A DNA stretch of 64,000 bases, from NCBI RefSeq assembly GCF_916619195.1, contig NZ_CAKAKL010000005.1, positions 186,001 to 250,000 on the forward strand, written 5' to 3'. Shown here piece after piece: positions 1-64,000 of the stretch (position 1 is the first letter of the stretch; every line of letters starts with the position of its first letter). This stretch comes from Inquilinus sp. Marseille-Q2685. Lineage in GTDB: Bacteria; Pseudomonadota; Alphaproteobacteria; DSM-16000; Inquilinaceae. The notes under the pieces are model-generated. The model was not told where the DNA came from. It did no database searches and saw nothing but the letters and a program-made list of their open reading frames with translations. The position numbers were made by a program, and so were the translations under genes.

Positions 1-1440
1 GCCGTCATTGGCGGCCACCACCAGCACGACGATGTCGGTGGTGTTGGCGCCGCGGGCCCGCATCTCGGTGAAGGCGGCGTGGCCCGGCGTGTCGATGAAG
101 GTCACGCGGTCGCCCGACTCCACCTGCACCTGATAGGCGCCGATGTGCTGGGTGATGCCGCCGGCCTCGCCGGACACGACATTGGTGTGGCGCAGCGCGT
201 CGAGCAGCGAGGTCTTGCCGTGGTCGACATGGCCCATGATGGTGACGACCGGGGGCCGCGGCTGCAGCTCCTCCGCCGTATCCTCCTCGCCGCGCAGGCC
301 GATCTCGACGTCGGATTCGGCGACGCGCTTCACCTTGTGGCCGAACTCCGCCACCACCAGCTCGGCGGTGTCGGCGTCGATCGACTGGGTGATGGTGGCC
401 ATCACGCCCATGCGCATCAGCGTCTTGACCACGTCGCCGCCGCGCTCGGCCATGCGGTTGGCCAGCTCCTGCACGGTGATGACCTCGGGGATGATCACCT
501 CGCGGGCGATCTTCTCCTGGTTCTGGCTCTGCATCGCCAAGCGCTCGCGCTCGCGGGCCCGGCGCATCGCCGCCAGGCTGCGGCCGCGGATCTCGCTGCC
601 GTCGTCGCTCAGCGCCTGGACCACGGTCATCTTGCCGGACCGGCGCTTCGGCTCGGACTTGCCGGCACCGGGGGCGCGCTTGGCCGGGCCGGGGACCGGG
701 CCGCGGCCCGGCAGGGCGCCACGGCCGGGCGCACCGCGCCCGCCGCCGCCGCGACGGCGGCCGTCATCCTCGTCGTCGGCCGTGGCCGGGACGCCGCGCA
801 GGCCGGCCGGCTCGGCCGGGGCCCGGGCCGCGGCGGCCTGGCCGGAGCGATCGGCGACCGCCTTGCGGCGGGCGTCCTCGGCGGCGCGCTCCGCGTCGCG
901 GCGCTTCTGCTCTTCCTCGAGCAGGAAACGCTCCTCCTCGGCCTTGCGCTTGGCCTCGCTCTCGATCGCGGCCAGCTCCTCCAGCTCGCGCCGGCGCAGC
1001 GCCTCGGGGTCGAGCGGCGCGGCCGGCTCCGGCGCAGTCTCGACGGCCTCGGGTTCCGGCGCCGGTTCGGGCTCGGCCGGCTCCGGCAGATGCCGGCGGG
1101 CCTCCTCCTCGCGCAGGGCGACCTGCAGGGCGCGCTGCCGCGCTTCGCGCTCGGCCTGCGAGAGCACCCGTCCGCCCAGCATGCCGCCGCCGCCCCCGCG
1201 GGCGCTGCGGCCGGGCTGGCCCTCGGCCGCCCGCCTTGCAGCCGCGCCGCCATCGGCAAGGGCCGTGTTGGTGCCGCCGCGCTGGCGCTTGACCTCGACG
1301 GTCACCGCCTTGGAGCGGCCGTGGCTGAACTGCTGGCGCACCTGGCCTGATGAATCGGCCGGCTTCCCACCGAGGGTGAGCTTGGGCTTCGCACTGCCCA
1401 GCGACAGCGTCTTGCGATCCTGTTCCTTGCTATCCGTCAT
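1..1440 (-). CDS. infB: Translation initiation factor IF-2 (partial, N-terminal 480 residues)
   Basis: GTPase that brings initiator fMet-tRNA to the 30S subunit. The reading frame opens at the ATG at 1440 and runs off the left edge, so only the first 480 residues are present. The N-terminus ([20 protein letters not shown]) is followed by a long Ala/Arg/Glu/Pro-rich linker (about residues 60-280) typical of alphaproteobacterial IF-2. The G domain then shows the P-loop [15 protein letters not shown] (codons near 190-240) and the G3 motif DTPGHAAF (near 85-110). The elongation-factor-like and fMet-tRNA-binding domains lie outside the window. It is the last visible gene of rimP-nusA-ylxR-infB, starting 21 bases after the ylxR stop, and presumably shares the rimP promoter. 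Confidence 0.97.
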
Positions 1441-1461
1441 ATCGTCCAGCGTGATCCGCCG

Positions 1462-2190
1462 CTATCCCTGCACAGAGAAGGCCGGCGCGGCACCCGATGC
1501 CCCGTCGACCACACCACGTCCAGCCGGTCCGACCCGGTCGGCTCGACCACGAATTCCGTCCAGCCGTGCCGCTTCCGCGACCAGCCGCTCCGCCAGCCCG
1601 CCGCGAGCGATCGCAGCGTGTACCATGCGGTCCCGGGCAAAGGCCATCCCGAGCGCGTCGGCGGAGAAGATCTCCACGAGTGCCGGCGCCGGCCGGACCG
1701 CGGCGGCCAAAGCCGCCAGCTTGGCTCGACCATCCGCCGCACCGTCCGATGCCGCCAGCAGCACCGCGGCGCGGCCCTCGGCCAGCCACGCATGCACTTT
1801 CTCATATCCGGCCACCGCCTGTCCCGCCCGGCGTGCCATCCCGATGAGATCGATGCAGCTCTTGTGCAAGAGCGCTTCGACCCGATCGACCAGGTCGTCC
1901 GGGGCGCGGACCGGCCGGCGCGCCGCCTTGGCGAACAGGCCCTTGGCCTGGGCCCGAAGCATGGCCTCGCGCTCGGCGCTCACCCACAGGCCACGGCCCG
2001 GCAGCCGTTCCGCCAGATCGGGCACGACCTGACCGTCGGGGCCGGCGACGAAGCGAATCAGCTCCGCCTTCGGCCGCACGGCGCCGGTCGCGATGCAGCG
2101 CCGCTCGGGCCCTGCGGCCTCGGGCAGGTCTGCGTCCTCAGGGGTGATGGCAGTCGGGTCGCTCAGGCCTTCTCCTCCTCCTCGAACCAA
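1462..2190 (-). CDS. ylxR: YlxR-family RNA-binding protein (DUF448 plus L7Ae-like domain)
   Basis: Probable RNA-binding protein of the nusA-infB operon. An N-terminal DUF448/YlxR domain carries the signature PERRCIATG and GRGLWVS. A C-terminal half beginning near [18 protein letters not shown] resembles the L7Ae/L30e fold often fused in alphaproteobacteria. No ATG precedes the conserved domain. The coordinate given is a TTG lying inside nusA. A CTG at 2166-2164 overlaps the nusA stop as CTGA and sits directly behind GGAGGAGGAGAAG, a far better ribosome-binding site, so the true start may be that CTG. The family is linked to RNA metabolism, but the molecular role is not settled. Confidence 0.9.
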
Positions 2191-3653
2191 TGGGCCCGCG
2201 CCTGCATGATCAGGGCGTTGGCATCGTCGAGGGAAATCGTCTTCTCACCGAGGATCTCGACCAGCTCGTCGCCGGCCAGATCCGCCAAATCGTCCAGGGT
2301 CTTGACCCCGCTTTCGCCCAGCTTGACCAGGATCGCCGGGGTCAGCACCTCCAGCGCCGCCAGGTCGTCGGCCACACCGAGCTCCTTATACCGCTCGGTC
2401 AGCTGGCGGTCGCGCTCCTCGAGCCAGCGCAGCGCGCGCTCCTGCAGCTCGCCGGCCACGCCCTCGTCGAAGCCCTCGATCTCCGCCAGCTCCTCGAGCG
2501 GCGTGTAGGCGATCTCCTCGACCTGACGGAAGCCTTCGGCCACCAGGAGATGGGCGATGACGTCGTCGACGTCCAGGGCCTCCATGAACAATTCGCTGCG
2601 CTGCCGGGTCTCTTCCTGGCGACGCTCGCTCTCCTCGGCCTCGGTCAGGATGTCGATGTCCCAGCCGGTCAGCATCGAGGCGAGGCGGACGTTCTGGCCG
2701 CGGCGGCCGATCGCCAGCGACAGCTGGTCGTCCGGCACCACCACCTCGATCCGGTTCTGGGTGTCGTCGAGCACCACCTTGGCCACCTCGGCCGGGGCCA
2801 GCGCGTTGACCACGAAGGTGGCGGCGTCCGAGGACCAGGGGATGATGTCGATCTTCTCGCCCTGCAGCTCGCCCACCACGGCCTGGACGCGGCTGCCGCG
2901 CATGCCGACGCAGGCGCCGACCGGATCGATCGAGCTGTCCTTGGAGATCACCGCGATCTTGGCGCGGCTGCCCGGGTCGCGGGCCACGGCCTTGATCTCG
3001 ATGATGCCGTCATAGATCTCCGGCACCTCCATCGCGAACAGCTTGGCCATGAACTGCCCGTGGGTGCGGGACAGGAAGATCTGCGGCCCGCGCGGCTCCT
3101 CGCGCACGTCGTAGATGTAAGCGCGGACGCGGTCGCCCACCTTGAAATGCTCGCGCGGCAGCAGCTCGTCCCGGCGGATGACGCCTTCGGCCCGGCCCAG
3201 GTCGACCGTGACGTTGCCGTATTCGACGCGCTTGACCGAGCCGTTGACGATCTCGTCGACCCGGTCCTTGTATTCCTCGAACTGGCGGTGGCGCTCGGCC
3301 TCGCGCACCTTCTGCACGATCACCTGCTTCGCCGTCTGGGCGGCGATGCGGCCGAAGTCGATCGGCGGCAGGTCGTCGATAACGAAGTCGCCGACCTTCA
3401 GATGCGGCCAGCGCTTGGCGGCATCCTTGGCGTCCAGCTGGGTGGCCTCGTCCTCGACCGCCTCGACGATCTGGCGGTAGCGGCGCAGCTCGATATCGCC
3501 CGACTTGCGGTTGATATGGGCGCGGATGTCATGCTCGTGGCCGTATTTGGAGCGGCCGGCCTTCTGGATGGCCTGCTCCATCGCGGTCAGCACCTCGTCG
3601 CGATCGATGCTCTTCTCGCGGGCCACGACATCGGCAACGTGCAGCAGTTCCAT
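2163..3653 (-). CDS. nusA: Transcription termination/antitermination factor NusA
   Basis: Binds RNA polymerase and nascent RNA, and controls pausing, intrinsic termination and antitermination. The 496-residue protein has the N-terminal polymerase-binding domain ([20 protein letters not shown]), an S1 domain (about 135-200, [14 protein letters not shown]), and two KH domains ([18 protein letters not shown] and [14 protein letters not shown]). The C-terminal acidic region holds helix-hairpin-helix-like repeats ([21 protein letters not shown]). It starts 14 bases after the rimP stop and its 3' end overlaps the start of ylxR. Because an intrinsic terminator lies in the operon leader upstream of rimP, NusA may influence its own synthesis; this is inference. 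Confidence 0.98.
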
Positions 3654-3667
3654 AGCCTTGGTCGTTC

Positions 3668-4249
3668 CTATGCGTCTTGGGCGTCGGCCTGGGGGGTGTC
3701 GGGCTGCGGGGCGGCGGCTGCGGCCGCCGCCTCGGCCTGCTCGACCTCTGCGGCGGCGGCTTCGATCAGGGCGTCGGTGAGGATCAGCTTCGCCCGCTGG
3801 ATCTCGGCGAAGGGCAGCCGCACCGGCTCCTCCCCGATCTCCTCGGACCGCAGCAGCACCGTCTCGCCCTCGATCCCGGCCAGGACACCGCGGAAGCGCT
3901 TGCGGCCGTCGACCGGGACTCGCGTCTCGAGCCGCGCCTCGTGGCCGAGGAAGCGCTCGTAATCGGCGGGCCGGGTCAGCGGGCGGTCGATGCCGGGGGA
4001 GGAGACCTCGAGCGTGTAGGCCGTCGGGATCGGATCCTCGACATCGAGGATCGCCGACACCGCGCGGCTGATCTCGGCGCAGTCGTCCACGGTCATGCCG
4101 CGGCGGTCGATCCGCTCGGCCATGATCTGCAGCTGCGGCCGGTGCTCGCCACCGGTCATGAGGACGCGCACGACCTCATAGCCCATCGCCTCCAGCGACG
4201 GCGCCACGATCGCGCGCACCTGATCCACTTGCGTCATCCTCTCCGGCAT
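3668..4249 (-). CDS. rimP: Ribosome maturation factor RimP
   Basis: Needed for maturation of the 30S ribosomal subunit. Family hallmarks are the N-terminal alpha/beta domain (VRAIVAPSLEAMGYEVVRV), the motif YTLEVSSPGIDRPL, and a C-terminal SH3-like barrel (RKRFRGVLAGIEGETVLL). The last 40 residues form an Ala/Gln/Glu-rich acidic tail (AAAAAAAPQPDTPQ) beyond the usual fold, bringing the length to 193 residues. An alternative ATG at 4237 would give MTQVDQV, but the purine stretch before it is too close to act as a normal ribosome-binding site. First gene of rimP-nusA-ylxR-infB, expressed from a promoter near 4370-4397 through a leader containing a terminator. Confidence 0.96.
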   Translation of the reverse strand: MPERMTQVDQVRAIVAPSLEAMGYEVVRVLMTGGEHRPQLQIMAERIDRRGMTVDDCAEISRAVSAILDVEDPIPTAYTLEVSSPGIDRPLTRPADYERFLGHEARLETRVPVDGRKRFRGVLAGIEGETVLLRSEEIGEEPVRLPFAEIQRAKLILTDALIEAAAAEVEQAEAAAAAAAPQPDTPQADAQDA

Positions 4250-4288
4250 TCCCCGCGTCCAGAGCCTTGGAAAGCCGTCACCACAACG

Positions 4289-4312
4289 AAAAAAGGCGGG
4301 CCGCAGCCCACC
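4289..4312 (-). terminator. Intrinsic terminator (attenuator candidate) in the rimP leader
   Basis: On the minus strand a 7-bp stem GGTGGGC / GCCCGCC (one G-U pair, loop TGCG) is followed directly by six T residues. It lies 39 bases upstream of the rimP start codon and points the same way, so transcripts from the upstream promoter must read through it. No gene lies between promoter and hairpin, which makes attenuation more likely than termination of another gene. Confidence 0.75.
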
Positions 4313-4320
4313 CTCTCAAT

Positions 4321-4356
4321 CGTTTGACCGAACCATAGTCAAGTCAAACGCTATGG
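4321..4356 (-). promoter_or_regulatory. Interleaved complementary segments in the rimP-nusA leader
   Basis: Reading the minus strand 5' to 3' there are four segments: CCATAG (4356-4351), CGTTTGAC (4350-4343), CTATGG (4338-4333) and GTCAAACG (4328-4321). The first pairs perfectly with the third and the second with the fourth, an a-b-a'-b' order. These are either a pseudoknot or two mutually exclusive hairpins, placed just before the leader terminator. With no base between segments a and b, mutually exclusive pairing is sterically easier than a full pseudoknot. Confidence 0.65.
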
Positions 4357-4369
4357 GTAACTGCGCTGA

Positions 4370-4397
4370 TATATAGCCATCCGCCAGCGATACGCAA
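4370..4397 (-). promoter_or_regulatory. Predicted promoter of rimP-nusA-ylxR-infB
   Basis: On the minus strand TTGCGT (4397-4392) and TATATA (4375-4370) are separated by 16 bases, a good sigma70-type match. Transcription would start near 4363, giving a leader of about 114 bases before rimP that includes the alternative helices and terminator. Confidence 0.6.
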
Positions 4398-4515
4398 CCT
4401 GATTCGCCCTCGATGGCCGCGGTGCGATTCGGCGCGGCTGCCGCGGCGTGCCGGGCAGACCTCTGCCGCCCGGCCCGAATCGATCGTTGACAGGGTCCGG
4501 TCTTTCGCGTCAGGC

Positions 4516-4540
4516 TTAGTTCGTCAACCTGCCGAACAAA
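4516..4540 (+). promoter_or_regulatory. Candidate ROK operator overlapping the start codon
   Basis: TTAGTTCG and CGAACAAA form an inverted repeat (7 of 8 positions matching) around a 9-base spacer, ending on the first base of the ROK gene. A TTGACA at 4487-4492 upstream is a plausible -35 element, although no strong -10 is visible. The position suits autorepression by the ROK protein; the binding partner is inferred. Confidence 0.45.
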
Positions 4541-5769
4541 TGGGGACGATGCAACGCCTCGACAACCCCGTGCCGCTGACGCGCCAGCTCAGCCTCCGCG
4601 CCGTGATGGAGACGGTCCTTCATCGCGGGCCGATCTCGCGCTCCCAGATCGCGCGGGAGACGGGGCTGTCGAAGCAGACGATCTCCGAGGTCATGCGGGT
4701 GCTGGAGGAGGCGGGCTGGGTGCGCGAGACCGGCCGGACACACGGGGCGATCGGCCGTGCCGCGGTGACCTACGAGGTCCGGCCCGACGCCGCCTTCGTC
4801 CTCGGCATCGATCTCGGCGGCAGCAAGGTGGCCGTCGCCCTGGCCGACCTGGCCTGCAGCATCGTCGACGAGGTGGTGGAGCCCACCGACCTCTCCGGCG
4901 GCCAGGCCATCCTGGCCCAGATCGTGGCGCTGCGGGACCGGCTGGTCGCCCGCAGCGGCATCGATTCCGGCCGCATCAAGGTCGCGGTGCTGGGCAGCCC
5001 CGGCGTGCTCGACCCGGCTTCCGGCGCGATCCGCCTCGCCCCCAACATCCCGGATTTCGACGGCTTCGACGTGCGCGGCGCGCTGGAGGCGGCGCTGGGC
5101 TGTCCGGTCCGGATCGAGAACGACGTCAATCTCGGCGTCATCGGCGAGCATTGGCAGGGCCGCGGCCGGGACGCCGCCACCCTGGTGTTCATGGCGATCG
5201 GCACCGGCATCGGCGCCGGGGTTCTGGTCGACGGCAAGCTGCTGCGCGGCGCCCGCGGCGCGGCGGGCGAGGTTTCCTACCTGCCGCTCGGCGGCGACCC
5301 CTTCGATCCGGAGCTGCGGGCCAAGGGCGTGTTCGAGGCCGCCGCGGCCGCCGGCGGCATCGTCGCCCGGTACGAGGCGGCGGGCGGGGAGGCCGGGCTG
5401 TCGGTGCGCGACATCTTCGATCGCGCCGCCGCCGGCGAGGCCCCGGCCCGGGACGCGCTGGCGGAGACGGCGCGCCTCCTGGCCCTCGCCATCGCCGCGA
5501 TCTGCGCCGTGGTCGATCCGGAGCGGGTGGTGCTGGGCGGCAGCATCGGCATCCGGCCCGAGATGCGGGACCTGATCGAGCCGGCGCTGCAGCGCTGCCT
5601 GATCGAGCCGCCGCCGGTCGAATGCAGCAGCCTGGGCAATCGCGCCACGCTGATCGGGGCGCTCGCGGTCGGGCTGAACCGGCTGCACAACGCGCTGTTC
5701 GGCGCCCATGACCTGCCGGGCGAGCTGCCGCTGCCCGTCACCCTGAGGATGCTGACCGATGCCGCCTGA
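4540..5769 (+). CDS. ROK-family transcriptional regulator
   Basis: A 409-residue repressor-type ROK protein: N-terminal winged helix (SRSQIARETGLSKQTISEVMRVLEEAGW, about 33-65), then a sugar-kinase-like domain with the ATP-binding motif LGIDLGGSKVAVA and the ENDVN motif. The usual zinc motif C-x-C-G-x2-G-C-x-E is missing; after AAGEVSYLPLGG there are no cysteines, so it is a divergent ROK member that may have lost metal binding. It heads a plus-strand operon and its stop overlaps the next start by 11 bases, so it most likely controls this transport and glycosidase operon in response to the imported sugar. A second ATG at 4549 is possible. Confidence 0.9.
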   Translation: MGTMQRLDNPVPLTRQLSLRAVMETVLHRGPISRSQIARETGLSKQTISEVMRVLEEAGWVRETGRTHGAIGRAAVTYEVRPDAAFVLGIDLGGSKVAVALADLACSIVDEVVEPTDLSGGQAILAQIVALRDRLVARSGIDSGRIKVAVLGSPGVLDPASGAIRLAPNIPDFDGFDVRGALEAALGCPVRIENDVNLGVIGEHWQGRGRDAATLVFMAIGTGIGAGVLVDGKLLRGARGAAGEVSYLPLGGDPFDPELRAKGVFEAAAAAGGIVARYEAAGGEAGLSVRDIFDRAAAGEAPARDALAETARLLALAIAAICAVVDPERVVLGGSIGIRPEMRDLIEPALQRCLIEPPPVECSSLGNRATLIGALAVGLNRLHNALFGAHDLPGELPLPVTLRMLTDAA

Positions 5770-7141
5770 CCCCACCCCCGGCACCGTCGCGATCGTCCCG
5801 CCCGAGGCCGGCAACGACCTGACCGAGGCGATCCGCGCCGCCATCGCCGCGGCCCATGCCCGGGGCGGCGGCGTGGTGACGGTGCCGGCGGGCGACTGGA
5901 CCAGCGGCGGGCTGCGCCTGCTCGACGGGGTGCGGCTGCATCTGCCGGCGGGTGCCCGACTGGCGGCGGCGCCGGGCTGGGACCGCTATGCCGGGACCGC
6001 GGTCGACAGCATCGCCGAGGAGTCCGACCGGGCCTTCATCGCGGCTTCGGGCGCCCGCGACATCGGCATCGGCGGCCATGGCGTCCTGATCGGCGACAGC
6101 CGGCACTGGCGCGTCCCCGGGGCCGGCAGCCTGGGGACACATGTGCCGGTCGAGCGCCGGCCGCGCATGGTGGTGTTCGAGGATTGCGAGCGGGTCGAGA
6201 TCGCCGATATCGGCATCGAGGATTCGCCGATGTGGACGATCCACCTGGCCGGCTGCCGCCGGGCGGTGGTGCGCAATGTCGAGATCCGCAACGACAAGCG
6301 CATGCCCAACACCGACGGGATCAACCTCGACGGCTGCGCCGATGCCCGGATCGAGGGCTGCTTCATCAGCGCCGCGGATGACGGCATCTGCCTGAAGACG
6401 ACGCGCCGCGATCCCGCCCGGCTGCGCCCCTGCGAGCGGATCGTGGTCACCGGCTGCGTGATCGAGAGCGAGAGCTGCGCGCTGAAGATCGGCACCGAGA
6501 CCTGGGCCGACATCCGCGACGTGGTCTTCGCCGACTGCGTGGTCGCCGCCTCGAACCGGGCGTTCGGCATCTTCTCGCGCGACGGCGGGGTGATCGAGCG
6601 CATCCGCGTGAGCGGGGTGACGGTGGACTGCCACCAGACGCCGGAGGGCTTCTGGGGCTGCGGCGAGCCGGTGACGATCACCATCGCCCGCCGCCATCCC
6701 GGGGTCGAGCCAGGCGCGGTGCGAGACGTGGTCGTCGACGGCCTGTCCGGGCGGGCCGAAGGCGCCGTGGTGCTGGTCGGCCTGCCGGACCGGCCGGTCG
6801 GCCCGGTCACCCTCGCCGATATCGACCTGCGGCAGGTGGTGGGGCGGCTGGACCCGGTCGGGCACTACGACCTGCGCCCGACCACCGCCGACCTTGCGCC
6901 CGAGCCAGGGCAGGAGGGCCGCAAGAATGCCTGGGTGCGCGGCGCCGATGGGAAGATCGTCGGGCTGGTGCCCTATGAGGGCGGCATGCCGGCGCTCTAC
7001 GCGCGGCATGTCGACGATCTCGGCCTGGCCCAGCTGCGGCTGCGGCGGCCGACGCTGCTGCCGCCCGGCTGGAACCGGGCGGCGATGGTGCTGCGGCACG
7101 TGACCATCACCCCCGACCTGGCCCCTGACAGCCGGAGCTGA
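5759..7141 (+). CDS. GH28-family (polygalacturonase-like) glycoside hydrolase, cytoplasmic
   Basis: Right-handed beta-helix glycosidase of family GH28, which hydrolyses alpha-linked galacturonic acid or related bonds. The NTDG motif (residues 184-187) and the catalytic Asp pair in AADDG (207-208) are present. The GHG motif expected next is replaced by the region CALKIGTETWAD, a variation seen in divergent GH28 groups. There is no signal peptide, so it should act inside the cell on imported oligosaccharides instead of on polymeric pectin. It overlaps the ROK gene and precedes the transporter ATPase by 4 bases. The exact substrate cannot be read from the sequence. Confidence 0.88.
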   Translation: MPPDPTPGTVAIVPPEAGNDLTEAIRAAIAAAHARGGGVVTVPAGDWTSGGLRLLDGVRLHLPAGARLAAAPGWDRYAGTAVDSIAEESDRAFIAASGARDIGIGGHGVLIGDSRHWRVPGAGSLGTHVPVERRPRMVVFEDCERVEIADIGIEDSPMWTIHLAGCRRAVVRNVEIRNDKRMPNTDGINLDGCADARIEGCFISAADDGICLKTTRRDPARLRPCERIVVTGCVIESESCALKIGTETWADIRDVVFADCVVAASNRAFGIFSRDGGVIERIRVSGVTVDCHQTPEGFWGCGEPVTITIARRHPGVEPGAVRDVVVDGLSGRAEGAVVLVGLPDRPVGPVTLADIDLRQVVGRLDPVGHYDLRPTTADLAPEPGQEGRKNAWVRGADGKIVGLVPYEGGMPALYARHVDDLGLAQLRLRRPTLLPPGWNRAAMVLRHVTITPDLAPDSRS

Positions 7142-7145
7142 CGGA

Positions 7146-8242
<1,097 letters not shown>

Positions 8243-8246
<4 letters not shown>

Positions 8247-10024
8247 TCATGGTCGCCGCTGAGCTCGACCGTCCGGCCGCCCCGCTCTCGCCGCTCGCCA
8301 GCGGCCTGCTGCGGGCCGAAACGTCAGTGCATCTGCCCTTCATGGCACCGCGGCTGCAGGGCGACCTGCTGCCCGACGGTCGGCTCAGCCTCTCGATCTG
8401 GGGCGCCGGCCATCTCGCCACGCTGTCGCTCGGCGCGCTGCCCGGGCCGGTGATCTACGGTCCGAACCGGGCGGAGGGGGCCGGCTGGTCGCTGCATGTG
8501 GCGCAGAGCGCGCCGGCGCTGCTGCTGCGCGGCGTGCCCGACGCGGCACGGGTGACGCCGGCGCCGCGCTGCGCCTGGTGGCACCGCGATGCCGGCCGGC
8601 CGGGGACGGTCCGGCGCGAGGACGGGCGCCGCATCGTCGACCTGCCCTGGGGCTGCGTGGTGCTGCAGCCGCGCGGCGGCGACCTGGTCGTCGCCGCCGG
8701 CGCCGACCGGGCGGAGGCCGAGGCGGCGCTGGCGCTGCCGGCCGCGGCGATCATGGCCGAGGCCGAGGCCCATATCCGCGCCGCCGACCGCCTGCCGACG
8801 GCCGATCCGGTGCTGCGCAGCATGGTGCAGCAGGGGGCGCATGCGGCGCTGTCCAGCATCCGCCGCGACCCGGCCGGGCGCTTCGCCGGCCTCGCCGCCG
8901 GCCAGGCCTATTCCGCCCCGGCCCGGACCTATTACCGCGACGGCTACTGGACGGTGCAGCCGCTGCTGGCCCTGGCGCCGGAGGCGGTGCGGGACGAGAT
9001 CGACATGCTCGCGGCCGGGATCCAGCCCGACGGGGAGGCTCCGAGCGCCGTGATCCTGTCCGGCCCGCAGCAATCGGCGGCCTGGGAGGTGTTCCGGCGC
9101 ACCGACCCCTTCATCTCGAAGGAGCATCTGCGGCCGGGCGACTGGTGGAGCGACCATTTCGACAGCCCGCTGGTCTTCATCCTGATGATCGCCGACTATG
9201 TCCGCGCCACCGGCGACGCCGGCCCGGCGGAGCGGCACTGGCCGATGATCCGTACGATCTATACCCGTTATCGCGGCTTCGACGCGGCCGGCGACGGGCT
9301 GCCGGTGAAGCCGAACCACGAGCGCGACTGGGCCGACAACGTCTACCGCCAGGGGCTGGTCGCCTATGACCTCGGCCTGTGGGTCGGCGCGCTCGACGCC
9401 ATCGCCGGGCTGGGCCACGACCGGGACCCGAATCTCGCCGCCGAGGCGGCGGAGATCGCAGCCCGGGCGCGCGAGGCGATCGACCGACGGCTGTGGCTGG
9501 CGGACCGCGGCTGGTACGCCGAATACCGCAACGACGACGGCTTCACCGAGGACCACCTCGCCATCGACAGCCTGACCCTGCTGCGCGCCGACGCGCTGCC
9601 GCCGGACCGGGCCGAGGCGACGCTGAAGGCGATGCAGCGCCGGCTGTACAGCGGCGCCAATGCCGACCAGCCCTATGGCGATTGGGGCGTGCTCTGCGCC
9701 TTCCCGCCCTACAAGCGGCGGCGCGACACCCGGGGCAAATCGGCCTTCGCCTTCCGCTACCACAACGGCTCCGACTGGCCCTACTGGGACGGCGTGCTGG
9801 CGCGCGAGCTGCTGCGCCGCGGCCTGCCGGGCTGGCGCTACCCGCTGCTGCGCTGGTGGGAGAGCTGCCTGGAGAACGGCTGGCTCGGCGCCGTCGAATA
9901 TTTCAGCCCGCCCTTCGGCCGCGGCTCGCTGCTGCAGGGCTGGAGCGGCGTTCCCGCCGGGGTGGCGCTGGAATTCGCATCGCAGGTCCTCGCCGGGCAG
10001 GCGGGGACTCACCAAAGGCCGTGA
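8243..10024 (+). CDS. Six-hairpin (alpha/alpha)6-barrel glycosidase-like protein
   Basis: Large cytoplasmic protein (593 residues) with an N-terminal beta-rich domain (about 1-170) and a C-terminal alpha/alpha-barrel. Features of MGH1/GH63/amylo-alpha-1,6-glucosidase-type enzymes are YYRDGYW (about residue 229), KPNHERDWADN, a bipartite acidic set, and YHNGSDWPYWDG near the end. Candidate catalytic acids are the Asp in RDGYW and in ERDWAD. There is no signal peptide. The gene starts at a GTG overlapping the ATPase stop (GTGA); an ATG two codons on is also possible. In this operon it probably acts on the same imported oligosaccharide as the GH28 enzyme. Family-level placement is moderate and the substrate unknown. 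Confidence 0.72.
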
Positions 10025-10050
10025 ACCGGCCGCAACGGGAGGCCATCGAC

Positions 10051-11301
10051 ATGACGCTCGCACGACCCATCCGCACCGCGCTCCTGGCCGGCGCCGCGCT
10101 GGCGGCCCTGGCCGGCCCCGCCATGGCGGCGGAGCTGACGGTGATGTGGACCACCAACAGCGACAAGGAGGAGCAGGTGCTGCGCGGGCTTCTGGCCGAA
10201 TACACGGCCCAGCACCCCGACACCACCTTCAAGCTGCAGCTCGTCCCCTATGACGGCTACGACCAGAAGCTGGCCCAGGGCGCGGCCTCCGGCACCGCGC
10301 CGGACCTCGCCAAGACCACCAGCATGCGGCCGGTGATCCGGCCCTTCCTGACCGACCTGGCCCCGGATTTCGGCAAGGACTATCTCGACCAGTTCGTGAA
10401 GGCCTGGGCCACCGGCGCACAGCTGGGCGACCAGATCATCGCCGCGCCGCTCGACGTCACCGCGACCGGCATCTTCCTCAACGCCGACGCCTTCCGGAAG
10501 GCCGGGGTGGCGATCCCCGACCCGGCCAAAGGCTGGACCTGGGACGAGTTCCTGGCCGCGACCAAGACGGTGTCGGAGAAGGCGGGAGTGCGCTACCCGC
10601 TGGTCTGGGACGTCTCGGCCAGTCGCTGGATCACCTATCTCTACCACAACGGCCAGCACGTCTTCAGCGAGGCGCCGCCCTACAAGGTGGTGCTGGACAA
10701 GGCGCGCGGCGCCCAGATCCTCGACGACTTCGTCAAGATCACCGAGACCCACATGCCGCCCGGGCTGTGGAAGGGCTCCAGCGCCGAGAACCCGAAGCAG
10801 CTGTTCCTGCACGGCCAGGCCGTCGCCTGGATGTCGGGCAGCTGGCAGATCAGCAGCCTGGTCTCGGACGCCGGTTTCGACTGGCAGGCCGGGCCGACGC
10901 CGCATGGCGAGGTGGCCTCCAGCGTGGTCGGCGGCGACTACATCATTGCCTTCAACACCGGCGAGCATGTCGAGGAGGCGCTCGAGGTGCTGCGCTGGTT
11001 CTCGACCCCGGAGGTGCAGGCCAAATGGGCGGCGCCGCTGATGATGATCCCGGCCAGCCTGAAGACCGGCCCGATCGACTACGGCGACGCCAAGGCCAGC
11101 GCCGCGCTGGCGGCGCTGCAGAAGGAGCTGGCGGACAGCCCGCTCTATGCCGGCACCGACCAGGGCAACCCGGCGATGCAGTATGTCTGGGACCCGATCA
11201 AGCAGGCGGTGATCCAGCGCGTCGCCGGCCAGATCACCTCGGCCCAGGCAATGGACATGATCGCCAAGGCGGCCGAGGATTCGCTGAAGGCGGAGCAGTG
11301 A
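10051..11301 (+). CDS. Sugar ABC transporter substrate-binding protein
   Basis: Periplasmic solute-binding protein of the SBP_bac_1 (cluster B, carbohydrate) family, 416 residues. The signal peptide spans about residues 1-26 with cleavage after AMA. Mature features include LTVMWTTNSDKEEQVLRG at the N-terminus, the WTWDEFLAATK region, and FLHGQAVAWMSGSWQ, typical of sugar-binding proteins. The start at 10051 is chosen because GGGAGG lies 8 bases upstream and a signal peptide follows at once; an open frame extends further upstream without these features. It is followed by two permeases with a GTGA overlap. Confidence 0.93.
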   Translation: MTLARPIRTALLAGAALAALAGPAMAAELTVMWTTNSDKEEQVLRGLLAEYTAQHPDTTFKLQLVPYDGYDQKLAQGAASGTAPDLAKTTSMRPVIRPFLTDLAPDFGKDYLDQFVKAWATGAQLGDQIIAAPLDVTATGIFLNADAFRKAGVAIPDPAKGWTWDEFLAATKTVSEKAGVRYPLVWDVSASRWITYLYHNGQHVFSEAPPYKVVLDKARGAQILDDFVKITETHMPPGLWKGSSAENPKQLFLHGQAVAWMSGSWQISSLVSDAGFDWQAGPTPHGEVASSVVGGDYIIAFNTGEHVEEALEVLRWFSTPEVQAKWAAPLMMIPASLKTGPIDYGDAKASAALAALQKELADSPLYAGTDQGNPAMQYVWDPIKQAVIQRVAGQITSAQAMDMIAKAAEDSLKAEQ

Positions 11302-12245
11302 CCAGCGCGGCAGACACGGCGGGTCGGGGCGAGGCGCGGCCCGACCGGTCCGGCGCGGCGGGCCGCGGGCTGGGGGCGCGGCTGTTCCCCTATGCGCTGG
11401 TGGCGCCGACCCTGCTGCTGCTCGCCGTCTTCACCCTGTTCCCGCTGGTCCAGGGCTTCTGGACCTCCTTCTTCAAGCGCGGGCTGGTGGTGGCGCCGCG
11501 CGCCCCGGCCACCCATCCGGTCTTCGTCGGGCTCGACAACTACCTTGCGCTGGCGAGCGACCCCGAATTCACCGGCACGCTGATCAAGACCGTCGGCTTC
11601 GTCTGCGTGGCGGTGCCACTGGTGATCGCGGTGTCGCTGGCCCTCGCCCTGCTGCTGGCCCGACCGTTCCGCGGCGTCGGCGCCATCCGCGCCGTGGTGT
11701 TCTTCCCCTACATGACCAGCCTGCTGATCGTCGGCATCGTCTGGAAATGGCTGCTCGGCTACAACTCCGGCCTGATCAACTTCATGCTCGACCTCGCCGG
11801 CATCGCCCCGGTGCCGTGGCTGGAGAACGAGCTGTTGGCCCAGGCGGCGCTGGTCTTCGTCTGGGTCTGGGCCAATGCCGGCTTCTACATGATGATCTTC
11901 ATCGCCGGGCTGATGATGATCCCCGGCGACTATTACGAGGCCGCGGCGATCGACGCCGCGTCGCCCTGGCGGATGTTCCGCCGCATCACCCTGCCGCTCT
12001 TGCGCCCGACCATGCTGATCGCCCTGGTCCTGGCCTCGGTCGAGGCGTTCAAGGTCTATGAGGTCGTGGTGTCGCTGACCCATGGCGGTCCCGGCCGGGC
12101 GACGGTCTACCTGATCCAGGCGATCTACGAGACCGGCTTCACCAAGCCGGCTTCGGCCGGCTTCGCCGCCGCCCAGTCGATGGCGCTGTTCGCCATCCTG
12201 ATGGCGCTGACGGTCCTGCAGCTGCGCATGGCGAAGGAGCGGTGA
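11298..12245 (+). CDS. Sugar ABC transporter permease, MalF/UgpA type
   Basis: Inner-membrane permease (315 residues) with six predicted membrane segments, the first at LFPYALVAPTLLLLAVFTLF. The EAA loop that contacts the ATPase reads YYEAAAIDAASPWRMFRRI followed by TLPLLRP. The GTG start overlaps the stop of the binding-protein gene (GTGA), and no other start suits the spacing, since the frame upstream lies within that gene. It pairs with the next permease to form the channel. Confidence 0.92.
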   Translation: MTSAADTAGRGEARPDRSGAAGRGLGARLFPYALVAPTLLLLAVFTLFPLVQGFWTSFFKRGLVVAPRAPATHPVFVGLDNYLALASDPEFTGTLIKTVGFVCVAVPLVIAVSLALALLLARPFRGVGAIRAVVFFPYMTSLLIVGIVWKWLLGYNSGLINFMLDLAGIAPVPWLENELLAQAALVFVWVWANAGFYMMIFIAGLMMIPGDYYEAAAIDAASPWRMFRRITLPLLRPTMLIALVLASVEAFKVYEVVVSLTHGGPGRATVYLIQAIYETGFTKPASAGFAAAQSMALFAILMALTVLQLRMAKER

Positions 12246-13060
12246 GCATGGGCGCGAAAAGCCTCAGGGGCAGCCTGGTCGCCCTGGTCCTGCTGTTCTT
12301 CCTGTTCCCGCCGCTGTGGATCGTGGCGAGCTCGCTGAAGCCGCCGATGGAGATCTTCGCCTGGCCGCCGACGCTGCTGCCGCAGCACTGGACGCTCGAC
12401 AACTTCGCCAGCGCCCTCGGCGCCGCGCGCTTCGACCTGTTCTTCACCAACTCGGCGGTGGTCGCGGTCGGCTCCAGCGTCCTGTCGGTGGTGATCAGCA
12501 TCATGGCCGGCTTCGCCCTGTCGAAGTACCGGTTCCCGGGCGACGGGCTGTGCTTCATGCTGATCATGGCGACCATGATGATCCCGCTGCAGGTCGTGCT
12601 GATCCCGATGTTCATGGTGCTGAAGGGGCTCGGCCTCCTGGACAGCCTGTGGGGGCTGATCATCCCGCCCGCGGCGACGCCGACCGGCGTGTTCCTGATG
12701 CGGCAATACATGCGCGGCATCCCGGACAGCCTCCTGGAGGCGGCGCGGATCGACGGCACCAGCGAATGGCGCATCCTGTGGCGGATCGTGGTGCCGCTGT
12801 GCAAGCCGGCGATCGCGACGCTGGCCGCCTTCACCTTCGTCTGGCGCTGGAACGACTATCTGTGGCCGTTCCTGGTGGTGAACGACCAGTCGCGCTGGAC
12901 CGTGCAGCTGGCGCTCGCCAACTATGTCGGCCAGTGGGATATCGACTGGCCGCGGCTCCTGGCCATGGCCGTGCTGTCCAGCCTGCCGATCCTGGTGCTG
13001 TTCATCGCCCTGCAGCGCTTCTTCATGAGCGGCATGATGGCGGGGGCGACGAAGGAGTAG
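12242..13060 (+). CDS. Sugar ABC transporter permease, MalG/UgpE type
   Basis: Second channel subunit (272 residues). The first membrane segment is SLVALVLLFFLFPPLWIVAS. The EAA loop SLLEAARIDGTSEWRILWRI, then VVPLCKP, is intact. It starts at GTG overlapping the previous stop (GTGA), with an ATG two codons later. Last gene of the ROK-headed operon; it converges on the HigBA pair with only 7 bases between stops and no terminator visible. Confidence 0.93.
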   Translation: MSMGAKSLRGSLVALVLLFFLFPPLWIVASSLKPPMEIFAWPPTLLPQHWTLDNFASALGAARFDLFFTNSAVVAVGSSVLSVVISIMAGFALSKYRFPGDGLCFMLIMATMMIPLQVVLIPMFMVLKGLGLLDSLWGLIIPPAATPTGVFLMRQYMRGIPDSLLEAARIDGTSEWRILWRIVVPLCKPAIATLAAFTFVWRWNDYLWPFLVVNDQSRWTVQLALANYVGQWDIDWPRLLAMAVLSSLPILVLFIALQRFFMSGMMAGATKE

Positions 13061-13067
13061 GCGTCGG

Positions 13068-13349
13068 CTATGCGGCGTCCAACTCGACATGGACGCGCCG
13101 ACCGAGGGCCGTCGCGATGTTCACCAGGGCATCCAGGGAAAAGCGGGAGACTCGCCCCCGCAGCAGGTCGTTGATCCGTGGCTGGGTGACGCCGCAATGT
13201 GCGGCTGCCTCGATCTGCGTCCAACCCTTCTCTCGGATGATCTCGGTGATCTTCATCATCAGCTCGGCCCGGGTCCGCAGATTGGCCGCTTCCCCAGGCG
13301 TGTCGGCGATGGCGTCCCACACGCTGGCGAAGGTCTCGGATTCAGTCAT
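13068..13349 (-). CDS. HigA-like antitoxin, XRE-type HTH
   Basis: 93-residue DNA-binding antitoxin. A helix-turn-helix covers about residues 38-70 (GWTQIEAAAHCGVTQPRIND, then LLRGRVSRFSLDAL), as in the COG5606/HTH_37 group that pairs with Gp49-type HigB toxins. Its ATG overlaps the toxin stop (ATGA), so translation of toxin and antitoxin is coupled, in the toxin-first order of HigBA systems. It should neutralise the toxin and repress the pair through the palindrome at 13684-13701. A longer upstream frame exists but lies inside the toxin gene. Confidence 0.9.
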   Translation of the reverse strand: MTESETFASVWDAIADTPGEAANLRTRAELMMKITEIIREKGWTQIEAAAHCGVTQPRINDLLRGRVSRFSLDALVNIATALGRRVHVELDAA

Positions 13350-13675
13350 CGGGCACCTCGCACAAGATCGGTGAAGCGGGATCGGGCCAACTCGATGTCG
13401 CGCCTGCTGGTCGCCTGCGTCTTCTTCTTCTGGAAGCAGTGCAACACATAGACCGCCTCGGCCCGCCGGGCGGTGTAGATCACCCAGAAGGTCCCGGAAT
13501 CGTCCCACACCCTGATTTCCTCGACGCCTTTGCCGATCGACGGCATCGACTTGAAGTCATCGGGTTGCTGCCCGCGTTGCACCTTGTCCAATTGATAGCC
13601 GGCGTCCTGGCGGGCTTCGGCCGGGAACGCACGCAGTTCTTCGAGCGAATCCCCCAGGAAGCGGAGCGGCTTCAT
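13346..13675 (-). CDS. HigB-like toxin (Gp49/RelE superfamily)
   Basis: 109-residue protein of the phage-derived Gp49-like/HigB family, whose members are ribosome-dependent mRNA interferases. Family features are the N-terminal LRFLGDSLEELRAFPAEAR, DDFKSMPSIGKGVEEIRV, and the C-terminal VYVLHCFQKKKTQATSRRDI. The ATG at 13675 is preferred because a near-consensus -10 and the operator lie just upstream; the open frame beyond runs into trmB. The predicted transcription start falls on or next to this ATG, so the message may be leaderless. It lies between trmB and the sugar operon. Confidence 0.9.
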   Translation of the reverse strand: MKPLRFLGDSLEELRAFPAEARQDAGYQLDKVQRGQQPDDFKSMPSIGKGVEEIRVWDDSGTFWVIYTARRAEAVYVLHCFQKKKTQATSRRDIELARSRFTDLVRGAR

Positions 13676-13681
13676 TCGAAA

Positions 13682-13701
13682 AGTATATCCAAACGGATAT
13701 A
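13682..13701 (-). promoter_or_regulatory. HigBA promoter and operator
   Basis: A perfect 7-bp inverted repeat, TATATCC-AAAC-GGATATA (13684-13701), sits 8 bases upstream of the toxin ATG. On the minus strand it overlaps TATACT (13687-13682), a strong -10, with TTGCGG 16 bases further upstream. Binding by HigA here would block polymerase, the usual autoregulation of such pairs. Confidence 0.7.
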
Positions 13702-13716
13702 GGCCGCAACCTCTTG

Positions 13717-14424
13717 CTATCCCCTCGGCCGGCGGCGGAAGCGCAGATAATAGGGCCGGCCGTGCAGGGCCTTCTCCTCGTAGCGGGTCGGCGGCCAGTC
13801 CGCCGTCCGCTCGCGCCAGTCGGAGGGGCCTTCCGCGGTCCAGGCGAAGGCCGGGTTGCGGCGGACGCGCTCCAGCGACCAGTCCAGCAGCGGCGCGTCG
13901 TCGGTGGCGATGCGCAGCTCGCCGTCGTCCTTCAGCAGCCGGGCCAGATCGGCCACCGTGTCGTCCTGGATGAAGCGGCGGTTGTGGTGGCGCAGCTTCG
14001 GCCAGGGGTCGGCGAACAGCAGGAACAGGCGGCCGACCGAGCCGTCCGGCAGCCGGTCCAGCAGCGGCCGCGCGTCGTCGGGCCAGACCCGCACCATGTC
14101 GAGGCCGTCGCGCTCCACCATCGCCAGCAGCGTCGACATGCCGTTGATGAATGGCTCGCAGCCGATGAAGCCGACATCGCGGTGATGCGCCGCCTGCCAG
14201 GCCAGGTGCTCGCCGGCGCCGAAGCCGATCTCGACCCACAGCTCGCGCGGCGGGCGCGGGAACAGGGCGGCCGGGTCCAGCGCGCCGCCCTCCTCGGGCA
14301 GCGCCACGGTCAGCCGCGGCAGCAGGGTCTCGATCAAAGCGGCGCGGCCGGCGCGGAGCTTTCGCCCATGGCGCCGGCCGTGGAAATGGCGGCGCTTCTC
14401 GGCGCCGCCGTCCGGTTCAGTCAT
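13717..14424 (-). CDS. trmB: tRNA (guanine-N7-)-methyltransferase
   Basis: Forms m7G46 in tRNA using S-adenosylmethionine. The 235-residue protein has the SAM-binding stretch LWVEIGFGAGEHLAWQA, the family motif LFLLFADPWPKLRHHNRR, and the C-terminal TRYEEKALHGRPYY. The start MTEPDGG at 14424 is used since it lies 4 bases after the metK stop; a longer frame would run into metK. It follows the enzyme that makes its cofactor. In many alphaproteobacteria, as I recall, rimP comes directly after trmB; here HigBA and the sugar operon intervene. Confidence 0.95.
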   Translation of the reverse strand: MTEPDGGAEKRRHFHGRRHGRKLRAGRAALIETLLPRLTVALPEEGGALDPAALFPRPPRELWVEIGFGAGEHLAWQAAHHRDVGFIGCEPFINGMSTLLAMVERDGLDMVRVWPDDARPLLDRLPDGSVGRLFLLFADPWPKLRHHNRRFIQDDTVADLARLLKDDGELRIATDDAPLLDWSLERVRRNPAFAWTAEGPSDWRERTADWPPTRYEEKALHGRPYYLRFRRRPRG

Positions 14425-14428
14425 CGGG

Positions 14429-15598
<1,170 letters not shown>

Positions 15599-15703
15599 GT
15601 CGAACCCCTGGCTGCGCTGAAAATGGTGGAAAGCATCGTGCGGCGGCGACCGGGCTTTTTCGCAAGGGCCAGAGGCGCGGTCAAGTACGGCGCCGTCCGG
15701 GGC

Positions 15704-16177
15704 TCAGGCGGCGTCGCTGCCGCCCTCGTCGCTACGGGTCCCCGACATGGCCTTGAGCAGGTCCAGAACGCGCCGCCGGGTCGCCTGGTCCTCGACCCGG
15801 TAATAGGCGCGGATCAGCTCCAGCGTCTCGCGCCGCTGCATCGGGTCGGGGCCGGCGTCGTAGGGTTCGGCCTCCTCGGCCAGGCCGGCCGCGGGCAGGC
15901 CGTCGACCGCGGGCGCATCCTCGAAGAAGAAGTCGACCGGCACCTCCAGCACCCGGCTCAGCTGGTGCAGCCGGCTGGCGCCGATGCGGTTCGAGCCGTG
16001 CTCGTATTTCTGGATCTGCTGGAAGGTCAGGCCGATCGCCGTCGCCAGCTTGGCCTGGCTATATCCGAGAAGGGTCCGCCGCAGGCGGATGCGGCCGCCG
16101 ATATGCACGTCGAGCGGGCTGGGTTCGTCATTCCGCGGACGACCGCGGGGCCGTTTCGGGGCGTCGGGTGCGGCCAC
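15704..16177 (-). CDS. XRE-family HTH transcriptional regulator
   Basis: 157-residue DNA-binding protein. A Cro/CI-type helix-turn-helix spans about residues 30-85 (IRLRRTLLGYSQAKLATAIG, then LTFQQIQKYEHGSNRIGASR). A basic stretch KRPRGRPRND precedes it and an acidic linker follows. Proteins of this kind sit next to metK and lnt in many alphaproteobacteria; their targets are largely unknown, and control of metK is a reasonable guess. It is encoded 105 bases upstream of metK. Confidence 0.9.
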   Translation of the reverse strand: MAAPDAPKRPRGRPRNDEPSPLDVHIGGRIRLRRTLLGYSQAKLATAIGLTFQQIQKYEHGSNRIGASRLHQLSRVLEVPVDFFFEDAPAVDGLPAAGLAEEAEPYDAGPDPMQRRETLELIRAYYRVEDQATRRRVLDLLKAMSGTRSDEGGSDAA

Positions 16178-16259
16178 GCATCACTCCGCAGCAATTCGCA
16201 AGGGGCCGGGTGCGATCATTTCGCGAGGCGCGCATCCTAATGCGCGAAGCCGGGCAACT

Positions 16260-17924
16260 TCAAGGCAGTCCGGCGGCGGACGGAGGCGGGATCGGTCGCG
16301 CCGGCCGTCCGATCCGTCCGGCCAGAAGGCCCAGGACCAGCAGCAGCCAGAAGCCGGCCTCGCCCCAGCGGGCATAGGGCGTCTCCGGCAGCGCCGCCGG
16401 CAGGGGGGTATCGAGGATGCCGGCCGTGCCGAGGGCGATCTCCCCCGTGACCCGGCCATAGGCGTCGACCACGCCGCTGATGCCGGTGTTGGCGGCGCGC
16501 ACCAGCGGCAGCCCCTCCTCCACCGCACGGGTCCGGGCGATGGCGAAATGCTGGTGGGGCCCGCTGGTCAGCCCGTACCAGCCGTCATTGGTGACGTTCA
16601 GCAGCCAGCCCGGCCGCGGACCGGCGGGGTCCAGCACGGCGCCGGGGAAGATCGCCTCGTAGCAGATCAGCGGGCTGACCGGCGGCAGCCCGGGCAGGTC
16701 GATGGTGCGCGGCCCTGGCCCGGCGGAGAAGTCGAGCGACCCGGCGGTGATCTTCTCGATGCCGAACTGCTTCAGGAAGGCATGGAACGGCACGTACTCG
16801 CCGAACGGCACCAGATGCGCCTTGTCATAGGTGGCGAGGATCGTGCCGGAACGGTCCAGCGCATAGATGCTGTTCCAGGCCTGCAGCGGCTGGGTGCCGT
16901 AGGGCGTGGCCCGGGTGGCGCCGACCAGGGCTAGGGCGCTGGGCGGCAGGATCGCCCCCAGCGCCTTCTGCGCCTCCGGCTCCCAGGACAGGGTGAAGGG
17001 CACCGCGGTCTCGGACCAGATCACGGCGCTGACGCGCTCGATCCCCGGCCCGGTCGACATCGCCAGCTGCTTGTTGAAGTTCTCGACCAGCTTGTCGCCG
17101 GACCATTTGTCGGCCTGGGAGATGTTCGGCTGCACCAGGCGCAGGGTGACGCCGGGCACCGTGGCGCCGTCGTCGCCCGACAGGCGCCCGGCGCCCCAGG
17201 CCCCGATCGCCAGGAACAGGGCGATGCCGGCGGCGGTGGCGGCCCAGCCCTGCCGCGGCCCGGCCAGCGTCGCCGGCAGGGTGGCGGCGGCCACGGTCAG
17301 CGCGCTCAGCCCGTAGATGCCGATCACCGAGACGCCCTGCAGCACCGGCAACCAGCCGACCCAGGTGTAGCCGATCAGGTTCCAGGGGAAGCCGGTCAGG
17401 ACATGGCCGCGCAGCCATTCCGCCAGGCCCCAGGCGGCGGCCAGGGCCAGGGGACCGCCCCAGCCGGCGCGGCGCAGCCCATGGAAGCCGAGTCCCGCGA
17501 GGCCGGTGAAGATCCCCAGCAGCGCCGGCAGCCCGGCCAGGGCGAAGGGGATCATCCAGAAGAAGCGCGGCAGGTCGACGGTCAGCGCCCAGGACACCCA
17601 GTACAGGCCGGGCACGAAGAAGCCGAAGCCGAAGGCCCAGCCGGTCAGGAAGGCGGACCAGCCGCCGCGGGCGCCGGCCAGGAGCCAGAACAGGCCGGGA
17701 AAGGCCAGCCACAGCGCCGGCGCGGCGTAGAGCGGCGGCACCGACAGGCTGGCCAGGACGCCGAGGCCGATGGCGGTCCCGAAGCGCCGCCAGCGGCTCA
17801 GCCCCATCAGGCGGGCGGCGATGCGATCGAGGATTCCGCCGGGCTGCGGCCCGGCTGTCTCAGCCAGCCTCGGCGCCGTCGCGGCGGCGGATGCGGAGGC
17901 GTTTGATCCGGCGCGGATCGGCAT
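16260..17924 (-). CDS. lnt: Apolipoprotein N-acyltransferase
   Basis: Inner-membrane enzyme that adds the third acyl chain to lipoproteins. The N-terminal half holds several membrane segments (about residues 48-240) and the C-terminal half a nitrilase-type domain. The catalytic triad motifs are visible: WSETAVPF (Glu), YDKAHLVPFGEY (Lys) and ICYEAIFP (Cys). A last membrane helix (FWLLLVLGLLAG) closes the protein. The start at 17924 has GAGGTGAT just upstream but overlaps corC by 65 bases; an ATG at 17807 (MGLSRWRRFG) lacks a ribosome-binding site but avoids the overlap. Confidence 0.96.
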   Translation of the reverse strand: MPIRAGSNASASAAATAPRLAETAGPQPGGILDRIAARLMGLSRWRRFGTAIGLGVLASLSVPPLYAAPALWLAFPGLFWLLAGARGGWSAFLTGWAFGFGFFVPGLYWVSWALTVDLPRFFWMIPFALAGLPALLGIFTGLAGLGFHGLRRAGWGGPLALAAAWGLAEWLRGHVLTGFPWNLIGYTWVGWLPVLQGVSVIGIYGLSALTVAAATLPATLAGPRQGWAATAAGIALFLAIGAWGAGRLSGDDGATVPGVTLRLVQPNISQADKWSGDKLVENFNKQLAMSTGPGIERVSAVIWSETAVPFTLSWEPEAQKALGAILPPSALALVGATRATPYGTQPLQAWNSIYALDRSGTILATYDKAHLVPFGEYVPFHAFLKQFGIEKITAGSLDFSAGPGPRTIDLPGLPPVSPLICYEAIFPGAVLDPAGPRPGWLLNVTNDGWYGLTSGPHQHFAIARTRAVEEGLPLVRAANTGISGVVDAYGRVTGEIALGTAGILDTPLPAALPETPYARWGEAGFWLLLVLGLLAGRIGRPARPIPPPSAAGLP

Positions 17925-18765
17925 CGATCACCTCGAACTCGAACCCCTTGGGGTGGGTCAACAGCTCGCCCCGCGCCGGAATCCGGCCGGCGAGCGCGAA
18001 GACGAGGCCGCCGAGCGTGTCGATGTCGTCGCGCTCGTCCTCCTCCAGCACCGTGCCGACCTTGGCCTCGAAGGCCTCGATCGGCAGGCGGGCATCGGCG
18101 ATCAGCGTGCCGTCCGGCTTCTCGACCAGCTGCGGCGGCTCGTCGATGTCGTGCTCGTCCTCGATCTCGCCGACGATCTCCTCGACCAGATCCTCGATCG
18201 TGATCAGACCGTCGATGCCGCCGAACTCGTCGATCACCAGCGCCATGTGCTGGCGCTTCTCGCGCATCTGCAGCAGGAGGTCGAGCACCGGCATCGACGG
18301 TGCGACGATCTGGACCGGGCGCAGGATCTCGGTCAGCGACTTCGGGGCGTCGACGTCGCCGGCCCGGGTTCGGCTCAGCGCCGCCACCACGTCCTTGACG
18401 TGGATCATGCCCAGCGCGTCGTCCAGGTTGTCGCGATAGACCGGCATCCGGCTGTGCGCCTCGCGCGCCAGGATGTCGAGCACGCCGGGCAGGGGCGTGT
18501 CGACCTCGACCCCGACGATGTCGGCCCGCGGCACCATCACGTCGATCGCCGTGCGGTCGCGCAGCCGCAGGATGTTGCCCAGCAGCATGCGCTCGTGCCG
18601 GGCGATCGAGGCCATGTCCTCGCCCTCGTCGCCGTCCTCGATCAGCTCCTCGATGGTCTCGCGCCAGTCCTCCTCGCTCTTGCCGCGCAGCAGGCCTCGC
18701 AGCCAGCTGCGCAACGGGTTGGCGTCGGAGGAGCGGGAAGGTCGGCCGGAAGATGTGTCGGACAT
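17860..18765 (-). CDS. corC: CorC/HlyC-family CBS-domain protein
   Basis: 301-residue soluble protein with a CBS-domain pair (about 80-200: VMVPRADIVGVEVDTPLPGV and GLITIEDLVEEIVGEIEDEH) and a C-terminal CorC_HlyC transporter-associated domain (LPIEAFEAKVG...DTLGGLVFALAGRIP). There is no membrane domain. Homologues have been linked to magnesium and cobalt efflux. It lies between ybeY (4 bases upstream) and lnt, the conserved position in this string. Confidence 0.94.
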   Translation of the reverse strand: MSDTSSGRPSRSSDANPLRSWLRGLLRGKSEEDWRETIEELIEDGDEGEDMASIARHERMLLGNILRLRDRTAIDVMVPRADIVGVEVDTPLPGVLDILAREAHSRMPVYRDNLDDALGMIHVKDVVAALSRTRAGDVDAPKSLTEILRPVQIVAPSMPVLDLLLQMREKRQHMALVIDEFGGIDGLITIEDLVEEIVGEIEDEHDIDEPPQLVEKPDGTLIADARLPIEAFEAKVGTVLEEDERDDIDTLGGLVFALAGRIPARGELLTHPKGFEFEVIDADPRRIKRLRIRRRDGAEAG

Positions 18766-18769
18766 GGCC

Positions 18770-19291
18770 TCAGGCGGGATCGGAATAGGGGTCGGCGATG
18801 CCGAAGCGGGCCAGGATCGCGGTCTCGATCCGCTCCATCGCCTCGGCCTCGTCGTCGGTCATGTGGTCATGGCCCAGCAGATGCAGGATACCATGAACCA
18901 CCAAGTGGCGGGCATGGTCTACAGGGGCCTTGCCGTCGCGCTCGGCTTCGGCCAGCACCGTCTCGAGCGCCAGCACGACGTCGCCCAGCACCAGCGGAGC
19001 GCCGGGAAAGTCGGGCTCATCAGCCTCGGTCAGGGCGAAGGACAGCACGTTGGTCGGCGCGTCCTTGCCGCGATAGTCGCGGTTCAGCCGCTGCACCGTG
19101 GCATCGTCGGCGAACACGATCGACAGCTCGGCCGGACGGCCGGGCTCGATCGCGACGCTTGAGCCCGCCCCCGCGGCGACCGTGGCCTCGACCAGAGACT
19201 CGATGGCGGCGGCAAGGGCGTCCTCGTCGGCAAAGCCGGGCCCCAACGCCGACCAGCCGGGCGCGTCGATGCTGACGGTGAGGTCGATCAC
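18770..19291 (-). CDS. ybeY: Endoribonuclease YbeY
   Basis: Zinc-dependent RNase for 16S rRNA 3' maturation and ribosome quality control. The 173-residue protein carries the metal-binding motif HGILHLLGHDH and the upstream RDYRGKDAPTNVLSFAL. Its GTG start overlaps the phoH stop (GTGA); the frame upstream is a shadow of phoH. It is coupled to phoH and followed by corC. Confidence 0.95.
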   Translation of the reverse strand: MIDLTVSIDAPGWSALGPGFADEDALAAAIESLVEATVAAGAGSSVAIEPGRPAELSIVFADDATVQRLNRDYRGKDAPTNVLSFALTEADEPDFPGAPLVLGDVVLALETVLAEAERDGKAPVDHARHLVVHGILHLLGHDHMTDDEAEAMERIETAILARFGIADPYSDPA

Positions 19292-20325
19292 GGCTTCGGC
19301 TTCCGGGCGCGGTCCGCCGCCTCGTAGGCGCGCACGATGCGCGCGACCAGCGGGTGGCGCACCACGTCGCGGTCGCTGAAGCGGACGACGCGGATGCCCT
19401 CGACCCCGTCCAGAATCTCCAGCGCGTCGACCAGGCCGGACTTCTCGCCGCGCGGCAGGTCGACCTGGCTGATGTCGCCGGTGACCACCATGCGGCTGGC
19501 CTCGCCCATCCGGGTCAGGGCCATGCGCATCTGCATCACCGTGGTGTTCTGCGCCTCGTCCAGGATGACGAAGGAATGGGCCAGGGTGCGGCCGCGCATG
19601 AAGGCCAGCGGCGCGATCTCGATCACGCCGGTCTCCATGTGCTTGGCCACCTGCTCGGCCGGCAGCAGGTCGTAGAGAGCGTCGTAGAGCGGGCGGAGAT
19701 AGGGGTCGACCTTCTCCTTCATGTCGCCGGGCAGGAAGCCCAGCCGCTCGCCGGCCTCGACCGCGGGGCGCGACAGCACGATGCGGTCGACCCGGCCGGC
19801 GATCAGCATCGACACCGCCTGGGCGACGGCGAGATAGGTCTTGCCGGTGCCCGCCGGGCCGACGCCGAACACCATCTCGCTCTGCGCCAGCGCCTCGATG
19901 TACTCCGCCTGGGTCGGGGAGCGCGGGCCGATCCGCTTGCGCCGGGTGACGATGGCGCCGTCGGATTTCAGGAGCGCGCTGCGCAGCGGCGTCCCGTCGG
20001 CGGCGGGCGCGTCGCGCACCAGCCGGATCACGCCGTCGATGTCGGCGCCGGTGACGCCCTGGCCCTGGGACAGCCGCTGCCACAGCGTCTCCAGCACCAG
20101 CCGGGCCTGCTCCACGGGCTCGGCCGGGCCCTTGATGGTGACGGTGTTGCCGCGCGACGCGAGGGACACGCCGAGCTGGTGCTCGATCCGCAGGAGATGC
20201 GTGTCGTGCTCGCCATACAGCAGCGGCAGCAGACGGTTGTCGTCGAAGCTGATCTCGGCACGCTGGGTCGCGGGCTTGGACCGGGCCGGCATCACGCCCG
20301 GGCCGTCGGGGCCGCGGGCGGTCAC
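19288..20325 (-). CDS. phoH: PhoH-family ATPase
   Basis: Cytoplasmic P-loop protein (345 residues), often paired with YbeY. An N-terminal KH-like region (about 20-90) is followed by the Walker [17 protein letters not shown], Walker [10 protein letters not shown], and the downstream [15 protein letters not shown]. The GTG at 20325 is chosen because GGAGGAGG lies 5 bases upstream and the start overlaps the miaB stop (GTGA). An ATG at 20292 is the alternative. The precise role is unsettled; an RNA-linked one is likely. Confidence 0.94.
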
Positions 20326-21689
20326 GCCGCCTCCTCCGCATCCGCCAGCACGACGGTGCCGGTCAGGCTCAGCAGCTTGCCTTCGGTGATGCGGACGGGC
20401 TGGACGGTGCCGAGCAGCCGGGCCGGCGCGTCGAGATGCACCGACTGCATCCAGGGGCTGCGGCCGTGCAGCTGGCCGGGACGGCGGCCCTGGCGGTCCA
20501 GCAGCACCGGCACGACCCGGCCGGCCATGCCCCGGTTGAAGGCGGCCTGCTGTTCCCACAGCAGCTGCTGCAGCGCCTGCAGCCGCTCGTCCTTCGCCGC
20601 CTCGGGCAGCTGGTCCTCCAGCGCCGCGGCCGGGGTGCCGGGCCGGGCGCTGTACTTGAAGCTGTAGGCCTGGGCGAAGCCGATCTCGGTGACCAGCTTC
20701 AGCGTGTCGGCGAAGTCGCGGTCGGTCTCGCCGGGGAAGCCGACGATGAAGTCGGAGGACAGCGCCAGGTCCGGCCGTGCCGCGCGCAGCCGGTCGACGG
20801 TCCGGCGGTACGTCGAGGCGTCGTGCTTGCGGTTCATCGCCGCCAGGATGCGGTCCGACCCGCTCTGCACCGGCAGGTGCAGGAACGGCATCAGCTGCGG
20901 CACGTCGCGATGCGCCGCCACCAGCTCGTCGTCGACGTCGCGCGGGTGGCTGGTGGTGTAGCGGATGCGGTCAAGGCCGTCGATCTCGGCCAGGGCGCGG
21001 ATCAGCCGGCCCAGGCCCCAGACGGTCCCGTCCGGCCCGTCGCCATGGAAGGCGTTGACGTTCTGGCCCAGAAGGGTGATCTCGCGGGCGCCGAGCCCGA
21101 CCAGGCGCCGGGCCTCGCCCAGGATGCCGGCGACATCCCGCGAATATTCGGCGCCGCGGGTGTAGGGCACGACGCAGAAGGTGCAGAACTTGTCGCAGCC
21201 CTCCTGCACCGACAGGAAGGCCGAGGCGCCCTGGACGCCGAGCTCGCCGGGCAGATGGTCGAACTTGCTCTCGACCGGGAAGTCGGTGTTGACCAGCGGA
21301 CGTCCGGCCTGGCGGTGGGCGCGGGCCACCATCTCCGGCAGCTGGTGGTAGGTCTGCGGCCCGAACACCATGTCGACCCATGGGGCGCGATGGGCGATCT
21401 CCTCGCCCTCGGCCTGGGCGACGCAACCGGCCACGGCGACGATCATCGGTTCGTCCCCGGCCTTCGCCTCCTTCAGCGGGCGCAGCCGGCCGAGGTCGGA
21501 GAACACCTTCTCCGTCGCCTTCTCGCGGATGTGGCAGGTGTTGAGGATGACCATGTCGGCCCCCTCCGGGCTGTCGGCCAGGGCGTAGCCGAGCGGCGCC
21601 AGGATGTCCGCCATCCGACCGCTGTCGTAGACGTTCATCTGGCAGCCCCAGGTCTTGATGAACAGCTTCTTGCTGGCGGCTGTGGTCAC
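20322..21689 (-). CDS. miaB: tRNA-2-methylthio-N6-dimethylallyladenosine synthase
   Basis: Radical-SAM methylthiotransferase acting on A37 of tRNAs. The N-terminal UPF0004 domain ([17 protein letters not shown], with further Cys in NTCHIRE and AVAGCVAQ) holds the auxiliary iron-sulphur cluster. The radical-SAM motif CDKFCTFC follows at about residue 165, with [14 protein letters not shown]-terminal TRAM domain ends the 455-residue protein. First gene of the minus-strand housekeeping string. Confidence 0.97.
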
Positions 21690-21771
21690 GCGCGCGGGTC
21701 CGATCGGGTCCAGATCTCAGAGGAATTGCGATGATAGATCACGGCGGCGCGCGCGGAAATCAAGCCTTGGC

Positions 21772-22614
21772 TCATGCCGCGCGGCGCTGATCGGCTATGC
21801 TTTCGTCCGCCGGGGCCTGCAGCCGGCCGGCATTGGCGGCGGACACGCCGGCGGCGATGGCGCGCCAGCAATGGTCCGCCAGGGCCTTGCGCGACCGCAC
21901 ATCCTCCAGCGTCACCGGCGGGTGGAAGATCACGGTGATCCGCAGATGCCCCTGCTTCACCACGTTCCAGAGGTGAGGCATCAGGTCCATGTCGCCGTAC
22001 CAGGCGTAGATCGGGCGCAGGCGGCGGCCCAGCGGGATGCCGTCCAGCGTGGTGCAGGCCAGCGACACCGGCTGCACCGTCAGCGGCCGGCCGTCGATGC
22101 GCATCCCGGCGGCGGCGAACAGCGCGCTCTTGAACGGCAGGGTGCGGTTGCCGTCGCTCGACGTGCCCTCGGGGAACAGGACCAGGTTGTCGCCGGCCTC
22201 GAGCCGCGCCTGCAGGCTGTCGCGCTGGATGTCGGCCGACCCGCGCTTGGCCCGGTCGACGAAGACGGTGCGCTGCAGCCGCGCCAGGGCGCCGAAGAAC
22301 GGCCAGGTGCCGACCTCGGTCTTGGCGACGAAGCTGCCGGGGATCAGCGACCCCAGCACCTCGATGTCGAGATAGGACAGGTGGTTGGAGACGAACAGCG
22401 TCGGCGCCGCGGTCGACATCGTGCCCCGGGTCTCGACGTCGAGGCCGAGAATGCGGCAGCAGGTCCGGTGGTAGAACACCGGCAGGCTGGTCTGCAGCCG
22501 CCAGCCGAAGCGCACGGCCAGGGCCTGCACCGGCATCAGCATGACGGTCCAGGGCACATAGACGGCGAGCCGGGCCACCGCCCGGAGCTTCGACCCGAGA
22601 CGCGTACCCGCCAT
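21772..22614 (-). CDS. 1-acyl-sn-glycerol-3-phosphate acyltransferase family protein (OlsA-like)
   Basis: PlsC-type acyltransferase (280 residues). The H-x4-D motif is in NHLSYLD and the second motif is FPEGTSSDGNR. One N-terminal hydrophobic segment (VYVPWTVMLMPVQALAV) suggests membrane attachment. It is encoded 8 bases after an OlsB homologue in the same direction. In alphaproteobacteria that pair makes ornithine lipids, with OlsA acylating the lyso-ornithine lipid, so OlsA is the likeliest role. A general PlsC function cannot be excluded. Confidence 0.88.
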   Translation of the reverse strand: MAGTRLGSKLRAVARLAVYVPWTVMLMPVQALAVRFGWRLQTSLPVFYHRTCCRILGLDVETRGTMSTAAPTLFVSNHLSYLDIEVLGSLIPGSFVAKTEVGTWPFFGALARLQRTVFVDRAKRGSADIQRDSLQARLEAGDNLVLFPEGTSSDGNRTLPFKSALFAAAGMRIDGRPLTVQPVSLACTTLDGIPLGRRLRPIYAWYGDMDLMPHLWNVVKQGHLRITVIFHPPVTLEDVRSRKALADHCWRAIAAGVSAANAGRLQAPADESIADQRRAA

Positions 22615-22622
22615 CGCGCCGG

Positions 22623-23459
22623 TCAGTCCTTGCGAAAGGCCAGGACCGGTCCCTGGTCGCGCTTCCGCTCGTAGTGCTTGAAGTATTTCTCGGTCACCAG
22701 GTCGGTCTTGACGATGATGGCCACGTCGGTGGTGCCGAACTGCTGGTCGATCACCGCGCCGTCGCCGACATGGCCGCCGAGGCGGAGATAGCCCTTGATC
22801 AGCGGCGGCAGGGCCGCGATCGCCTCGCGCTGGTCGATCTCGGCCAGCGGCAGCAGGCGCATGTCGGTGTAGCGCTCGGGCAGGGCCTTGGGCCGCAGTG
22901 CCGGCGGCGCCAGGTGATAGTGATACAGATAGGACAGCGGCAGCTTCAGCGCGTCGGGGTCGGTCCCCGGCAGGCTGGCGCAGCCGAACATGATCTCGAT
23001 GTCATGCTGGAACAGATAGGCGGCGATGCCGCGCCACAGCAGCTGCATGGTGCCGCCGGAGCGATAGGGGCCGGCGACGCAGGACCGCCCGAGCTCCAGG
23101 ATCTGGCCGGGATGGGCCTCGATCTTGGCGATGTCGTATTCGCTGGCGGAGTAGAAGGCGCCGATCTTCGCCGCCCCGTCGCGCTGGATCAGCCGATAGG
23201 TGCCGACCACGCCCTGGGGGCCCTTGCCGCGCGCGTGGTCGATCACCAGCAGGTGGTGGGCGACATCGTCATAGGTGTCGAAGTCGCGGCGGGCGGCCGC
23301 CATCTCGGCCGAGGGTTGGGCCGCCATCTCCTGATAGAAGACGGCATAGCGCAGCTCCTGGGCCGCCCAAATCTCCTCCTCCGTCTCGGCCAGCCGGACC
23401 TCCAGATTGCCTGCGCGCAGGCTGAATCCGTGGTCATCGACGAAGGTTGTGACTGCCAT
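22623..23459 (-). CDS. olsB: L-ornithine N-alpha-acyltransferase (OlsB)
   Basis: GNAT-related enzyme that joins a 3-hydroxyacyl chain to ornithine, the first step of ornithine-lipid synthesis. Family features are LRYAVFYQEMAAQPS, ILELGRSCVAGPYRSGGTM and FGCASLPGTDPDAL, and the C-terminal domain ends with VTEKYFKHY. The ATG at 23459 (MAVTTFVDDHG) is chosen as closest to the conserved domain; starts at 23510 or 23522 are in frame and nearer a TATAAT box. Coupled with the PlsC-family gene downstream. Confidence 0.9.
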   Translation of the reverse strand: MAVTTFVDDHGFSLRAGNLEVRLAETEEEIWAAQELRYAVFYQEMAAQPSAEMAAARRDFDTYDDVAHHLLVIDHARGKGPQGVVGTYRLIQRDGAAKIGAFYSASEYDIAKIEAHPGQILELGRSCVAGPYRSGGTMQLLWRGIAAYLFQHDIEIMFGCASLPGTDPDALKLPLSYLYHYHLAPPALRPKALPERYTDMRLLPLAEIDQREAIAALPPLIKGYLRLGGHVGDGAVIDQQFGTTDVAIIVKTDLVTEKYFKHYERKRDQGPVLAFRKD

Positions 23460-23534
23460 GCTGCGTCCGTCCGCTCCAATTCTCCCGAGGCGCCGCGCGG
23501 CGATTCTCATGTCACCGCACAAGGCGCCCGCCCA

Positions 23535-23540
23535 ATTATA
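23535..23540 (-). promoter_or_regulatory. Candidate -10 box upstream of olsB
   Basis: A perfect TATAAT lies on the minus strand 75 bases before the chosen olsB start. No convincing -35 hexamer sits at the right distance, so an activator-dependent or extended promoter would be needed. Confidence 0.35.
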
Positions 23541-23611
23541 AAGCAGAACGGTTACAAATGTGCGCTGATTTCGCGGGCGGGACCGCCGGCCCCTCGCCCG
23601 GGCCGGAACCG

Positions 23612-23637
23612 GGCGGTCCGCCGGGTGACGGACCGCC
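23612..23637 (-). terminator. GC-rich hairpin between mucR and olsB
   Basis: A perfect 9-bp stem GGCGGTCCG / CGGACCGCC with an 8-base loop lies 11 bases downstream of the mucR stop. No T-run follows on the minus strand, so it is either a weak terminator or a 3'-end stabiliser. Confidence 0.4.
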
Positions 23638-23648
23638 GCGATTCGGGA

Positions 23649-24059
23649 TCAGTCCCGCCGGGCGCGGGTGCCGAGGCCGATCTGCTTCGCCAGCTTGCTG
23701 CGCTGCTTGGCGTAGTTCGGCGCCACCATCGGATAGTCGGCCGGCAGGCCCCAGCGCTCGCGATACTCGTCCGGGGTCATGTTGTAGGCCGTCTTCAGAT
23801 GACGCTTCAGCATCTTCAGCTGCTTGCCGTCCTCGAGACAGATGATGTAGTCCGGCGTGACCGACTTCTTGATGGGAACCGCCGGCTGCGGCTTTTCCGC
23901 GACCGGAGTCGGCTCAGTCCCGAGGCCGTTCAGCGCGCGGTAGACTTGCTCGATCAGGCCCGGCAGGTCCGAGATCGCAACGGTATTGTTTCCTACGTGT
24001 GCCGCGACGATTTGGCTTGTCAGGTTCATCAAATCGTTGGACGGCGTTTCATTGCTCAT
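23649..24059 (-). CDS. MucR/Ros-family transcriptional regulator (zinc-ligand-poor)
   Basis: 136-residue regulator of the alphaproteobacterial MucR/Ros family, which binds AT-rich promoters. The core CLEDGKQLKMLKRHL followed by NMTPDEYRERWGLPADYPM is well conserved. In Ros the finger uses C-x2-C and H-x4-H; here the second Cys is Asp (CLED) and the second His position falls in KTAYN, so at least two zinc ligands are missing. The start at 24059 (MSNETPSN) is preceded by GGGAG. A second copy lies at 58688. It faces away from the tusA-like gene and precedes olsB. Confidence 0.92.
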   Translation of the reverse strand: MSNETPSNDLMNLTSQIVAAHVGNNTVAISDLPGLIEQVYRALNGLGTEPTPVAEKPQPAVPIKKSVTPDYIICLEDGKQLKMLKRHLKTAYNMTPDEYRERWGLPADYPMVAPNYAKQRSKLAKQIGLGTRARRD

Positions 24060-24088
24060 GTTCACACTCCCGCGGCACGATTGTTGGG

Positions 24089-24117
24089 TATATAAGTCGC
24101 CCACTACTGGACTGCAA
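24089..24117 (-). promoter_or_regulatory. mucR promoter
   Basis: On the minus strand TTGCAG (24117-24112) and TATATA (24094-24089) are separated by exactly 17 bases, a strong sigma70-type promoter. It lies in an AT-rich patch between divergent genes, where MucR-type autoregulation would be expected. Confidence 0.65.
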
Positions 24118-24148
24118 CACGAATCGACATGAAAATCGAGAAAGCGTC

Positions 24149-24403
24149 ATGAGCAATCAGCCACCGGTCCGGACTCTCGATGTAACGGCGGAAGTCTGCC
24201 CTTTCACTTTCGTCAAAACCAAGCTGCTGCTGGAAGATATGAAGCCCGGCGAGGTGGCGGAAATACGGCTGAATGCGGGTGAGCCGCTGATCAATGTTCC
24301 GCGCTCGGCGACGGAAAGCGGCCATCGCGTGCTGTCGGTGGAGCCCGAGGATGCCGGCGAGACCCGCTGGCTGGTGCGCATCGAGCGCGGCCCGAAGGGC
24401 TGA
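24149..24403 (+). CDS. TusA/SirA-family sulfurtransferase-like protein
   Basis: Small 84-residue protein of the TusA/YedF family of sulfur carriers. The conserved CPFTFVKTK (Cys in a C-P-x4-K motif, about residue 19) carries the persulfide in TusA. LLLEDMKPGEVAEI and the RSATESGHRVLSVE region complete the two-layer fold. The start MSNQPPVRTLD is used because upstream in-frame sequence overlaps the mucR promoter. It is transcribed divergently from mucR. A partner protein is not evident. Confidence 0.87.
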   Translation: MSNQPPVRTLDVTAEVCPFTFVKTKLLLEDMKPGEVAEIRLNAGEPLINVPRSATESGHRVLSVEPEDAGETRWLVRIERGPKG

Positions 24404-24506
24404 CCACCGGCGGTTTCGCCCGCAATTCATCTATTTAGTTGTGTAGTTGACTTTCATTTCACGCCCTGTCACGTCGAAGCTTCCCGCCCGAGGAGGACAC
24501 CCTTCG

Positions 24507-26186
24507 ATGCGCTCCCACCGCACATCCCGACTGGCCACGCTGGCCCTGATGCTCGCCATCGCCGGCGGCCCGCCCGCAATGGCCCAGGACATCCTGCCCG
24601 ACGGCATCACCCCGGCCGCCGACCCGTCGGCGGTCCCGGCCACGGCGAAGGCCCGCAAGGATACCGTCGTCGCCTCGATCAGCGCGCCGCAGGGCGTGTT
24701 CAACCCCTATTTCTTCAGCAATGGCTGGGATGAGAACGTTACCGAGGTGATCTTCGGCCGGCTGGTCAACTACGACAGCCAGGGCAAGCTGATCCCGGAG
24801 CAGGCGGAGTCCTGGACGGTCAGCCCGGACAACCTCGTCTACACCATCAAGCTGCGGCCGGGCCTGAGCTTCAGCGACGGCTCGCCGCTGACCGCCGAGG
24901 ACGTCGCCTTCACCCTCACCGTGCTGCACGACCCGACGCTGGAGAGCGACACCGACATCACGCCGGCCGCGATCGCCGGCGGGGCGGAGTACAAGGCCGG
25001 CAAGGCCGACGGCATCGCCGGCATCAAGGTGATCGACCCGCAGACCATCCAGGTCACCACCACTCAGCCCGGCGCCAAAACGCTCTACCTGATCGGCGGC
25101 CCGGTGCTGTCCAAGGCGCATTACGGCAAGGGTTTCGCCCGCGGCCAGCTCGACGGCATCCGCGCCCTGGGCGGCGACCCGCTGGGCGCAGGCCCCTATG
25201 TCTTCGACAAGTTCATTCCCGGCCAGGAGGTGCGGTTCCACGCCAATCCGCGCTACTACGCCGGCAAGCCTGGGGTGGAGCATTTCATCTACCGGATCAC
25301 CTCGGACGCCACCAAGCTGCAGCTGTTCCAGACCGGCGAGACCGACTATGACGGCTTCACGGTCAGCCAGGACAATGTCGACGCGCTGCAGAGCCTGGGC
25401 TTCGCCGCGATCAACCTGTACGGCTCCAGCGACTACAGCATGATCGAGTTCAATCCGAAGGATCCGCTGCTGAAGGACGTGCGGGTGCGGCACGCCCTGA
25501 CCTACGGCCTCGACCGCCAGACCCTGGTGACTGTGGTCTATCAGGGCTACGGCCAGGTCGCGACCCAGCCGGTGGCGCCGATCTCCTGGGCCTATGACGC
25601 CAGCGCGGTCGAGCCCTTCGCCTACGACCCGGCCAAGGCCGCGGCGCTGCTGGACGAGGCCGGCTGGACGCCGGGGCCGGACGGCATCCGGGTCAAGGAC
25701 GGCCGGCGCCTGTCGCTGCGCCTCCTGGCCACCAAGTCGCTGTTCAACGACGCGCTGATTCCGATCGCCAAGGAGAACTGGAAGGCGATCGGCGTCGACT
25801 TGGTGCCCGAAGTATCGGACTTCAACGCCCTCCTGGCCAAGCGCAAGTCCGGCGACTACAACCTCGCCACCTTCCGCACCTCGACCATCAACGACCCGCA
25901 TGACGGGGTCGACCGGTTCCTGTCGGAAACCGGCGAAGTCGGCCGGCTCGGCTACCGCAATGCCGAGGTCGACCGGCTGATCCTGGCGGGCAACGCCGAA
26001 CTCGACCCGGAGAAGCGCAAGCCGATCTACCACCAGCTCTACAAGGCGCTGGCCGACGACCCGCCGGTGATCTTCCTGGCCTACCGGAAGATCCTGTCGG
26101 CGACCGATGCCCGGGTGGAAGGCTTCAAGCCGGACATCTACAACGGCATCATCGCCAGCCTGCCGAAGCTGAAGATCGTGCAGTGA
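24507..26186 (+). CDS. Peptide/nickel-type ABC transporter substrate-binding protein
   Basis: Periplasmic binding protein of the SBP_bac_5 family (559 residues), as in dipeptide and oligopeptide importers. The signal peptide (about 1-27) ends GGPPAMAQ. Conserved features include LVNYDSQGKLIPEQAESW, the LRPGLSFSDGSPLTAEDV block and VRHALTYGLDRQTLV. The ATG at 24507 has GAGGAGGA 9 bases upstream. First gene of a five-gene importer; the cargo could be peptides, opines or sugars, since this family is broad. Confidence 0.92.
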   Translation: MRSHRTSRLATLALMLAIAGGPPAMAQDILPDGITPAADPSAVPATAKARKDTVVASISAPQGVFNPYFFSNGWDENVTEVIFGRLVNYDSQGKLIPEQAESWTVSPDNLVYTIKLRPGLSFSDGSPLTAEDVAFTLTVLHDPTLESDTDITPAAIAGGAEYKAGKADGIAGIKVIDPQTIQVTTTQPGAKTLYLIGGPVLSKAHYGKGFARGQLDGIRALGGDPLGAGPYVFDKFIPGQEVRFHANPRYYAGKPGVEHFIYRITSDATKLQLFQTGETDYDGFTVSQDNVDALQSLGFAAINLYGSSDYSMIEFNPKDPLLKDVRVRHALTYGLDRQTLVTVVYQGYGQVATQPVAPISWAYDASAVEPFAYDPAKAAALLDEAGWTPGPDGIRVKDGRRLSLRLLATKSLFNDALIPIAKENWKAIGVDLVPEVSDFNALLAKRKSGDYNLATFRTSTINDPHDGVDRFLSETGEVGRLGYRNAEVDRLILAGNAELDPEKRKPIYHQLYKALADDPPVIFLAYRKILSATDARVEGFKPDIYNGIIASLPKLKIVQ

Positions 26187-26213
26187 GCTTCTGCCGGGTC
26201 TTGCCCTTTTTTT

Positions 26214-26251
26214 CTCCCCCTCCCCTTGCGGGAGGGGGTAGGGGGAGGGGG
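26214..26251 (+). repeat. GC-rich palindromic repeat, copy 1 (REP-like)
   Basis: Contains CCCCTCCCCTTGCGGGAGGG followed by TAGGGGGAGGGG, able to form a strong hairpin around TTGCGGG. Copy 2 (26338-26376) is nearly its reverse complement and a third copy lies at 60187-60222. It sits between the binding-protein and permease genes. Confidence 0.75.
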
Positions 26252-26337
26252 CTCTCTCGGCGAATGCCGGTATCGGTCCATAGGCCGCGGTGATGACGGA
26301 AACGATCCTGACTCATATGCGCGCGGACGCGCGCAGG

Positions 26338-26376
26338 CCCCTCCCCCTTTCCCCCTCCCGCAAGGGGAGGGGGAGG
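26338..26376 (-). repeat. GC-rich palindromic repeat, copy 2, inverted
   Basis: Reads CCCCCTCCCGCAAGGGGAGG within a longer C/G tract, the reverse complement of copy 1. The two copies flank about 86 bases that encode nothing obvious. The permease ATG follows 26 bases later. Confidence 0.75.
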
Positions 26377-26402
26377 TTGGGAGAGACGGCGGCCCGGGAG
26401 GC

Positions 26403-27365
26403 ATGAGGACCTTCGTCATCCGCCGCCTGCTGCTGGCGGTGCCGATGCTGCTGGGGGCGTCGGCGCTGATCTTCTTCGTCTTCGCCCTGACCCCGGGCGA
26501 TTTCGTCGACGGCAACATCAACCTGACGCCGGAGCGGGCGGCGGAGCTGAAGTCGCTGTACGGACTCGACCGGCCGGTCCTGGACCGCTACCTCGACTGG
26601 CTGGGCCGGCTCGTGACCGGCGATCTCGGCTATTCGATGCAGTACCAGATCCCGGTCGGCACCCTGCTGAACCAGTATGTCTGGAACTCCTTCCTCCTCG
26701 CCGGCACGGCCATGCTGCTCTACTGGACCCTGTCGCTGCTGGCCGGGGTGACGGCGGCGGTGAAACCGTATTCCTGGTACGACCGGCTGGTGACGCTGGC
26801 GGTGTTCGCCGCCATGTCCTTCCCGGTCTTCTTCCTGTGCCTTTTGCTGATCAAATGGTTTGCGGTCGACCTGCGCTGGCTGCCGGTCGGCGGCATGATC
26901 AGCACCGGCAGCGAGGCGACCGGCTGGCCGCTGGTGGTCGAGATCGCCGCCCACATGGTGCTGCCGGTGCTGGTGCTGACCGCGCTGCAGGCCGGCAGTC
27001 TGACCCGCTACATCCGCGCCAGCATGCTGGAAGCCCTGGCGATGGACTTCGTCCGCACCGCCCGGGCCAAGGGGCTGAAGGAGCGTACGGTGGTGCTGAA
27101 GCACGCGCTGCGCAACGCCCTGCTGCCGATCATCACCCTGCTGGGCTTCGAGCTGCCGGGCCTGTTCTCCGGCGCCATCGTCACCGAGAAGATCTTCAAC
27201 TGGCCGGGCGCCGGCCACATCCAGATCGACACGCTGGCGGCGCGCGACTATCCGGTGCTGATGGGCTTCACCATGGCGCTGGCGGCGCTGACCATCCTCG
27301 GCAACCTGATCGCCGACATCGCCTATGCCGCGGCCGACCCGCGGATCCGGCTGCGGCGGCGCTAG
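26403..27365 (+). CDS. Peptide-type ABC transporter permease (DppB-like)
   Basis: Inner-membrane permease of 320 residues. It starts MRTFVIRRLLLAVPMLLGAS, the typical DppB first helix, with the external region LTPERAAELKSLYGLDRPVL following. The EAA loop is in MLEALAMDFVRTARAKGLKE. The ATG at 26403 is used; an open frame upstream runs through the repeat pair and is not coding. Four bases separate it from the next permease. Confidence 0.93.
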   Translation: MRTFVIRRLLLAVPMLLGASALIFFVFALTPGDFVDGNINLTPERAAELKSLYGLDRPVLDRYLDWLGRLVTGDLGYSMQYQIPVGTLLNQYVWNSFLLAGTAMLLYWTLSLLAGVTAAVKPYSWYDRLVTLAVFAAMSFPVFFLCLLLIKWFAVDLRWLPVGGMISTGSEATGWPLVVEIAAHMVLPVLVLTALQAGSLTRYIRASMLEALAMDFVRTARAKGLKERTVVLKHALRNALLPIITLLGFELPGLFSGAIVTEKIFNWPGAGHIQIDTLAARDYPVLMGFTMALAALTILGNLIADIAYAAADPRIRLRRR

Positions 27366-27368
27366 GCC

Positions 27369-28322
27369 ATGGGGATCGCCTCGTTGAACCCCTTGCGCCG
27401 CCGCCGGGCGCGCGAGGCCGAGCTGGTGGAGCTCGCCGGCCGCCTCGCCGTCACCCGCTCGCCGCTCGGCGACGCGCTGTGGCGGCTGCGCCGAAACCGC
27501 ACCGCCATGGTGGCCGCCGCGGTGCTGCTGCTGATCGTCCTGGTCTGCGTTGTCGGGCCCTGGGTCAGCCCCTGGGACCTGAACGCGACCGACGCGCTCA
27601 GCCCCAACCGGCCGCCCAGCCTGCGGCACTGGCTGGGCACGGATTTCCTCGGCCGCGACATCCTGGCCCGGCTGATGGCGGCGGGCCGGATCTCCCTGAC
27701 CGTCGGCCTGGCTTCGGTGCTGCTGTCGGTGGTGGTCGGCTACATCGCCGGTGCGGTGGCGGGCTATCTCGGCGGGCTGGCCGACGCGGTGATCATGCGC
27801 GTGGCCGACATCGTGATGACGATCCCGACCCTGCCGCTCCTGATCATCCTCGGTGCCGTGCTGTCCGAGCTGAAGGTACCGCCGGACCAGCGCATCTACC
27901 TGGTCGTCGTCATGCTCAGCCTGCCGAACTGGATCCGCGTCGCCCGGCTGGTGCGGTCGCAGATCCTGTCGCTGCGCGAGCGCGACTTCATGGTGGCGAC
28001 CGAGGTGCTGGGCCTGCCGCTGCACCGCCGGCTGTTCCACCATCTGCTGCCGAACACCGTGCCGATCCTGATCGTGGTCGCCACCGTTGGCGTCGCCGAC
28101 GCGATCCTGAACGAGGCCTATCTCAGCTATCTCGGCCTCGGCGTGGTGCCGCCGACCCCGTCCTGGGGCAACATGATGGACACGGCCAACAGCTTCGTCG
28201 ACTTCCAGCGCCGGCCCTGGCTGTGGGTGCCGCCGGGCGTCGCGATCTTCCTGACGGTGGTCGCCATCAACGTCCTCGGCGACGGGCTGCGCGATGCGCT
28301 CGACCCCAGGATGAAGCGGTAG
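27369..28322 (+). CDS. Peptide-type ABC transporter permease (DppC-like)
   Basis: Second permease (317 residues). An N-terminal cytoplasmic region is followed by AAAVLLLIVLVCVVGPWVSP as first helix, then the periplasmic motif HWLGTDFLGRDILARL. The EAA loop region is SLRERDFMVATEVLGLPLHR. The end, INVLGDGLRDALDPRMKR, is the classic DppC C-terminus. Confidence 0.94.
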   Translation: MGIASLNPLRRRRAREAELVELAGRLAVTRSPLGDALWRLRRNRTAMVAAAVLLLIVLVCVVGPWVSPWDLNATDALSPNRPPSLRHWLGTDFLGRDILARLMAAGRISLTVGLASVLLSVVVGYIAGAVAGYLGGLADAVIMRVADIVMTIPTLPLLIILGAVLSELKVPPDQRIYLVVVMLSLPNWIRVARLVRSQILSLRERDFMVATEVLGLPLHRRLFHHLLPNTVPILIVVATVGVADAILNEAYLSYLGLGVVPPTPSWGNMMDTANSFVDFQRRPWLWVPPGVAIFLTVVAINVLGDGLRDALDPRMKR

Positions 28323-28326
28323 CGCC

Positions 28327-29298
28327 ATGCTGGTCGAATTCCAGGACCTGTCGGTCCAGTTCCGCACCGAGGAGGGCACGGCCCGGGCGGTGACCGGGGT
28401 CAGCTTCGGCATCGCCGAGGGCGAGACCGTCGGTGTGGTCGGCGAATCCGGCTGCGGCAAGAGCGTCACCGCCTTGTCGCTGATGGGCCTCTTGCCGCGC
28501 CCGTCCGGCCGGGTGGCGGGTGGCCGCATCCTCTATCGCGGCCGCGACCTGCTGGCGTTGAAGCAGGAGGAGATGCGCGGCCTGCGCGGCAACGAGATCG
28601 CCATGATCTTCCAGGAGCCGATGAGCGCGCTGAACCCGGTGCTGACCATCGGCGAGCAGATCGTCGAACCGCTGGTCGAGCATCGCGGCCTGGCGCCGAA
28701 GGCGGCCTGGGACGAGGCGATCGATCTCCTGGCCCGGGTCGGCATCGCCCGGGCGGACAGGATCGTCGAGGGCTATCCGCACCAGCTGTCGGGCGGGATG
28801 CTGCAGCGGGTGATGATCGCGATCGCGCTCAGCTGCGGCCCGCGCCTCCTGATCGCCGACGAGCCGACCACGGCGCTCGACGTCACCATCCAGGCCCAGA
28901 TCCTGGAGCTGCTGGGCCGGCTGAAGCGCGAGCAGGGTACGGCGCTGATGCTGATCACCCACGACCTCGGCATGGTGGCGGAGCTCGCCGACCGGGTGGT
29001 GGTGATGTATGCCGGGCGGGTGGTCGAGACCGGGCCGGTGCGCGACATCCTGCTGCGGCCGAAGCATCCCTATACCCGCGGCCTGCTGGCCTCGCGCCCG
29101 GTGCCGGGCCGGCGCCAGCGCCGGCTGCCGTCGATCCCGGGCCAGGTGCCCAGCCCGGCGCATCTGCCCGCCTGGTGCGCCTTCGCCGACCGCTGCTTCG
29201 CCGCGGCGGATGTCTGCCGCACCGGCATCCCGGGGTTGGAGCCGGCCGGCGTGCCGCACCGCGCCGCCTGCTTCCTGGCGCAGTCGGGGGCGATATGA
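28327..29298 (+). CDS. Peptide-type ABC transporter ATP-binding protein (DppD-like)
   Basis: 323-residue ATPase with Walker [10 protein letters not shown], signature [12 protein letters not shown] and Walker [14 protein letters not shown]. The oligopeptide C-terminal extension holds several cysteines ([15 protein letters not shown]), which in this family can bind an iron-sulphur cluster. Its stop overlaps the next start as ATGA. Confidence 0.95.
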
Positions 29299-30263
29299 GC
29301 GACACGCCGCTGCTCGAGGTCGAGGGCCTCAAGACCCATTTCCCGATCCGCGACGGCGTGTTCGGCCAGGTCACCGGCCATGTCCGCGCCGTGGACGGCG
29401 TCGATCTCCGCATCCGCCGCGGCACCAGCTTCGGCCTTGTCGGCGAATCCGGCAGCGGCAAGTCGACGCTCGGCCGCACCGTGCTGGGGCTGTACGAGCC
29501 GACCGCCGGCACCGTGCGATTCGACGGCCGCGACATCAACGCCATCGGCCGCCGGGAGCGGCGGGCGCTGCGGCCGAAGATGCAGCTCGTGTTCCAGGAC
29601 CCCTACGGCTCGCTCAACCCGCGGGTCAGGGTCGGCGACGCGATCGGCGAGGCCCTTTTGGCGCATGGCCTGGTCCGCCGGGCCGAGCTGCGCGACGCGG
29701 TGCTGGAGGTGATGCGGATCTGCGGCCTGGCGCCCTACCATTATGCCCGCTACCCGCATGAATTCTCCGGCGGCCAGCGCCAGCGCATCGGCATCGCCCG
29801 GGCCCTGGCGCTGAAGCCGGAGCTGATCGTGGCCGACGAGCCGGTCTCGGCGCTCGACGTCTCGATCCAGGCGCAGATCATCAACCTGTTCTCCGATCTC
29901 AAGGAGCAGCGGGGCGTCACCTTCCTGTTCATCTCGCACGACCTGGCGGTGGTGGAGCATCTCTGCGATGAGATCGCGGTGATGTATCTCGGCGTGATCG
30001 TCGAGACCGCCGGCCGCGACGCGCTGTTCGACCGGCCGCTGCACCCCTATACCCGGGCGCTGCTGTCCGCGATCCCGGCGATCGACCCGGACACGCCGCG
30101 CGACCGCACGGTGCTGAAGGGCGAGCTGCCCAGCCCGGCCGACCCGCCGGCCGGCTGCCGCTTCCACACACGCTGCCCGCTGGCGACCGACCGCTGCCGC
30201 GCCGAGGCGCCGGAGATGCGGGAGCTGGAGGCCGGTCACAGGGTCGCGTGCCACCTGGCCTAG
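29295..30263 (+). CDS. Peptide-type ABC transporter ATP-binding protein (DppF-like)
   Basis: Second ATPase (322 residues): Walker A GESGSGKSTLGR, signature FSGGQRQRIGIAR, Walker B LIVADEPVSALDV, and the C-terminal region CRFHTRCPLATDRC with cysteines. It starts with an ATG overlapping the DppD-like stop. The five-gene importer is thus complete. The intergenic stretch after it (30264-30341) shows no terminator. Confidence 0.95.
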   Translation: MSDTPLLEVEGLKTHFPIRDGVFGQVTGHVRAVDGVDLRIRRGTSFGLVGESGSGKSTLGRTVLGLYEPTAGTVRFDGRDINAIGRRERRALRPKMQLVFQDPYGSLNPRVRVGDAIGEALLAHGLVRRAELRDAVLEVMRICGLAPYHYARYPHEFSGGQRQRIGIARALALKPELIVADEPVSALDVSIQAQIINLFSDLKEQRGVTFLFISHDLAVVEHLCDEIAVMYLGVIVETAGRDALFDRPLHPYTRALLSAIPAIDPDTPRDRTVLKGELPSPADPPAGCRFHTRCPLATDRCRAEAPEMRELEAGHRVACHLA

Positions 30264-30341
30264 AAAATCGCGGCGGCGTGTCGAATCCGGCCGGCACCGG
30301 GCGATAAGGGGCATTCACGGCGCAAGCAGAAGGAGCCCGTC

Positions 30342-30719
30342 ATGCGCTATGCCTGCCTCATCTACTACGATCCGCAGACCCTGTTCGGCGGCAGCCCCGA
30401 GGCCAATGCGGCGCTCGAGCGATGCGCCACTCATGACGAGACGCTGAAGGCCAGCGGCCACTACGTGGCCGGCGAGGCGCTGGAGCTGCCGGACGGCGCC
30501 CGCACCGTCAAGGTGCGTGAGGGCAAGACCTCGGCGGTCGACGGTCCCTTCATGGAGACCAAGGAGATCCTGGGCAGCTTCGTGGTGATCGAGGCACGGG
30601 ACATCGACGAGGCGGCGCAGGTCGCGGCCACGCACCCGCTGGCCCGGATCGGCTTCGTCGAGGTGCGGCCGCTCGTCGATTTCAGCACGCCGCCGCCGGA
30701 TTTCAGTCAGCAGGGCTGA
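30342..30719 (+). CDS. YCII-related (DGPF-domain) protein
   Basis: 125-residue protein with the dimeric alpha/beta-barrel YCII fold. The signature DGPFMETKEILGSFVVIEA is complete, preceded by MRYACLIYYD and a His in HDETLKASGHY. Such proteins are often encoded near ECF sigma factors, but none is seen here. The start has AGAAGGAG upstream. It converges on the LysR gene with 3 bases between stops. No reaction is established for the family. Confidence 0.88.
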   Translation: MRYACLIYYDPQTLFGGSPEANAALERCATHDETLKASGHYVAGEALELPDGARTVKVREGKTSAVDGPFMETKEILGSFVVIEARDIDEAAQVAATHPLARIGFVEVRPLVDFSTPPPDFSQQG

Positions 30720-30722
30720 TGC

Positions 30723-31625
30723 CTACCCGGGCGCGGCCGCCTCGCGCCGCGCCCGGCTGGCCTCGGCGGCGATGTCGAGGAAGGCGCGGACGATGGCCAG
30801 GCGCTGGCGTTCGCGCAGGCATACGACGTATTCGTCCATTTCCACCCGGCAGCCGCCGATCGGGCGGCTGGCCAGCCGCGGGTCCGGCGTCAGCTCGCCG
30901 GCCGACATGAAGCCGATGCCGAGGCCGGCGGCGATCGCCTCGCGCGAGGCCTCCCGCCCCTCCACTTCCATCCAGGGCGTCAGCGGCAGGTCGACCGCGG
31001 CGAAGGCGCGCTCCACCGTCTCCCGCGTCATCGACCCGGCCTCGCGCATCACCAGCCGCTCCCGCGCGATCAGGGGCGCCGGCACGCTGCGCATCCGGGC
31101 CAGGGGATGGGCGCGCGGCAGCAGCCCATGCACCGGGTCGTGCCACAGCGGCAGGGCGTGCAGCTGCGGGTCGCCCGGCCCCCGGGCCAGCACCGCCACG
31201 TCGAGGCGGATGTCGACCAGGTCGGCCAGCCCCCGCTGGGCGTTACCGACCGTCATCCGCACCCGCGCCCCGCCGTGCCGGGCGGTGAAGGCGGCGATCA
31301 GCGGCATGGCGTGGAACGGCCCGTCCGCGCCCAGGCGCAGCGTGCCGGTCGGCACCCGGCTGGTGCCCTGCAGCAGCTCCACCGCCTCGGCCTGCGCGGT
31401 GAAGGCGCGGTTGGTGTAGGTCAGCAACTCGGCGCCCAGCAGCGTCAGCTCGATGGTGCGGCCGGAGCGGCGGAACAGCTGCACGCCGTAGCGCTGCTCC
31501 AGCGCCTTGACCTCGATCGACAGGGTCGATTGCGACACGCCGACGGCCCGCGCGGCCTTGGTGAAGCTGCCCTCGGTCGCCACCGCGTGGAAGGCGCGGA
31601 GCTGGATGCTCAGCGTTGAGCTCAT
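30723..31625 (-). CDS. LysR-family regulator of the adjacent phosphonate genes
   Basis: 300-residue LysR regulator. The N-terminal winged HTH (AFHAVATEGSFTKAARAVGV, then SQSTLSIEVKALEQRYGVQL) is followed by a periplasmic-binding-protein-like effector domain. It is divergently oriented to phnX with 85 bases between starts, holding an inverted repeat, so it most likely controls phnX and the oxidase, as do the LysR proteins linked to aminoethylphosphonate breakdown. The ATG at 31625 is preferred to a TTG one codon earlier. Confidence 0.9.
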   Translation of the reverse strand: MSSTLSIQLRAFHAVATEGSFTKAARAVGVSQSTLSIEVKALEQRYGVQLFRRSGRTIELTLLGAELLTYTNRAFTAQAEAVELLQGTSRVPTGTLRLGADGPFHAMPLIAAFTARHGGARVRMTVGNAQRGLADLVDIRLDVAVLARGPGDPQLHALPLWHDPVHGLLPRAHPLARMRSVPAPLIARERLVMREAGSMTRETVERAFAAVDLPLTPWMEVEGREASREAIAAGLGIGFMSAGELTPDPRLASRPIGGCRVEMDEYVVCLRERQRLAIVRAFLDIAAEASRARREAAAPG

Positions 31626-31628
31626 CAA

Positions 31629-31658
31629 TGATCCATATGGAGAATATGAATTGGATCA
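31629..31658. promoter_or_regulatory. Candidate LysR operator between lysR and phnX
   Basis: TGATCCA and TGGATCA form a perfect 7-bp inverted repeat with a 16-base spacer. It lies directly upstream of the LysR start and 52 bases before phnX, inside the most AT-rich stretch of the region. LysR proteins usually bind dyads of this kind. Confidence 0.5.
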
Positions 31659-31710
31659 ATATTAGAATCTCTGGCCTTCTCCGGCCATCCACGATGTCGG
31701 AGAGCGCGCC

Positions 31711-32541
31711 ATGAGCTTCATCCCACGCCGCCGCTACGACGGCCCGGTCCGGGCCGCGATCTTCGACTGGGCGGGCACCACGGTCGATTTCGGCTGCCAG
31801 GCGCCGATCACCTCGCTGGTCGAGGCCTTCGCCGCCATGGGCGTCGAGGTGCCGCTGGCCACCGCCCGGTTGCCGATGGGCATGGCCAAGCGGGACCATA
31901 TCCGGGCGCTGCTGGAGATGCCGCAGGTCGCGGCGGCCTGGGAACGGGCGCAGGGCCGGGCGCCGGCGCCGGGCGATGTCGACGGCCTCTACGAACGTTT
32001 CCTGCCGCTGCAGGTCGCGGCGGTAAGGCGGCATGCCGGGCTGATCCCCGGCACGATCGAGACCATGGCAGCGCTCGAGGCCCGCGGCATCCGCATCGGC
32101 ACCACCACCGGCTTCCCGCGCCCGGTGATGCAGGTGGTGATCCCGGAAGCGGCACGGCAGGGCTACGCGCCGGAGGTGATCGTCTGCGCCGGCGAGACCC
32201 CGTCCGGCCGCCCCGGCCCGGCGATGGCGCTGAAGGCGTTGATCGAGCTCGACATCCATCCGGTCCAGGCCGCGGTCAAGGTCGGCGACACGCAGGTCGA
32301 CGTGGCCGAGGGGCTGAACGCCGGGATGTGGACCATCGCGCTGGCCGTCACCGGCAACGAGGTCGGCCTGACCGCGGCGGAATGGGCGGCGCTGCCGGCG
32401 GAGCGGCAGACGGAGCTGCGCCGCGCCGCCGCCGGCCGGCTGTGGGCCGCCGGCGCGCATGAGGTGGTCGACGGCATCGCCGACGTCCCGGCCGCGATCG
32501 AGCGGATCGAGGCCCGCATCGCCGCCGGGGACGTGCCGTGA
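31711..32541 (+). CDS. phnX: Phosphonoacetaldehyde hydrolase
   Basis: Haloacid-dehalogenase-fold enzyme that cleaves phosphonoacetaldehyde to acetaldehyde and phosphate. The nucleophile Asp19 is in AIFDWAGTTVDF, the Schiff-base Lys60 in PMGMAKRDHIRALL, and the C-terminal acidic motif in VKVGDTQVDVAEG. Length (276) is normal. GGAGAG precedes the ATG. The stop overlaps the oxidase start (GTGA). No phnW aminotransferase is present in the window, so the aldehyde may come from the FAD oxidase next door. Confidence 0.94.
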   Translation: MSFIPRRRYDGPVRAAIFDWAGTTVDFGCQAPITSLVEAFAAMGVEVPLATARLPMGMAKRDHIRALLEMPQVAAAWERAQGRAPAPGDVDGLYERFLPLQVAAVRRHAGLIPGTIETMAALEARGIRIGTTTGFPRPVMQVVIPEAARQGYAPEVIVCAGETPSGRPGPAMALKALIELDIHPVQAAVKVGDTQVDVAEGLNAGMWTIALAVTGNEVGLTAAEWAALPAERQTELRRAAAGRLWAAGAHEVVDGIADVPAAIERIEARIAAGDVP

Positions 32542-33674
32542 GCCGCTACGACCTCGCCGTCGTCGGCGCCGGCATCCTCGGCCTCGCCCATGCCCTCGCG
32601 GCCGCCCGGCAGGGCCGCCGGGTGGTGGTGATCGACCGCGAGGCGCGCGCCATCGGCGCCTCGATCCGCAATTTCGGCTTCGTCACCGTTTCCGGCCAGT
32701 CGGCCGGCCCGACCTGGCGCCGGGCGATGCGCAGCCGCGACGTCTGGGCCGAGGTGGCGCCGCAGGCCGGCATCCCGGTGCTGCATCGCGGCACCGCACT
32801 CCTGGCCCGCACCCCGGAAGGGGTGGCCGTGCTGGAGGCCTTTGCCCGCACCGAGATGGGCGAGGGCTGCGATCTGCTGCCGGCCGCCGGCATGGCCGCG
32901 CGGCTGCCGATGGCGGCCGATGGTCTGCTGGGTGGGCTTTGGAGCCCGCATGAGCTGCGGATCGAGCCGCGCGAGGCGATCCCGCGCCTGGCCGCATGGC
33001 TGGAAGCGGCCCATGGCGTCGCCTTCCACCGCGGCGTCCAGGTGCGCGCGGTGCAGGCGCCGCGGGTCGAGACCAGCGACGGCCCGATCCTGGCCGACCG
33101 CATCGTGGTCTGCCCCGGCCCGGACCTGAAGTCGCTGTTCCCGGAGATCATGGCGCGACGCCGCACCACCCTGTGCAAGCTGCAGATGCTGCGGCTGGCC
33201 GCGCCGGGCTGGCAGCTGCCGGCGGCGGTGATGGGCGACCTCAGCCTCGGCCGGTACCATGGCTTTGCCGACCTGCCGGAGGCGTCGCCGCTGAAGGCGC
33301 GCCTGGCAGCCGAGGTGCCGGAGACGCTGGCCAACGGCATCCACCTGATCGTAGTGCAGTCGGCCGACGGCTCGCTGGTGGTCGGCGACTCCCATCACTA
33401 CGGCGACTCGCCGGACCCCTTCGCGTCCCAGGCGGTGGATGGGCTGATCCTGCGCCACATGGCGGAGCTGCTGCGGGTGCCGGATCCGGTGGTGACCGAG
33501 CGCTGGATCGGCATCTATCCCTCCGGCCCGGCCGAGGCCTTCGCCGAGGCGCCGGACGAGGCGACGCGGGTGGTCCAGGTGACCAGCGGCACCGGCATGA
33601 GCACCGGCTTCGCCATCGCCGAGGAGGTGGTGGCCGGGCTGTTCGGCGCCGCGGCCCCGCGCCACGCCGCCTGA
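32538..33674 (+). CDS. FAD-dependent oxidoreductase of the TIGR03364/PbfD type
   Basis: D-amino-acid-oxidase-fold flavoenzyme (378 residues). The N-terminal dinucleotide motif is VVGAGILGLAHALAAARQG; the C-terminal FAD motif is TSGTGMSTGFAIAEEV. The IRNFGFVTVSGQ and WIGIYPSGPAEAF segments fit the TIGR03364 subfamily, found beside phosphonatase genes. Members have been proposed or shown to oxidise aminoethylphosphonate derivatives (for example N-methylated) to phosphonoacetaldehyde, which suits its coupling to phnX. The exact substrate is inferred. Confidence 0.88.
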   Translation: MSRYDLAVVGAGILGLAHALAAARQGRRVVVIDREARAIGASIRNFGFVTVSGQSAGPTWRRAMRSRDVWAEVAPQAGIPVLHRGTALLARTPEGVAVLEAFARTEMGEGCDLLPAAGMAARLPMAADGLLGGLWSPHELRIEPREAIPRLAAWLEAAHGVAFHRGVQVRAVQAPRVETSDGPILADRIVVCPGPDLKSLFPEIMARRRTTLCKLQMLRLAAPGWQLPAAVMGDLSLGRYHGFADLPEASPLKARLAAEVPETLANGIHLIVVQSADGSLVVGDSHHYGDSPDPFASQAVDGLILRHMAELLRVPDPVVTERWIGIYPSGPAEAFAEAPDEATRVVQVTSGTGMSTGFAIAEEVVAGLFGAAAPRHAA

Positions 33675-33754
33675 CCGGGGGCACTTGGCGCGACGGAATT
33701 TCGCCACAAAGTCACGTGTTGATCCTGGGAGCATCAACGACGAGGGAGAGCGTC

Positions 33755-34222
33755 GTGGCATACGGCAGTGGTCTGTTCCGGACGGGACTGGTCGCGGTCG
33801 CCATGGCGGCCTCCGCTCCTCTGGTGGCGTCGTGCCAGACGGGGCCGGGCTACTACGGCGGCGGCTATTACGGCGACAGCTATTCCAGCTGGTACGATGA
33901 CGACGATCGCTATTGGGGCTACGACCGGTATCGCTACCGCGACGACTACCGGTATCGCTACCGCGATCGCGACCGGTATCGCTACCGGGATCGGGACGAT
34001 GACGACGATGACGACCGGCGCCGTGACCGGCGGCGCAGCGATGGCAACGCCGAGCAGCGCTTCTGGCGGCTGTTCGGGGCTGACGGGCGGGACAGGGACG
34101 ATAACCGGAACCGCAGCAACTGGGAAAACGTCCGCCGCAGCTCGGGCGATAGCGACAGGGACCGCGGCAACCGCGGCGGGAACGACCCGCGGCGCATCTT
34201 CATTCCGCAGAACAAGGATTGA
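33755..34222 (+). CDS. Putative lipoprotein rich in Tyr, Arg and Asp
   Basis: 155 residues from a GTG start (GGGAGAG upstream). A signal peptide with a lipobox (APLVASC, Cys about residue 27) predicts outer- or inner-membrane lipid anchoring. The mature part is low complexity: Gly/Tyr-rich (YYGGGYYGDSYSSWYDDDD), then repeats of YRYRDRD, an Asp7 run, and an Arg/Asp/Asn-rich tail ending RRIFIPQNKD. No family was recognised. The alternating charged and Tyr residues suggest a disordered, possibly phase-separating or polymer-binding, surface protein; that is speculation. Confidence 0.75.
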   Translation: MAYGSGLFRTGLVAVAMAASAPLVASCQTGPGYYGGGYYGDSYSSWYDDDDRYWGYDRYRYRDDYRYRYRDRDRYRYRDRDDDDDDDRRRDRRRSDGNAEQRFWRLFGADGRDRDDNRNRSNWENVRRSSGDSDRDRGNRGGNDPRRIFIPQNKD

Positions 34223-34277
34223 ACGGAGGACATCCGGCCTTCCGCCGATCCGCGGCGTCGTGACGAACCGGGAAGAA

Positions 34278-34354
34278 TGGCGCACTCGACAGGATTCGAA
34301 CCTGTGACCTCCGCCTCCGGAGGGCGGCGCTCTATCCAGCTGAGCTACGAGTGC
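34278..34354 (-). tRNA. tRNA-Arg, anticodon CCG
   Basis: On the minus strand the acceptor stem GCACTCG/CGAGTGC, D arm GCTC...GAGC, anticodon stem CCGCC/GGCGG with loop CTCCGGA (anticodon CCG), and T arm ACAGG-TTCGAAT-CCTGT all pair. The encoded CCA end follows the discriminator G. It reads the CGG codon, useful in a high-GC genome. Confidence 0.97.
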
Positions 34355-34393
34355 AGGCCATGGACTCGGGCCCAAGGACCCGAAGCGGCGCGG

Positions 34394-34421
34394 ACCATAC
34401 TGCAAAGCGACGGCGATGCAA
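34394..34421 (-). promoter_or_regulatory. tRNA-Arg promoter
   Basis: On the minus strand TTGCAT (34421-34416) and TATGGT (34399-34394) are 16 bases apart, placing a transcription start about 35 bases before the mature tRNA. The rest of 34355-34526 shows only a G/C-rich hairpin-like stretch near 34435-34460. Confidence 0.55.
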
Positions 34422-34526
34422 AGCCTGGATTCAGGGGCCCCCCGATTCGGGGTGCGGCCCGTTGGCGTTTGACAGGCCGGGCCCCGGCCGGAATGCTGGC
34501 GCGTCCCATCGAAGCGGGAGGCGCCG

Positions 34527-35240
34527 GTGCTGCATCGCGGTCTCGCCCTGACTCTGGCGCTGTGCGCGGCCCCTGCGGCGGCGCAGGAGGTCGACGTCGA
34601 TGTCGAGCTGGTCTTCGCCACCGACGGCTCCGGCTCGATCGACGACGAGGAGCTGCGGCTGCAGCGCGAGGGCTACGCCAAGGCCCTGGCCGACTCGCGG
34701 GTGCAGCAGGCGATCCGCGGCGGCGTCACCGGCCGGATCGCGGTCGCCTTCGTCGAATGGGGCGGGGCGGACTCGCAGCACGTCATCGTCGACTGGACCG
34801 TGATCGACGGGCCGGACAGCGCCGCCGCCTTCGGCGCGGCCCTGGCGGCGGCGCCCAGGCGCGCGGTCGGCTGGAACTCGATCAGCAATGCCATCGACTT
34901 GTCGAAACGGTTGATCGAGGGCAATGCCCATCAGGGCCTGCGCAAGGTGATCGACGTCTCGGCCGATGCCGGCCAGCGCGGCGGCCGGCCGCTGCCCGAG
35001 GTGCGGGCCGAGGCGCTGGCCGCCGGCATCACCATCAACGGCCTCGCCGTGCTGTCGCGCAGCGGCCGGCCGGGCTGGGCCGGCGGCTCGCTGGAGGATT
35101 TCTTCCGCGACCAGGTGATCGGCGGCCCCGGCGCCTTCGTCATCACCGCCGACGCCGATGCCCGCTTCACCGAGGCGGTGGTGCGCAAGCTGATCCTGGA
35201 GATCGCCGAACGGCCGGCCGAAGCGGCGCCGCCCGGCTGA
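34527..35240 (+). CDS. DUF1194 (von Willebrand A-like) exported protein
   Basis: 237 residues from a GTG start with GGGAGG upstream. The signal peptide ends AAPAAAQE (about residue 20). The mature protein is a vWA-type domain: LVFATDGSGSIDDEE is a MIDAS motif (D-G-S-G-S), followed by IAVAFVEWGG and KVIDVSADAGQRGG. Members of DUF1194 are common in alphaproteobacteria, with no known function; a periplasmic metal-dependent binding role is likely. Confidence 0.87.
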   Translation: MLHRGLALTLALCAAPAAAQEVDVDVELVFATDGSGSIDDEELRLQREGYAKALADSRVQQAIRGGVTGRIAVAFVEWGGADSQHVIVDWTVIDGPDSAAAFGAALAAAPRRAVGWNSISNAIDLSKRLIEGNAHQGLRKVIDVSADAGQRGGRPLPEVRAEALAAGITINGLAVLSRSGRPGWAGGSLEDFFRDQVIGGPGAFVITADADARFTEAVVRKLILEIAERPAEAAPPG

Positions 35241-35297
35241 CGGGTCCTTGCACCCCTGCTAGGGTGCCGCTTCGAATCGGTTCCTGGAGCAGTTCAG

Positions 35298-35717
35298 ATG
35301 AAAGCCCGCGTCACCTGGGTCGAAGGCCGCACCTTCCTCGGCGAATCCGGCAGCGGCCATGCCGTGGTCATGGACGGCGCGCCGGAGCATGGCGGGCGCA
35401 ACCTCGGCGTCCGGCCGATGGAGATGCTGCTGCTCGGCCTCGGCGGCTGCACCGCTTTCGACGTCGTGATGATCCTGGAGAAGGGGCGCGAGCCGGTGGC
35501 CGACTGCCGGGTCGAGGTCGAGGCCGAGCGCGCCGAGACCGACCCGAAGGTCTTCACCAGGATCCATCTGCGCTACATCGTCTCCGGCCGCGGCCTCGAC
35601 CGCATGAAGGTCGAGCGGGCCGTGGCGCTGTCGAAGGAGAAGTACTGCTCGGCCTCGATCATGCTCGGCAAGGTCGCCGAGATCACCGCCGAGATCGAGG
35701 TCGTCGAGACCGCCTGA
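35298..35717 (+). CDS. OsmC-family peroxiredoxin-like protein
   Basis: 139-residue OsmC/YhfA-type protein. The two conserved cysteines appear in LLLGLGGCTAFDVVMILEKG and SKEKYCSASIMLGKVAE. Family members reduce organic hydroperoxides or handle thiols. The start has TGGAG upstream. It converges on the Hpt gene with 6 bases between stops. Confidence 0.92.
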   Translation: MKARVTWVEGRTFLGESGSGHAVVMDGAPEHGGRNLGVRPMEMLLLGLGGCTAFDVVMILEKGREPVADCRVEVEAERAETDPKVFTRIHLRYIVSGRGLDRMKVERAVALSKEKYCSASIMLGKVAEITAEIEVVETA

Positions 35718-35723
35718 GCCGGC

Positions 35724-36038
35724 TCAGGCGGCGGCCTTCACTGCCGCCAGCCCGGCCGCAATCGCCGTCAGCTCTTCCGGTCCCACGCCGCCGGCGGCGA
35801 GGCAGGAGTCGAGCTGCGCCTCCAGCGCCGCCGCCGCGCCCGACAGGGCGGCGAAACCCATGGTGCCGCCGGTGCCGTTCAGCCGGTGCACGATGAATCG
35901 CAGCCCCTTCAGCGCTTCGCCGTCGCCGGCCCGCAGCGCCGCCAGCAGCGCGTCGGCCTCCGCCAGCTTCTGCGGCAGCTCGGCCGCGAATTTCGCCCGC
36001 AGCCGGTCGAGATGGGCCTGCAGCGCGTCCTGGGTCAT
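35724..36038 (-). CDS. Histidine phosphotransfer (Hpt) domain protein
   Basis: 104 residues forming a four-helix Hpt domain. His51 in FIVHRLNGTGGTMGF is the phosphorylated residue. Its ATG overlaps the stop of the response-regulator gene (ATGA). Together with that receiver and the hybrid kinase it completes a phosphorelay: kinase, receivers, Hpt. No output DNA-binding protein is encoded nearby. Confidence 0.87.
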   Translation of the reverse strand: MTQDALQAHLDRLRAKFAAELPQKLAEADALLAALRAGDGEALKGLRFIVHRLNGTGGTMGFAALSGAAAALEAQLDSCLAAGGVGPEELTAIAAGLAAVKAAA

Positions 36039-36436
36039 GATCCCCGGCCGTCGCTGCGGGCCCAGATGGCGCGGATCTCGTCGGACAGGGTCATCGGGTC
36101 GAAGGGCTTGGAGATGACGTCGATGGCGCCGAGGGCGCGGTAGCGCGCCACCTCCTGCGGCTGCACCTTGGCGGTCATGAACACCGCTGGCGTCGCCGCG
36201 GTCCCCGGCAGCGCCCGCAACGCCGCCAGCGTCTCCGGCCCATCCATGCCCGGCATCATCACGTCGAGCAGCAGCAGCTGCGGCGCGAATCCGGGGGCTT
36301 GGGCCAGCGCCTCCTCGCCCGAGGCGCAGGCGGCCAGGACGAAGCCGCCCACCGCCTCCAGCGCGAAACCGGCGACCGAACGGATATCGGCGTCGTCCTC
36401 GACATAGAGGATGCGGGTCAGCACCTCATCGGCCAT
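36035..36436 (-). CDS. Stand-alone response regulator receiver protein
   Basis: 133-residue CheY-type receiver without output domain. The acidic pocket is YVEDD, the phospho-acceptor is Asp58 in LLLLDVMMPGMDG, the Thr switch is in VFMTAKV and the Lys is in VISKPFDP. It overlaps the kinase gene by 11 bases and the Hpt gene by 4. It could relay phosphate or act on a partner protein. Confidence 0.93.
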   Translation of the reverse strand: MADEVLTRILYVEDDADIRSVAGFALEAVGGFVLAACASGEEALAQAPGFAPQLLLLDVMMPGMDGPETLAALRALPGTAATPAVFMTAKVQPQEVARYRALGAIDVISKPFDPMTLSDEIRAIWARSDGRGS

Positions 36437-38936
36437 GGCGGAGGTCCCCTTGCTTGCCCTGGATCAGGCCGTTGATCAGGCCGGTGATGGTCTGGTGCAG
36501 CTGCTCGTTGTCGGTGCGGCTCTTGACCAGCGAGGCGGAGACGGCGCTGGCATAGGCCGCGCTGGAATCCTGGGCCGAGAAGATCAGCACCGGCTCCCGC
36601 GGCGTGCGGGCATTGATCGTCTCCAGGAGGTCGAGGCCGGAGCCGTCGGGCAGCCCGACATCGATGATGACCAGGTCGAAGCGCCGCTCCGCCAGCCTCT
36701 CGCGGCCCTCCTGCAGCGACCGCGCCGGCACGATCTCCGCCTCGTCGCGGACGATGGCGCCGACCACCTCGATCACGTCGTCGTCGTCCTCGACATGCAG
36801 GATACAGGCGCGGCCGCTGCGGTTGCGCAAGCCCGCCTGGCGCAGCGCCGCCCGCAGCCGCAGCTGCTCGATCGGCTTGTCCAGCCAGTCGACGATGTTG
36901 AAGGCGTCGCCGTTCAACTCGCGCTTGCCGTCCTGGGCGGTGGCGGAGACGACGACGATCGGCAGCTCCGCCGTCGCCGGGTCGGCGCGCAGCTGCCGGA
37001 TCAGGGTGATCCCGTCGATGCCCGGCAGCAGCAGGTCGACGGTCATCGCGTCGTAGTGCCCCGTACGCGCCTTCTCCAGCGCCGTCTCGGCGTCGCGGGC
37101 GAAGTCGACCCGCCAGCCGTCCTGCTCGATCATCAGCCCCAGCAGGGTCGCGACGTCCGGATCGTCCTCGCAGATCAGCACCTGGCGCCGGGCGTCGCCG
37201 GCCGGGGCCGCCATCTGCGGCGCCTCGGCCAGCAGCGGCAGGGTGAACCAGAAGCGGGTGCCGCCGCCCTCCGCCGGCTCGAAGCCGATGCGGCCGCCAT
37301 GGCGCTCGACGATGGCCTTGGCGATCGACAGGCCGAGGCCGGTGCCGCCCTTGCGCCGCACATCACTGGCATCCGCCTGGGCGAAGCGCTGGAAGATCCG
37401 GCTGCGGAACTCCTCCGGAATGCCGATGCCACGGTCGCGCACGCTGATCCGGGCCTGGCGTCCCACCGTCTCGACCGCGACCTCCACCGTGCTGCCGGCG
37501 GGCGAGAACTTGGCCGCGTTCGACAGGAGGTTGGTCAGCACCTGGATCAGGCGGTCGGCGTCGCCCTGCACCGGCAGCGCTGTGCCCGACCGGGTCGTGA
37601 TCCGGTACTCGACCTCGTGCTGCGCCGCGTAGGCCTGGTTGGCTTCGACCGCCTGCTCGACCAGCGCGCCGGCCTCCAGCCGGTCGTGCCGGAACTCCAT
37701 GCGCCCCGATTCGATCTTCTCGATGTCGAGGATGTCGTTGACCAGGCCGACCAGGCGCTCGCTGTTCTTGTGCGCGATCTCCAAGAGCGACTTCGCCTTC
37801 TCCGGCAGTCCGCCGGCCGCCCCGGCCACGATCAGGCCCAGCGAGCCGCGGATCGAGGTCAGCGGCGTGCGCAGCTCGTGGCTCACCGTCGACACGAACT
37901 CGTTCTTCAGCTGGTCCAGCCGGTGCCGCTCGGTCATGTCGCGCAGGATGCAGACCGAGACGGTGCGGCCGTCGCGCTCGAACACGCCGGTCGAGATCTC
38001 GGCCGGAAAGCTGGTGCCATCGCGCCGCGTCACCGTGACCTCGCCGATCGGCTGGGCGCCGCCGGCCAGGGCCGGAACCAGCGCGGAGATGTCGGCCCCG
38101 GCCAGGCTGCCGCCGGCGACCCCGAAGGCCTCGCCGCAGGCGCGGTTGGCCAGCTCGACCACCCCGTCCTGGCCGACCACCAGGATCGGGTCGCGGGCAC
38201 TGTCCAGAACCGCCTGCAGCTGGGCCTGGCTCTCGGCCAGCGCCCGGGCCGCGGCGTCGCTCTCCAGCTTCGCCCGCTCCAGCTCACGATAGCGCTGCAG
38301 GTCGGTGCGCACTTGGCGCGACATCGCCCAGGCGGCCAGCAGCCCGCACAGGGCCGCCAGCGCGGCGACGCCGGCCAGCAGCCAGATGATCCGCCGCAGC
38401 GTCGCCTCGGTGGCGGCCTGGCGGTCCGTCAGCAGCGCCTTCTCCGTGGCCACCGCCGCCTCGATCCTGTCGCGGAAGGCCGGCGCCTGGTCGGCGGCGT
38501 CCCTGACGATGGCGCGGGCGCCGTCGAGGTCACCCTGCCGGACCGCGGCGATGATCCGGTCGTTGGTGACCAGGATCTGCTCGGTGATGGCCGCGGCGTC
38601 GTCGAAGCGCCGGACCTGCTCCGGGTTGTCCGCGGTCAGGCTGCGCAGGTCCAGCAGCTTGTCGGTGGCCAGCCGGGCGCTGTCCTCCGCCACCGCCGCA
38701 TCCCGCGGACTGCCGGTGATGATGAAGCCGCGGCTCAAGGCCTGGGCCCGTGCGATGGCCAGCCGGGCCTCGTAGATGGTGGTGATCACCAGGTTGGTGT
38801 GGTCCACCCGGGCCTGCGTGCGGGCGTTGTCGGCCAGGAACTGCTTGCCGAGCCATCCGGCCGTGCCGAAGAACAGCAGGAAGCCGAGGATCGCCAGCAG
38901 AACGATCGAGCGGACCGAGCCCAGAAACTTCTCCAT
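36426..38936 (-). CDS. Hybrid sensor histidine kinase (CHASE3-like, PAS, HisKA, HATPase, two receivers)
   Basis: 836-residue membrane kinase. TM1 is about residues 9-29 and TM2 about 185-205, enclosing a periplasmic, largely helical CHASE3-like domain. A PAS domain (about 240-335) follows. HisKA has His353 in STVSHELRTPL and the ATPase domain shows LLSNAAKFSP, DRGIGIP and GGTGLGLSI. Two receivers carry Asp634 (VDLLLPGIDG) and Asp759 (IIDVGLPDGSG). First gene of a three-gene operon with a receiver and Hpt protein. The sensed signal cannot be told. Confidence 0.94.
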   Translation of the reverse strand: MEKFLGSVRSIVLLAILGFLLFFGTAGWLGKQFLADNARTQARVDHTNLVITTIYEARLAIARAQALSRGFIITGSPRDAAVAEDSARLATDKLLDLRSLTADNPEQVRRFDDAAAITEQILVTNDRIIAAVRQGDLDGARAIVRDAADQAPAFRDRIEAAVATEKALLTDRQAATEATLRRIIWLLAGVAALAALCGLLAAWAMSRQVRTDLQRYRELERAKLESDAAARALAESQAQLQAVLDSARDPILVVGQDGVVELANRACGEAFGVAGGSLAGADISALVPALAGGAQPIGEVTVTRRDGTSFPAEISTGVFERDGRTVSVCILRDMTERHRLDQLKNEFVSTVSHELRTPLTSIRGSLGLIVAGAAGGLPEKAKSLLEIAHKNSERLVGLVNDILDIEKIESGRMEFRHDRLEAGALVEQAVEANQAYAAQHEVEYRITTRSGTALPVQGDADRLIQVLTNLLSNAAKFSPAGSTVEVAVETVGRQARISVRDRGIGIPEEFRSRIFQRFAQADASDVRRKGGTGLGLSIAKAIVERHGGRIGFEPAEGGGTRFWFTLPLLAEAPQMAAPAGDARRQVLICEDDPDVATLLGLMIEQDGWRVDFARDAETALEKARTGHYDAMTVDLLLPGIDGITLIRQLRADPATAELPIVVVSATAQDGKRELNGDAFNIVDWLDKPIEQLRLRAALRQAGLRNRSGRACILHVEDDDDVIEVVGAIVRDEAEIVPARSLQEGRERLAERRFDLVIIDVGLPDGSGLDLLETINARTPREPVLIFSAQDSSAAYASAVSASLVKSRTDNEQLHQTITGLINGLIQGKQGDLRHGR

Positions 38937-39031
38937 TCCCCACGCGTCTCCCGATCGTCCCCCGGGCCATCGGCCTCTTGATCAGGTGATAGTCGAAGCC
39001 GGCGGCGGTGTCGCCGTCGGGCGGACGGTAT

Positions 39032-39043
39032 GAATAATTATTC
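39032..39043. promoter_or_regulatory. Perfect 12-bp AT-rich palindrome between kinase and adenine deaminase genes
   Basis: GAATAATTATTC is a perfect palindrome within an AT-rich patch (39027-39061) in otherwise GC-rich DNA. It is 95 bases upstream of the kinase start and 79 bases upstream of the deaminase start. A regulator site or part of a divergent promoter is likely, but no clear -35/-10 pair fits. Confidence 0.4.
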
Positions 39044-39122
39044 TAAAGTTCTATCTATTTCGAAGTCGGGCACGGATCGGCTCGATCCTGCTACGCTGCG
39101 GTCCCGGCAGGAGAAGGACGGC

Positions 39123-40829
39123 ATGAGCGGCACGGCGGATCTGAGGCGGCGAATCGACCAGGCTCTGGGCCACGCGCCCGCCGATCTGGTGATCAAGGGC
39201 GCGCGCACCCTCGACGTGATCACCGGCGCGCTGCTGGAGGGCGACGTGGCGGTCTGCGGCGACCGCATCGTCGGCACCTGCGCCGATTATGCCGGCGCGG
39301 CCGAGATCGACGGCCGCGGCAAGGTGGTGGTGCCCGGCTTCATCGACACCCATGTGCATTGCGAATCGACCCTCGTGACGCCGGCGGAGTTCGATCGCTG
39401 CGTGCTGCCGCGCGGCACCACCACCGCGGTCTGCGACCCGCACGAGATCTGCAACGTGCTGGGCGAGGCTGGGCTGCGCTACTTCCTCGACGGCGCTCAG
39501 GGCACGGCGATGGACCTGCGGGTCCAGCTCTCCTCCTGCGTGCCGGCGACGGAGCTGGAGACCGCCGGCGCCCGGCTCGACGCCGCCGATCTGGCCCGGC
39601 ACCGCGGCCATCCCAAGGTGATCGGCCTGGCCGAGTTCATGAACTTCCCCGGCGTGCTGGCCAAGGACGAGGCGGTGCTGGAGAAGCTGGCCGCCTTCCA
39701 GGACGGCCATATCGACGGCCATTCGCCGCTGCTGACCGGCAAGCCGCTGAACGCCTATCTCGCCTGCGGCATCCGCAACTGCCACGAGACGACGGGGCCG
39801 GAGGAGGCGCTGGAGAAGCTGCGCAAGGGCATGCAGATCCTGATCCGCGACGGTTCGGTCAGCAAGGACGTGCACGCGCTGGCGCCGATCATCTCGGCCG
39901 AGACCTCGCCGCTGCTCGGCCTGTGCACCGACGACCGCAACCCGCTCGACATCGCCGAGGAAGGCCATCTCGATCACCTGATCCGGTCGGCGATCCGCCG
40001 CGGCGCGCCGGTGGCCCATGTCTACCGCGCCGCCACCTGGTCGGCCGCCCAGGGCTTCGGCCTGCGCGATCGCGGCCTGGTCGCCCCCGGCCGCCGCGCC
40101 GACCTGGTGCTGCTCGATGATCTCGAAGCCTGCGCCGTGTCGCAGGTGATCAGCGCCGGGCGTGTGGTCGGGCCGGAGATCTTCGCGGGGCGGGCCGCGC
40201 CGGCCTCGGTCGGCCTCGGCTCGGTGAAGCTCGACCCGGTGGTGGCGGAGGATTTCCAGGCTCCCACATCCGGCCCGACCAGCCCGGTGATCGGGCTGAT
40301 CCCGGGCAAGATCATCACCGAGGCGCTGACCGCGACCCTGCCCTGGCGCGACGGCTGCCGCCACCCCGATCCGGACCAGGACATCCTCAAGATCTGCGTC
40401 TTCGCCCGCCACGGGGTGAACCGCAATGTCGGCCGCGCCTTCGTCAAGGGCTTCGGCTTCCGCGGCGGCGCGCTCGCCTCCTCGGTCGGGCATGACAGCC
40501 ACAACATCTGCGTGGTCGGCGACAACGATGCCGACATGGCGGCGGCGGTGAACCGCCTGATCGCGCTGCAGGGCGGCTTCGTCGCGATCCGGAACGGCCA
40601 GGTGGCCGGCGAGATCGCCCTGCCCCTGGCCGGACTGATGAGCCTGCAGCCCTTCGAGCAGGTGGCGGACGACCTGCTGACGCTGCGCCGGGCGGTGAAG
40701 GCGATGGGATGCCCCCTGCCGGAGCCCTTCATCCAGCTGGCCTTCCTGCCGCTGCCGGTGATCCCGCACCTCAAGATCACCGATCGCGGGCTGGTGGATG
40801 TGGACCGGTTCGAGCTGATCGCGGCCTAG
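39123..40829 (+). CDS. ade: Adenine deaminase
   Basis: Amidohydrolase that converts adenine to hypoxanthine (568 residues). Metal ligands lie in [14 protein letters not shown]. Later motifs are [29 protein letters not shown] and [11 protein letters not shown]. The C-terminal adenine-deaminase domain ([18 protein letters not shown]) is present. AGGAGAAGG lies upstream of the ATG at 39123; the frame further upstream is AT-rich noncoding DNA. Its stop overlaps that of the convergent cupin gene by 4 bases. Confidence 0.95.
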
Positions 40830-41149
40830 CCGTGATGCAGCGCCAGCCAGACGGTTGGCTCTTGCGGATCGGTCCAGGCGACGCGGTGGCGGGCATGGGC
40901 CGGGATGTGCACCCAGTCGCCGGGGCGTAGGCTGCGGGGCGCCGCCTCGCCCTCGACCTCCAGGCCGGCGGAGCCGCGCAGCAGCACCACCCATTCCGCC
41001 CGCGCCTGGTCGTACCAGAAGCCGGGCGGGCTGGCCTGGCCGGTGGAGACGATGCGCTCCAGCATGAAGCCCGCGCCCTGCAGCAGGGTGGTGAACTCTT
41101 CCTCCGCCGCCTCTCGCGGCAGGGCATCGAACAGGTTGCCGGCCTTCAT
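40826..41149 (-). CDS. Small cupin-domain protein
   Basis: 107-residue single-domain cupin. The first motif region ([20 protein letters not shown]) and second ([20 protein letters not shown]) are visible, with His residues that may bind metal. Its ATG overlaps the DUF3095 stop (ATGA), so the two are co-translated. Substrate and reaction are unknown. Confidence 0.87.
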
Positions 41150-42288
41150 GACGGCTTCAGCCGGGAGGCGGCGGCGGCATAGCCGCCGGAGGCGCCGTCG
41201 ATGAAATGGACATGGTCGCTGCGCAGCGGCGACGGGGTGAAGCAGGTGACGATGGCCGAGTCCTGCCGGTGCAGGCCGAAGCGGGCGATGCCGGCCTGCT
41301 CGGCGGCCAGCAGGCGGGCCTCCAGCCGGTCGGCCAGGGCCGGGGTGCAGTCCAGCGTCATGCGCAGCCCGTCGTCGTATTTGCGGTAGTCGGCATTGGC
41401 CACCATCTCGCGCATGTAGCGCTCGGGCCGGAAGCCGCCGACCGGGATGCCGAAGCGGAACACCGCCCAGCCGCCCAGGCTGTGCAGCCCCACCAGCAGC
41501 TTGCGCAGGAACAGCGGCTGGCCGGCGCCGCGCAAGGTCCGCGCCTCGATGTCCAGCCCGGGCGGCGGCCAGGCCAGGCCGCGGGCGAGATCGATCATCG
41601 GGTGCTCGGCCTCGCTCTCGCGCCCGGTCATGCGCAGGATGTCGCCGACCAGCTCGCGGAATCCGGCCTCGCTCTCGGCCACCGCCGGGGCGGCGATCAG
41701 CGACACCACCACGCCGTGCCGGGCCGGAAACTCCTGCCAGCGGCAGGACAGGCCGGTCAGGTCGGGGCGTGTGCCGGCCGGCGCCGGCTCGACCGCGAAG
41801 GCGCCGGCCTTCAGCTCGCGCTCGGCCCATGCCAGGCCGCCGCCCATGAACATGGCGTAGGCGACGTTCGGCGACGGGGCATAGCGGGCGACCCGGACGT
41901 CCCAGCCGGCGGTCCGGATCGATGCCACTGGCACCAGCCCGACCCGCAGGGTCAGGCCGAGCTCGTCGCGCACCCAGGCGGCGGTGGCGGCCAGGGCGGC
42001 ACGGGCGGTGTCGGCATCGCCGGGCGGCAGGGCGAAGCTGGCGCCGTCGCCGCCGAAGGCGAAGGGGAAGTCGCGCTGCGCCAGGGCGTTGGAGACGGCG
42101 GCGATCAGCGCCGCGCCGGCGACGTTGACGCTCTTGTACCGCCCGGCCCGGATCGCCGCGGTGGAGGCGACGACGTCGGACAGGCCGATCACCCAATCCT
42201 CCGGCAGCGGCCGGTACAGCGCCGTGTCGGTCAGCCGGGCGAAGCCGTCGAACACCGGCACCTGGGGGTAGAAGTCGTCCTCGGCCAT
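41146..42288 (-). CDS. DUF3095 protein (possible nucleotidyl-cyclase-like fold)
   Basis: 380-residue protein of the DUF3095 family, some members of which have been annotated, without proof, as adenylate cyclases. The stretch FPFAFGGDGASFALP resembles the FGGDE/cyclase core, with an earlier Asp in GLSDVVAST that could be a metal ligand. No membrane segment or sensory domain is seen. The start MAEDDFYPQVPVF is chosen for its position at the conserved region; ATGs at 42324 and 42363 are in frame. Divergent from yjbQ and coupled to a cupin gene. Confidence 0.8.
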   Translation of the reverse strand: MAEDDFYPQVPVFDGFARLTDTALYRPLPEDWVIGLSDVVASTAAIRAGRYKSVNVAGAALIAAVSNALAQRDFPFAFGGDGASFALPPGDADTARAALAATAAWVRDELGLTLRVGLVPVASIRTAGWDVRVARYAPSPNVAYAMFMGGGLAWAERELKAGAFAVEPAPAGTRPDLTGLSCRWQEFPARHGVVVSLIAAPAVAESEAGFRELVGDILRMTGRESEAEHPMIDLARGLAWPPPGLDIEARTLRGAGQPLFLRKLLVGLHSLGGWAVFRFGIPVGGFRPERYMREMVANADYRKYDDGLRMTLDCTPALADRLEARLLAAEQAGIARFGLHRQDSAIVTCFTPSPLRSDHVHFIDGASGGYAAAASRLKPS

Positions 42289-42372
42289 GGCCGCATTCTC
42301 GCCGATCGGGCGGGGATCCGCCATCCTGTCGCTGCCATTGATCCGGAACACCGCCCGACGCATGGTGCACCG

Positions 42373-42789
42373 ATGCAGCAGTTCCTCCATACCCTCCAGG
42401 TCACCACCCGCGGCAAGGGTCTGGTCGAGATCACGCCGCAGATCCGGCCCTGGGTCGAGGCGCAACGGATCGGGACCGGGCTCCTGACCGTGTTCTGCCG
42501 ACACACCTCGGCCTCGCTGCTGATCCAGGAGAATGCCGACCCGGACGTCAGGGCCGACCTGGAGGCCTATTTCGAGCGGATCGCGCCGGAGGGCGACGTC
42601 TACATCCACGATGCCGAGGGGCCGGACGACATGCCGGCCCATATCCGCACGGCGCTGACCCAGGTGCAGCTCTCGATCCCGGTCGCATCCGGCCGTCTCG
42701 TGCTCGGCACTTGGCAGGGCATCTACCTGTTCGAACACCGAAGCATGCCGCACCGGCGCGAGATCGTGCTGCACTTGCTCGGGGAATAA
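42373..42789 (+). CDS. yjbQ: YjbQ-family protein (UPF0047)
   Basis: 138-residue protein of the UPF0047/YjbQ family. Conserved motifs are FCRHTSASLLIQENADPDV, IHDAEGPDDMPAHIRTAL and LGTWQGIYLFEHR, including the clustered His and Asp residues. E. coli YjbQ shows weak thiamine-phosphate synthase activity, but the true role is unclear. It is divergent from the DUF3095 gene. Confidence 0.92.
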   Translation: MQQFLHTLQVTTRGKGLVEITPQIRPWVEAQRIGTGLLTVFCRHTSASLLIQENADPDVRADLEAYFERIAPEGDVYIHDAEGPDDMPAHIRTALTQVQLSIPVASGRLVLGTWQGIYLFEHRSMPHRREIVLHLLGE

Positions 42790-42802
42790 CGCCGGCGCCC
42801 CA

Positions 42803-42842
42803 TTGACATTCCTCAGGCCTGATCTTAGCTAATCGGGCTAAG
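42803..42842 (+). promoter_or_regulatory. Promoter and operator of the Phd/PIN toxin-antitoxin pair
   Basis: TTGACA (42803-42808) is a perfect -35. An inverted repeat CTTAGC-TAATCGG-GCTAAG (42824-42842) covers the expected -10 region and ends on the ribosome-binding site AAGGAGG of the antitoxin gene. Autorepression by the antitoxin complex is likely. Confidence 0.6.
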
Positions 42843-42851
42843 GAGGTCGCC

Positions 42852-43079
42852 ATGATCCGAGTCAACATGCACGAAGCGAAGAGCAACCTGTCGGCGCTGG
42901 CGGAAAAAGCGCGGGCTGGCGAGCAGGTCGTCATCGCACGCGCGGGGGAGCCATGGGTCGAACTGGTGCCCTACACCGGCGCGCGCCGCGAACCCGGCGG
43001 CTATGAGGGCCAGATCGTCATCGCTCCGGACTTCGATGCCCCGAATGAGGAGATCGCCGACCTCTTCGAAGGCAAGTGA
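42852..43079 (+). CDS. Phd/YefM-type antitoxin
   Basis: 75-residue antitoxin. The N-terminal DNA-binding Phd fold reads VNMHEAKSNLSALAEKARAG and VVIARAGEPWVELVPY; the C-terminal part (APDFDAPNEEIADLFEGK) should wrap the toxin. Ribosome-binding site AAGGAGG. Its stop overlaps the toxin start (TGATG). Confidence 0.93.
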   Translation: MIRVNMHEAKSNLSALAEKARAGEQVVIARAGEPWVELVPYTGARREPGGYEGQIVIAPDFDAPNEEIADLFEGK

Positions 43080-43465
43080 TGCGCGCTGTCCTGCTCGATA
43101 CCCACGCCTTCCTGTGGTGGCTCGCGAACGATGCTGCCCTGGGGCCGTCGGCGCGAGAGATCATCGCCGAGCCGCGGAACCGTGTCGTCGTCAGCGCAGC
43201 GACGGCTTGGGAGATCGCCATCAAGCGGCAGCTCGGCAAGTTGACGGCACCCGCCGACATTGAGGCCGTGGTGGAGGAAAAGGGGTTCGCCAAGCTGGCG
43301 ATCTCGTTCTTCCACGGCCAACAGGCGGGGGCCCTCCCGCCGCACCATCGCGATCCCTTCGATCGCATGCTGATTGCGCAGGCCCAGACGGAGGGGTTGG
43401 AGCTGATGACGGCCGATCCGGTGCTCCGGGCCTATGCGGTTCGTCTGATCGAAGCTGGCGCCTGA
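43079..43465 (+). CDS. PIN-domain toxin (VapC-like)
   Basis: 128-residue PIN-domain ribonuclease. The acidic residues expected for the metal site occur in LLDTHAFLWWL, SAATAWEIAIK, DPFDRMLIAQA and MTADPVLRAY. The ATG at 43079 overlaps the antitoxin stop; a GTG one codon earlier is possible. PIN toxins of this group usually cleave tRNA or rRNA. Confidence 0.93.
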   Translation: MRAVLLDTHAFLWWLANDAALGPSAREIIAEPRNRVVVSAATAWEIAIKRQLGKLTAPADIEAVVEEKGFAKLAISFFHGQQAGALPPHHRDPFDRMLIAQAQTEGLELMTADPVLRAYAVRLIEAGA

Positions 43466-43483
43466 GCGCCGCTCGGTTCCGGT

Positions 43484-44668
43484 TCAGCCTGCCGCGACCG
43501 CGGCCACGAACCGTTCGATCTCGGCCTCGCTGTTGTAGCAGTGCGGCGAAGCCCGCAGCATGGCGTCGAGGCCGCGGTCGGTCATATCGAACATGGTCGA
43601 GCGGCGGCGGGTGACGCTGGTGTTGATGCCGGCCGCGCGCAGCCGTTTGTGCAGCCCCTCGGCCGGCTCGTCCGCCTTGGTGAAGCTGACGATCGCGGAC
43701 CGCTCGGCGCCCTTGTCGCGCACGGTGACGCCGGGCAGGGTCGAGAGCCCGTCGCGCAGCCGGTCAGCCAGAGCCCGGGCTCGGTCGCGGATGGTATCGA
43801 GGCCGAGGGCCAGGGCGTAGTCGACCGCGGCGCCCATGCCGAGGATGCCGGTGAAGTTGCGCTCGAAATTCTCGAAGCGGCGGGCGTCCGGGCGCACCAC
43901 ATAGCGGTCGGGCGCCACCATCTCCGCCGCGTAGAGGTCGAGGAAGGGCGGGTCGATCCGGTCGAGCATCGACCGCCGGACATAGAGGAAGCCGACGGCG
44001 CGCGGCCCGCGCAGGAACTTGCGGGCGGTGGCCGACAGCATGTCGCAGCCGATCGCCTTGACATCGACCGGCATCTGACCGACCGACTGACAAGCATCGA
44101 GCAGGTAGGGAATGTTATGCGCGCGTGCGATCCGGCCGATCGCCGCCGCCGGGTTCACCAGCCCGCCATTGGTCGGGACGTGGCTGACCGCGATCAGCCG
44201 CGCCGGGCCCCGGTCGGTCGCCGTCACCGCCTGCTCCAGCGCAGCGACGTCGAGCTGGCCGGTGGCGTCGTCGGGCACGACCTCGACCACCGCGCCGGTC
44301 CGCTGCGCCACCTGCAGGTAGGAGATGGTGTTGGAGGCGTACTCGGCCTTGGCGGTCAGGATCCGGTCGCCCGGCCGGAAGGGCAGGCCGTAGAACACCA
44401 TGTCCCAGGCCCGGGTGGCGTTCTCCATCATCGCGATCTCGGTCGGATCGGCGCCGATCAGCCGGGCGATCGAGACATAGGCGGCCTCCAGCCGCGGCTC
44501 CGCCTCGGCCGCGGCGGCATAGCCGCCGATTTCCGCCTCCCGCCGCAGATGGTCCAGCATCGCATCCAGCACCGGCCGCGGCGGCAGGGCCGAGCCGGCG
44601 TTGTCGAGATGCAGCACCCGGGCGCAGCCCGGCGTGTCGGCGCGCAACCGGTCGAGATCGAGCATCAT
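43484..44668 (-). CDS. Class V aminotransferase (PLP-dependent, cysteine-desulfurase-like)
   Basis: 394-residue PLP enzyme of fold type I. HLDNAGSALPP opens the domain. The PLP lysine is in SATARKFLRGPRAVGFLYV, and ENATRAWDMVF, LIAVSHVPTNGGLVNP and LLDACQSVGQMPVD match class V enzymes such as isopenicillin N epimerase-like and selenocysteine-lyase-like proteins. No partner suggests sulfur transfer. Its ATG overlaps the glucokinase stop (ATGA), an unusual pairing. Substrate unknown. Confidence 0.87.
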   Translation of the reverse strand: MMLDLDRLRADTPGCARVLHLDNAGSALPPRPVLDAMLDHLRREAEIGGYAAAAEAEPRLEAAYVSIARLIGADPTEIAMMENATRAWDMVFYGLPFRPGDRILTAKAEYASNTISYLQVAQRTGAVVEVVPDDATGQLDVAALEQAVTATDRGPARLIAVSHVPTNGGLVNPAAAIGRIARAHNIPYLLDACQSVGQMPVDVKAIGCDMLSATARKFLRGPRAVGFLYVRRSMLDRIDPPFLDLYAAEMVAPDRYVVRPDARRFENFERNFTGILGMGAAVDYALALGLDTIRDRARALADRLRDGLSTLPGVTVRDKGAERSAIVSFTKADEPAEGLHKRLRAAGINTSVTRRRSTMFDMTDRGLDAMLRASPHCYNSEAEIERFVAAVAAG

Positions 44669-45624
44669 CGTGCCTGAGTGAGGCCCAGCACCGAACGCAA
44701 CCCGATGAAGGCCGGCAGCGGGTGGGTGACGAGGTGCGTCGGAATGCCGACGACGAAGCTGCGCATCCGGCCCTTGGCCTCGAAGCGTTGGCGGAACAGC
44801 GCGCCGTCGAACAGGGGCCCGAGCTTCGGCACGATGCCGCCGGCGATGTAGACGCCGCCGCGCGAGCCCAGCGTCAGCGCCAGGTTGCCGGCGACGGTGC
44901 CGAGCATCGAGGCGAACATCGACACCGCCTCGACGCAATGCGGATCGCCGGTCCCGGCACCCTCGGTCACGGCGGCGGCGTCCCGCTGCGCGGGGTCGAC
45001 ACCGTCGAGCTGCGACAGCGTCTCGTACAGGTTCACCAGCCCCATGCCGGACAGCACCCGCTCGGCCGAGACATGCTGGTAGCGGTGCCGCAGTCGGTCC
45101 AGCACCGCCGCCTCGCGCTCGGTCGCCGCGGCCATGGTGACGTGCCCGCCCTCGCCGGCCAGGGCGGCCCAGCGCCCGCCGCTCGGCACCAGGCCGGAGA
45201 CGCCGAGGCCGGTGCCGGGGCCGAGCACGCCGATCGGCTCGTCCGCCACCGCCGCCCCGCCGCCGATCCGGGTGCGGTCGCCCTCCTCAAGATAGGGCAC
45301 CGCCAGGGCGACGGCGGTGAAGTCGTTGATCACCTCCAGCCGCTCCAGCCCCAGATCCTTCTTGAGGCTCGCGATCGAAAAGGACCATGCGGCGTTGGTC
45401 AGGGTCACCTGATCACCGGTGACCGGGCTGGCCACGTCGATCGCCGCCTGCCGGGGCGGAGTCGCCGGCTTGACCATGTCGAGATAGGCGTGGGCGGCAT
45501 CGGCCAGGGTCGGATAATCCGCCCCGTGCAGGATCTTGGTGTCGCGCGTCCCGCCGGCATCGGCCAGGGCGAAGCGGGCGTTGGTGCCGCCGAGATCGGC
45601 GATGAGGGCGAGGGGCTCAGACAT
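44665..45624 (-). CDS. glk: Glucokinase
   Basis: ATP-dependent glucose kinase of the bacterial Glk family (319 residues). The phosphate-binding motif is IADLGGTNARFALAD and later motifs include LEVINDFTAVALAVPYL, LGPGTGLGVSGLV and VYIAGGIVPKLGPLF. Start MSEPLALIA at 45624 is used; the open frame upstream to 45801 is AT-rich and holds palindromes. It is coupled to the aminotransferase gene. Confidence 0.95.
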   Translation of the reverse strand: MSEPLALIADLGGTNARFALADAGGTRDTKILHGADYPTLADAAHAYLDMVKPATPPRQAAIDVASPVTGDQVTLTNAAWSFSIASLKKDLGLERLEVINDFTAVALAVPYLEEGDRTRIGGGAAVADEPIGVLGPGTGLGVSGLVPSGGRWAALAGEGGHVTMAAATEREAAVLDRLRHRYQHVSAERVLSGMGLVNLYETLSQLDGVDPAQRDAAAVTEGAGTGDPHCVEAVSMFASMLGTVAGNLALTLGSRGGVYIAGGIVPKLGPLFDGALFRQRFEAKGRMRSFVVGIPTHLVTHPLPAFIGLRSVLGLTQAR

Positions 45625-45744
45625 GGCGGGCCGGCTGTGTCGGGTCGGCCATGCTTCCCTCATGCGGCCGCCGGGGGCAAGCCCGAAGCTTATGGCGCCG
45701 GCCGCGAGCCGGAATGTATCGCCGGATCGGATTCGGCGCGTCTG

Positions 45745-45760
45745 TGTGCATCGCAGCACA
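45745..45760. promoter_or_regulatory. CRP/FNR-like palindrome upstream of glk
   Basis: TGTGC-ATCGCA-GCACA is a perfect 5-6-5 dyad with the spacing of CRP-family sites (TGTGA-N6-TCACA), differing by one base in each half. It lies 121 bases upstream of the glk start and about 100 bases before the small-RNA candidate, so it could serve either. Confidence 0.45.
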
Positions 45761-45783
45761 AACTTGATGCTAAATGCACATAT

Positions 45784-45806
45784 CTTAGGCACGAATGGCA
45801 CCTAAG
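45784..45806. promoter_or_regulatory. Inverted repeat upstream of the small-RNA candidate
   Basis: CTTAGG and CCTAAG form a perfect 6-bp inverted repeat around 11 bases. It lies in the AT-rich gap between glk and the RNA candidate and could be an operator or a hairpin at the RNA's 5' end. Confidence 0.35.
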
Positions 45807-45959
45807 CGCCTGTTGCATAAGGAGAATTTATTTTCTTCTTGATTTGTCGGGCGAACTCCCTAAATTGTGCATTGCGACATGCAGCGATGCTGCTGTCGTA
45901 ACGCACTTCTTGGGCGTTTCCTCCCTAAACTCGGGCCGCAGTTCGCTGCGGCCCTTTTT
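45807..45959 (+). ncRNA. Candidate structured small RNA with two CTCCCTAAA modules
   Basis: Between glk and the bactofilin gene a stretch with no credible protein frame has an ordered layout: module GGGCG-N2-CTCCCTAAA (45849-45864), an 18-bp stem-loop (45867-45906) with a GAT loop and tip GCAGC/GCTGC, module GGGCG-N4-CTCCCTAAA (45912-45929), and a strong intrinsic terminator. CTCCCT is complementary to Shine-Dalgarno sequences. Two such motifs in a short terminated RNA recall the AbcR (alpha-r15) family, though I cannot align it to any known RNA. The 5' end is a guess; no firm promoter was found. The gap from 45960 to 46061 shows nothing further. Confidence 0.55.
45933..45959 (+). terminator. 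Intrinsic terminator of the small-RNA candidate
   Basis: A perfect 9-bp stem GGGCCGCAG / CTGCGGCCC with a TTCG tetraloop is followed by TTTTTCTTT. No plus-strand protein gene ends nearby, so it must end a noncoding transcript. Confidence 0.88.
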
Positions 45960-46065
45960 CTTTGCGCGGCCCCGGACACGTCGGCAGCCGGGAAGGCTCG
46001 ATCTCCGGTCCCTTCGGATCCCGGGACAGCTCGAATCGCCCTCGGGCGATCGGTAGGACAGCGAA

Positions 46066-46087
46066 ACGGCCGGGTCGCCCCGGCCGT
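46066..46087 (-). terminator. Hairpin downstream of the bactofilin gene
   Basis: A perfect 9-bp stem ACGGCCGGG / CCCGGCCGT with a 4-base loop lies 32 bases after the bactofilin stop. Only a short T run (TTTCG) follows on the minus strand, so it may be a modest terminator. Confidence 0.5.
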
Positions 46088-46119
46088 TCATGGTCGCTGG
46101 TGGCCCAATGCGGCCCGAC

Positions 46120-46785
46120 TCAGGCCTCGCTGCCGGCCTCGGCCTTGTCGTCGAACAGCGGGGTCGGGGCGGGCTGCGGGGCAGCCGCCGCGGCCGGGGC
46201 CGCAGCCGCCGCGTCGCCGCCCAGCGGCTGCAGCGTGCCGATCAGCTTGCCGCCGGTCTCGACCTGCAGCTCGCCATACTTGATGGTGCCCGTGACGACG
46301 CCGCTGGCGCGCAGGCGCAGCAGGCCGGACACCGACAGGTCGCCCTCGAACCGGCCGGCGATGTCGCCGTCGCTGATTTCGGCCGATCCCTTGAACACGC
46401 CCTGCTCGGCGATCTCGATCGTCTGGCAGTCCTTGATCTTGGCCTCGATCCGGCCCTCGACCACCAGGTGGTCGCAGGCGGTGATCTCGCCGGCCAGCGA
46501 GATCTCGCTGCCGACGATCAGCTTGCGCGGCGACTCGCGGCCGGTCGTGGGCGCCGACTCCGCCGGGCGGCGGACGCCGCCGATCGCCCCGGTTCCGGGC
46601 AGGTCGACCCGGCGCGGCAGCTCGGTTTTGTAGCCGGTGGCGGGCTTGGCGGTGGACATGGGCTCTCCTTGAGGCGCGGTCGGGGCGGTGGGCCGAACTA
46701 CGGACGTGTCCGTGGCGGGGGAATAGCCTGGCCGCTCGGCACCGCCATCCGATCCTCCGCCAGCGGGGTTGCGTCGACGAAACAC
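46120..46785 (-). CDS. Bactofilin (polymer-forming cytoskeletal protein)
   Basis: Cytoskeletal protein with a central right-handed beta-helix (about residues 88-190; LIVGSEISLAGEITACDHLV, VEGRIEAKIKDCQTIEIAEQ) flanked by disordered tails, the C-terminal one Ala/Pro-rich. The GTG at 46785 gives MFRRRNP, a typical bactofilin N-terminus, with AGGGGGA upstream. An ATG at 46659 has a stronger AAGGAG at 5 bases and would give a 179-residue form; both may be used. No peptidase or partner gene adjoins. Confidence 0.9.
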   Translation of the reverse strand: MFRRRNPAGGGSDGGAERPGYSPATDTSVVRPTAPTAPQGEPMSTAKPATGYKTELPRRVDLPGTGAIGGVRRPAESAPTTGRESPRKLIVGSEISLAGEITACDHLVVEGRIEAKIKDCQTIEIAEQGVFKGSAEISDGDIAGRFEGDLSVSGLLRLRASGVVTGTIKYGELQVETGGKLIGTLQPLGGDAAAAAPAAAAAPQPAPTPLFDDKAEAGSEA

Positions 46786-46940
46786 GCGGGTGTCCCCCTG
46801 CTTGTTGTGGTTCCGGGCTCAAATGCCCCATCGGCGATGGGGCCGGGACTGTAGCATGGATGCGTATCCGCGGTTCAACCCGCCGCGGCCAGCCCCGTTC
46901 CCGGCACAGGAACAATTAAGCCGCAATTCGGTCAAATGAA

Positions 46941-47654
46941 TTATCCGGCCATCCGCCTCGTCGCGACCCCGCCGGGGGCGGCGCCGACGGCGCGGTGGAA
47001 GACATGGGTCATGAAGGCGGCGCCCAGGACCGGCACCACCAGATTGACCACCGGCACCAGCAGGATCGCGGCCAGAACCAGCCCGGCGGCGATGAAGCGG
47101 CCCTGGCGCTCGCGCCACAGCGCCCGCGCCGCCGCGGGCTCGACCCTGCGCGCCGCCACCAGCTCGAAATATTCGCGGCCCAGCAGGTAGCCGTTCACCA
47201 GCCAGAACACCAGCAGGTTCACCCCCGGCACCACCAGCACGATGCCGACCGCGACCAGGTTGAACGCGACCAGCGCCAGGAAGAAGCGGGCGGAACCCCA
47301 CACGATCTCGCCGATCCGCTGGCGGCGGGGCGGCGGCAGGGTGGGGTAATGGCGGGCCTCCACCGCCGCCGCGACGTCGTCGAGGAACAGCCCAGCCACC
47401 AGGCCGACGATCGCCGGGAACAGCAGGATGCCGAGCGCCAGAACGGCGACGCCGCCCAGCACGTCGAGTGTGGTGTCGACCCAGGACCAGTTGGCGATGT
47501 GGACGAAGGACAGGCCCCAGCCGACGAGGGCCGGCAGGGTCAGCACCAGGGCGATGGTGGCGGCGAAGCTGACCCACAGCACCCGGCGGATCGCCGGGTC
47601 GGACGTCATCTGCTGCAGGGCGAGGCGGAGGGCGTTCGGCATCGGACTCGGCAC
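46941..47654 (-). CDS. EI24/CysZ-family membrane protein
   Basis: 237-residue integral membrane protein of the EI24 domain family (CysZ-like). Hydrophobic segments include VSFAATIALVLTLPALVGWG, VLGGVAVLALGILLFPAIVG, FLALVAFNLVAVGIVLVVPG and AGLVLAAILLVPVVNLVVPV. The motif NGYLLGREYFELVAARR is characteristic. E. coli CysZ mediates sulfate uptake, but the alphaproteobacterial branch is uncharacterised. In-frame second ATG at 47642. Confidence 0.87.
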   Translation of the reverse strand: MPSPMPNALRLALQQMTSDPAIRRVLWVSFAATIALVLTLPALVGWGLSFVHIANWSWVDTTLDVLGGVAVLALGILLFPAIVGLVAGLFLDDVAAAVEARHYPTLPPPRRQRIGEIVWGSARFFLALVAFNLVAVGIVLVVPGVNLLVFWLVNGYLLGREYFELVAARRVEPAAARALWRERQGRFIAAGLVLAAILLVPVVNLVVPVLGAAFMTHVFHRAVGAAPGGVATRRMAG

Positions 47655-47711
47655 GGTTGGTGTCGCGGCCGTTCACCTGGGGCGGCGGCGGTCCCGGCGC
47701 AAGGGCGGCGT

Positions 47712-48158
47712 CTATTCGCTCTCCGTCATCGGCCCGCCCTCGCCGGCGGTGGTGCGATAGCGGGGCAGGCCGTCGGCGAGGCGCACCCAGGGCAGCTTCT
47801 GGCCGACATGGACATGCCCGCGCGGCGGCAGGGCGCCGGGGTCGTCGAGCGTCGTCACCAGCAGATGAACCTCGTCCGGCCAGCGCGCGCCCTCATAGGC
47901 CAGCGGCGTGCCGCAGCGGCCGCAGAAGAAGCGCTCGGCGCCCGGCGAGGACCGGAAGCGGCGCGGCGCCTCGCCGCTCCAGCTCACCTGAGTGCGTTCG
48001 AAGCCGGCATAGACGGAATAGGGGGCGCCGGTGAGGCGGCGGCAGTCGCGGCAATGGCAGCCCGCCACCCAGCGCGGCCCGCCCGCCGCGGCATGGCGTC
48101 CGGCGCCGCAGCCGCATCCGCCGGTCCGGGGCTCGGCCTTCTCCGACATCGTCTCCAT
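47712..48158 (-). CDS. GFA-family (glutathione-dependent formaldehyde-activating-like) protein
   Basis: 148-residue zinc protein of the GFA/CENP-V fold. Ligands are in TGGCGCGAG, CHCRDCRRLTGAPYSVYAGF and FFCGRCGTPLAYEG. The best-studied member catalyses formaldehyde-glutathione adduct formation, but most are uncharacterised. It is encoded downstream of the ArsR regulator on the same strand. An ATG at 48149 is a possible start. Confidence 0.9.
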   Translation of the reverse strand: METMSEKAEPRTGGCGCGAGRHAAAGGPRWVAGCHCRDCRRLTGAPYSVYAGFERTQVSWSGEAPRRFRSSPGAERFFCGRCGTPLAYEGARWPDEVHLLVTTLDDPGALPPRGHVHVGQKLPWVRLADGLPRYRTTAGEGGPMTESE

Positions 48159-48231
48159 CCTTCCCTGCGATGGAAGGATCTCGTTCTACATTGGCCCCGG
48201 TGCGGCGTCTTTGCGGATCTTGCGCTGAAGC

Positions 48232-48930
48232 TCAGGCCGCAGCCGTCTCCGCCAGGATCTCCGGCCCGAAGATCCGGGCCAGCGCGGCGCGGCCGTCCTC
48301 GGTCAGCGCCACGGCGCGGCTGTCGCGGTCGCGCCGGATCCATCCGCGGTCGACGAAGCGCTCGGCGATGGCGGCGCCCAGCGCACCCGCCAGATGCGGC
48401 CGGCGCTCGCTCCAGTCGATGCAGTGCCGGGCGAAGGCCCGGCGGCCGTCCCGCAGCGCCGCCGCATCGATGCCCAGATCGGCGAACCAACGCGTCCCGG
48501 CCTCGGTCAGGGCGAAGGCGTCGTCGCCCCGTGCCAGCACGCCCCGCGCCACCAGGGCGTCGGTCACCGCCACGCCCAGCCGGCCGGCGAGATGGTCGTA
48601 GCACATGCGCCCGTCGCGCAACGGTGCCGGCACGCGCGACCGCTCGACCGACGGCTTCCAGGCGATGGTCATCATCCGCTCGAGCAAGCTGCCGATCTCC
48701 GGCCCCGACAGCCGGTAGTAGCGGTGCCGCCCCATGCGCTCGACGGTGACCAGCCCGGCCTCGGTCAGCTTCGCCAGATGGCTCGAGGCGGTCTGCGGCG
48801 TGACCCGGGCGCGGAACGCCAGCTCGCCCGCCGGCAGCGCCTCCCCGCCGAACAGCGCCGACAGGATCAGCGCCCGGCTCGGATCTCCGATCAAGGACGA
48901 TAAGCTCGCCAGATCAAGGCCTTCCTTCAT
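48232..48930 (-). CDS. ArsR-family HTH regulator
   Basis: 232-residue regulator. The winged helix (SSLIGDPSRALILSALFGGE, then RVTPQTASSHLAKLTEAGLV) fills the first 85 residues. A long C-terminal extension lacks the classic metal-binding cysteines and ends with a second wing-like segment (ERFVDRGWIRRDRDSRAVAL). It is divergent from the DUF6058-like gene and may control it and the GFA gene. Confidence 0.88.
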   Translation of the reverse strand: MKEGLDLASLSSLIGDPSRALILSALFGGEALPAGELAFRARVTPQTASSHLAKLTEAGLVTVERMGRHRYYRLSGPEIGSLLERMMTIAWKPSVERSRVPAPLRDGRMCYDHLAGRLGVAVTDALVARGVLARGDDAFALTEAGTRWFADLGIDAAALRDGRRAFARHCIDWSERRPHLAGALGAAIAERFVDRGWIRRDRDSRAVALTEDGRAALARIFGPEILAETAAA

Positions 48931-49013
48931 ATTTCGATGGTGGTCGATCTATCCCCGCTGGTCAAGGCCCTTCGCCGGATGTCACCTGGAGGCGACCTGA
49001 ACGGGAGCCGACC

Positions 49014-49766
49014 ATGACCGACGCTTTCGCGATTCTCGACTATGTCCGCCGCCGCTGCCTGACGCCGCCCGCGCTGGCGCAGGCCGCCGGGCTGACGGAG
49101 GGGCGGCTGCGCGAGCTGATCGCTGGCCGCTGCCTGCCGGGGCCGACCTATGTGCTCGACCCGTCGCTCACGGCGCGCAGCGCCATCCGCAGCGAAGCGC
49201 TGACGCCGCGGCCGGAGGAATGGTTCGGCGCCGCGGTGCTGCCCTGGGCCTGCCGCGCCGCCGAGTCGACCCTGCCGCTGCCCGCGCTGGCGGAGCGGTT
49301 GCGGCGGGACTTCACGGCCGACTTCCGCCGCGCGCTGCTCGCCTCCGAAGGCCGCGTCCATGGCTGGACCGAGCTATTCGGCGCCATGGGCGCGATCGAC
49401 GAGGCCGCCTTCGCCAAGGCGATCGAGGAGATCTGGGAGGAGAACTGGCTGGGCGGCGCGTACGCCGTCTGCTTGCGCAGCTTCGACGGGCATCACTTGG
49501 TCACCAAGCTGGTCGAGCGCAGCCGCATCCGCGCCTTGACGGAGGACGGAAGCAAGCCGGCACTGAGCCCGGCCGAGGCGGAGCAGGTGACGGCGGCGAT
49601 GGCGCGGCTCGACGCCGTGATCACTCCCTTCGCTCCCCATGAGCGGCCGCACGGCACGCCGGGGCTGTGGATCGACCGGATCGCGGAGCGCTACTGCCTC
49701 CCGCACCCCGCCGCGCCGGCGCGCGACCCGGCGGCTCAGGTTGACTCGGGGGCGGCCGCAGCCTAG
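49014..49766 (+). CDS. DUF6058-like protein of unknown function
   Basis: 250 residues. The N-terminal part (FAILDYVRRRCLTPPALAQA, then AGLTEGRLRELIAGRCLPGP) looks like a helical, HTH-like module, with a conserved Cys in RRCLTP. The middle has LRRDFTADFRRALLASEG and a Trp-rich IEEIWEENWLGGAYAVCLRS. It resembles DUF6058 proteins, annotated in some genomes as natural-product-associated; I hold that only loosely. Divergent from the ArsR gene, 83 bases apart. Confidence 0.65.
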   Translation: MTDAFAILDYVRRRCLTPPALAQAAGLTEGRLRELIAGRCLPGPTYVLDPSLTARSAIRSEALTPRPEEWFGAAVLPWACRAAESTLPLPALAERLRRDFTADFRRALLASEGRVHGWTELFGAMGAIDEAAFAKAIEEIWEENWLGGAYAVCLRSFDGHHLVTKLVERSRIRALTEDGSKPALSPAEAEQVTAAMARLDAVITPFAPHERPHGTPGLWIDRIAERYCLPHPAAPARDPAAQVDSGAAAA

Positions 49767-49818
49767 AGGGTCGGGGACCCCTTGCGGGTCGCATCCTCGG
49801 CCGCAACCAGCGAGACCC

Positions 49819-50808
49819 ATGAGCGCCCGCTACGACGCCACCTGCATCGGCAACGCCATCGTCGATGTCATCACCAAGAACGACGAGGCCTTCATCACCC
49901 GGCACGGCCTGGTGAAGGGGGCGATGACGCTGATCGATGCGGAACGGGCCGAGGCGCTCTACGCCGCCATGGGACCGGGGCTCGAGGCCTCGGGCGGCTC
50001 CGCCGGCAACACCGCGGCGGGGCTGGCCTCGCTGGGCGGCAAGGCCGCCTTCATCGGCAAGGTGACGGCCGACCAGCTCGGCGCCGTCTACCGCCACGAC
50101 ATCCGCGCCGTCGGCGTCGACTTCGACTCCAAGCCGCTCGACCCCGCGGTGCCGGGCACGCCGCCGACCGCGCGCAGTCTGATCATCGTCACGCCCGACG
50201 CGCAGCGGACGATGAACACCTATCTCGGCGCCTGCGTCGAGCTGACGCCCGACGACGTCGACGAGGCGGTGATCTCCGGCTCGCAGGTGACCTATCTCGA
50301 AGGCTATCTCTGGGACCGGCCGACGGCGAAGGAGGCCTTCATCAAGGCCGCCCGGGTGGCCCACGCCGCCGGCCGCAAGGTGTCGCTGACCCTGTCCGAC
50401 AGCTTCTGCGTCGAACGGCACCGCGACAGCTTCCTGTCGCTGATCGACAGCCATGTCGACGTGCTGTTCGCCAATGAGGCGGAGATCAAGGCGCTGTACC
50501 AGGTCGACGAGTTCGACGCCGCCGTCGCCGCGGTGCGCGGCCGCTGCGAGGTGGCGGCGATCACCCGCAGCGAGAAGGGTTCGGTGATCGTCACCGACGG
50601 CGAGAGCCATGTGGTCGAGGCCGCGCCGCTGGCCCAGCTGGTCGACACCACCGGCGCCGGCGACCTCTACGCCTCCGGCTTCCTCTACGGCTTCACCCGC
50701 GGCCTCGGCCTGGCCGAATGCGGCCGCATCGGCAGCATCGCCGCCGCCGAGGTGATCAGCCATGTCGGCCCCCGTCCCCTGGTGCCGCTGCGCAGCCTGA
50801 TCGGGTGA
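49819..50808 (+). CDS. Adenosine kinase (PfkB family)
   Basis: Ribokinase-fold nucleoside kinase (329 residues). N-terminal CIGNAIVDVITKNDEAFI, the substrate motif SGGSAGNTAAGLASLGG and the C-terminal anion-hole motif DTTGAGDLYASGFLYG (catalytic Asp) are intact. Matches the alphaproteobacterial adenosine kinase group. The start MSARYDATC at 49819 is used; the earlier frame lies in the upstream gene. With adenine deaminase at 39 kb it belongs to purine salvage, though the genes are unlinked. Confidence 0.93.
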   Translation: MSARYDATCIGNAIVDVITKNDEAFITRHGLVKGAMTLIDAERAEALYAAMGPGLEASGGSAGNTAAGLASLGGKAAFIGKVTADQLGAVYRHDIRAVGVDFDSKPLDPAVPGTPPTARSLIIVTPDAQRTMNTYLGACVELTPDDVDEAVISGSQVTYLEGYLWDRPTAKEAFIKAARVAHAAGRKVSLTLSDSFCVERHRDSFLSLIDSHVDVLFANEAEIKALYQVDEFDAAVAAVRGRCEVAAITRSEKGSVIVTDGESHVVEAAPLAQLVDTTGAGDLYASGFLYGFTRGLGLAECGRIGSIAAAEVISHVGPRPLVPLRSLIG

Positions 50809-50820
50809 GTCTCCTCTTCT

Positions 50821-50898
50821 GTCGTTGCCGGGCTTGACCCGGCAATCCAGAGAGCGTCGACATCTTCTGGATGCCCGGGTCAAGCCCGGGCATGACAA
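50821..50898. repeat. Intergenic palindromic repeat with CCGGGTCAAGCCCGG core
   Basis: Two arms, GCCGGGCTTGACCCGGC-AATCCAGA and TCTGGAT-GCCCGGGTCAAGCCCGGGC, face each other around a short spacer. Each arm is itself a palindrome. It separates two convergent genes and may end transcription both ways. A half-copy occurs at 60379-60397. Confidence 0.8.
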
Positions 50899-50913
50899 TG
50901 GAAGGGCTGTTTC

Positions 50914-52287
50914 CTACCGTCGAAAGACGGCAACCGCCTCGAGATGCGGCGACCACAGGAACTGGTCGACCGGCGTCGCCCGCTCCAGCCGGTAGCCGCC
51001 GTCGACCAGGATGCGGGCGTCGCGCGCCAGGCTGGACGGGTTGCAGGACACGGCGACCACCAACGGCACGGCGGATGAGGCCAAGGCCTGCGCCTGGTCG
51101 CGGGCGCCGGCCCGCGGCGGGTCGAACACCACGGCGTCGAAGCCGCGCAGCTCCGCCGCCGTCAGCGGCTGGCGGAACAGGTCGCGCCGCTGCGCCGTGA
51201 TCCGCTCGCCCCGGCCGCCGCGCCGGGCGGCAGCAGCCAGCGCCTCGACCGCCGGGCCCTCGCCGTCGACCGCGGTCACCTGGGCGCCGCGGGCCAGCGG
51301 CAGGGCGAAGGTGCCGGCGCCGCAGAACAGATCGGCAATCCGCTTGGCCTGGCCGACGCCCTCGCGCACCAGCCGGGCCAGCGCGGCCTCGCCCTCGGTG
51401 CTGGCCTGCAGGAAGCCGCCGGGCGGCACCGCCACCGGCACGCCGTCGAAATGCACCACCCCGGCGCGGCGATGCGCCACCGGGTCGGTGAAGCCGTCGG
51501 GGCCGCGCCAGGACAGCCGCCCCAGGTCCTGCGCCGCCGCGAACTCGGCCAGCCGCTCCCGCCGCTGCAGGTCCAGGCCCGCCTCGGCCACGACCACCAG
51601 GTCGAGGCCGTCGTCCAGCAGGGTGACGGCGAGGTCGGCGCCGCCGTTCTCCGGCAGGATCGCGGCCAGCACCGTGCGCAGCGGCGGCAGCAGGGCCGTG
51701 ATCTCCGGCCGCAGCACCACGCAGTCGGTCAGGTCTACGATCCGGCTCGACCCCGCCTCGTTGAAGCCCAGGAACACGCCGGACCGGCCGTGCCGTGCCG
51801 CCAGGCTGGCCCGGCGGCGGCTGTGCGGCGGGGTCTCCACCAGGGCGTCCACCTCGACCTCCAGCCCGTTGCGGGCCAGGGCGCCGGCCAGCAGGCCGCG
51901 CTTCCAGTCGGTGTAGACCGGCGGTGCCAGATGCTGCACCTGACAGCCGCCGCAGGGGCCGAAATGCGGGCAGGGCGGCTCGCGGTGATTCGGGCCGGGC
52001 TGCACCAGCTCGATGAACTCGCCGCGATAGGCCTGGCCTTCCGGCCGGCCCAGCCGGGCGCGCACCCGGTCGCCCGGCGCGGCGAAGGGCACGTAGACGC
52101 GATGATCGTCGACCGTGCCGATGCCGTCGCCGCCGCCCAGGCGCTCGACCACCAGCTCGATCTCCCGCCGCGACCCGGGGGCCGCGGGCTTGCTCCGTCG
52201 CATCTGCCGCTTCATGGTGGCAGCCATGGCATGCGCGGCCCGGCCTTGCAAGGCGTGGGGTTGCATGCGCTTCGCGGCCAGGGCCAT
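50914..52287 (-). CDS. TrmA/RlmD-family 23S rRNA (uracil-5-)-methyltransferase-like
   Basis: SAM-dependent m5U RNA methyltransferase. An N-terminal TRAM domain (IELVVERLGGGDGIGTVDD...VPFAAPGDRVRARL) is followed by a 4Fe-4S motif CPHFGPCGGCQVQHL and a Rossmann domain with DLFCGAGTFALPLA. VFDPPRAG precedes the catalytic Cys in AVSCNPSSLARD. Length 457 from the first ATG; starts at 52227 or 52215 (MKRQMRR) fit the family better. RlmD or RlmC specificity cannot be separated here. Confidence 0.92.
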   Translation of the reverse strand: MALAAKRMQPHALQGRAAHAMAATMKRQMRRSKPAAPGSRREIELVVERLGGGDGIGTVDDHRVYVPFAAPGDRVRARLGRPEGQAYRGEFIELVQPGPNHREPPCPHFGPCGGCQVQHLAPPVYTDWKRGLLAGALARNGLEVEVDALVETPPHSRRRASLAARHGRSGVFLGFNEAGSSRIVDLTDCVVLRPEITALLPPLRTVLAAILPENGGADLAVTLLDDGLDLVVVAEAGLDLQRRERLAEFAAAQDLGRLSWRGPDGFTDPVAHRRAGVVHFDGVPVAVPPGGFLQASTEGEAALARLVREGVGQAKRIADLFCGAGTFALPLARGAQVTAVDGEGPAVEALAAAARRGGRGERITAQRRDLFRQPLTAAELRGFDAVVFDPPRAGARDQAQALASSAVPLVVAVSCNPSSLARDARILVDGGYRLERATPVDQFLWSPHLEAVAVFRR

Positions 52288-52328
52288 ATCCCTGTGCTAG
52301 GGGGCCGGTCCTGAGCGGCCGCGACGAT

Positions 52329-52943
52329 GTGCTGGAGACGGTTTTGGATCTCGCCGCAGTGGTAGGCCGCGTGCGCGGCATGCTGTTCGAACCCGACGCC
52401 ACGCTGGCCGGCCATGGCGTGCCGGCGCCGGGCTGGCGCGTGGTGGTGCGCGAGCATGTGCTGCCGGTGCTGATCCTGACCTCGATCGGCGCCTTCCTGC
52501 TGCTGGCGCTGCTGCTCTCGGTCTCGGACGTCGAAACGCCGCTCGGCCTGCTGGTGCTGTTCCTGGCCGTGCGGGTGGCGGTGAATCTGGCGGGTCTGTT
52601 CGTCATGGCCGCCGTGGTCCGATTCTATGCTGGGATGTTCGGCGCGCCGGCCAGCTTCGATGCCGCCTTCGTCCTGGTGGCGCTGGCGATGACGCCGGTC
52701 TATGTCGCCGAGATGCTGGGCCCCGGCGTGCAGCTGCTGATGTCGGGCCCGGCCGCCGTGCTGCTGGTGCTGCTGGCGATCGGCTATGCCCTGACGATCC
52801 TGTATCGCGGCACCGGCCTGGTGCTGCGCGTGCCGCAGGAGCAGCGCGGCGCCCATTTCGGCCTGACGCTGGTCACGCTGGTGGTGCTGATGATGCTGTT
52901 CGGCCTGCTGCTCGGGCCCTATGTGCTGCCGGTGCCGGCCTGA
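52329..52943 (+). CDS. Yip1-domain membrane protein
   Basis: 204-residue protein with about five hydrophobic segments (VLPVLILTSIGAFLLLALLL, LGLLVLFLAVRVAVNLAGLF, AAVLLVLLAIGYALTILY, LTLVTLVVLMMLFGLLLGPY). The N-terminal MLFEPDATLAGH and the layout fit Yip1 proteins. GTG start. It is 3 bases from the YedK-type gene. Function unknown. Confidence 0.82.
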   Translation: MLETVLDLAAVVGRVRGMLFEPDATLAGHGVPAPGWRVVVREHVLPVLILTSIGAFLLLALLLSVSDVETPLGLLVLFLAVRVAVNLAGLFVMAAVVRFYAGMFGAPASFDAAFVLVALAMTPVYVAEMLGPGVQLLMSGPAAVLLVLLAIGYALTILYRGTGLVLRVPQEQRGAHFGLTLVTLVVLMMLFGLLLGPYVLPVPA

Positions 52944-52946
52944 GCC

Positions 52947-53690
52947 ATGTGCGGGCGGTTCGTCCAGAAGCTGCCGCCGGAGGAGCTGGTCGAGACCTTC
53001 GGCGCCGACGGCCCGGTGCCCAACGTCCCGGCACGCTACAACGCGGCGCCGACCCAGGATCTCGCCGTGGTCCGGTTCAACCCCAAGACCGGGCGGCGGG
53101 CGATCGACCTGCTGCGCTGGGGCCTGGTGCCGAACGGCGAGAAGGACCTGAAGGGCGGCGCCAAGCTGATCAACGCCCGGTCCGAAACCCTGGCCGAGCG
53201 GCGCAGCTTCGCCAAGGCCTTCCAGGCCCGGCGCTGCCTGGTCCCGGCCGACGGCTTCTACGAATGGGCGCCGGACCGGACGCCGCATTTCGTCCGCCGC
53301 CTGGACGGAAGGCCGATGGTCTTCGCCGGGCTGTGGGAAGGCTGGAAGGATCCCGAGTCCGGCGAGTGGACGCGCACCTTCACCATCGTCACCGCCGACG
53401 CGGTCGAGCGGCTGCGGCCGATCCATCACCGCATGCCGGTGATGCTGGAGCCGGAGCGGTGGCCGGCCTGGCTCGGCGAGGAAACGGCGTCGCCGGCGCA
53501 GCTGCAGGCCATGCTGGCGCCGCCCGCCGACCTGCCGGTCGAGGCCTATCCGGTCTCGACCCGGGTCAATGCCGTGCGCAACGACGACCCGACGCTGATG
53601 GACCGCACGGGGCATCACGACCCGGCCATGAACGCCGCCAGCTCGGCCGCCAGCCCGGGATCGGCGATCAGCCGCGGCACTTTGTTCTGA
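52947..53690 (+). CDS. SOS-response-associated peptidase (YedK/HMCES family)
   Basis: Protects abasic sites in single-stranded DNA by forming a covalent link through Cys2. MCGRF at the start gives Cys2. INARSET (Asn), ADGFYEW (Glu) and IHHRMPVML (His) complete the active site. The last 25 codons run antisense over the end of the convergent GH3-type gene, a 76-base overlap, and look unconserved. 247 residues. Confidence 0.93.
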   Translation: MCGRFVQKLPPEELVETFGADGPVPNVPARYNAAPTQDLAVVRFNPKTGRRAIDLLRWGLVPNGEKDLKGGAKLINARSETLAERRSFAKAFQARRCLVPADGFYEWAPDRTPHFVRRLDGRPMVFAGLWEGWKDPESGEWTRTFTIVTADAVERLRPIHHRMPVMLEPERWPAWLGEETASPAQLQAMLAPPADLPVEAYPVSTRVNAVRNDDPTLMDRTGHHDPAMNAASSAASPGSAISRGTLF

Positions 53691-55141
53691 CCGCCCAGCC
53701 GGCCGCGGGACTTCATCCAGGCGGCGAAGCGGCCGGGTGGCACGGCCGCCACCTCCGGCGGCCCCATCCCGGTGCCGCCGGCGCGGTGGGCGGCGTAGTC
53801 GTCGTTCAGCGCCGACAGCCGGGCGTCGAGCGTGGCGGCGAAGCGGCCGATCGCGGCGTCGTCGGGTGCCGCGGCGAATTCGACGAACCAGCGGTGGCGG
53901 CCGACCGGGGCGGCCTCGTCCGGGAACACCGCCATCACCGCGAAATCGGCGATGTCGGCGCCGATCGCGGCGGCGGCGTCGGCGACGGCGCGCTCGACCT
54001 CCTCGGCGATCAGGTGCTCGCCGAAGGCGGACAGGCCGTAGCTGGTGCGGCCGGTGATCAGGATGCGGGGCGGGTCGCGGCCGACCAGCCGCACCGTGTC
54101 GCCCAGCACATACGCCCAGGCGCCGGCGCAGCTGGTCAGGACGATGGCGTAGTTCACCCCAGGCTCGGCATCCGCGATCCAGTGCCGGGCTGGCCGGGGC
54201 GAGCCCAGCTCCTCCACCGGCACGAACTCCAGGAACAGCCCGTGATCGAGGTTCAGCCGCAGCCCGTCCTCCGGCCCGGCATCCTGCACCGCGATGAAGC
54301 CCTCGCTGGCGGCGTAGCCCTCGCGGATCTCGGCCGCGGTGCCGGCGATCAGCCGCCCCAGCCGGGGGCGGTAGGGCGCCAGGGCGACGCCGCCCGGCAC
54401 CAGCAGGTCGAGCGAGGGATAGGGCGGGTCCGGCGCGTCGCCGCGGGCACGGCGCAGCTGCCGCACCCGCTCCAGGAAGATCAGCAGCCAGCTGGTGGTG
54501 CCGGTGACGCTGCGGATCGAAAGGTCCAGCGACCCGCGGGCGATGCGGTCCAGCTTTTCCTCCCAGTCTGTCAGGAGGGCGAGGTCCGGCCCGGGGAAGA
54601 CGAAGGGCCGGGCCCAGGCCGGCAGGGTGCGGGCGGCGATGCCGCTCAGGTCGCCGCTCAGCACCCCCGGCGCCTCCTCGGTCAGGGCGGTGCTGCCGCC
54701 CAGCATCAGGCTGCGGCCGCCGAACATCCGGCTGTGCGGCCGGGCGCCGAGATGCCAAGCGGTCAGGTCGAAGGCGGCACGGACATTGGAGCGTCGCATC
54801 GCGTCGCTGACCGGGATGTATTTGCTGCGGCCGCTGGTGGTGCCGGAGGTGACGGCGAGGAACGGGATCGGCCCGGGCCAGGACACGTCCCGCAGCACCG
54901 GGAATGCGGGCTGCCAGTAGTCGCGCCACATCTCCTCGTAGCGGCGCAGCGGCACCGCCGCCTGGAAGGCCGCGACGTCGGCGATGCGGTCGAAGCCATG
55001 GTCGCGGCCGAAGCGGGTGCCGGCGGCCCGGCGCAGCAGCCGCAGCAGCGTGCGGCGCTGGCTCTCGACCGGGTCCAGGCGTCGCAGCCGCCGGCGCCGC
55101 AGCGCCGCCGCCAGCCGGAAAACGGGAGTCGCATCGATCAT
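53615..55141 (-). CDS. GH3-family acyl-acid amido synthetase
   Basis: ANL-superfamily adenylating enzyme of the GH3 auxin-responsive type (508 residues), which links a carboxylic acid to an amino acid or amine using ATP. The nucleotide motif is FLAVTSGTTSGRSKYIPV. The middle motif EIREGYAASEGFIAVQ and the later LGDTVRLVGRDPPRILITGR and TSYGLSAFGEHL match GH3 proteins. Plant GH3s conjugate auxin or jasmonate; bacterial relatives are poorly known. The ATG at 55141 overlaps the penicillin-acylase-family stop (ATGA). The two neighbours make an amidase/synthetase pair. Confidence 0.88.
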   Translation of the reverse strand: MIDATPVFRLAAALRRRRLRRLDPVESQRRTLLRLLRRAAGTRFGRDHGFDRIADVAAFQAAVPLRRYEEMWRDYWQPAFPVLRDVSWPGPIPFLAVTSGTTSGRSKYIPVSDAMRRSNVRAAFDLTAWHLGARPHSRMFGGRSLMLGGSTALTEEAPGVLSGDLSGIAARTLPAWARPFVFPGPDLALLTDWEEKLDRIARGSLDLSIRSVTGTTSWLLIFLERVRQLRRARGDAPDPPYPSLDLLVPGGVALAPYRPRLGRLIAGTAAEIREGYAASEGFIAVQDAGPEDGLRLNLDHGLFLEFVPVEELGSPRPARHWIADAEPGVNYAIVLTSCAGAWAYVLGDTVRLVGRDPPRILITGRTSYGLSAFGEHLIAEEVERAVADAAAAIGADIADFAVMAVFPDEAAPVGRHRWFVEFAAAPDDAAIGRFAATLDARLSALNDDYAAHRAGGTGMGPPEVAAVPPGRFAAWMKSRGRLGGQNKVPRLIADPGLAAELAAFMAGS

Positions 55142-57390
55142 CGCGGAGAGAGGCGCGTCAGGGTCGGGAACTCCCGCGCCACCGTCTCGGGCCGCAGCGG
55201 CAGGCGGATCGACCGGCGCTCGCGCCACAGCGGGATCTGGTCGGTCATCCCCTCGCTGCCCAGCCAGCCGTCCTGGCCGCCGAACAGCGTGACCCAGCTG
55301 GCGTCGGGGTCGGACATGTCGGCGACATGCCGGGCCATCGAGCCGTAGCTGGCGTTGTGCCGGCCGCGCACCAGCCCGTGCGCCGTCTTCATCGGCGTCT
55401 CGCGCGACCCGCCGGTCGGATACTCGCCGAAGACGAAGAAGCGGCCCAGCACCGGCAGGTTGGCCAGGATGTGCGCCACCCGCATCCGGTGCATCTCGCC
55501 CCAGTTCGGGATCGGGGCGGCGTCGATCGCGGCCAGCCCGACCGCCTCGCCCAGCACCTGCCGGCGCCGCTCCGGCGCCAGCGCGGCCAGGTCGTCGGCC
55601 AGGAAGGCGGTGATCGCGTTCCACTGCGCCATCAGCCGCGGCATGGCGTCGATGGTCTCGGCGCCGTAGACCCGCGGCACCAGGTGGTGCAGCAGCGCCT
55701 CGAAGGCCGGGGCGCCGGCCGAATCCGCGGCGTAGTCGCCGTCCCAGCCGGCCAGCCGGTCGAGGAAGCTGGTATGCTCGCCGCCGATCCCGGCCGCGCG
55801 GATCGCCTCGGCGAGGTGCCGGGCCAGGGCGGCGGAATCCGGCGACACCGTGTCGGCCTGCAGCGCGACCAGGTCCTCCGGCGCCAGCTGGTCCTTCGAC
55901 CGCAGCAGGGCATAGAGGCGCCGCACCCGCTCGTCGGCGGAGAAGAAGAAGCCGACCGGCAAAGCGGTGTCGGTTGGCCGGTTGTTGGCGGTGGCCAGCA
56001 CCCCGTCCGGCGGGTCGGCGGTCCAGGGCAGGGCCGGGGCGTCGACCAGCCCGTGCCAGTGGGTGTCCGGGTCGCCGGCATCCAGCACCGGGTCGGCCGG
56101 CGGGAAGCGGCGGCGCACCGGCAGGGTCGCGGCCATGATCTGGCCGATCCGCCCATCCGCCGACGCCACCACCATGTTCTGGGCCGAGACGCCAAAGCCG
56201 GCGAAGGCGGCGCGGAACGCCTCCGGCGTCGCGGCGCGGCTGGCGCGCAGCAGGGCGGTGACCTCGTCGGTCGGCTCGTGGCCGATCCAGCGCAGGGCGA
56301 TGGTGTCGCCCGGCCGGCTGCGCGCCACCTTGGCGTCGCTGACGATCGGGCCGAAGCGCGTGCGGCGGATCTGGCGCCGGGCCCGCCGCCAGAACCGGGT
56401 GCGGATCACCGTCTCGCGGGTCTCGATCTCGGCATCCGGGAGCGCCTTGACGTCGTAGAGGTCGCTCGACGCCGCCCGCATATTGGTGCCGCCCCAGGCG
56501 AGGTGCAGGCTGCGGCCGACGGCGACGAAGGGCATGCCCGGCACCATCAGCCCGGCCATGTGGTAGCCGGGCGAGCGCATGCCGGCGACGAGCCAGAGGT
56601 TCGGCAGCGACAGCGACAGATGCGGGTCGCTGGCGATCATCGCGCCGCCGGTGGCGCTGCGGGCGGCGGCCACGGCGACGCTGTTGCTGCCGGTGCGGCC
56701 GGTCGCGGTCAGCAGGGTCGCCAGCGCCGCCTGCCGGCTGTCGGTGGTGAAGCTGGTTACGGCGTTGGCCCCGGCCTTCAGCGTGCGGGCCCAGGCCTCG
56801 GCGAAGCCGGGCGTGCCGCGCTCGCGCAGCAGCCCGAAATAGGCCACCCAGTTGATGTCGCTGCCGGCCAGCCGGCCGATCGTCCACATGTCGCGCAGCG
56901 TGTAGGGCTCGTGCCGCAGCCCCAGCAGGGCGAATTCCGGCGGCGGCGCCCGCTCCAGCGCGTGATAGGCGTTGACGCCGGTGACGAAGGCCTCGGCGAA
57001 GGCGCGGCTGTCCGTCGGCATGCGGTCGATCACGGCGTCGGCGGCATGGCCGTAGTCGAGGATGCGCAGGGCGTGGTCGATGTCGCGCGCCACCGGCCCC
57101 GCGATCTCCGACAGGCGGCCCTGCGCCACCCGCTTCATCAGCGCGATCTGGCCGCCGCGCAGATGGGCGTGCACCAGCCCCAGCGCCACCGCCAGGTCGC
57201 CGTCGGTCTCGGCTTCGACGAAGGGGATCTGGTGGCCGTTCCAGCGGATGTCGACCGGCCGTGCCAGCGGCAGCCCGCCGGTCGGGAAGGCGGCCAGCCG
57301 CTCGGCTGCCGACACCGGCCGCGGCGCCAAGGCGCGCAGCGCCGGCACCAGCGGGGCCAATGCGGCGATCAGCCTGTGAAGAGCGGACAT
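55138..57390 (-). CDS. Penicillin-acylase-family N-terminal-nucleophile amidase
   Basis: 750-residue Ntn-hydrolase precursor. Self-processing would free Ser235 in TGRTGSNSVAVA as N-terminal nucleophile. The usual Trp after SNS is Val. Later features fit the family: GGAMIASDPHLSLSLPNLW, LAWGGTN, and LATANNRPTD with the oxyanion Asn. The N-terminal hydrophobic stretch (HRLIAALAPLVPALRALAP) could be a weak signal peptide. Members cleave amide bonds of penicillins, N-acyl amino acids or acyl-homoserine lactones. Coupled to the GH3 gene (ATGA) and 3 bases after the hydrolase gene. Confidence 0.9.
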   Translation of the reverse strand: MSALHRLIAALAPLVPALRALAPRPVSAAERLAAFPTGGLPLARPVDIRWNGHQIPFVEAETDGDLAVALGLVHAHLRGGQIALMKRVAQGRLSEIAGPVARDIDHALRILDYGHAADAVIDRMPTDSRAFAEAFVTGVNAYHALERAPPPEFALLGLRHEPYTLRDMWTIGRLAGSDINWVAYFGLLRERGTPGFAEAWARTLKAGANAVTSFTTDSRQAALATLLTATGRTGSNSVAVAAARSATGGAMIASDPHLSLSLPNLWLVAGMRSPGYHMAGLMVPGMPFVAVGRSLHLAWGGTNMRAASSDLYDVKALPDAEIETRETVIRTRFWRRARRQIRRTRFGPIVSDAKVARSRPGDTIALRWIGHEPTDEVTALLRASRAATPEAFRAAFAGFGVSAQNMVVASADGRIGQIMAATLPVRRRFPPADPVLDAGDPDTHWHGLVDAPALPWTADPPDGVLATANNRPTDTALPVGFFFSADERVRRLYALLRSKDQLAPEDLVALQADTVSPDSAALARHLAEAIRAAGIGGEHTSFLDRLAGWDGDYAADSAGAPAFEALLHHLVPRVYGAETIDAMPRLMAQWNAITAFLADDLAALAPERRRQVLGEAVGLAAIDAAPIPNWGEMHRMRVAHILANLPVLGRFFVFGEYPTGGSRETPMKTAHGLVRGRHNASYGSMARHVADMSDPDASWVTLFGGQDGWLGSEGMTDQIPLWRERRSIRLPLRPETVAREFPTLTRLSPR

Positions 57391-57393
57391 GGG

Positions 57394-58458
57394 TCAGCTG
57401 CGTTCGGCCAGGCCGAAGGCGGTCGACAGGAAGGCGGCCACGTCGCGGTCCGACCGGGCCCGCACGGCATCGTCGCGGCCGATCAGATAGCCCTCGCTGC
57501 CGACGCAGTTGGCCAGGATCAGCTTGCGGGTGAAGGTGCCGCCCATGGCGATGCCGAGATTGCCGTCGCGCACCGTCAGGTCGCGCTCGACCTCGAAGTC
57601 GCAGCCGTTCAGCAGCCGGCCGATCGGCCGCGGCCCGGGCCGGCTGCCGTCCCACTGGTGCACGGCGCCGGGATAGACGATGGTCCGGACCTCCGACCCG
57701 CCCTGGCGCAGTGTTGCCGCGGTGGCCTGGCAGCGCTCGGCATCCATGATGGCGTCGCGGTCGCCCCAGGCCATCAGCACCGGCGCGCCGGTGGTGCGCG
57801 GATCCTCGAAGTCGATGATGCAGGGGCCGTAGAAGGCGACATGGGCGGCGAAGCGCGTGTCGCCCAGATCGTACAGCGCCGCGAAGCGGTCGGCGATGGC
57901 GGCATTGGTGGCGACGATGCTGGCCATGGCGCCGTAGGAGAAACCCCACACGGCCACCCAGCCGCCGTCGATCTCCGGCCGCGCCTTCAGCCAGGCCAGG
58001 GTGGCATAGGCGTCGGCCAGCGCCATGGTCTCGGTGATCCGGATCACCCGGTCGGTGAAGCTGGTGGCCACGTCGCGCCGCGCGCCGAACACGTCGACCA
58101 CGGCGGCGCCGATGCCCATCGCCGCCAGCTGCCGGGCATAGGTCGGCTCGCGATGCTCGTCGACGCCGGCGGCGCCGTGCAGCAGCACCACCGCCGGCGC
58201 CTTGTGCGCGGCATCGGCGCCGGCGGGCGGATAGTAGGTGACGCGCGCCGGCGTGGCGGGGGCCTCGGGCCCGATCTCGGACGGGACGAAGGGGCTGTGG
58301 CTCGGCACCGCCACGATCCGCCCGGCGGCGTCGCCGACCGCGGGCCAGGGATCGGTGAAGGCCGGCTCCGCCCGGGCCGCGGACAGGAGGCCGAGCAGGG
58401 CCGCGGCGGCGAGGGCGGCGGTGCGCCGGAAGCCTGGAAGTGGACCGTGCTGCGCCAT
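57394..58458 (-). CDS. Dienelactone-hydrolase-family alpha/beta hydrolase, exported
   Basis: 354 residues. The signal peptide (AALAAAALLGLLSAARAEP) has an A-R-A cleavage site. The mature part is an alpha/beta hydrolase of the dienelactone group: VVLLHGAAGVDEHRE (oxyanion), the nucleophile elbow WGFSYGAMAS and a late Asp/His pair (MAWGDRDAIMD, YPGAVHQWDG). An extra domain with two Cys (LLNGCDFEVE, ILANCVGSEG) lies near the end. The start MAQHGPLPG at 58458 is used because a signal peptide follows. First gene of the GH3 operon. Confidence 0.87.
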   Translation of the reverse strand: MAQHGPLPGFRRTAALAAAALLGLLSAARAEPAFTDPWPAVGDAAGRIVAVPSHSPFVPSEIGPEAPATPARVTYYPPAGADAAHKAPAVVLLHGAAGVDEHREPTYARQLAAMGIGAAVVDVFGARRDVATSFTDRVIRITETMALADAYATLAWLKARPEIDGGWVAVWGFSYGAMASIVATNAAIADRFAALYDLGDTRFAAHVAFYGPCIIDFEDPRTTGAPVLMAWGDRDAIMDAERCQATAATLRQGGSEVRTIVYPGAVHQWDGSRPGPRPIGRLLNGCDFEVERDLTVRDGNLGIAMGGTFTRKLILANCVGSEGYLIGRDDAVRARSDRDVAAFLSTAFGLAERS

Positions 58459-58687
58459 CGATCGGGAATCCTGTCGTGTCGAGCGAGCCGGAGCGATCTT
58501 AACCCGGTTTCCCGCCGCGGCCAGCCTGCCGGCCCAGGCCATGGCGTCGCAGCTCTCCCCGATCATCGGGTCGCAAAGCATTCTATGGAAAGTCTTTGGA
58601 TGCGGATCATCTCGACTTGTTCAAATAAGTCTGGACCTGTCGCTGGAATGCGATATCTATGTCCGATCCATTCACAGGAGAGATTTG

Positions 58688-59182
58688 ATGGGTGCAGACA
58701 TCGCCGACGATTTGAAGCCGACTTCGACAGATGCGTTGCGCAAGCACACCGTTCAGATCGTGGCTGCTCATGTCTCGCACAACAGCGTCGCGCCGAACGA
58801 TCTGCCGGCGCTGATCGAGCAGGTCTACGGCGCCCTGACCGGCCTCGGCAAGCCGTCGACGCCGGCGCCGAGCCGGCCGGAGCCGGCGGTGCCGATCCGC
58901 AAGTCGGTGACGCCCGACTACATCGTCTGCCTCGAGGACGGCAAGAAGCTGAAGATGCTGAAGCGGCATCTGCAGGCCGCCTACAGCATGACGCCGGACG
59001 AGTATCGCGAGCGCTGGGGCCTGCCGGCCGACTACCCGATGGTGGCGCCGAACTACGCCAAGCAGCGCAGCTCGCTGGCGAAGAGCATCGGCCTCGGCAC
59101 CCGCCGCGTGGCGGAACCGCCGGCGCCCGCGCCGGCGCCGGCCGCGAAGTCGGGCCGGGGCCGGAAGGCGGCGGCCAAGTAG
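58688..59182 (+). CDS. MucR/Ros-family regulator, second copy
   Basis: 164-residue paralogue of the regulator at 23.6 kb. The core CLEDGKKLKMLKRHL, then SMTPDEYRERWGLPADYPM, is nearly identical, and the same zinc ligands are lost (CLED, QAAYS). It has a longer Ala/Pro/Lys-rich C-terminal tail (APAPAPAAKSGRGRKAAAK). AGGAGAG lies 6 bases before the ATG. It precedes ku on the same strand. The preceding gap 58459-58687 holds a weak dyad (GACTT...AAGTC near 58614-58631) and no clear promoter. Confidence 0.92.
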   Translation: MGADIADDLKPTSTDALRKHTVQIVAAHVSHNSVAPNDLPALIEQVYGALTGLGKPSTPAPSRPEPAVPIRKSVTPDYIVCLEDGKKLKMLKRHLQAAYSMTPDEYRERWGLPADYPMVAPNYAKQRSSLAKSIGLGTRRVAEPPAPAPAPAAKSGRGRKAAAK

Positions 59183-59261
59183 GGGCGGACCGGGCCGGCG
59201 GGGAACCGTCGGCCGGCCGCGGCGCTTTCTTCGGCAGGAGACACCGTCGCGGAGGCGGCCG

Positions 59262-60059
59262 ATGGCGGCCCGCAGCTTCTGGTCCGGCTATCTCAAGCTC
59301 AGCCTGGTGACCTGCCCGGTGGAGATGACGCCGGCCGTCACCCAGGCGGAGCGGGTGCGCTTCCACACCCTGAACGAGGCGACCGGCAACCGCGTCGTCA
59401 GCCAGTATGTCGACTCCGTCTCCGGCAAGCCGGTGGCGGATGACGACCAGGTGCGCGGCTATCCGGTCGGCGAGGACGACTACGTCATCCTGACCGATGA
59501 GGAGTTCTCCGCCGTCGCGCTGGAGACCACGCGCACGATCGACATCGAGGCCTTCGTCCCGCGGGCCGAGGTCGGCCTGGTCTGGCGCGACCGGCCGCAC
59601 TACCTGGCGCCGAGCGAGCCGGTCGGCGAGGAGGCGTTCAGCGTGATCCGCGAGGCGATGGCCGCGACCCGGACCGTCGGGCTGTCGAAGCTGGTGCTGT
59701 ACCGCCGCGAGCGGCCGATCATGATCGAGCCGCGCGGCAAGGGCATGATCGTGTGGACCCTGCGCCAGGCCGACGAGGTGCGGGACGAGGCGGAGGCCTT
59801 CGGCGGCATCAGGCCGGCCGAGCCGCCGAAGGACGCGATGAAGCTGGCTCTGTCGGTGATCAAGGAGCGCAAGACCGACTGGAGCGAGGACCTGCTCGGC
59901 GACCGCGTCCAGGCCTCGTTGCAGAAGATCATCGCCCGCAAGAAGAAGGGCAAGAAGATCGAGGCGCCGAAGCCCAGGACCGAGGACGAGACCGCCAAGG
60001 TCATCGACCTGATGGCCGCCTTGCGCAAGAGCCTGGAGTCCGACAAGCGGAAGCGCTAG
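59262..60059 (+). CDS. ku: Ku protein, copy 1 (non-homologous end joining)
   Basis: DNA-end-binding homodimer that recruits LigD. The 265-residue Ku starts ARSFWSGYLKLSLVTCPVEM, with core motifs ERVRFHTLNEATGNRV, IDIEAFVPRAEVGLVW and KLVLYRRERPIMIEPRG. The C-terminal end is Lys/Arg-rich (KKKGKKIE, KSLESDKRKR). It starts 79 bases after the second mucR. Confidence 0.96.
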   Translation: MAARSFWSGYLKLSLVTCPVEMTPAVTQAERVRFHTLNEATGNRVVSQYVDSVSGKPVADDDQVRGYPVGEDDYVILTDEEFSAVALETTRTIDIEAFVPRAEVGLVWRDRPHYLAPSEPVGEEAFSVIREAMAATRTVGLSKLVLYRRERPIMIEPRGKGMIVWTLRQADEVRDEAEAFGGIRPAEPPKDAMKLALSVIKERKTDWSEDLLGDRVQASLQKIIARKKKGKKIEAPKPRTEDETAKVIDLMAALRKSLESDKRKR

Positions 60060-60186
60060 CGGCGGAGGGCCGGCCGAGGATCGATGGCATCCCGGGAGGG
60101 GCGGGCGGGATCTCGCCAACTCTGTTGCCTCTATTGCTTGCGGGATCTTTCGGAACGGCCCGTGCCCGTCCGGTATGGACTTTTAT

Positions 60187-60222
60187 TCTCCCCCTCCCTT
60201 GCGGGAGGGAGGAAGGGGGAGG
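60187..60222 (+). repeat. GC-rich palindromic repeat, copy 3
   Basis: CCCCCTCCCTTGCGGGAGGG followed by AGGAAGGGGGAGG, close to the pair at 26.2-26.4 kb. It lies in the 367-base gap between the two convergent ku genes (60060-60426), which is filled with repeats and has no credible gene. Confidence 0.75.
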
Positions 60223-60260
60223 CCGGGCAGATCGGTGACGCGCTCGCAATGGGCAGTGCC

Positions 60261-60345
60261 GTCATCGCGAGCGCAGCGAAGCAATCCAGGGCGGCTGGAG
60301 ACGGCCCCTGGATGGCTTCGTCGGCTTCGCCTCCTCGCCATGACG
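60261..60345. repeat. Long intergenic inverted repeat
   Basis: GTCATCGCGAGCGCAGCGAA-GCAATCCAGG at the left faces CCTGGATGGCTTCG...TCGCCATGACGG at the right around GCGGCTGGAGACGG. This pattern matches the dispersed palindromes common between genes in alphaproteobacterial chromosomes. It could form an extended hairpin. Confidence 0.75.
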
Positions 60346-60378
60346 GGTATGGGATGGATGCTTGAAAAGGTCCGCAAT

Positions 60379-60397
60379 CCCCGGGTCAAGCCCGGGG
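60379..60397. repeat. Half copy of the CCGGGTCAAGCCCGG repeat
   Basis: CCCCGGG-TCAAG-CCCGGGG is a perfect 7-bp palindrome identical in core to the arms at 50821-50898. It lies 30 bases beyond the stop of the second ku gene and could act as its terminator. Confidence 0.6.
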
Positions 60398-60426
60398 AGG
60401 AGAGGCAGCGCGACGGCGCTTTCCGA

Positions 60427-61308
60427 TCAACCGGCCTTCCGCCGGGTCGTCCGGGCGGCCGGTGCGGCCTTGCGCTTCGTCTTGCTCTTGGCGGTGGTCT
60501 TGGATTTCGCCGCGCTCTTCCGGCCGGGCTTCGCCGAGACCCCGGCGCTCTCGCGCAGCGCGGCCATCAGGTCGATGACCTGGCCGCGCTTCGGCGCCGC
60601 CGGCGGCTTGATCGTCTCGCCGCGCTGCTTGGCGCGGATCAGCTCCATCAGCGCCGTCTCGTACCGGTCCTCGAACTTCGCCGGCTCGAACCTGCCCTTC
60701 TTCTGGCCGATGATGTGCCTAGCCAGGTCCAGCATCTCGCCGGTGATCTTGATGTCCGGGATGTCGTCGAAGGCCTGGGCCTCGTCGCGCATCTCGTATT
60801 CGAAGTGCAGCAGGTTGGCCAGGAAGCCCGGCCCTTCCGGACACAGCATCAGCACCCGGTCGCGCCGGAACAGCACGGTCCGGCCGATGCCCACCACCCC
60901 GGCCGTCTCGCAGGCCGCGCGGATCACGGCGAAGGCCTCCGACCCGACGGCGTCGGTGGGCGCCAGGTAATAGGGCCGGTCGATGGCGACGCGGTCGACC
61001 TGGTCGCGCGGGACGAAGGCCTCGATCTCGATGGTCTTGGTGCTGTCCGGGATCGCCGCCTCGATCTCCTCCTCGGTCAGCACGACATAGCGGTCGGTGT
61101 CGACCTCGTAGCCCTTCACCTGCTGGTCGCGCTCCACCGGCTTGCCGGTCTCGGCATCGACGAACAGGCGCCGCAGCCGGTGGCCGGTGCGCCGGTTGAC
61201 CATGTTGAAATGGATCTCGTCGCCGCCGCCGACCGCGGTGTACAGCGCCACCGGGCAGGACAGGAAGCCCAGCTTCAGCATGCCTTTCCAGTTCGCGCGC
61301 GGCGCCAT
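60427..61308 (-). CDS. ku: Ku protein, copy 2
   Basis: A second Ku (293 residues) on the opposite strand. It begins APRANWKGMLKLGFLSCPVA and has FNMVNRRTGHRLRRLFVD, IEIEAFVPRDQVDRVAIDRP and RTVLFRRDRVLMLCPEGPG. The C-terminal tail is longer and richer in Lys than copy 1 (SAAKSKTTAKSKTKRKAAPA), as in proteins that bind DNA without ends. The two Ku sequences differ clearly, so this is not a recent duplication; they may form heterodimers. The start is at 61308. Confidence 0.96.
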   Translation of the reverse strand: MAPRANWKGMLKLGFLSCPVALYTAVGGGDEIHFNMVNRRTGHRLRRLFVDAETGKPVERDQQVKGYEVDTDRYVVLTEEEIEAAIPDSTKTIEIEAFVPRDQVDRVAIDRPYYLAPTDAVGSEAFAVIRAACETAGVVGIGRTVLFRRDRVLMLCPEGPGFLANLLHFEYEMRDEAQAFDDIPDIKITGEMLDLARHIIGQKKGRFEPAKFEDRYETALMELIRAKQRGETIKPPAAPKRGQVIDLMAALRESAGVSAKPGRKSAAKSKTTAKSKTKRKAAPAARTTRRKAG

Positions 61309-61449
61309 GGCATCCTCGTCGGCCGATGCTTCAGAACGAACGGCCGGGGCCGGCGACGGGTTCCGGCGACGGAACGCCGGCCGGCCCGCGATGTTGACTC
61401 CGGTGCGGCGCTCCGCATCGCTCCGGCGTCGCTTGCGAGGGCTTCGACC

Positions 61450-62148
61450 ATGCCGCTGTATCCGACCTGGCCCGACCTCCTGCTGCGGCTCGCGCTCGCC
61501 GCGCTCGCCGGTGCCGCCATCGGCTGGAACCGCGGCGCCCATGGCCGCCCGGCGGGGATGCGCACCCATCTCCTGGTCTGCCTCGCCGCCGCCTTCTCGA
61601 TGGTGCTGGCCAATCTGCTGCTGCCCACCACCGGCAAGACCGACGACAGCTTCATCCGGATGGATGTGATGCGCCTGCCGCTCGGCATCCTGTCCGGCAT
61701 CGGCTTCATCGGCGGTGGCGCGATCCTGCATCGTGGCGACCTGGTGATGGGCGTGACCACGGCGGCGACGCTGTGGTTCGTCACGGTGATGGGGCTGTGC
61801 TTCGGCGCCGGGGAGCTGATTCTGGGCGGCATCGCCTTCGCCGTCGGCCTGGCCGTGCTGTGGGGGCTGAAGCAGCTCGAGGACCGGGTGACGCACGAGC
61901 GCAAGGCGCGGCTGAGCCTGACCGTGGAGCAGGACCGGCTCAGCGTCCGCGACGTCGAGGCCGCGCTGCGGCAGGCGGGCTTCCGCATCGCCACCAGCAC
62001 GGTCGCGGTCCAGCCGGCGGCCGGATGCCGGACCCTGCGTTACGATCTGCGGTGGCGGGGATACCTGGCCGACAACGATCTGCCGGACTCCATCGAAAGG
62101 CTGTTTGCCGCCCCCGGAGTGCGGGAGGGCAGCTGGTCACCGCGATAG
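61450..62148 (+). CDS. MgtC/SapB-family membrane protein
   Basis: 232-residue protein with a hydrophobic N-terminal domain: [55 protein letters not shown] and a further pair. [13 protein letters not shown] and [10 protein letters not shown] are MgtC hallmarks. The C-terminal cytoplasmic part (about 145-232) looks like an ACT-type domain. MgtC proteins are tied to magnesium limitation or acid stress. Its place between ku and ligD is unusual. Confidence 0.92.
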
Positions 62149-62213
62149 GCGCCTCCGGAACTGCCGCTTCGCATGCATCGTTTCCAGGGCAGCGGATCAT
62201 TCGGGCGAAGGCG

Positions 62214-64000
62214 ATGGCCAAGGACAGCCTGTCGACCTATCGGCGCAAGCGAGATTTCGAGAAGACCTCCGAGCCCAGCGGCGCCGGCGGCGTGGCGCCG
62301 TCGGACCGGCTGCGCTTCGTCATCCAGAAGCACGCGGCGACGCGGCTGCACTACGACCTGCGGCTGGAGCTCGACGGCGTGTTCAAGTCCTGGGCGGTGA
62401 CCAAGGGGCCGTCGCTCGACCCGCATGACAAGCGCCTGGCGGTGGAGGTCGAGGACCACCCGCTGGCCTATGGCGATTTCGAAGGCACCATCCCGAAGGG
62501 CCAGTATGGCGGCGGCACGGTCCAGCTGTGGGACCGCGGCTATTGGGAGCCCGAGGGCCGCTTGTCGCCGCAGCAGCAGCTGGCCAGGGGCGAGCTGAAG
62601 TTCGCCCTGGAGGGCGACCGGCTGCACGGCAGCTGGGTGCTGGTGCGGATGAAGCGGGACCGCACCGGCGGCAAGCGCAGCAACTGGCTGTTGATCAAGC
62701 ATCGCGACGCGCATGCGGTCGAGGCCGATGGCGACGCGGTGCTGGCCGAGGACCGGTCGGTCGCCTCCGGCCGCGCCATGGCCGAGATCGCCGGCGGGCG
62801 GGGCCGCGGCCCGAAGCCCTTCATGCTGGGCGGCCGGAAGACCGCGCGGGCGGATGCGGTCTGGGATTCGTCGGCCAAACCGGAGAAGGCCGCCGCCAAA
62901 GCACTGGCACCGCGCCGCCGGAAGACGGCCGCCGCCTCGGCGATGCCGGATTTCATCCCGCCGGAGCTGTGCCTGTCGGTCGACCGGCCGCCCGGCGGCC
63001 CGGGCTGGGGCCATGAGATCAAGTTCGACGGCTATCGCCTGCAGCTGCGGATCGAAGGCGGCGCGGCGACGCTGAAGACCCGCAAGGGCCTCGACTGGAC
63101 GCACCGTTTCCAGGCCATCGCCGACGCGGCGAAAGACTGGCCGGACGGCATCATCGACGGCGAGGCGGTGGCGCTGGACGAGGACGGCCATCCGAATTTC
63201 CCCGCGCTGCAGGTGGCGCTGTCCGAGGGCCGCAGCCGCGACCTGATCTTTTTCGCCTTCGACCTGCTCTACGAGGGCGACCGCGACTGGCGCCCGGAGC
63301 CGCTGTCGCAGCGCAAGGCGCGGTTGAGCGAGCTGCTGGAGGCGCGGGGCTGCGACGCCACCTCCACCATCCGCTACGTCGACCATTTCGAGGAGGCGGG
63401 CGAGGCCGTCCTGCGCTCCGCCTGCCGGCTGCATCTCGAAGGCATCATCTCCAAGCGCCTCGATTCCGCCTACCAGTCCGGCCGCAGCGACCGCTGGACC
63501 AAGGCCAAGTGCCGCGGCGGCGAGGAGGTCGTGATCGGCGGCTGGTCGACGACCGGCAACCGCTTCCGATCCCTGCTGGTCGGTGTCCATCGCGGCGGCC
63601 ACCTGGTCCATATCGGCCGGGTCGGCACCGGTTTCGGCGCCGCCAAGGTGGAGCGGCTGGTGCCGCGGCTGAAGGCGGTCGAGACCGACACATCACCTTT
63701 CACCGGCCCCGGCGCGCCGCGCAAGGAGCGCAACGTTCACTGGGCCCGGCCGGAGCTGGTGGCCGAGATCGAATTCGCCGGCTGGACCGGCTCCGGCATG
63801 GTGCGCCAGGCCTCGTTCAAGGGGCTGCGCGAGGACAAGCCGGCCGAGGAGGTCGAGGCCGGGACGCCGGCGCCCGCGGCCGAGACGGAGCTGGCGGAGC
63901 CGGCGCCGGCCAAAGCTGCCGGGCCGGTGCGCCGCCGCGGCGCGGCCAAGGCGACGGTTATGGGCGTCGCCCTGTCCAAGGCCGACAAGGCGCTGTGGCC
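62214..64000 (+). CDS. ligD: ATP-dependent DNA ligase LigD (partial, C-terminus outside the window)
   Basis: Multidomain end-joining ligase, order phosphoesterase-ligase-polymerase. The N-terminal 3'-phosphoesterase (about 1-165) shows [19 protein letters not shown] (His40, His46, Asp48) and [17 protein letters not shown]. The ligase domain follows, with adenylated Lys270 in EIKFDGYR, then [27 protein letters not shown] and the OB-fold region. At the right edge, after an Ala/Pro/Glu linker, SKADKALWP begins the primase-polymerase domain. 595 codons are visible. ATG start at 62214. Confidence 0.96.

Follow-up and report, generated by a model that had tools for sequence, protein, structure and literature searches.

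The window analyzed here, a stretch of 64,000 nucleotides from an Inquilinus genome, contains a noncoding stretch that raises the question of whether it encodes a new small RNA (sRNA) with an anti-Shine-Dalgarno module on each side of a hairpin. The letters on which the original prediction was built, namely the modules, the hairpin, the terminator and the T run, are all present and lie where they were described. The first module consists of GGGCG (45849-45853), two bases and CTCCCTAAA (45856-45864), and the second, after the hairpin, of GGGCG (45912-45916), four bases and CTCCCTAAA (45921-45929). The latter sequence occurs exactly twice in the window, compared with a mean of 0.02 occurrences in shuffled sequences, and none of 100 shuffles contained it twice. 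We are highly confident that the feature is the gene for an alpha-R8 trans-acting sRNA, divergent from glucokinase and with one core module, and that the "first module" is promoter DNA.

Identity and structure of the small RNA

The Rfam family RF00519 (suhB/MmgR, alpha-R8) matched the window at 45896-45969 on the plus strand with 57.8 bits, compared with a gathering cut-off of 41, and the alignment covers model positions 1-77 of 77. This was one of two matches above curated cut-offs in a scan of the whole window, the other being a tRNA. The original prediction had presented the RNA as new, a claim that it made dependent on there being no confident match to a known family in Rfam; since such a match is what the search returned, the novelty of the sRNA is gone. 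The prediction was right that the sRNA is noncoding and that it combines an anti-Shine-Dalgarno motif with a hairpin and a terminator of its own. The window RNA also matched SorY (RF02651) and BjrC1505 (RF02356) weakly, with 24.0 and 24.8 bits, far below the gathering scores of these families (50 and 111). A second RF00519 copy with 47.2 bits brings the total above the cut-off in this genome to two, and the family is above the cut-off in all 17 genomes of the order and in 38 of the 61 genomes of the relatives search (this genome counted). A literature search on small RNAs in Inquilinus gave nothing related, judged by title. Alpha-R8 is already known across the alphaproteobacteria and the window copy is an ordinary one; being one copy of a widespread sRNA, it is by itself of little weight.

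Based on the RF00519 alignment and on the point at which similarity to the paralogous copy starts, we place the sRNA at 45868..45959 on the plus strand, with a length of about 85-92 nt and a 5' end that probably lies at about 45868-45875. Folded from 45868, the RNA is predicted to form a 16-pair 5' hairpin (45868..45905), a short helix over part of the core and an intrinsic terminator (45933..45959), which lies inside the RF00519 alignment and comprises a stem-loop of nine pairs with a loop of four (45933-45954) followed by the T run. The hairpin is thus present as predicted, but its stem is shorter than the 18 base pairs ascribed to it, with 17 pairs when 45815-45962 is folded and 16 when folding starts at 45868. 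The anti-Shine-Dalgarno core, UUUCCUCCCU (45917..45926), is a 10-mer shared with Caulobacter SisA-D. It is identical in all 15 aligned genomes, where it forms part of a 21-column block, TGGGCGTTTCCTCCCTAAACT, with 20 invariant columns. In the predicted fold of the RNA alone the first six bases of the core have unpaired probabilities of 0.69-1.0, while the last four (0.02-0.46) are mostly paired, which counts against the alpha-R8 explanation.

Covariation, which had been proposed as a check, was found for the hairpin and the terminator. Among 23 copies, 96.3% of the pairs in these two elements are standard and six pairs have changed on both sides. Covariation was 0.220, compared with 0.130 in shuffles, and the cells changed on both sides numbered 21, compared with 6.4; none of the 500 shuffles, which ignore the relatedness of the genomes, reached either value. 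The covariation was also above that of all six slid versions of the alignment, and changes on both sides occur at four of the 11 hairpin pairs counted. The Rfam model instead places a weak hairpin just 5' of the core (45903-45915), in which one of the four pairs is non-standard; it is the longer hairpin at 45868-45905 that is supported by the covariation in these alignments. The first alignment (A1) contains one copy each from 15 of the 17 genomes of the order, leaving out G006, whose copies are all divergent, and G013, whose usable copy was placed in the second alignment (A2) only. The latter comprises 23 of 40 alpha-R8 places and omits the divergent second-type copies L026, L046, L047 and L054-L058 along with weak matches that have no locus, of which Inquilinus accounts for three (29.8-34.2 bits), so the covariation holds for the copies that align well.

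The existence of a terminator would also suit an element belonging to the terminator or 3' UTR of a neighboring protein gene, or to an mRNA leader, without any independent RNA. We consider this extremely improbable because both neighbors, glk and the bactofilin gene that follows the sRNA gene, are on the minus strand, and because covariation together with a known RNA family that has a promoter ahead of it explains the feature. The glucokinase gene (glk; PF02685, 360.6 bits), from which the alpha-R8 gene is divergent, occupies 44665..45624 on the minus strand, its start at 45624 being presumed from the protein start MSEPL. Its product is 89-94% identical to the proteins of five records, four of Inquilinus limosus and one of Mycobacterium sp. 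KBS0706. The record with the latter title (L076, NZ_VCCH02000107.1) contains the Inquilinus glk-alpha-R8 locus, with 94% identity in glk, and judging from this sequence its name is probably wrong. An alpha-R8 core with up to four mismatches was found beside glk in 20 of 79 glk loci, always on the opposite strand and with two Nitrospirillum loci included; the 79 loci came from named genomes, including many gamma- and betaproteobacteria, and the search covered the flank retrieved, which for some was short.

In PMC12559287, alpha-R8 is described as adjoining the FGase gene in most species. None of the four FGase matches in this genome is adjacent to either alpha-R8 copy, and the nearest is about 25.5 kb from the window sRNA, which counts against the alpha-R8 explanation. 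Between glk and the sRNA promoter, upstream of the latter, there is an inverted repeat, CTTAGG-N11-CCTAAG (45784..45806), of which CTTAG-N13-CTAAG is kept in five of the six Inquilinus orthologues, with G003 one base off. The pattern is not commoner in the genome than expected by chance (one site, which registers on both strands, versus two per strand for the backwards control). It is possible that this repeat is an operator.

The first module and the proposed promoter

The two modules had been interpreted as a duplication within one RNA. Comparison with orthologues and paralogues indicates that the second module alone is RNA and that the first most likely belongs to a promoter, CTTGAT-N17-TAAATT, lying outside it on the same plus strand. 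The proposed -35 hexamer, CTTGAT, is at 45838..45843 and the -10 hexamer, TAAATT, at 45861..45866; the 17-base spacer between them (45844..45860) contains the GGGCG and CTCCC of the module (45849-45864), and TAAA of the -10 hexamer supplies the rest. CTTGAT is kept in five of the six Inquilinus orthologues (G003 has CTTGAA), TTG in all 15 aligned genomes and TAAATT in all six Inquilinus orthologues. In contrast, none of the 17 spacer columns is invariant in the 15 genomes, and GGGCG and CTCCC are found in the spacer of this genome only (1 of 15), being absent from the five sister genomes and the nine others. At these places the five sister Inquilinus genomes have CGGCG, and GACCC, CTGCC or CCCAC. 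The sisters G004 and G005 carry TTGTCCGGCGAACTGCC, which differs by two substitutions from TTGTCGGGCGAACTCCC here, and are without the repeat. The apparent duplication therefore most likely reflects two substitutions in a promoter spacer that happened to create CTCCC before the -10 box.

A promoter matrix provided further support for this assignment. Built from nine relatives outside the genus, with the sites chosen by their position ahead of the RNA, it ranked the site at 45838 first of 127,920 window positions, with 19.8 bits compared with 17.0 for the next. However, most of the non-Inquilinus relatives (six of the nine other aligned genomes) have CATATT in place of TAAATT, and no promoter for the sRNA was detected in a generic sigma-70 scan, both of which count against the promoter explanation. 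As for the paralogues, each of the six Inquilinus genomes has a second alpha-R8 copy, and these copies are without the first module and align from query position 89, which corresponds to 45868, just past the -10 hexamer. A third copy, G005:C2, aligns over query positions 112-161 only, which counts against the alpha-R8 explanation.

A longer sRNA, with two anti-Shine-Dalgarno modules around the hairpin that serve as two target-binding sites, would account for an exact nine-base repeat that no shuffle contained twice. It would also be consistent with the strong predicted fold of 45815-45962 (z -7.87), although the hairpin and terminator of the shorter RNA lie inside this region. It is very unlikely, however, given that the first module is intact in one of the six Inquilinus orthologues and in none of the nine others while the -35 and -10 boxes are kept, that the second copies resemble this locus only from 45868, and that the module shares positions with the top-ranked promoter match in the window. 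We therefore rejected the two-module RNA in favor of the promoter. The repeat is improbable as a statistic yet, judged by the orthologue, paralogue and matrix evidence, accidental as biology; the case illustrates that the spacer of a promoter can look like a second copy of a regulatory module.

Targets and other alpha-R8-like RNAs

According to PMC12559287, the Caulobacter RNAs SisA-D have a common 10-mer, a hairpin and a terminator, SisA represses many mRNAs through pairing of the 10-mer with the assistance of Hfq, and Hfq binding and target repression have been reported for alpha-R8 homologues. In addition, homologues are covered by an Hfq co-immunoprecipitation table in PMC11005374. If the window RNA behaves as these relatives do, its core UUUCCUCCCU would pair, with Hfq, with the Shine-Dalgarno regions of mRNAs, and this pairing would lead to repression, mainly of mRNAs for nutrient uptake and metabolism. 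By homology, the window RNA most likely carries out the same kind of repression as its Caulobacter homologues.

A genome search for exact complements of the core identified seven sites, compared with none for the backwards control. Two are the antisense strands of the alpha-R8 genes, another runs antisense to a third alpha-R8/SorX-like RNA, and one lies in a stretch with complementarity to alpha-R8, referred to below as the anti-alpha-R8 stretch. The remaining three were rejected as mRNA targets, as they have only frames of 9-16 aa at Shine-Dalgarno distance. No full 10-base core complement was found at a plausible gene start in the genome, which counts against the alpha-R8 explanation.

The original prediction had likened the RNA to AbcR-type RNAs, which repress ABC transporter messages, and had drawn attention to two ABC importers in the window. 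Both importers are indeed present: a sugar-type importer comprising an ATPase with a TOBE domain (7146), permeases (10767 and 12242) and a ROK regulator (4540), and an oligopeptide-type importer at 24447-30263. AbcR1 and AbcR2 (alpha-r15) use a pyrimidine-rich anti-Shine-Dalgarno stretch and in this the window RNA would be like them; it differs in that no AbcR/alpha-r15 model is among its eight Rfam matches up to E=10, where RF00519 has 57.8 bits, and the kinship was rejected. To assess the importers as targets, a 20-base core was paired with 52 gene starts, a crude test that is weak because the starts were chosen mechanically. The start of an oligopeptide permease at 27369 ranked seventh of the 52 (-17.4 kcal/mol) and the start at 8243, of a GH116-like gene in the sugar cluster, ninth, and the start of the ROK regulator was in the top ten of one pairing ranking. 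However, the nine cluster genes hold two of the top ten places, compared with a mean of 2.3 for shuffled cores, and 149 of 200 shuffled cores equaled or exceeded the real core, so there was no enrichment and the importers were set aside as targets. Despite the anti-Shine-Dalgarno-like motif and the two importers, we give practically no credence to an AbcR/alpha-r15-type RNA that represses them, and retain alpha-R8 as the identity of the window RNA.

Several other alpha-R8-like RNAs were observed. The third alpha-R8/SorX-like sRNA candidate in this genome, L140:1480-1545 (+), is near position 960941 of contig C2 and scores 24.8 bits with SorX and 21.8 bits with suhB, both under the cut-off. DNA matches to it were found in all six Inquilinus genomes and in none of the 11 others of the order, and a palindrome-like sequence, GATACGTAACGTAT, precedes it in all six. 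A divergent second type of alpha-R8, in which GGCGATTCCTCCCTA replaces GGGCGTTTCCTCCCTA, is present in G011, G008, G014, G007 and G006 (L054-L058), with scores of 37.7-42.7 bits that lie around the cut-off of 41. In G048, three alpha-R8 matches above the cut-off form a tandem array on one strand, within 600 bases (contig C7, 54432-55030).

A candidate sponge RNA and comparison with known systems

The anti-alpha-R8 stretch, which was obtained from the genome search for core complements, is outside the window and resembles an RNA gene (C1:198876-199017 (-) of this genome, equivalent to L163:1501-1642 (-)). In it, GTGACA-N17-TAAGGT precedes about 142 bases whose end is formed by a bulged stem, CGGCAGG...CCTGCCG, and seven T; by eye, the GTGACA-N17-TAAGGT, the bulged stem and the seven T can be read in all six Inquilinus genomes. 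The stretch itself is conserved in all six and the sequence past the T run is not. A generic scan, of a kind that presumably allows no bulge, found no promoter and no terminator in the copy of this genome, which counts against a sponge. Within the stretch, CGAGTTTAGGGAGGAAAC is an 18-base perfect complement of alpha-R8, present in all six Inquilinus genomes and situated in 39 invariant columns, the longest such run of the candidate RNA; G003 has a complement of 22 bases when compared with its own second alpha-R8 copy. No Rfam family came near its cut-off for the stretch, the best match having 14.7 bits and suhB, on the opposite strand, 12.5 bits.

The stretch has a somewhat stronger fold than its shuffles (z -3.20), and most of the G/A-rich complement is predicted to be paired, which counts against a sponge. 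Its predicted duplex with the window RNA has an energy of -82.8 kcal/mol, compared with a mean of -60.1 (sd 5.5) for 300 mononucleotide shuffles, and that with the second alpha-R8 copy has -91.1. The lowest shuffle reached -84.8, meaning that at least one of the 300 is below the real duplex energy, which also counts against a sponge.

The exact pattern GTTTAGGGAGGAAACH had three matches in 385 genomes of the class, among which this genome is the sole Inquilinus. Those in G148 and G216 are, by eye, alpha-R8 genes read backwards and were rejected, which leaves one match in 385. A model of the stretch (R1) gave six strong matches in the 17 genomes of the order, all in Inquilinus, and no significant match in the 11 non-Inquilinus genomes, which counts against a sponge. 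Four weak matches in three of the latter (G010, G013 and two in G011) had E-values of 0.14-0.61, and in G010 and G013 the match lies over the antisense strand of a weak alpha-R8 match. Across 240 genomes of the class, searched with the stricter Infernal filters and with E-values per genome, R1 matched this genome, G122 (E 7.7e-4) and G066 (E 0.007). The match in G066 is without the complement and coding-like by eye, and was set aside. The weak match in G122, which belongs to another alphaproteobacterial family, is L171:1501-1614 (-), with 28.5 bits (E about 0.2 over the 240 genomes). It contains a run of 20 bases perfectly complementary to Inquilinus alpha-R8, and a terminator of its own can be read by eye; because R1 contains the complement, finding the complement in an R1 match is not alone independent support.

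A DUF1467 gene (PF07330), with a glyoxalase-family gene beyond it, converges on the stretch in G122 and in all three Inquilinus genomes examined. This glyoxalase-family gene is probably mce, which is epimerase-like. The distance between the stretch and the DUF1467 gene is about 60 bases in G122, about 1.2 kb with two genes between in this genome, and more in G001. The shared DUF1467/mce neighborhood does provide independent support and suggests that the stretches of G122 and Inquilinus descend from one locus. Searches of plasmids with the DUF1467 protein and with the anti-alpha-R8 DNA gave no match, and alpha-R8 itself matches 34 plasmid records.

We are evenly divided as to whether a dedicated sponge, encoded convergently to mce/DUF1467, checks alpha-R8 in Inquilinus and also, through common ancestry, in other alphaproteobacteria, such that CrfA and SisA would be one case of a wider and perhaps ancestral pair. 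If it is a true sponge, alphaproteobacteria more widely could share the feast/famine circuit of Caulobacter, which would be testable in several genera.

With respect to known systems, the window RNA shares with the alpha-R8 family, which includes Sinorhizobium MmgR and Caulobacter SisA-D, a full-length match in sequence and structure, the core UUUCCUCCCU, the hairpin upstream of it and a Rho-independent terminator. It differs in that this copy is beside glucokinase instead of FGase and in that the genome has two copies above the cut-off. A Caulobacter sponge, CrfA, is described in PMC12559287; it sequesters SisA-D on carbon starvation, and its residues G49-C63 are protected by pairing. The anti-alpha-R8 stretch is similar to CrfA, as described there, in being an RNA-gene-like stretch with G/A-rich complementarity to the alpha-R8 core, and differs in that G49-C63 are the residues protected in CrfA while the perfect run is 18 bases here and 20 in G122. 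Compared by description, the stretch has about an even chance of being a sponge RNA that is, on paper, like CrfA.
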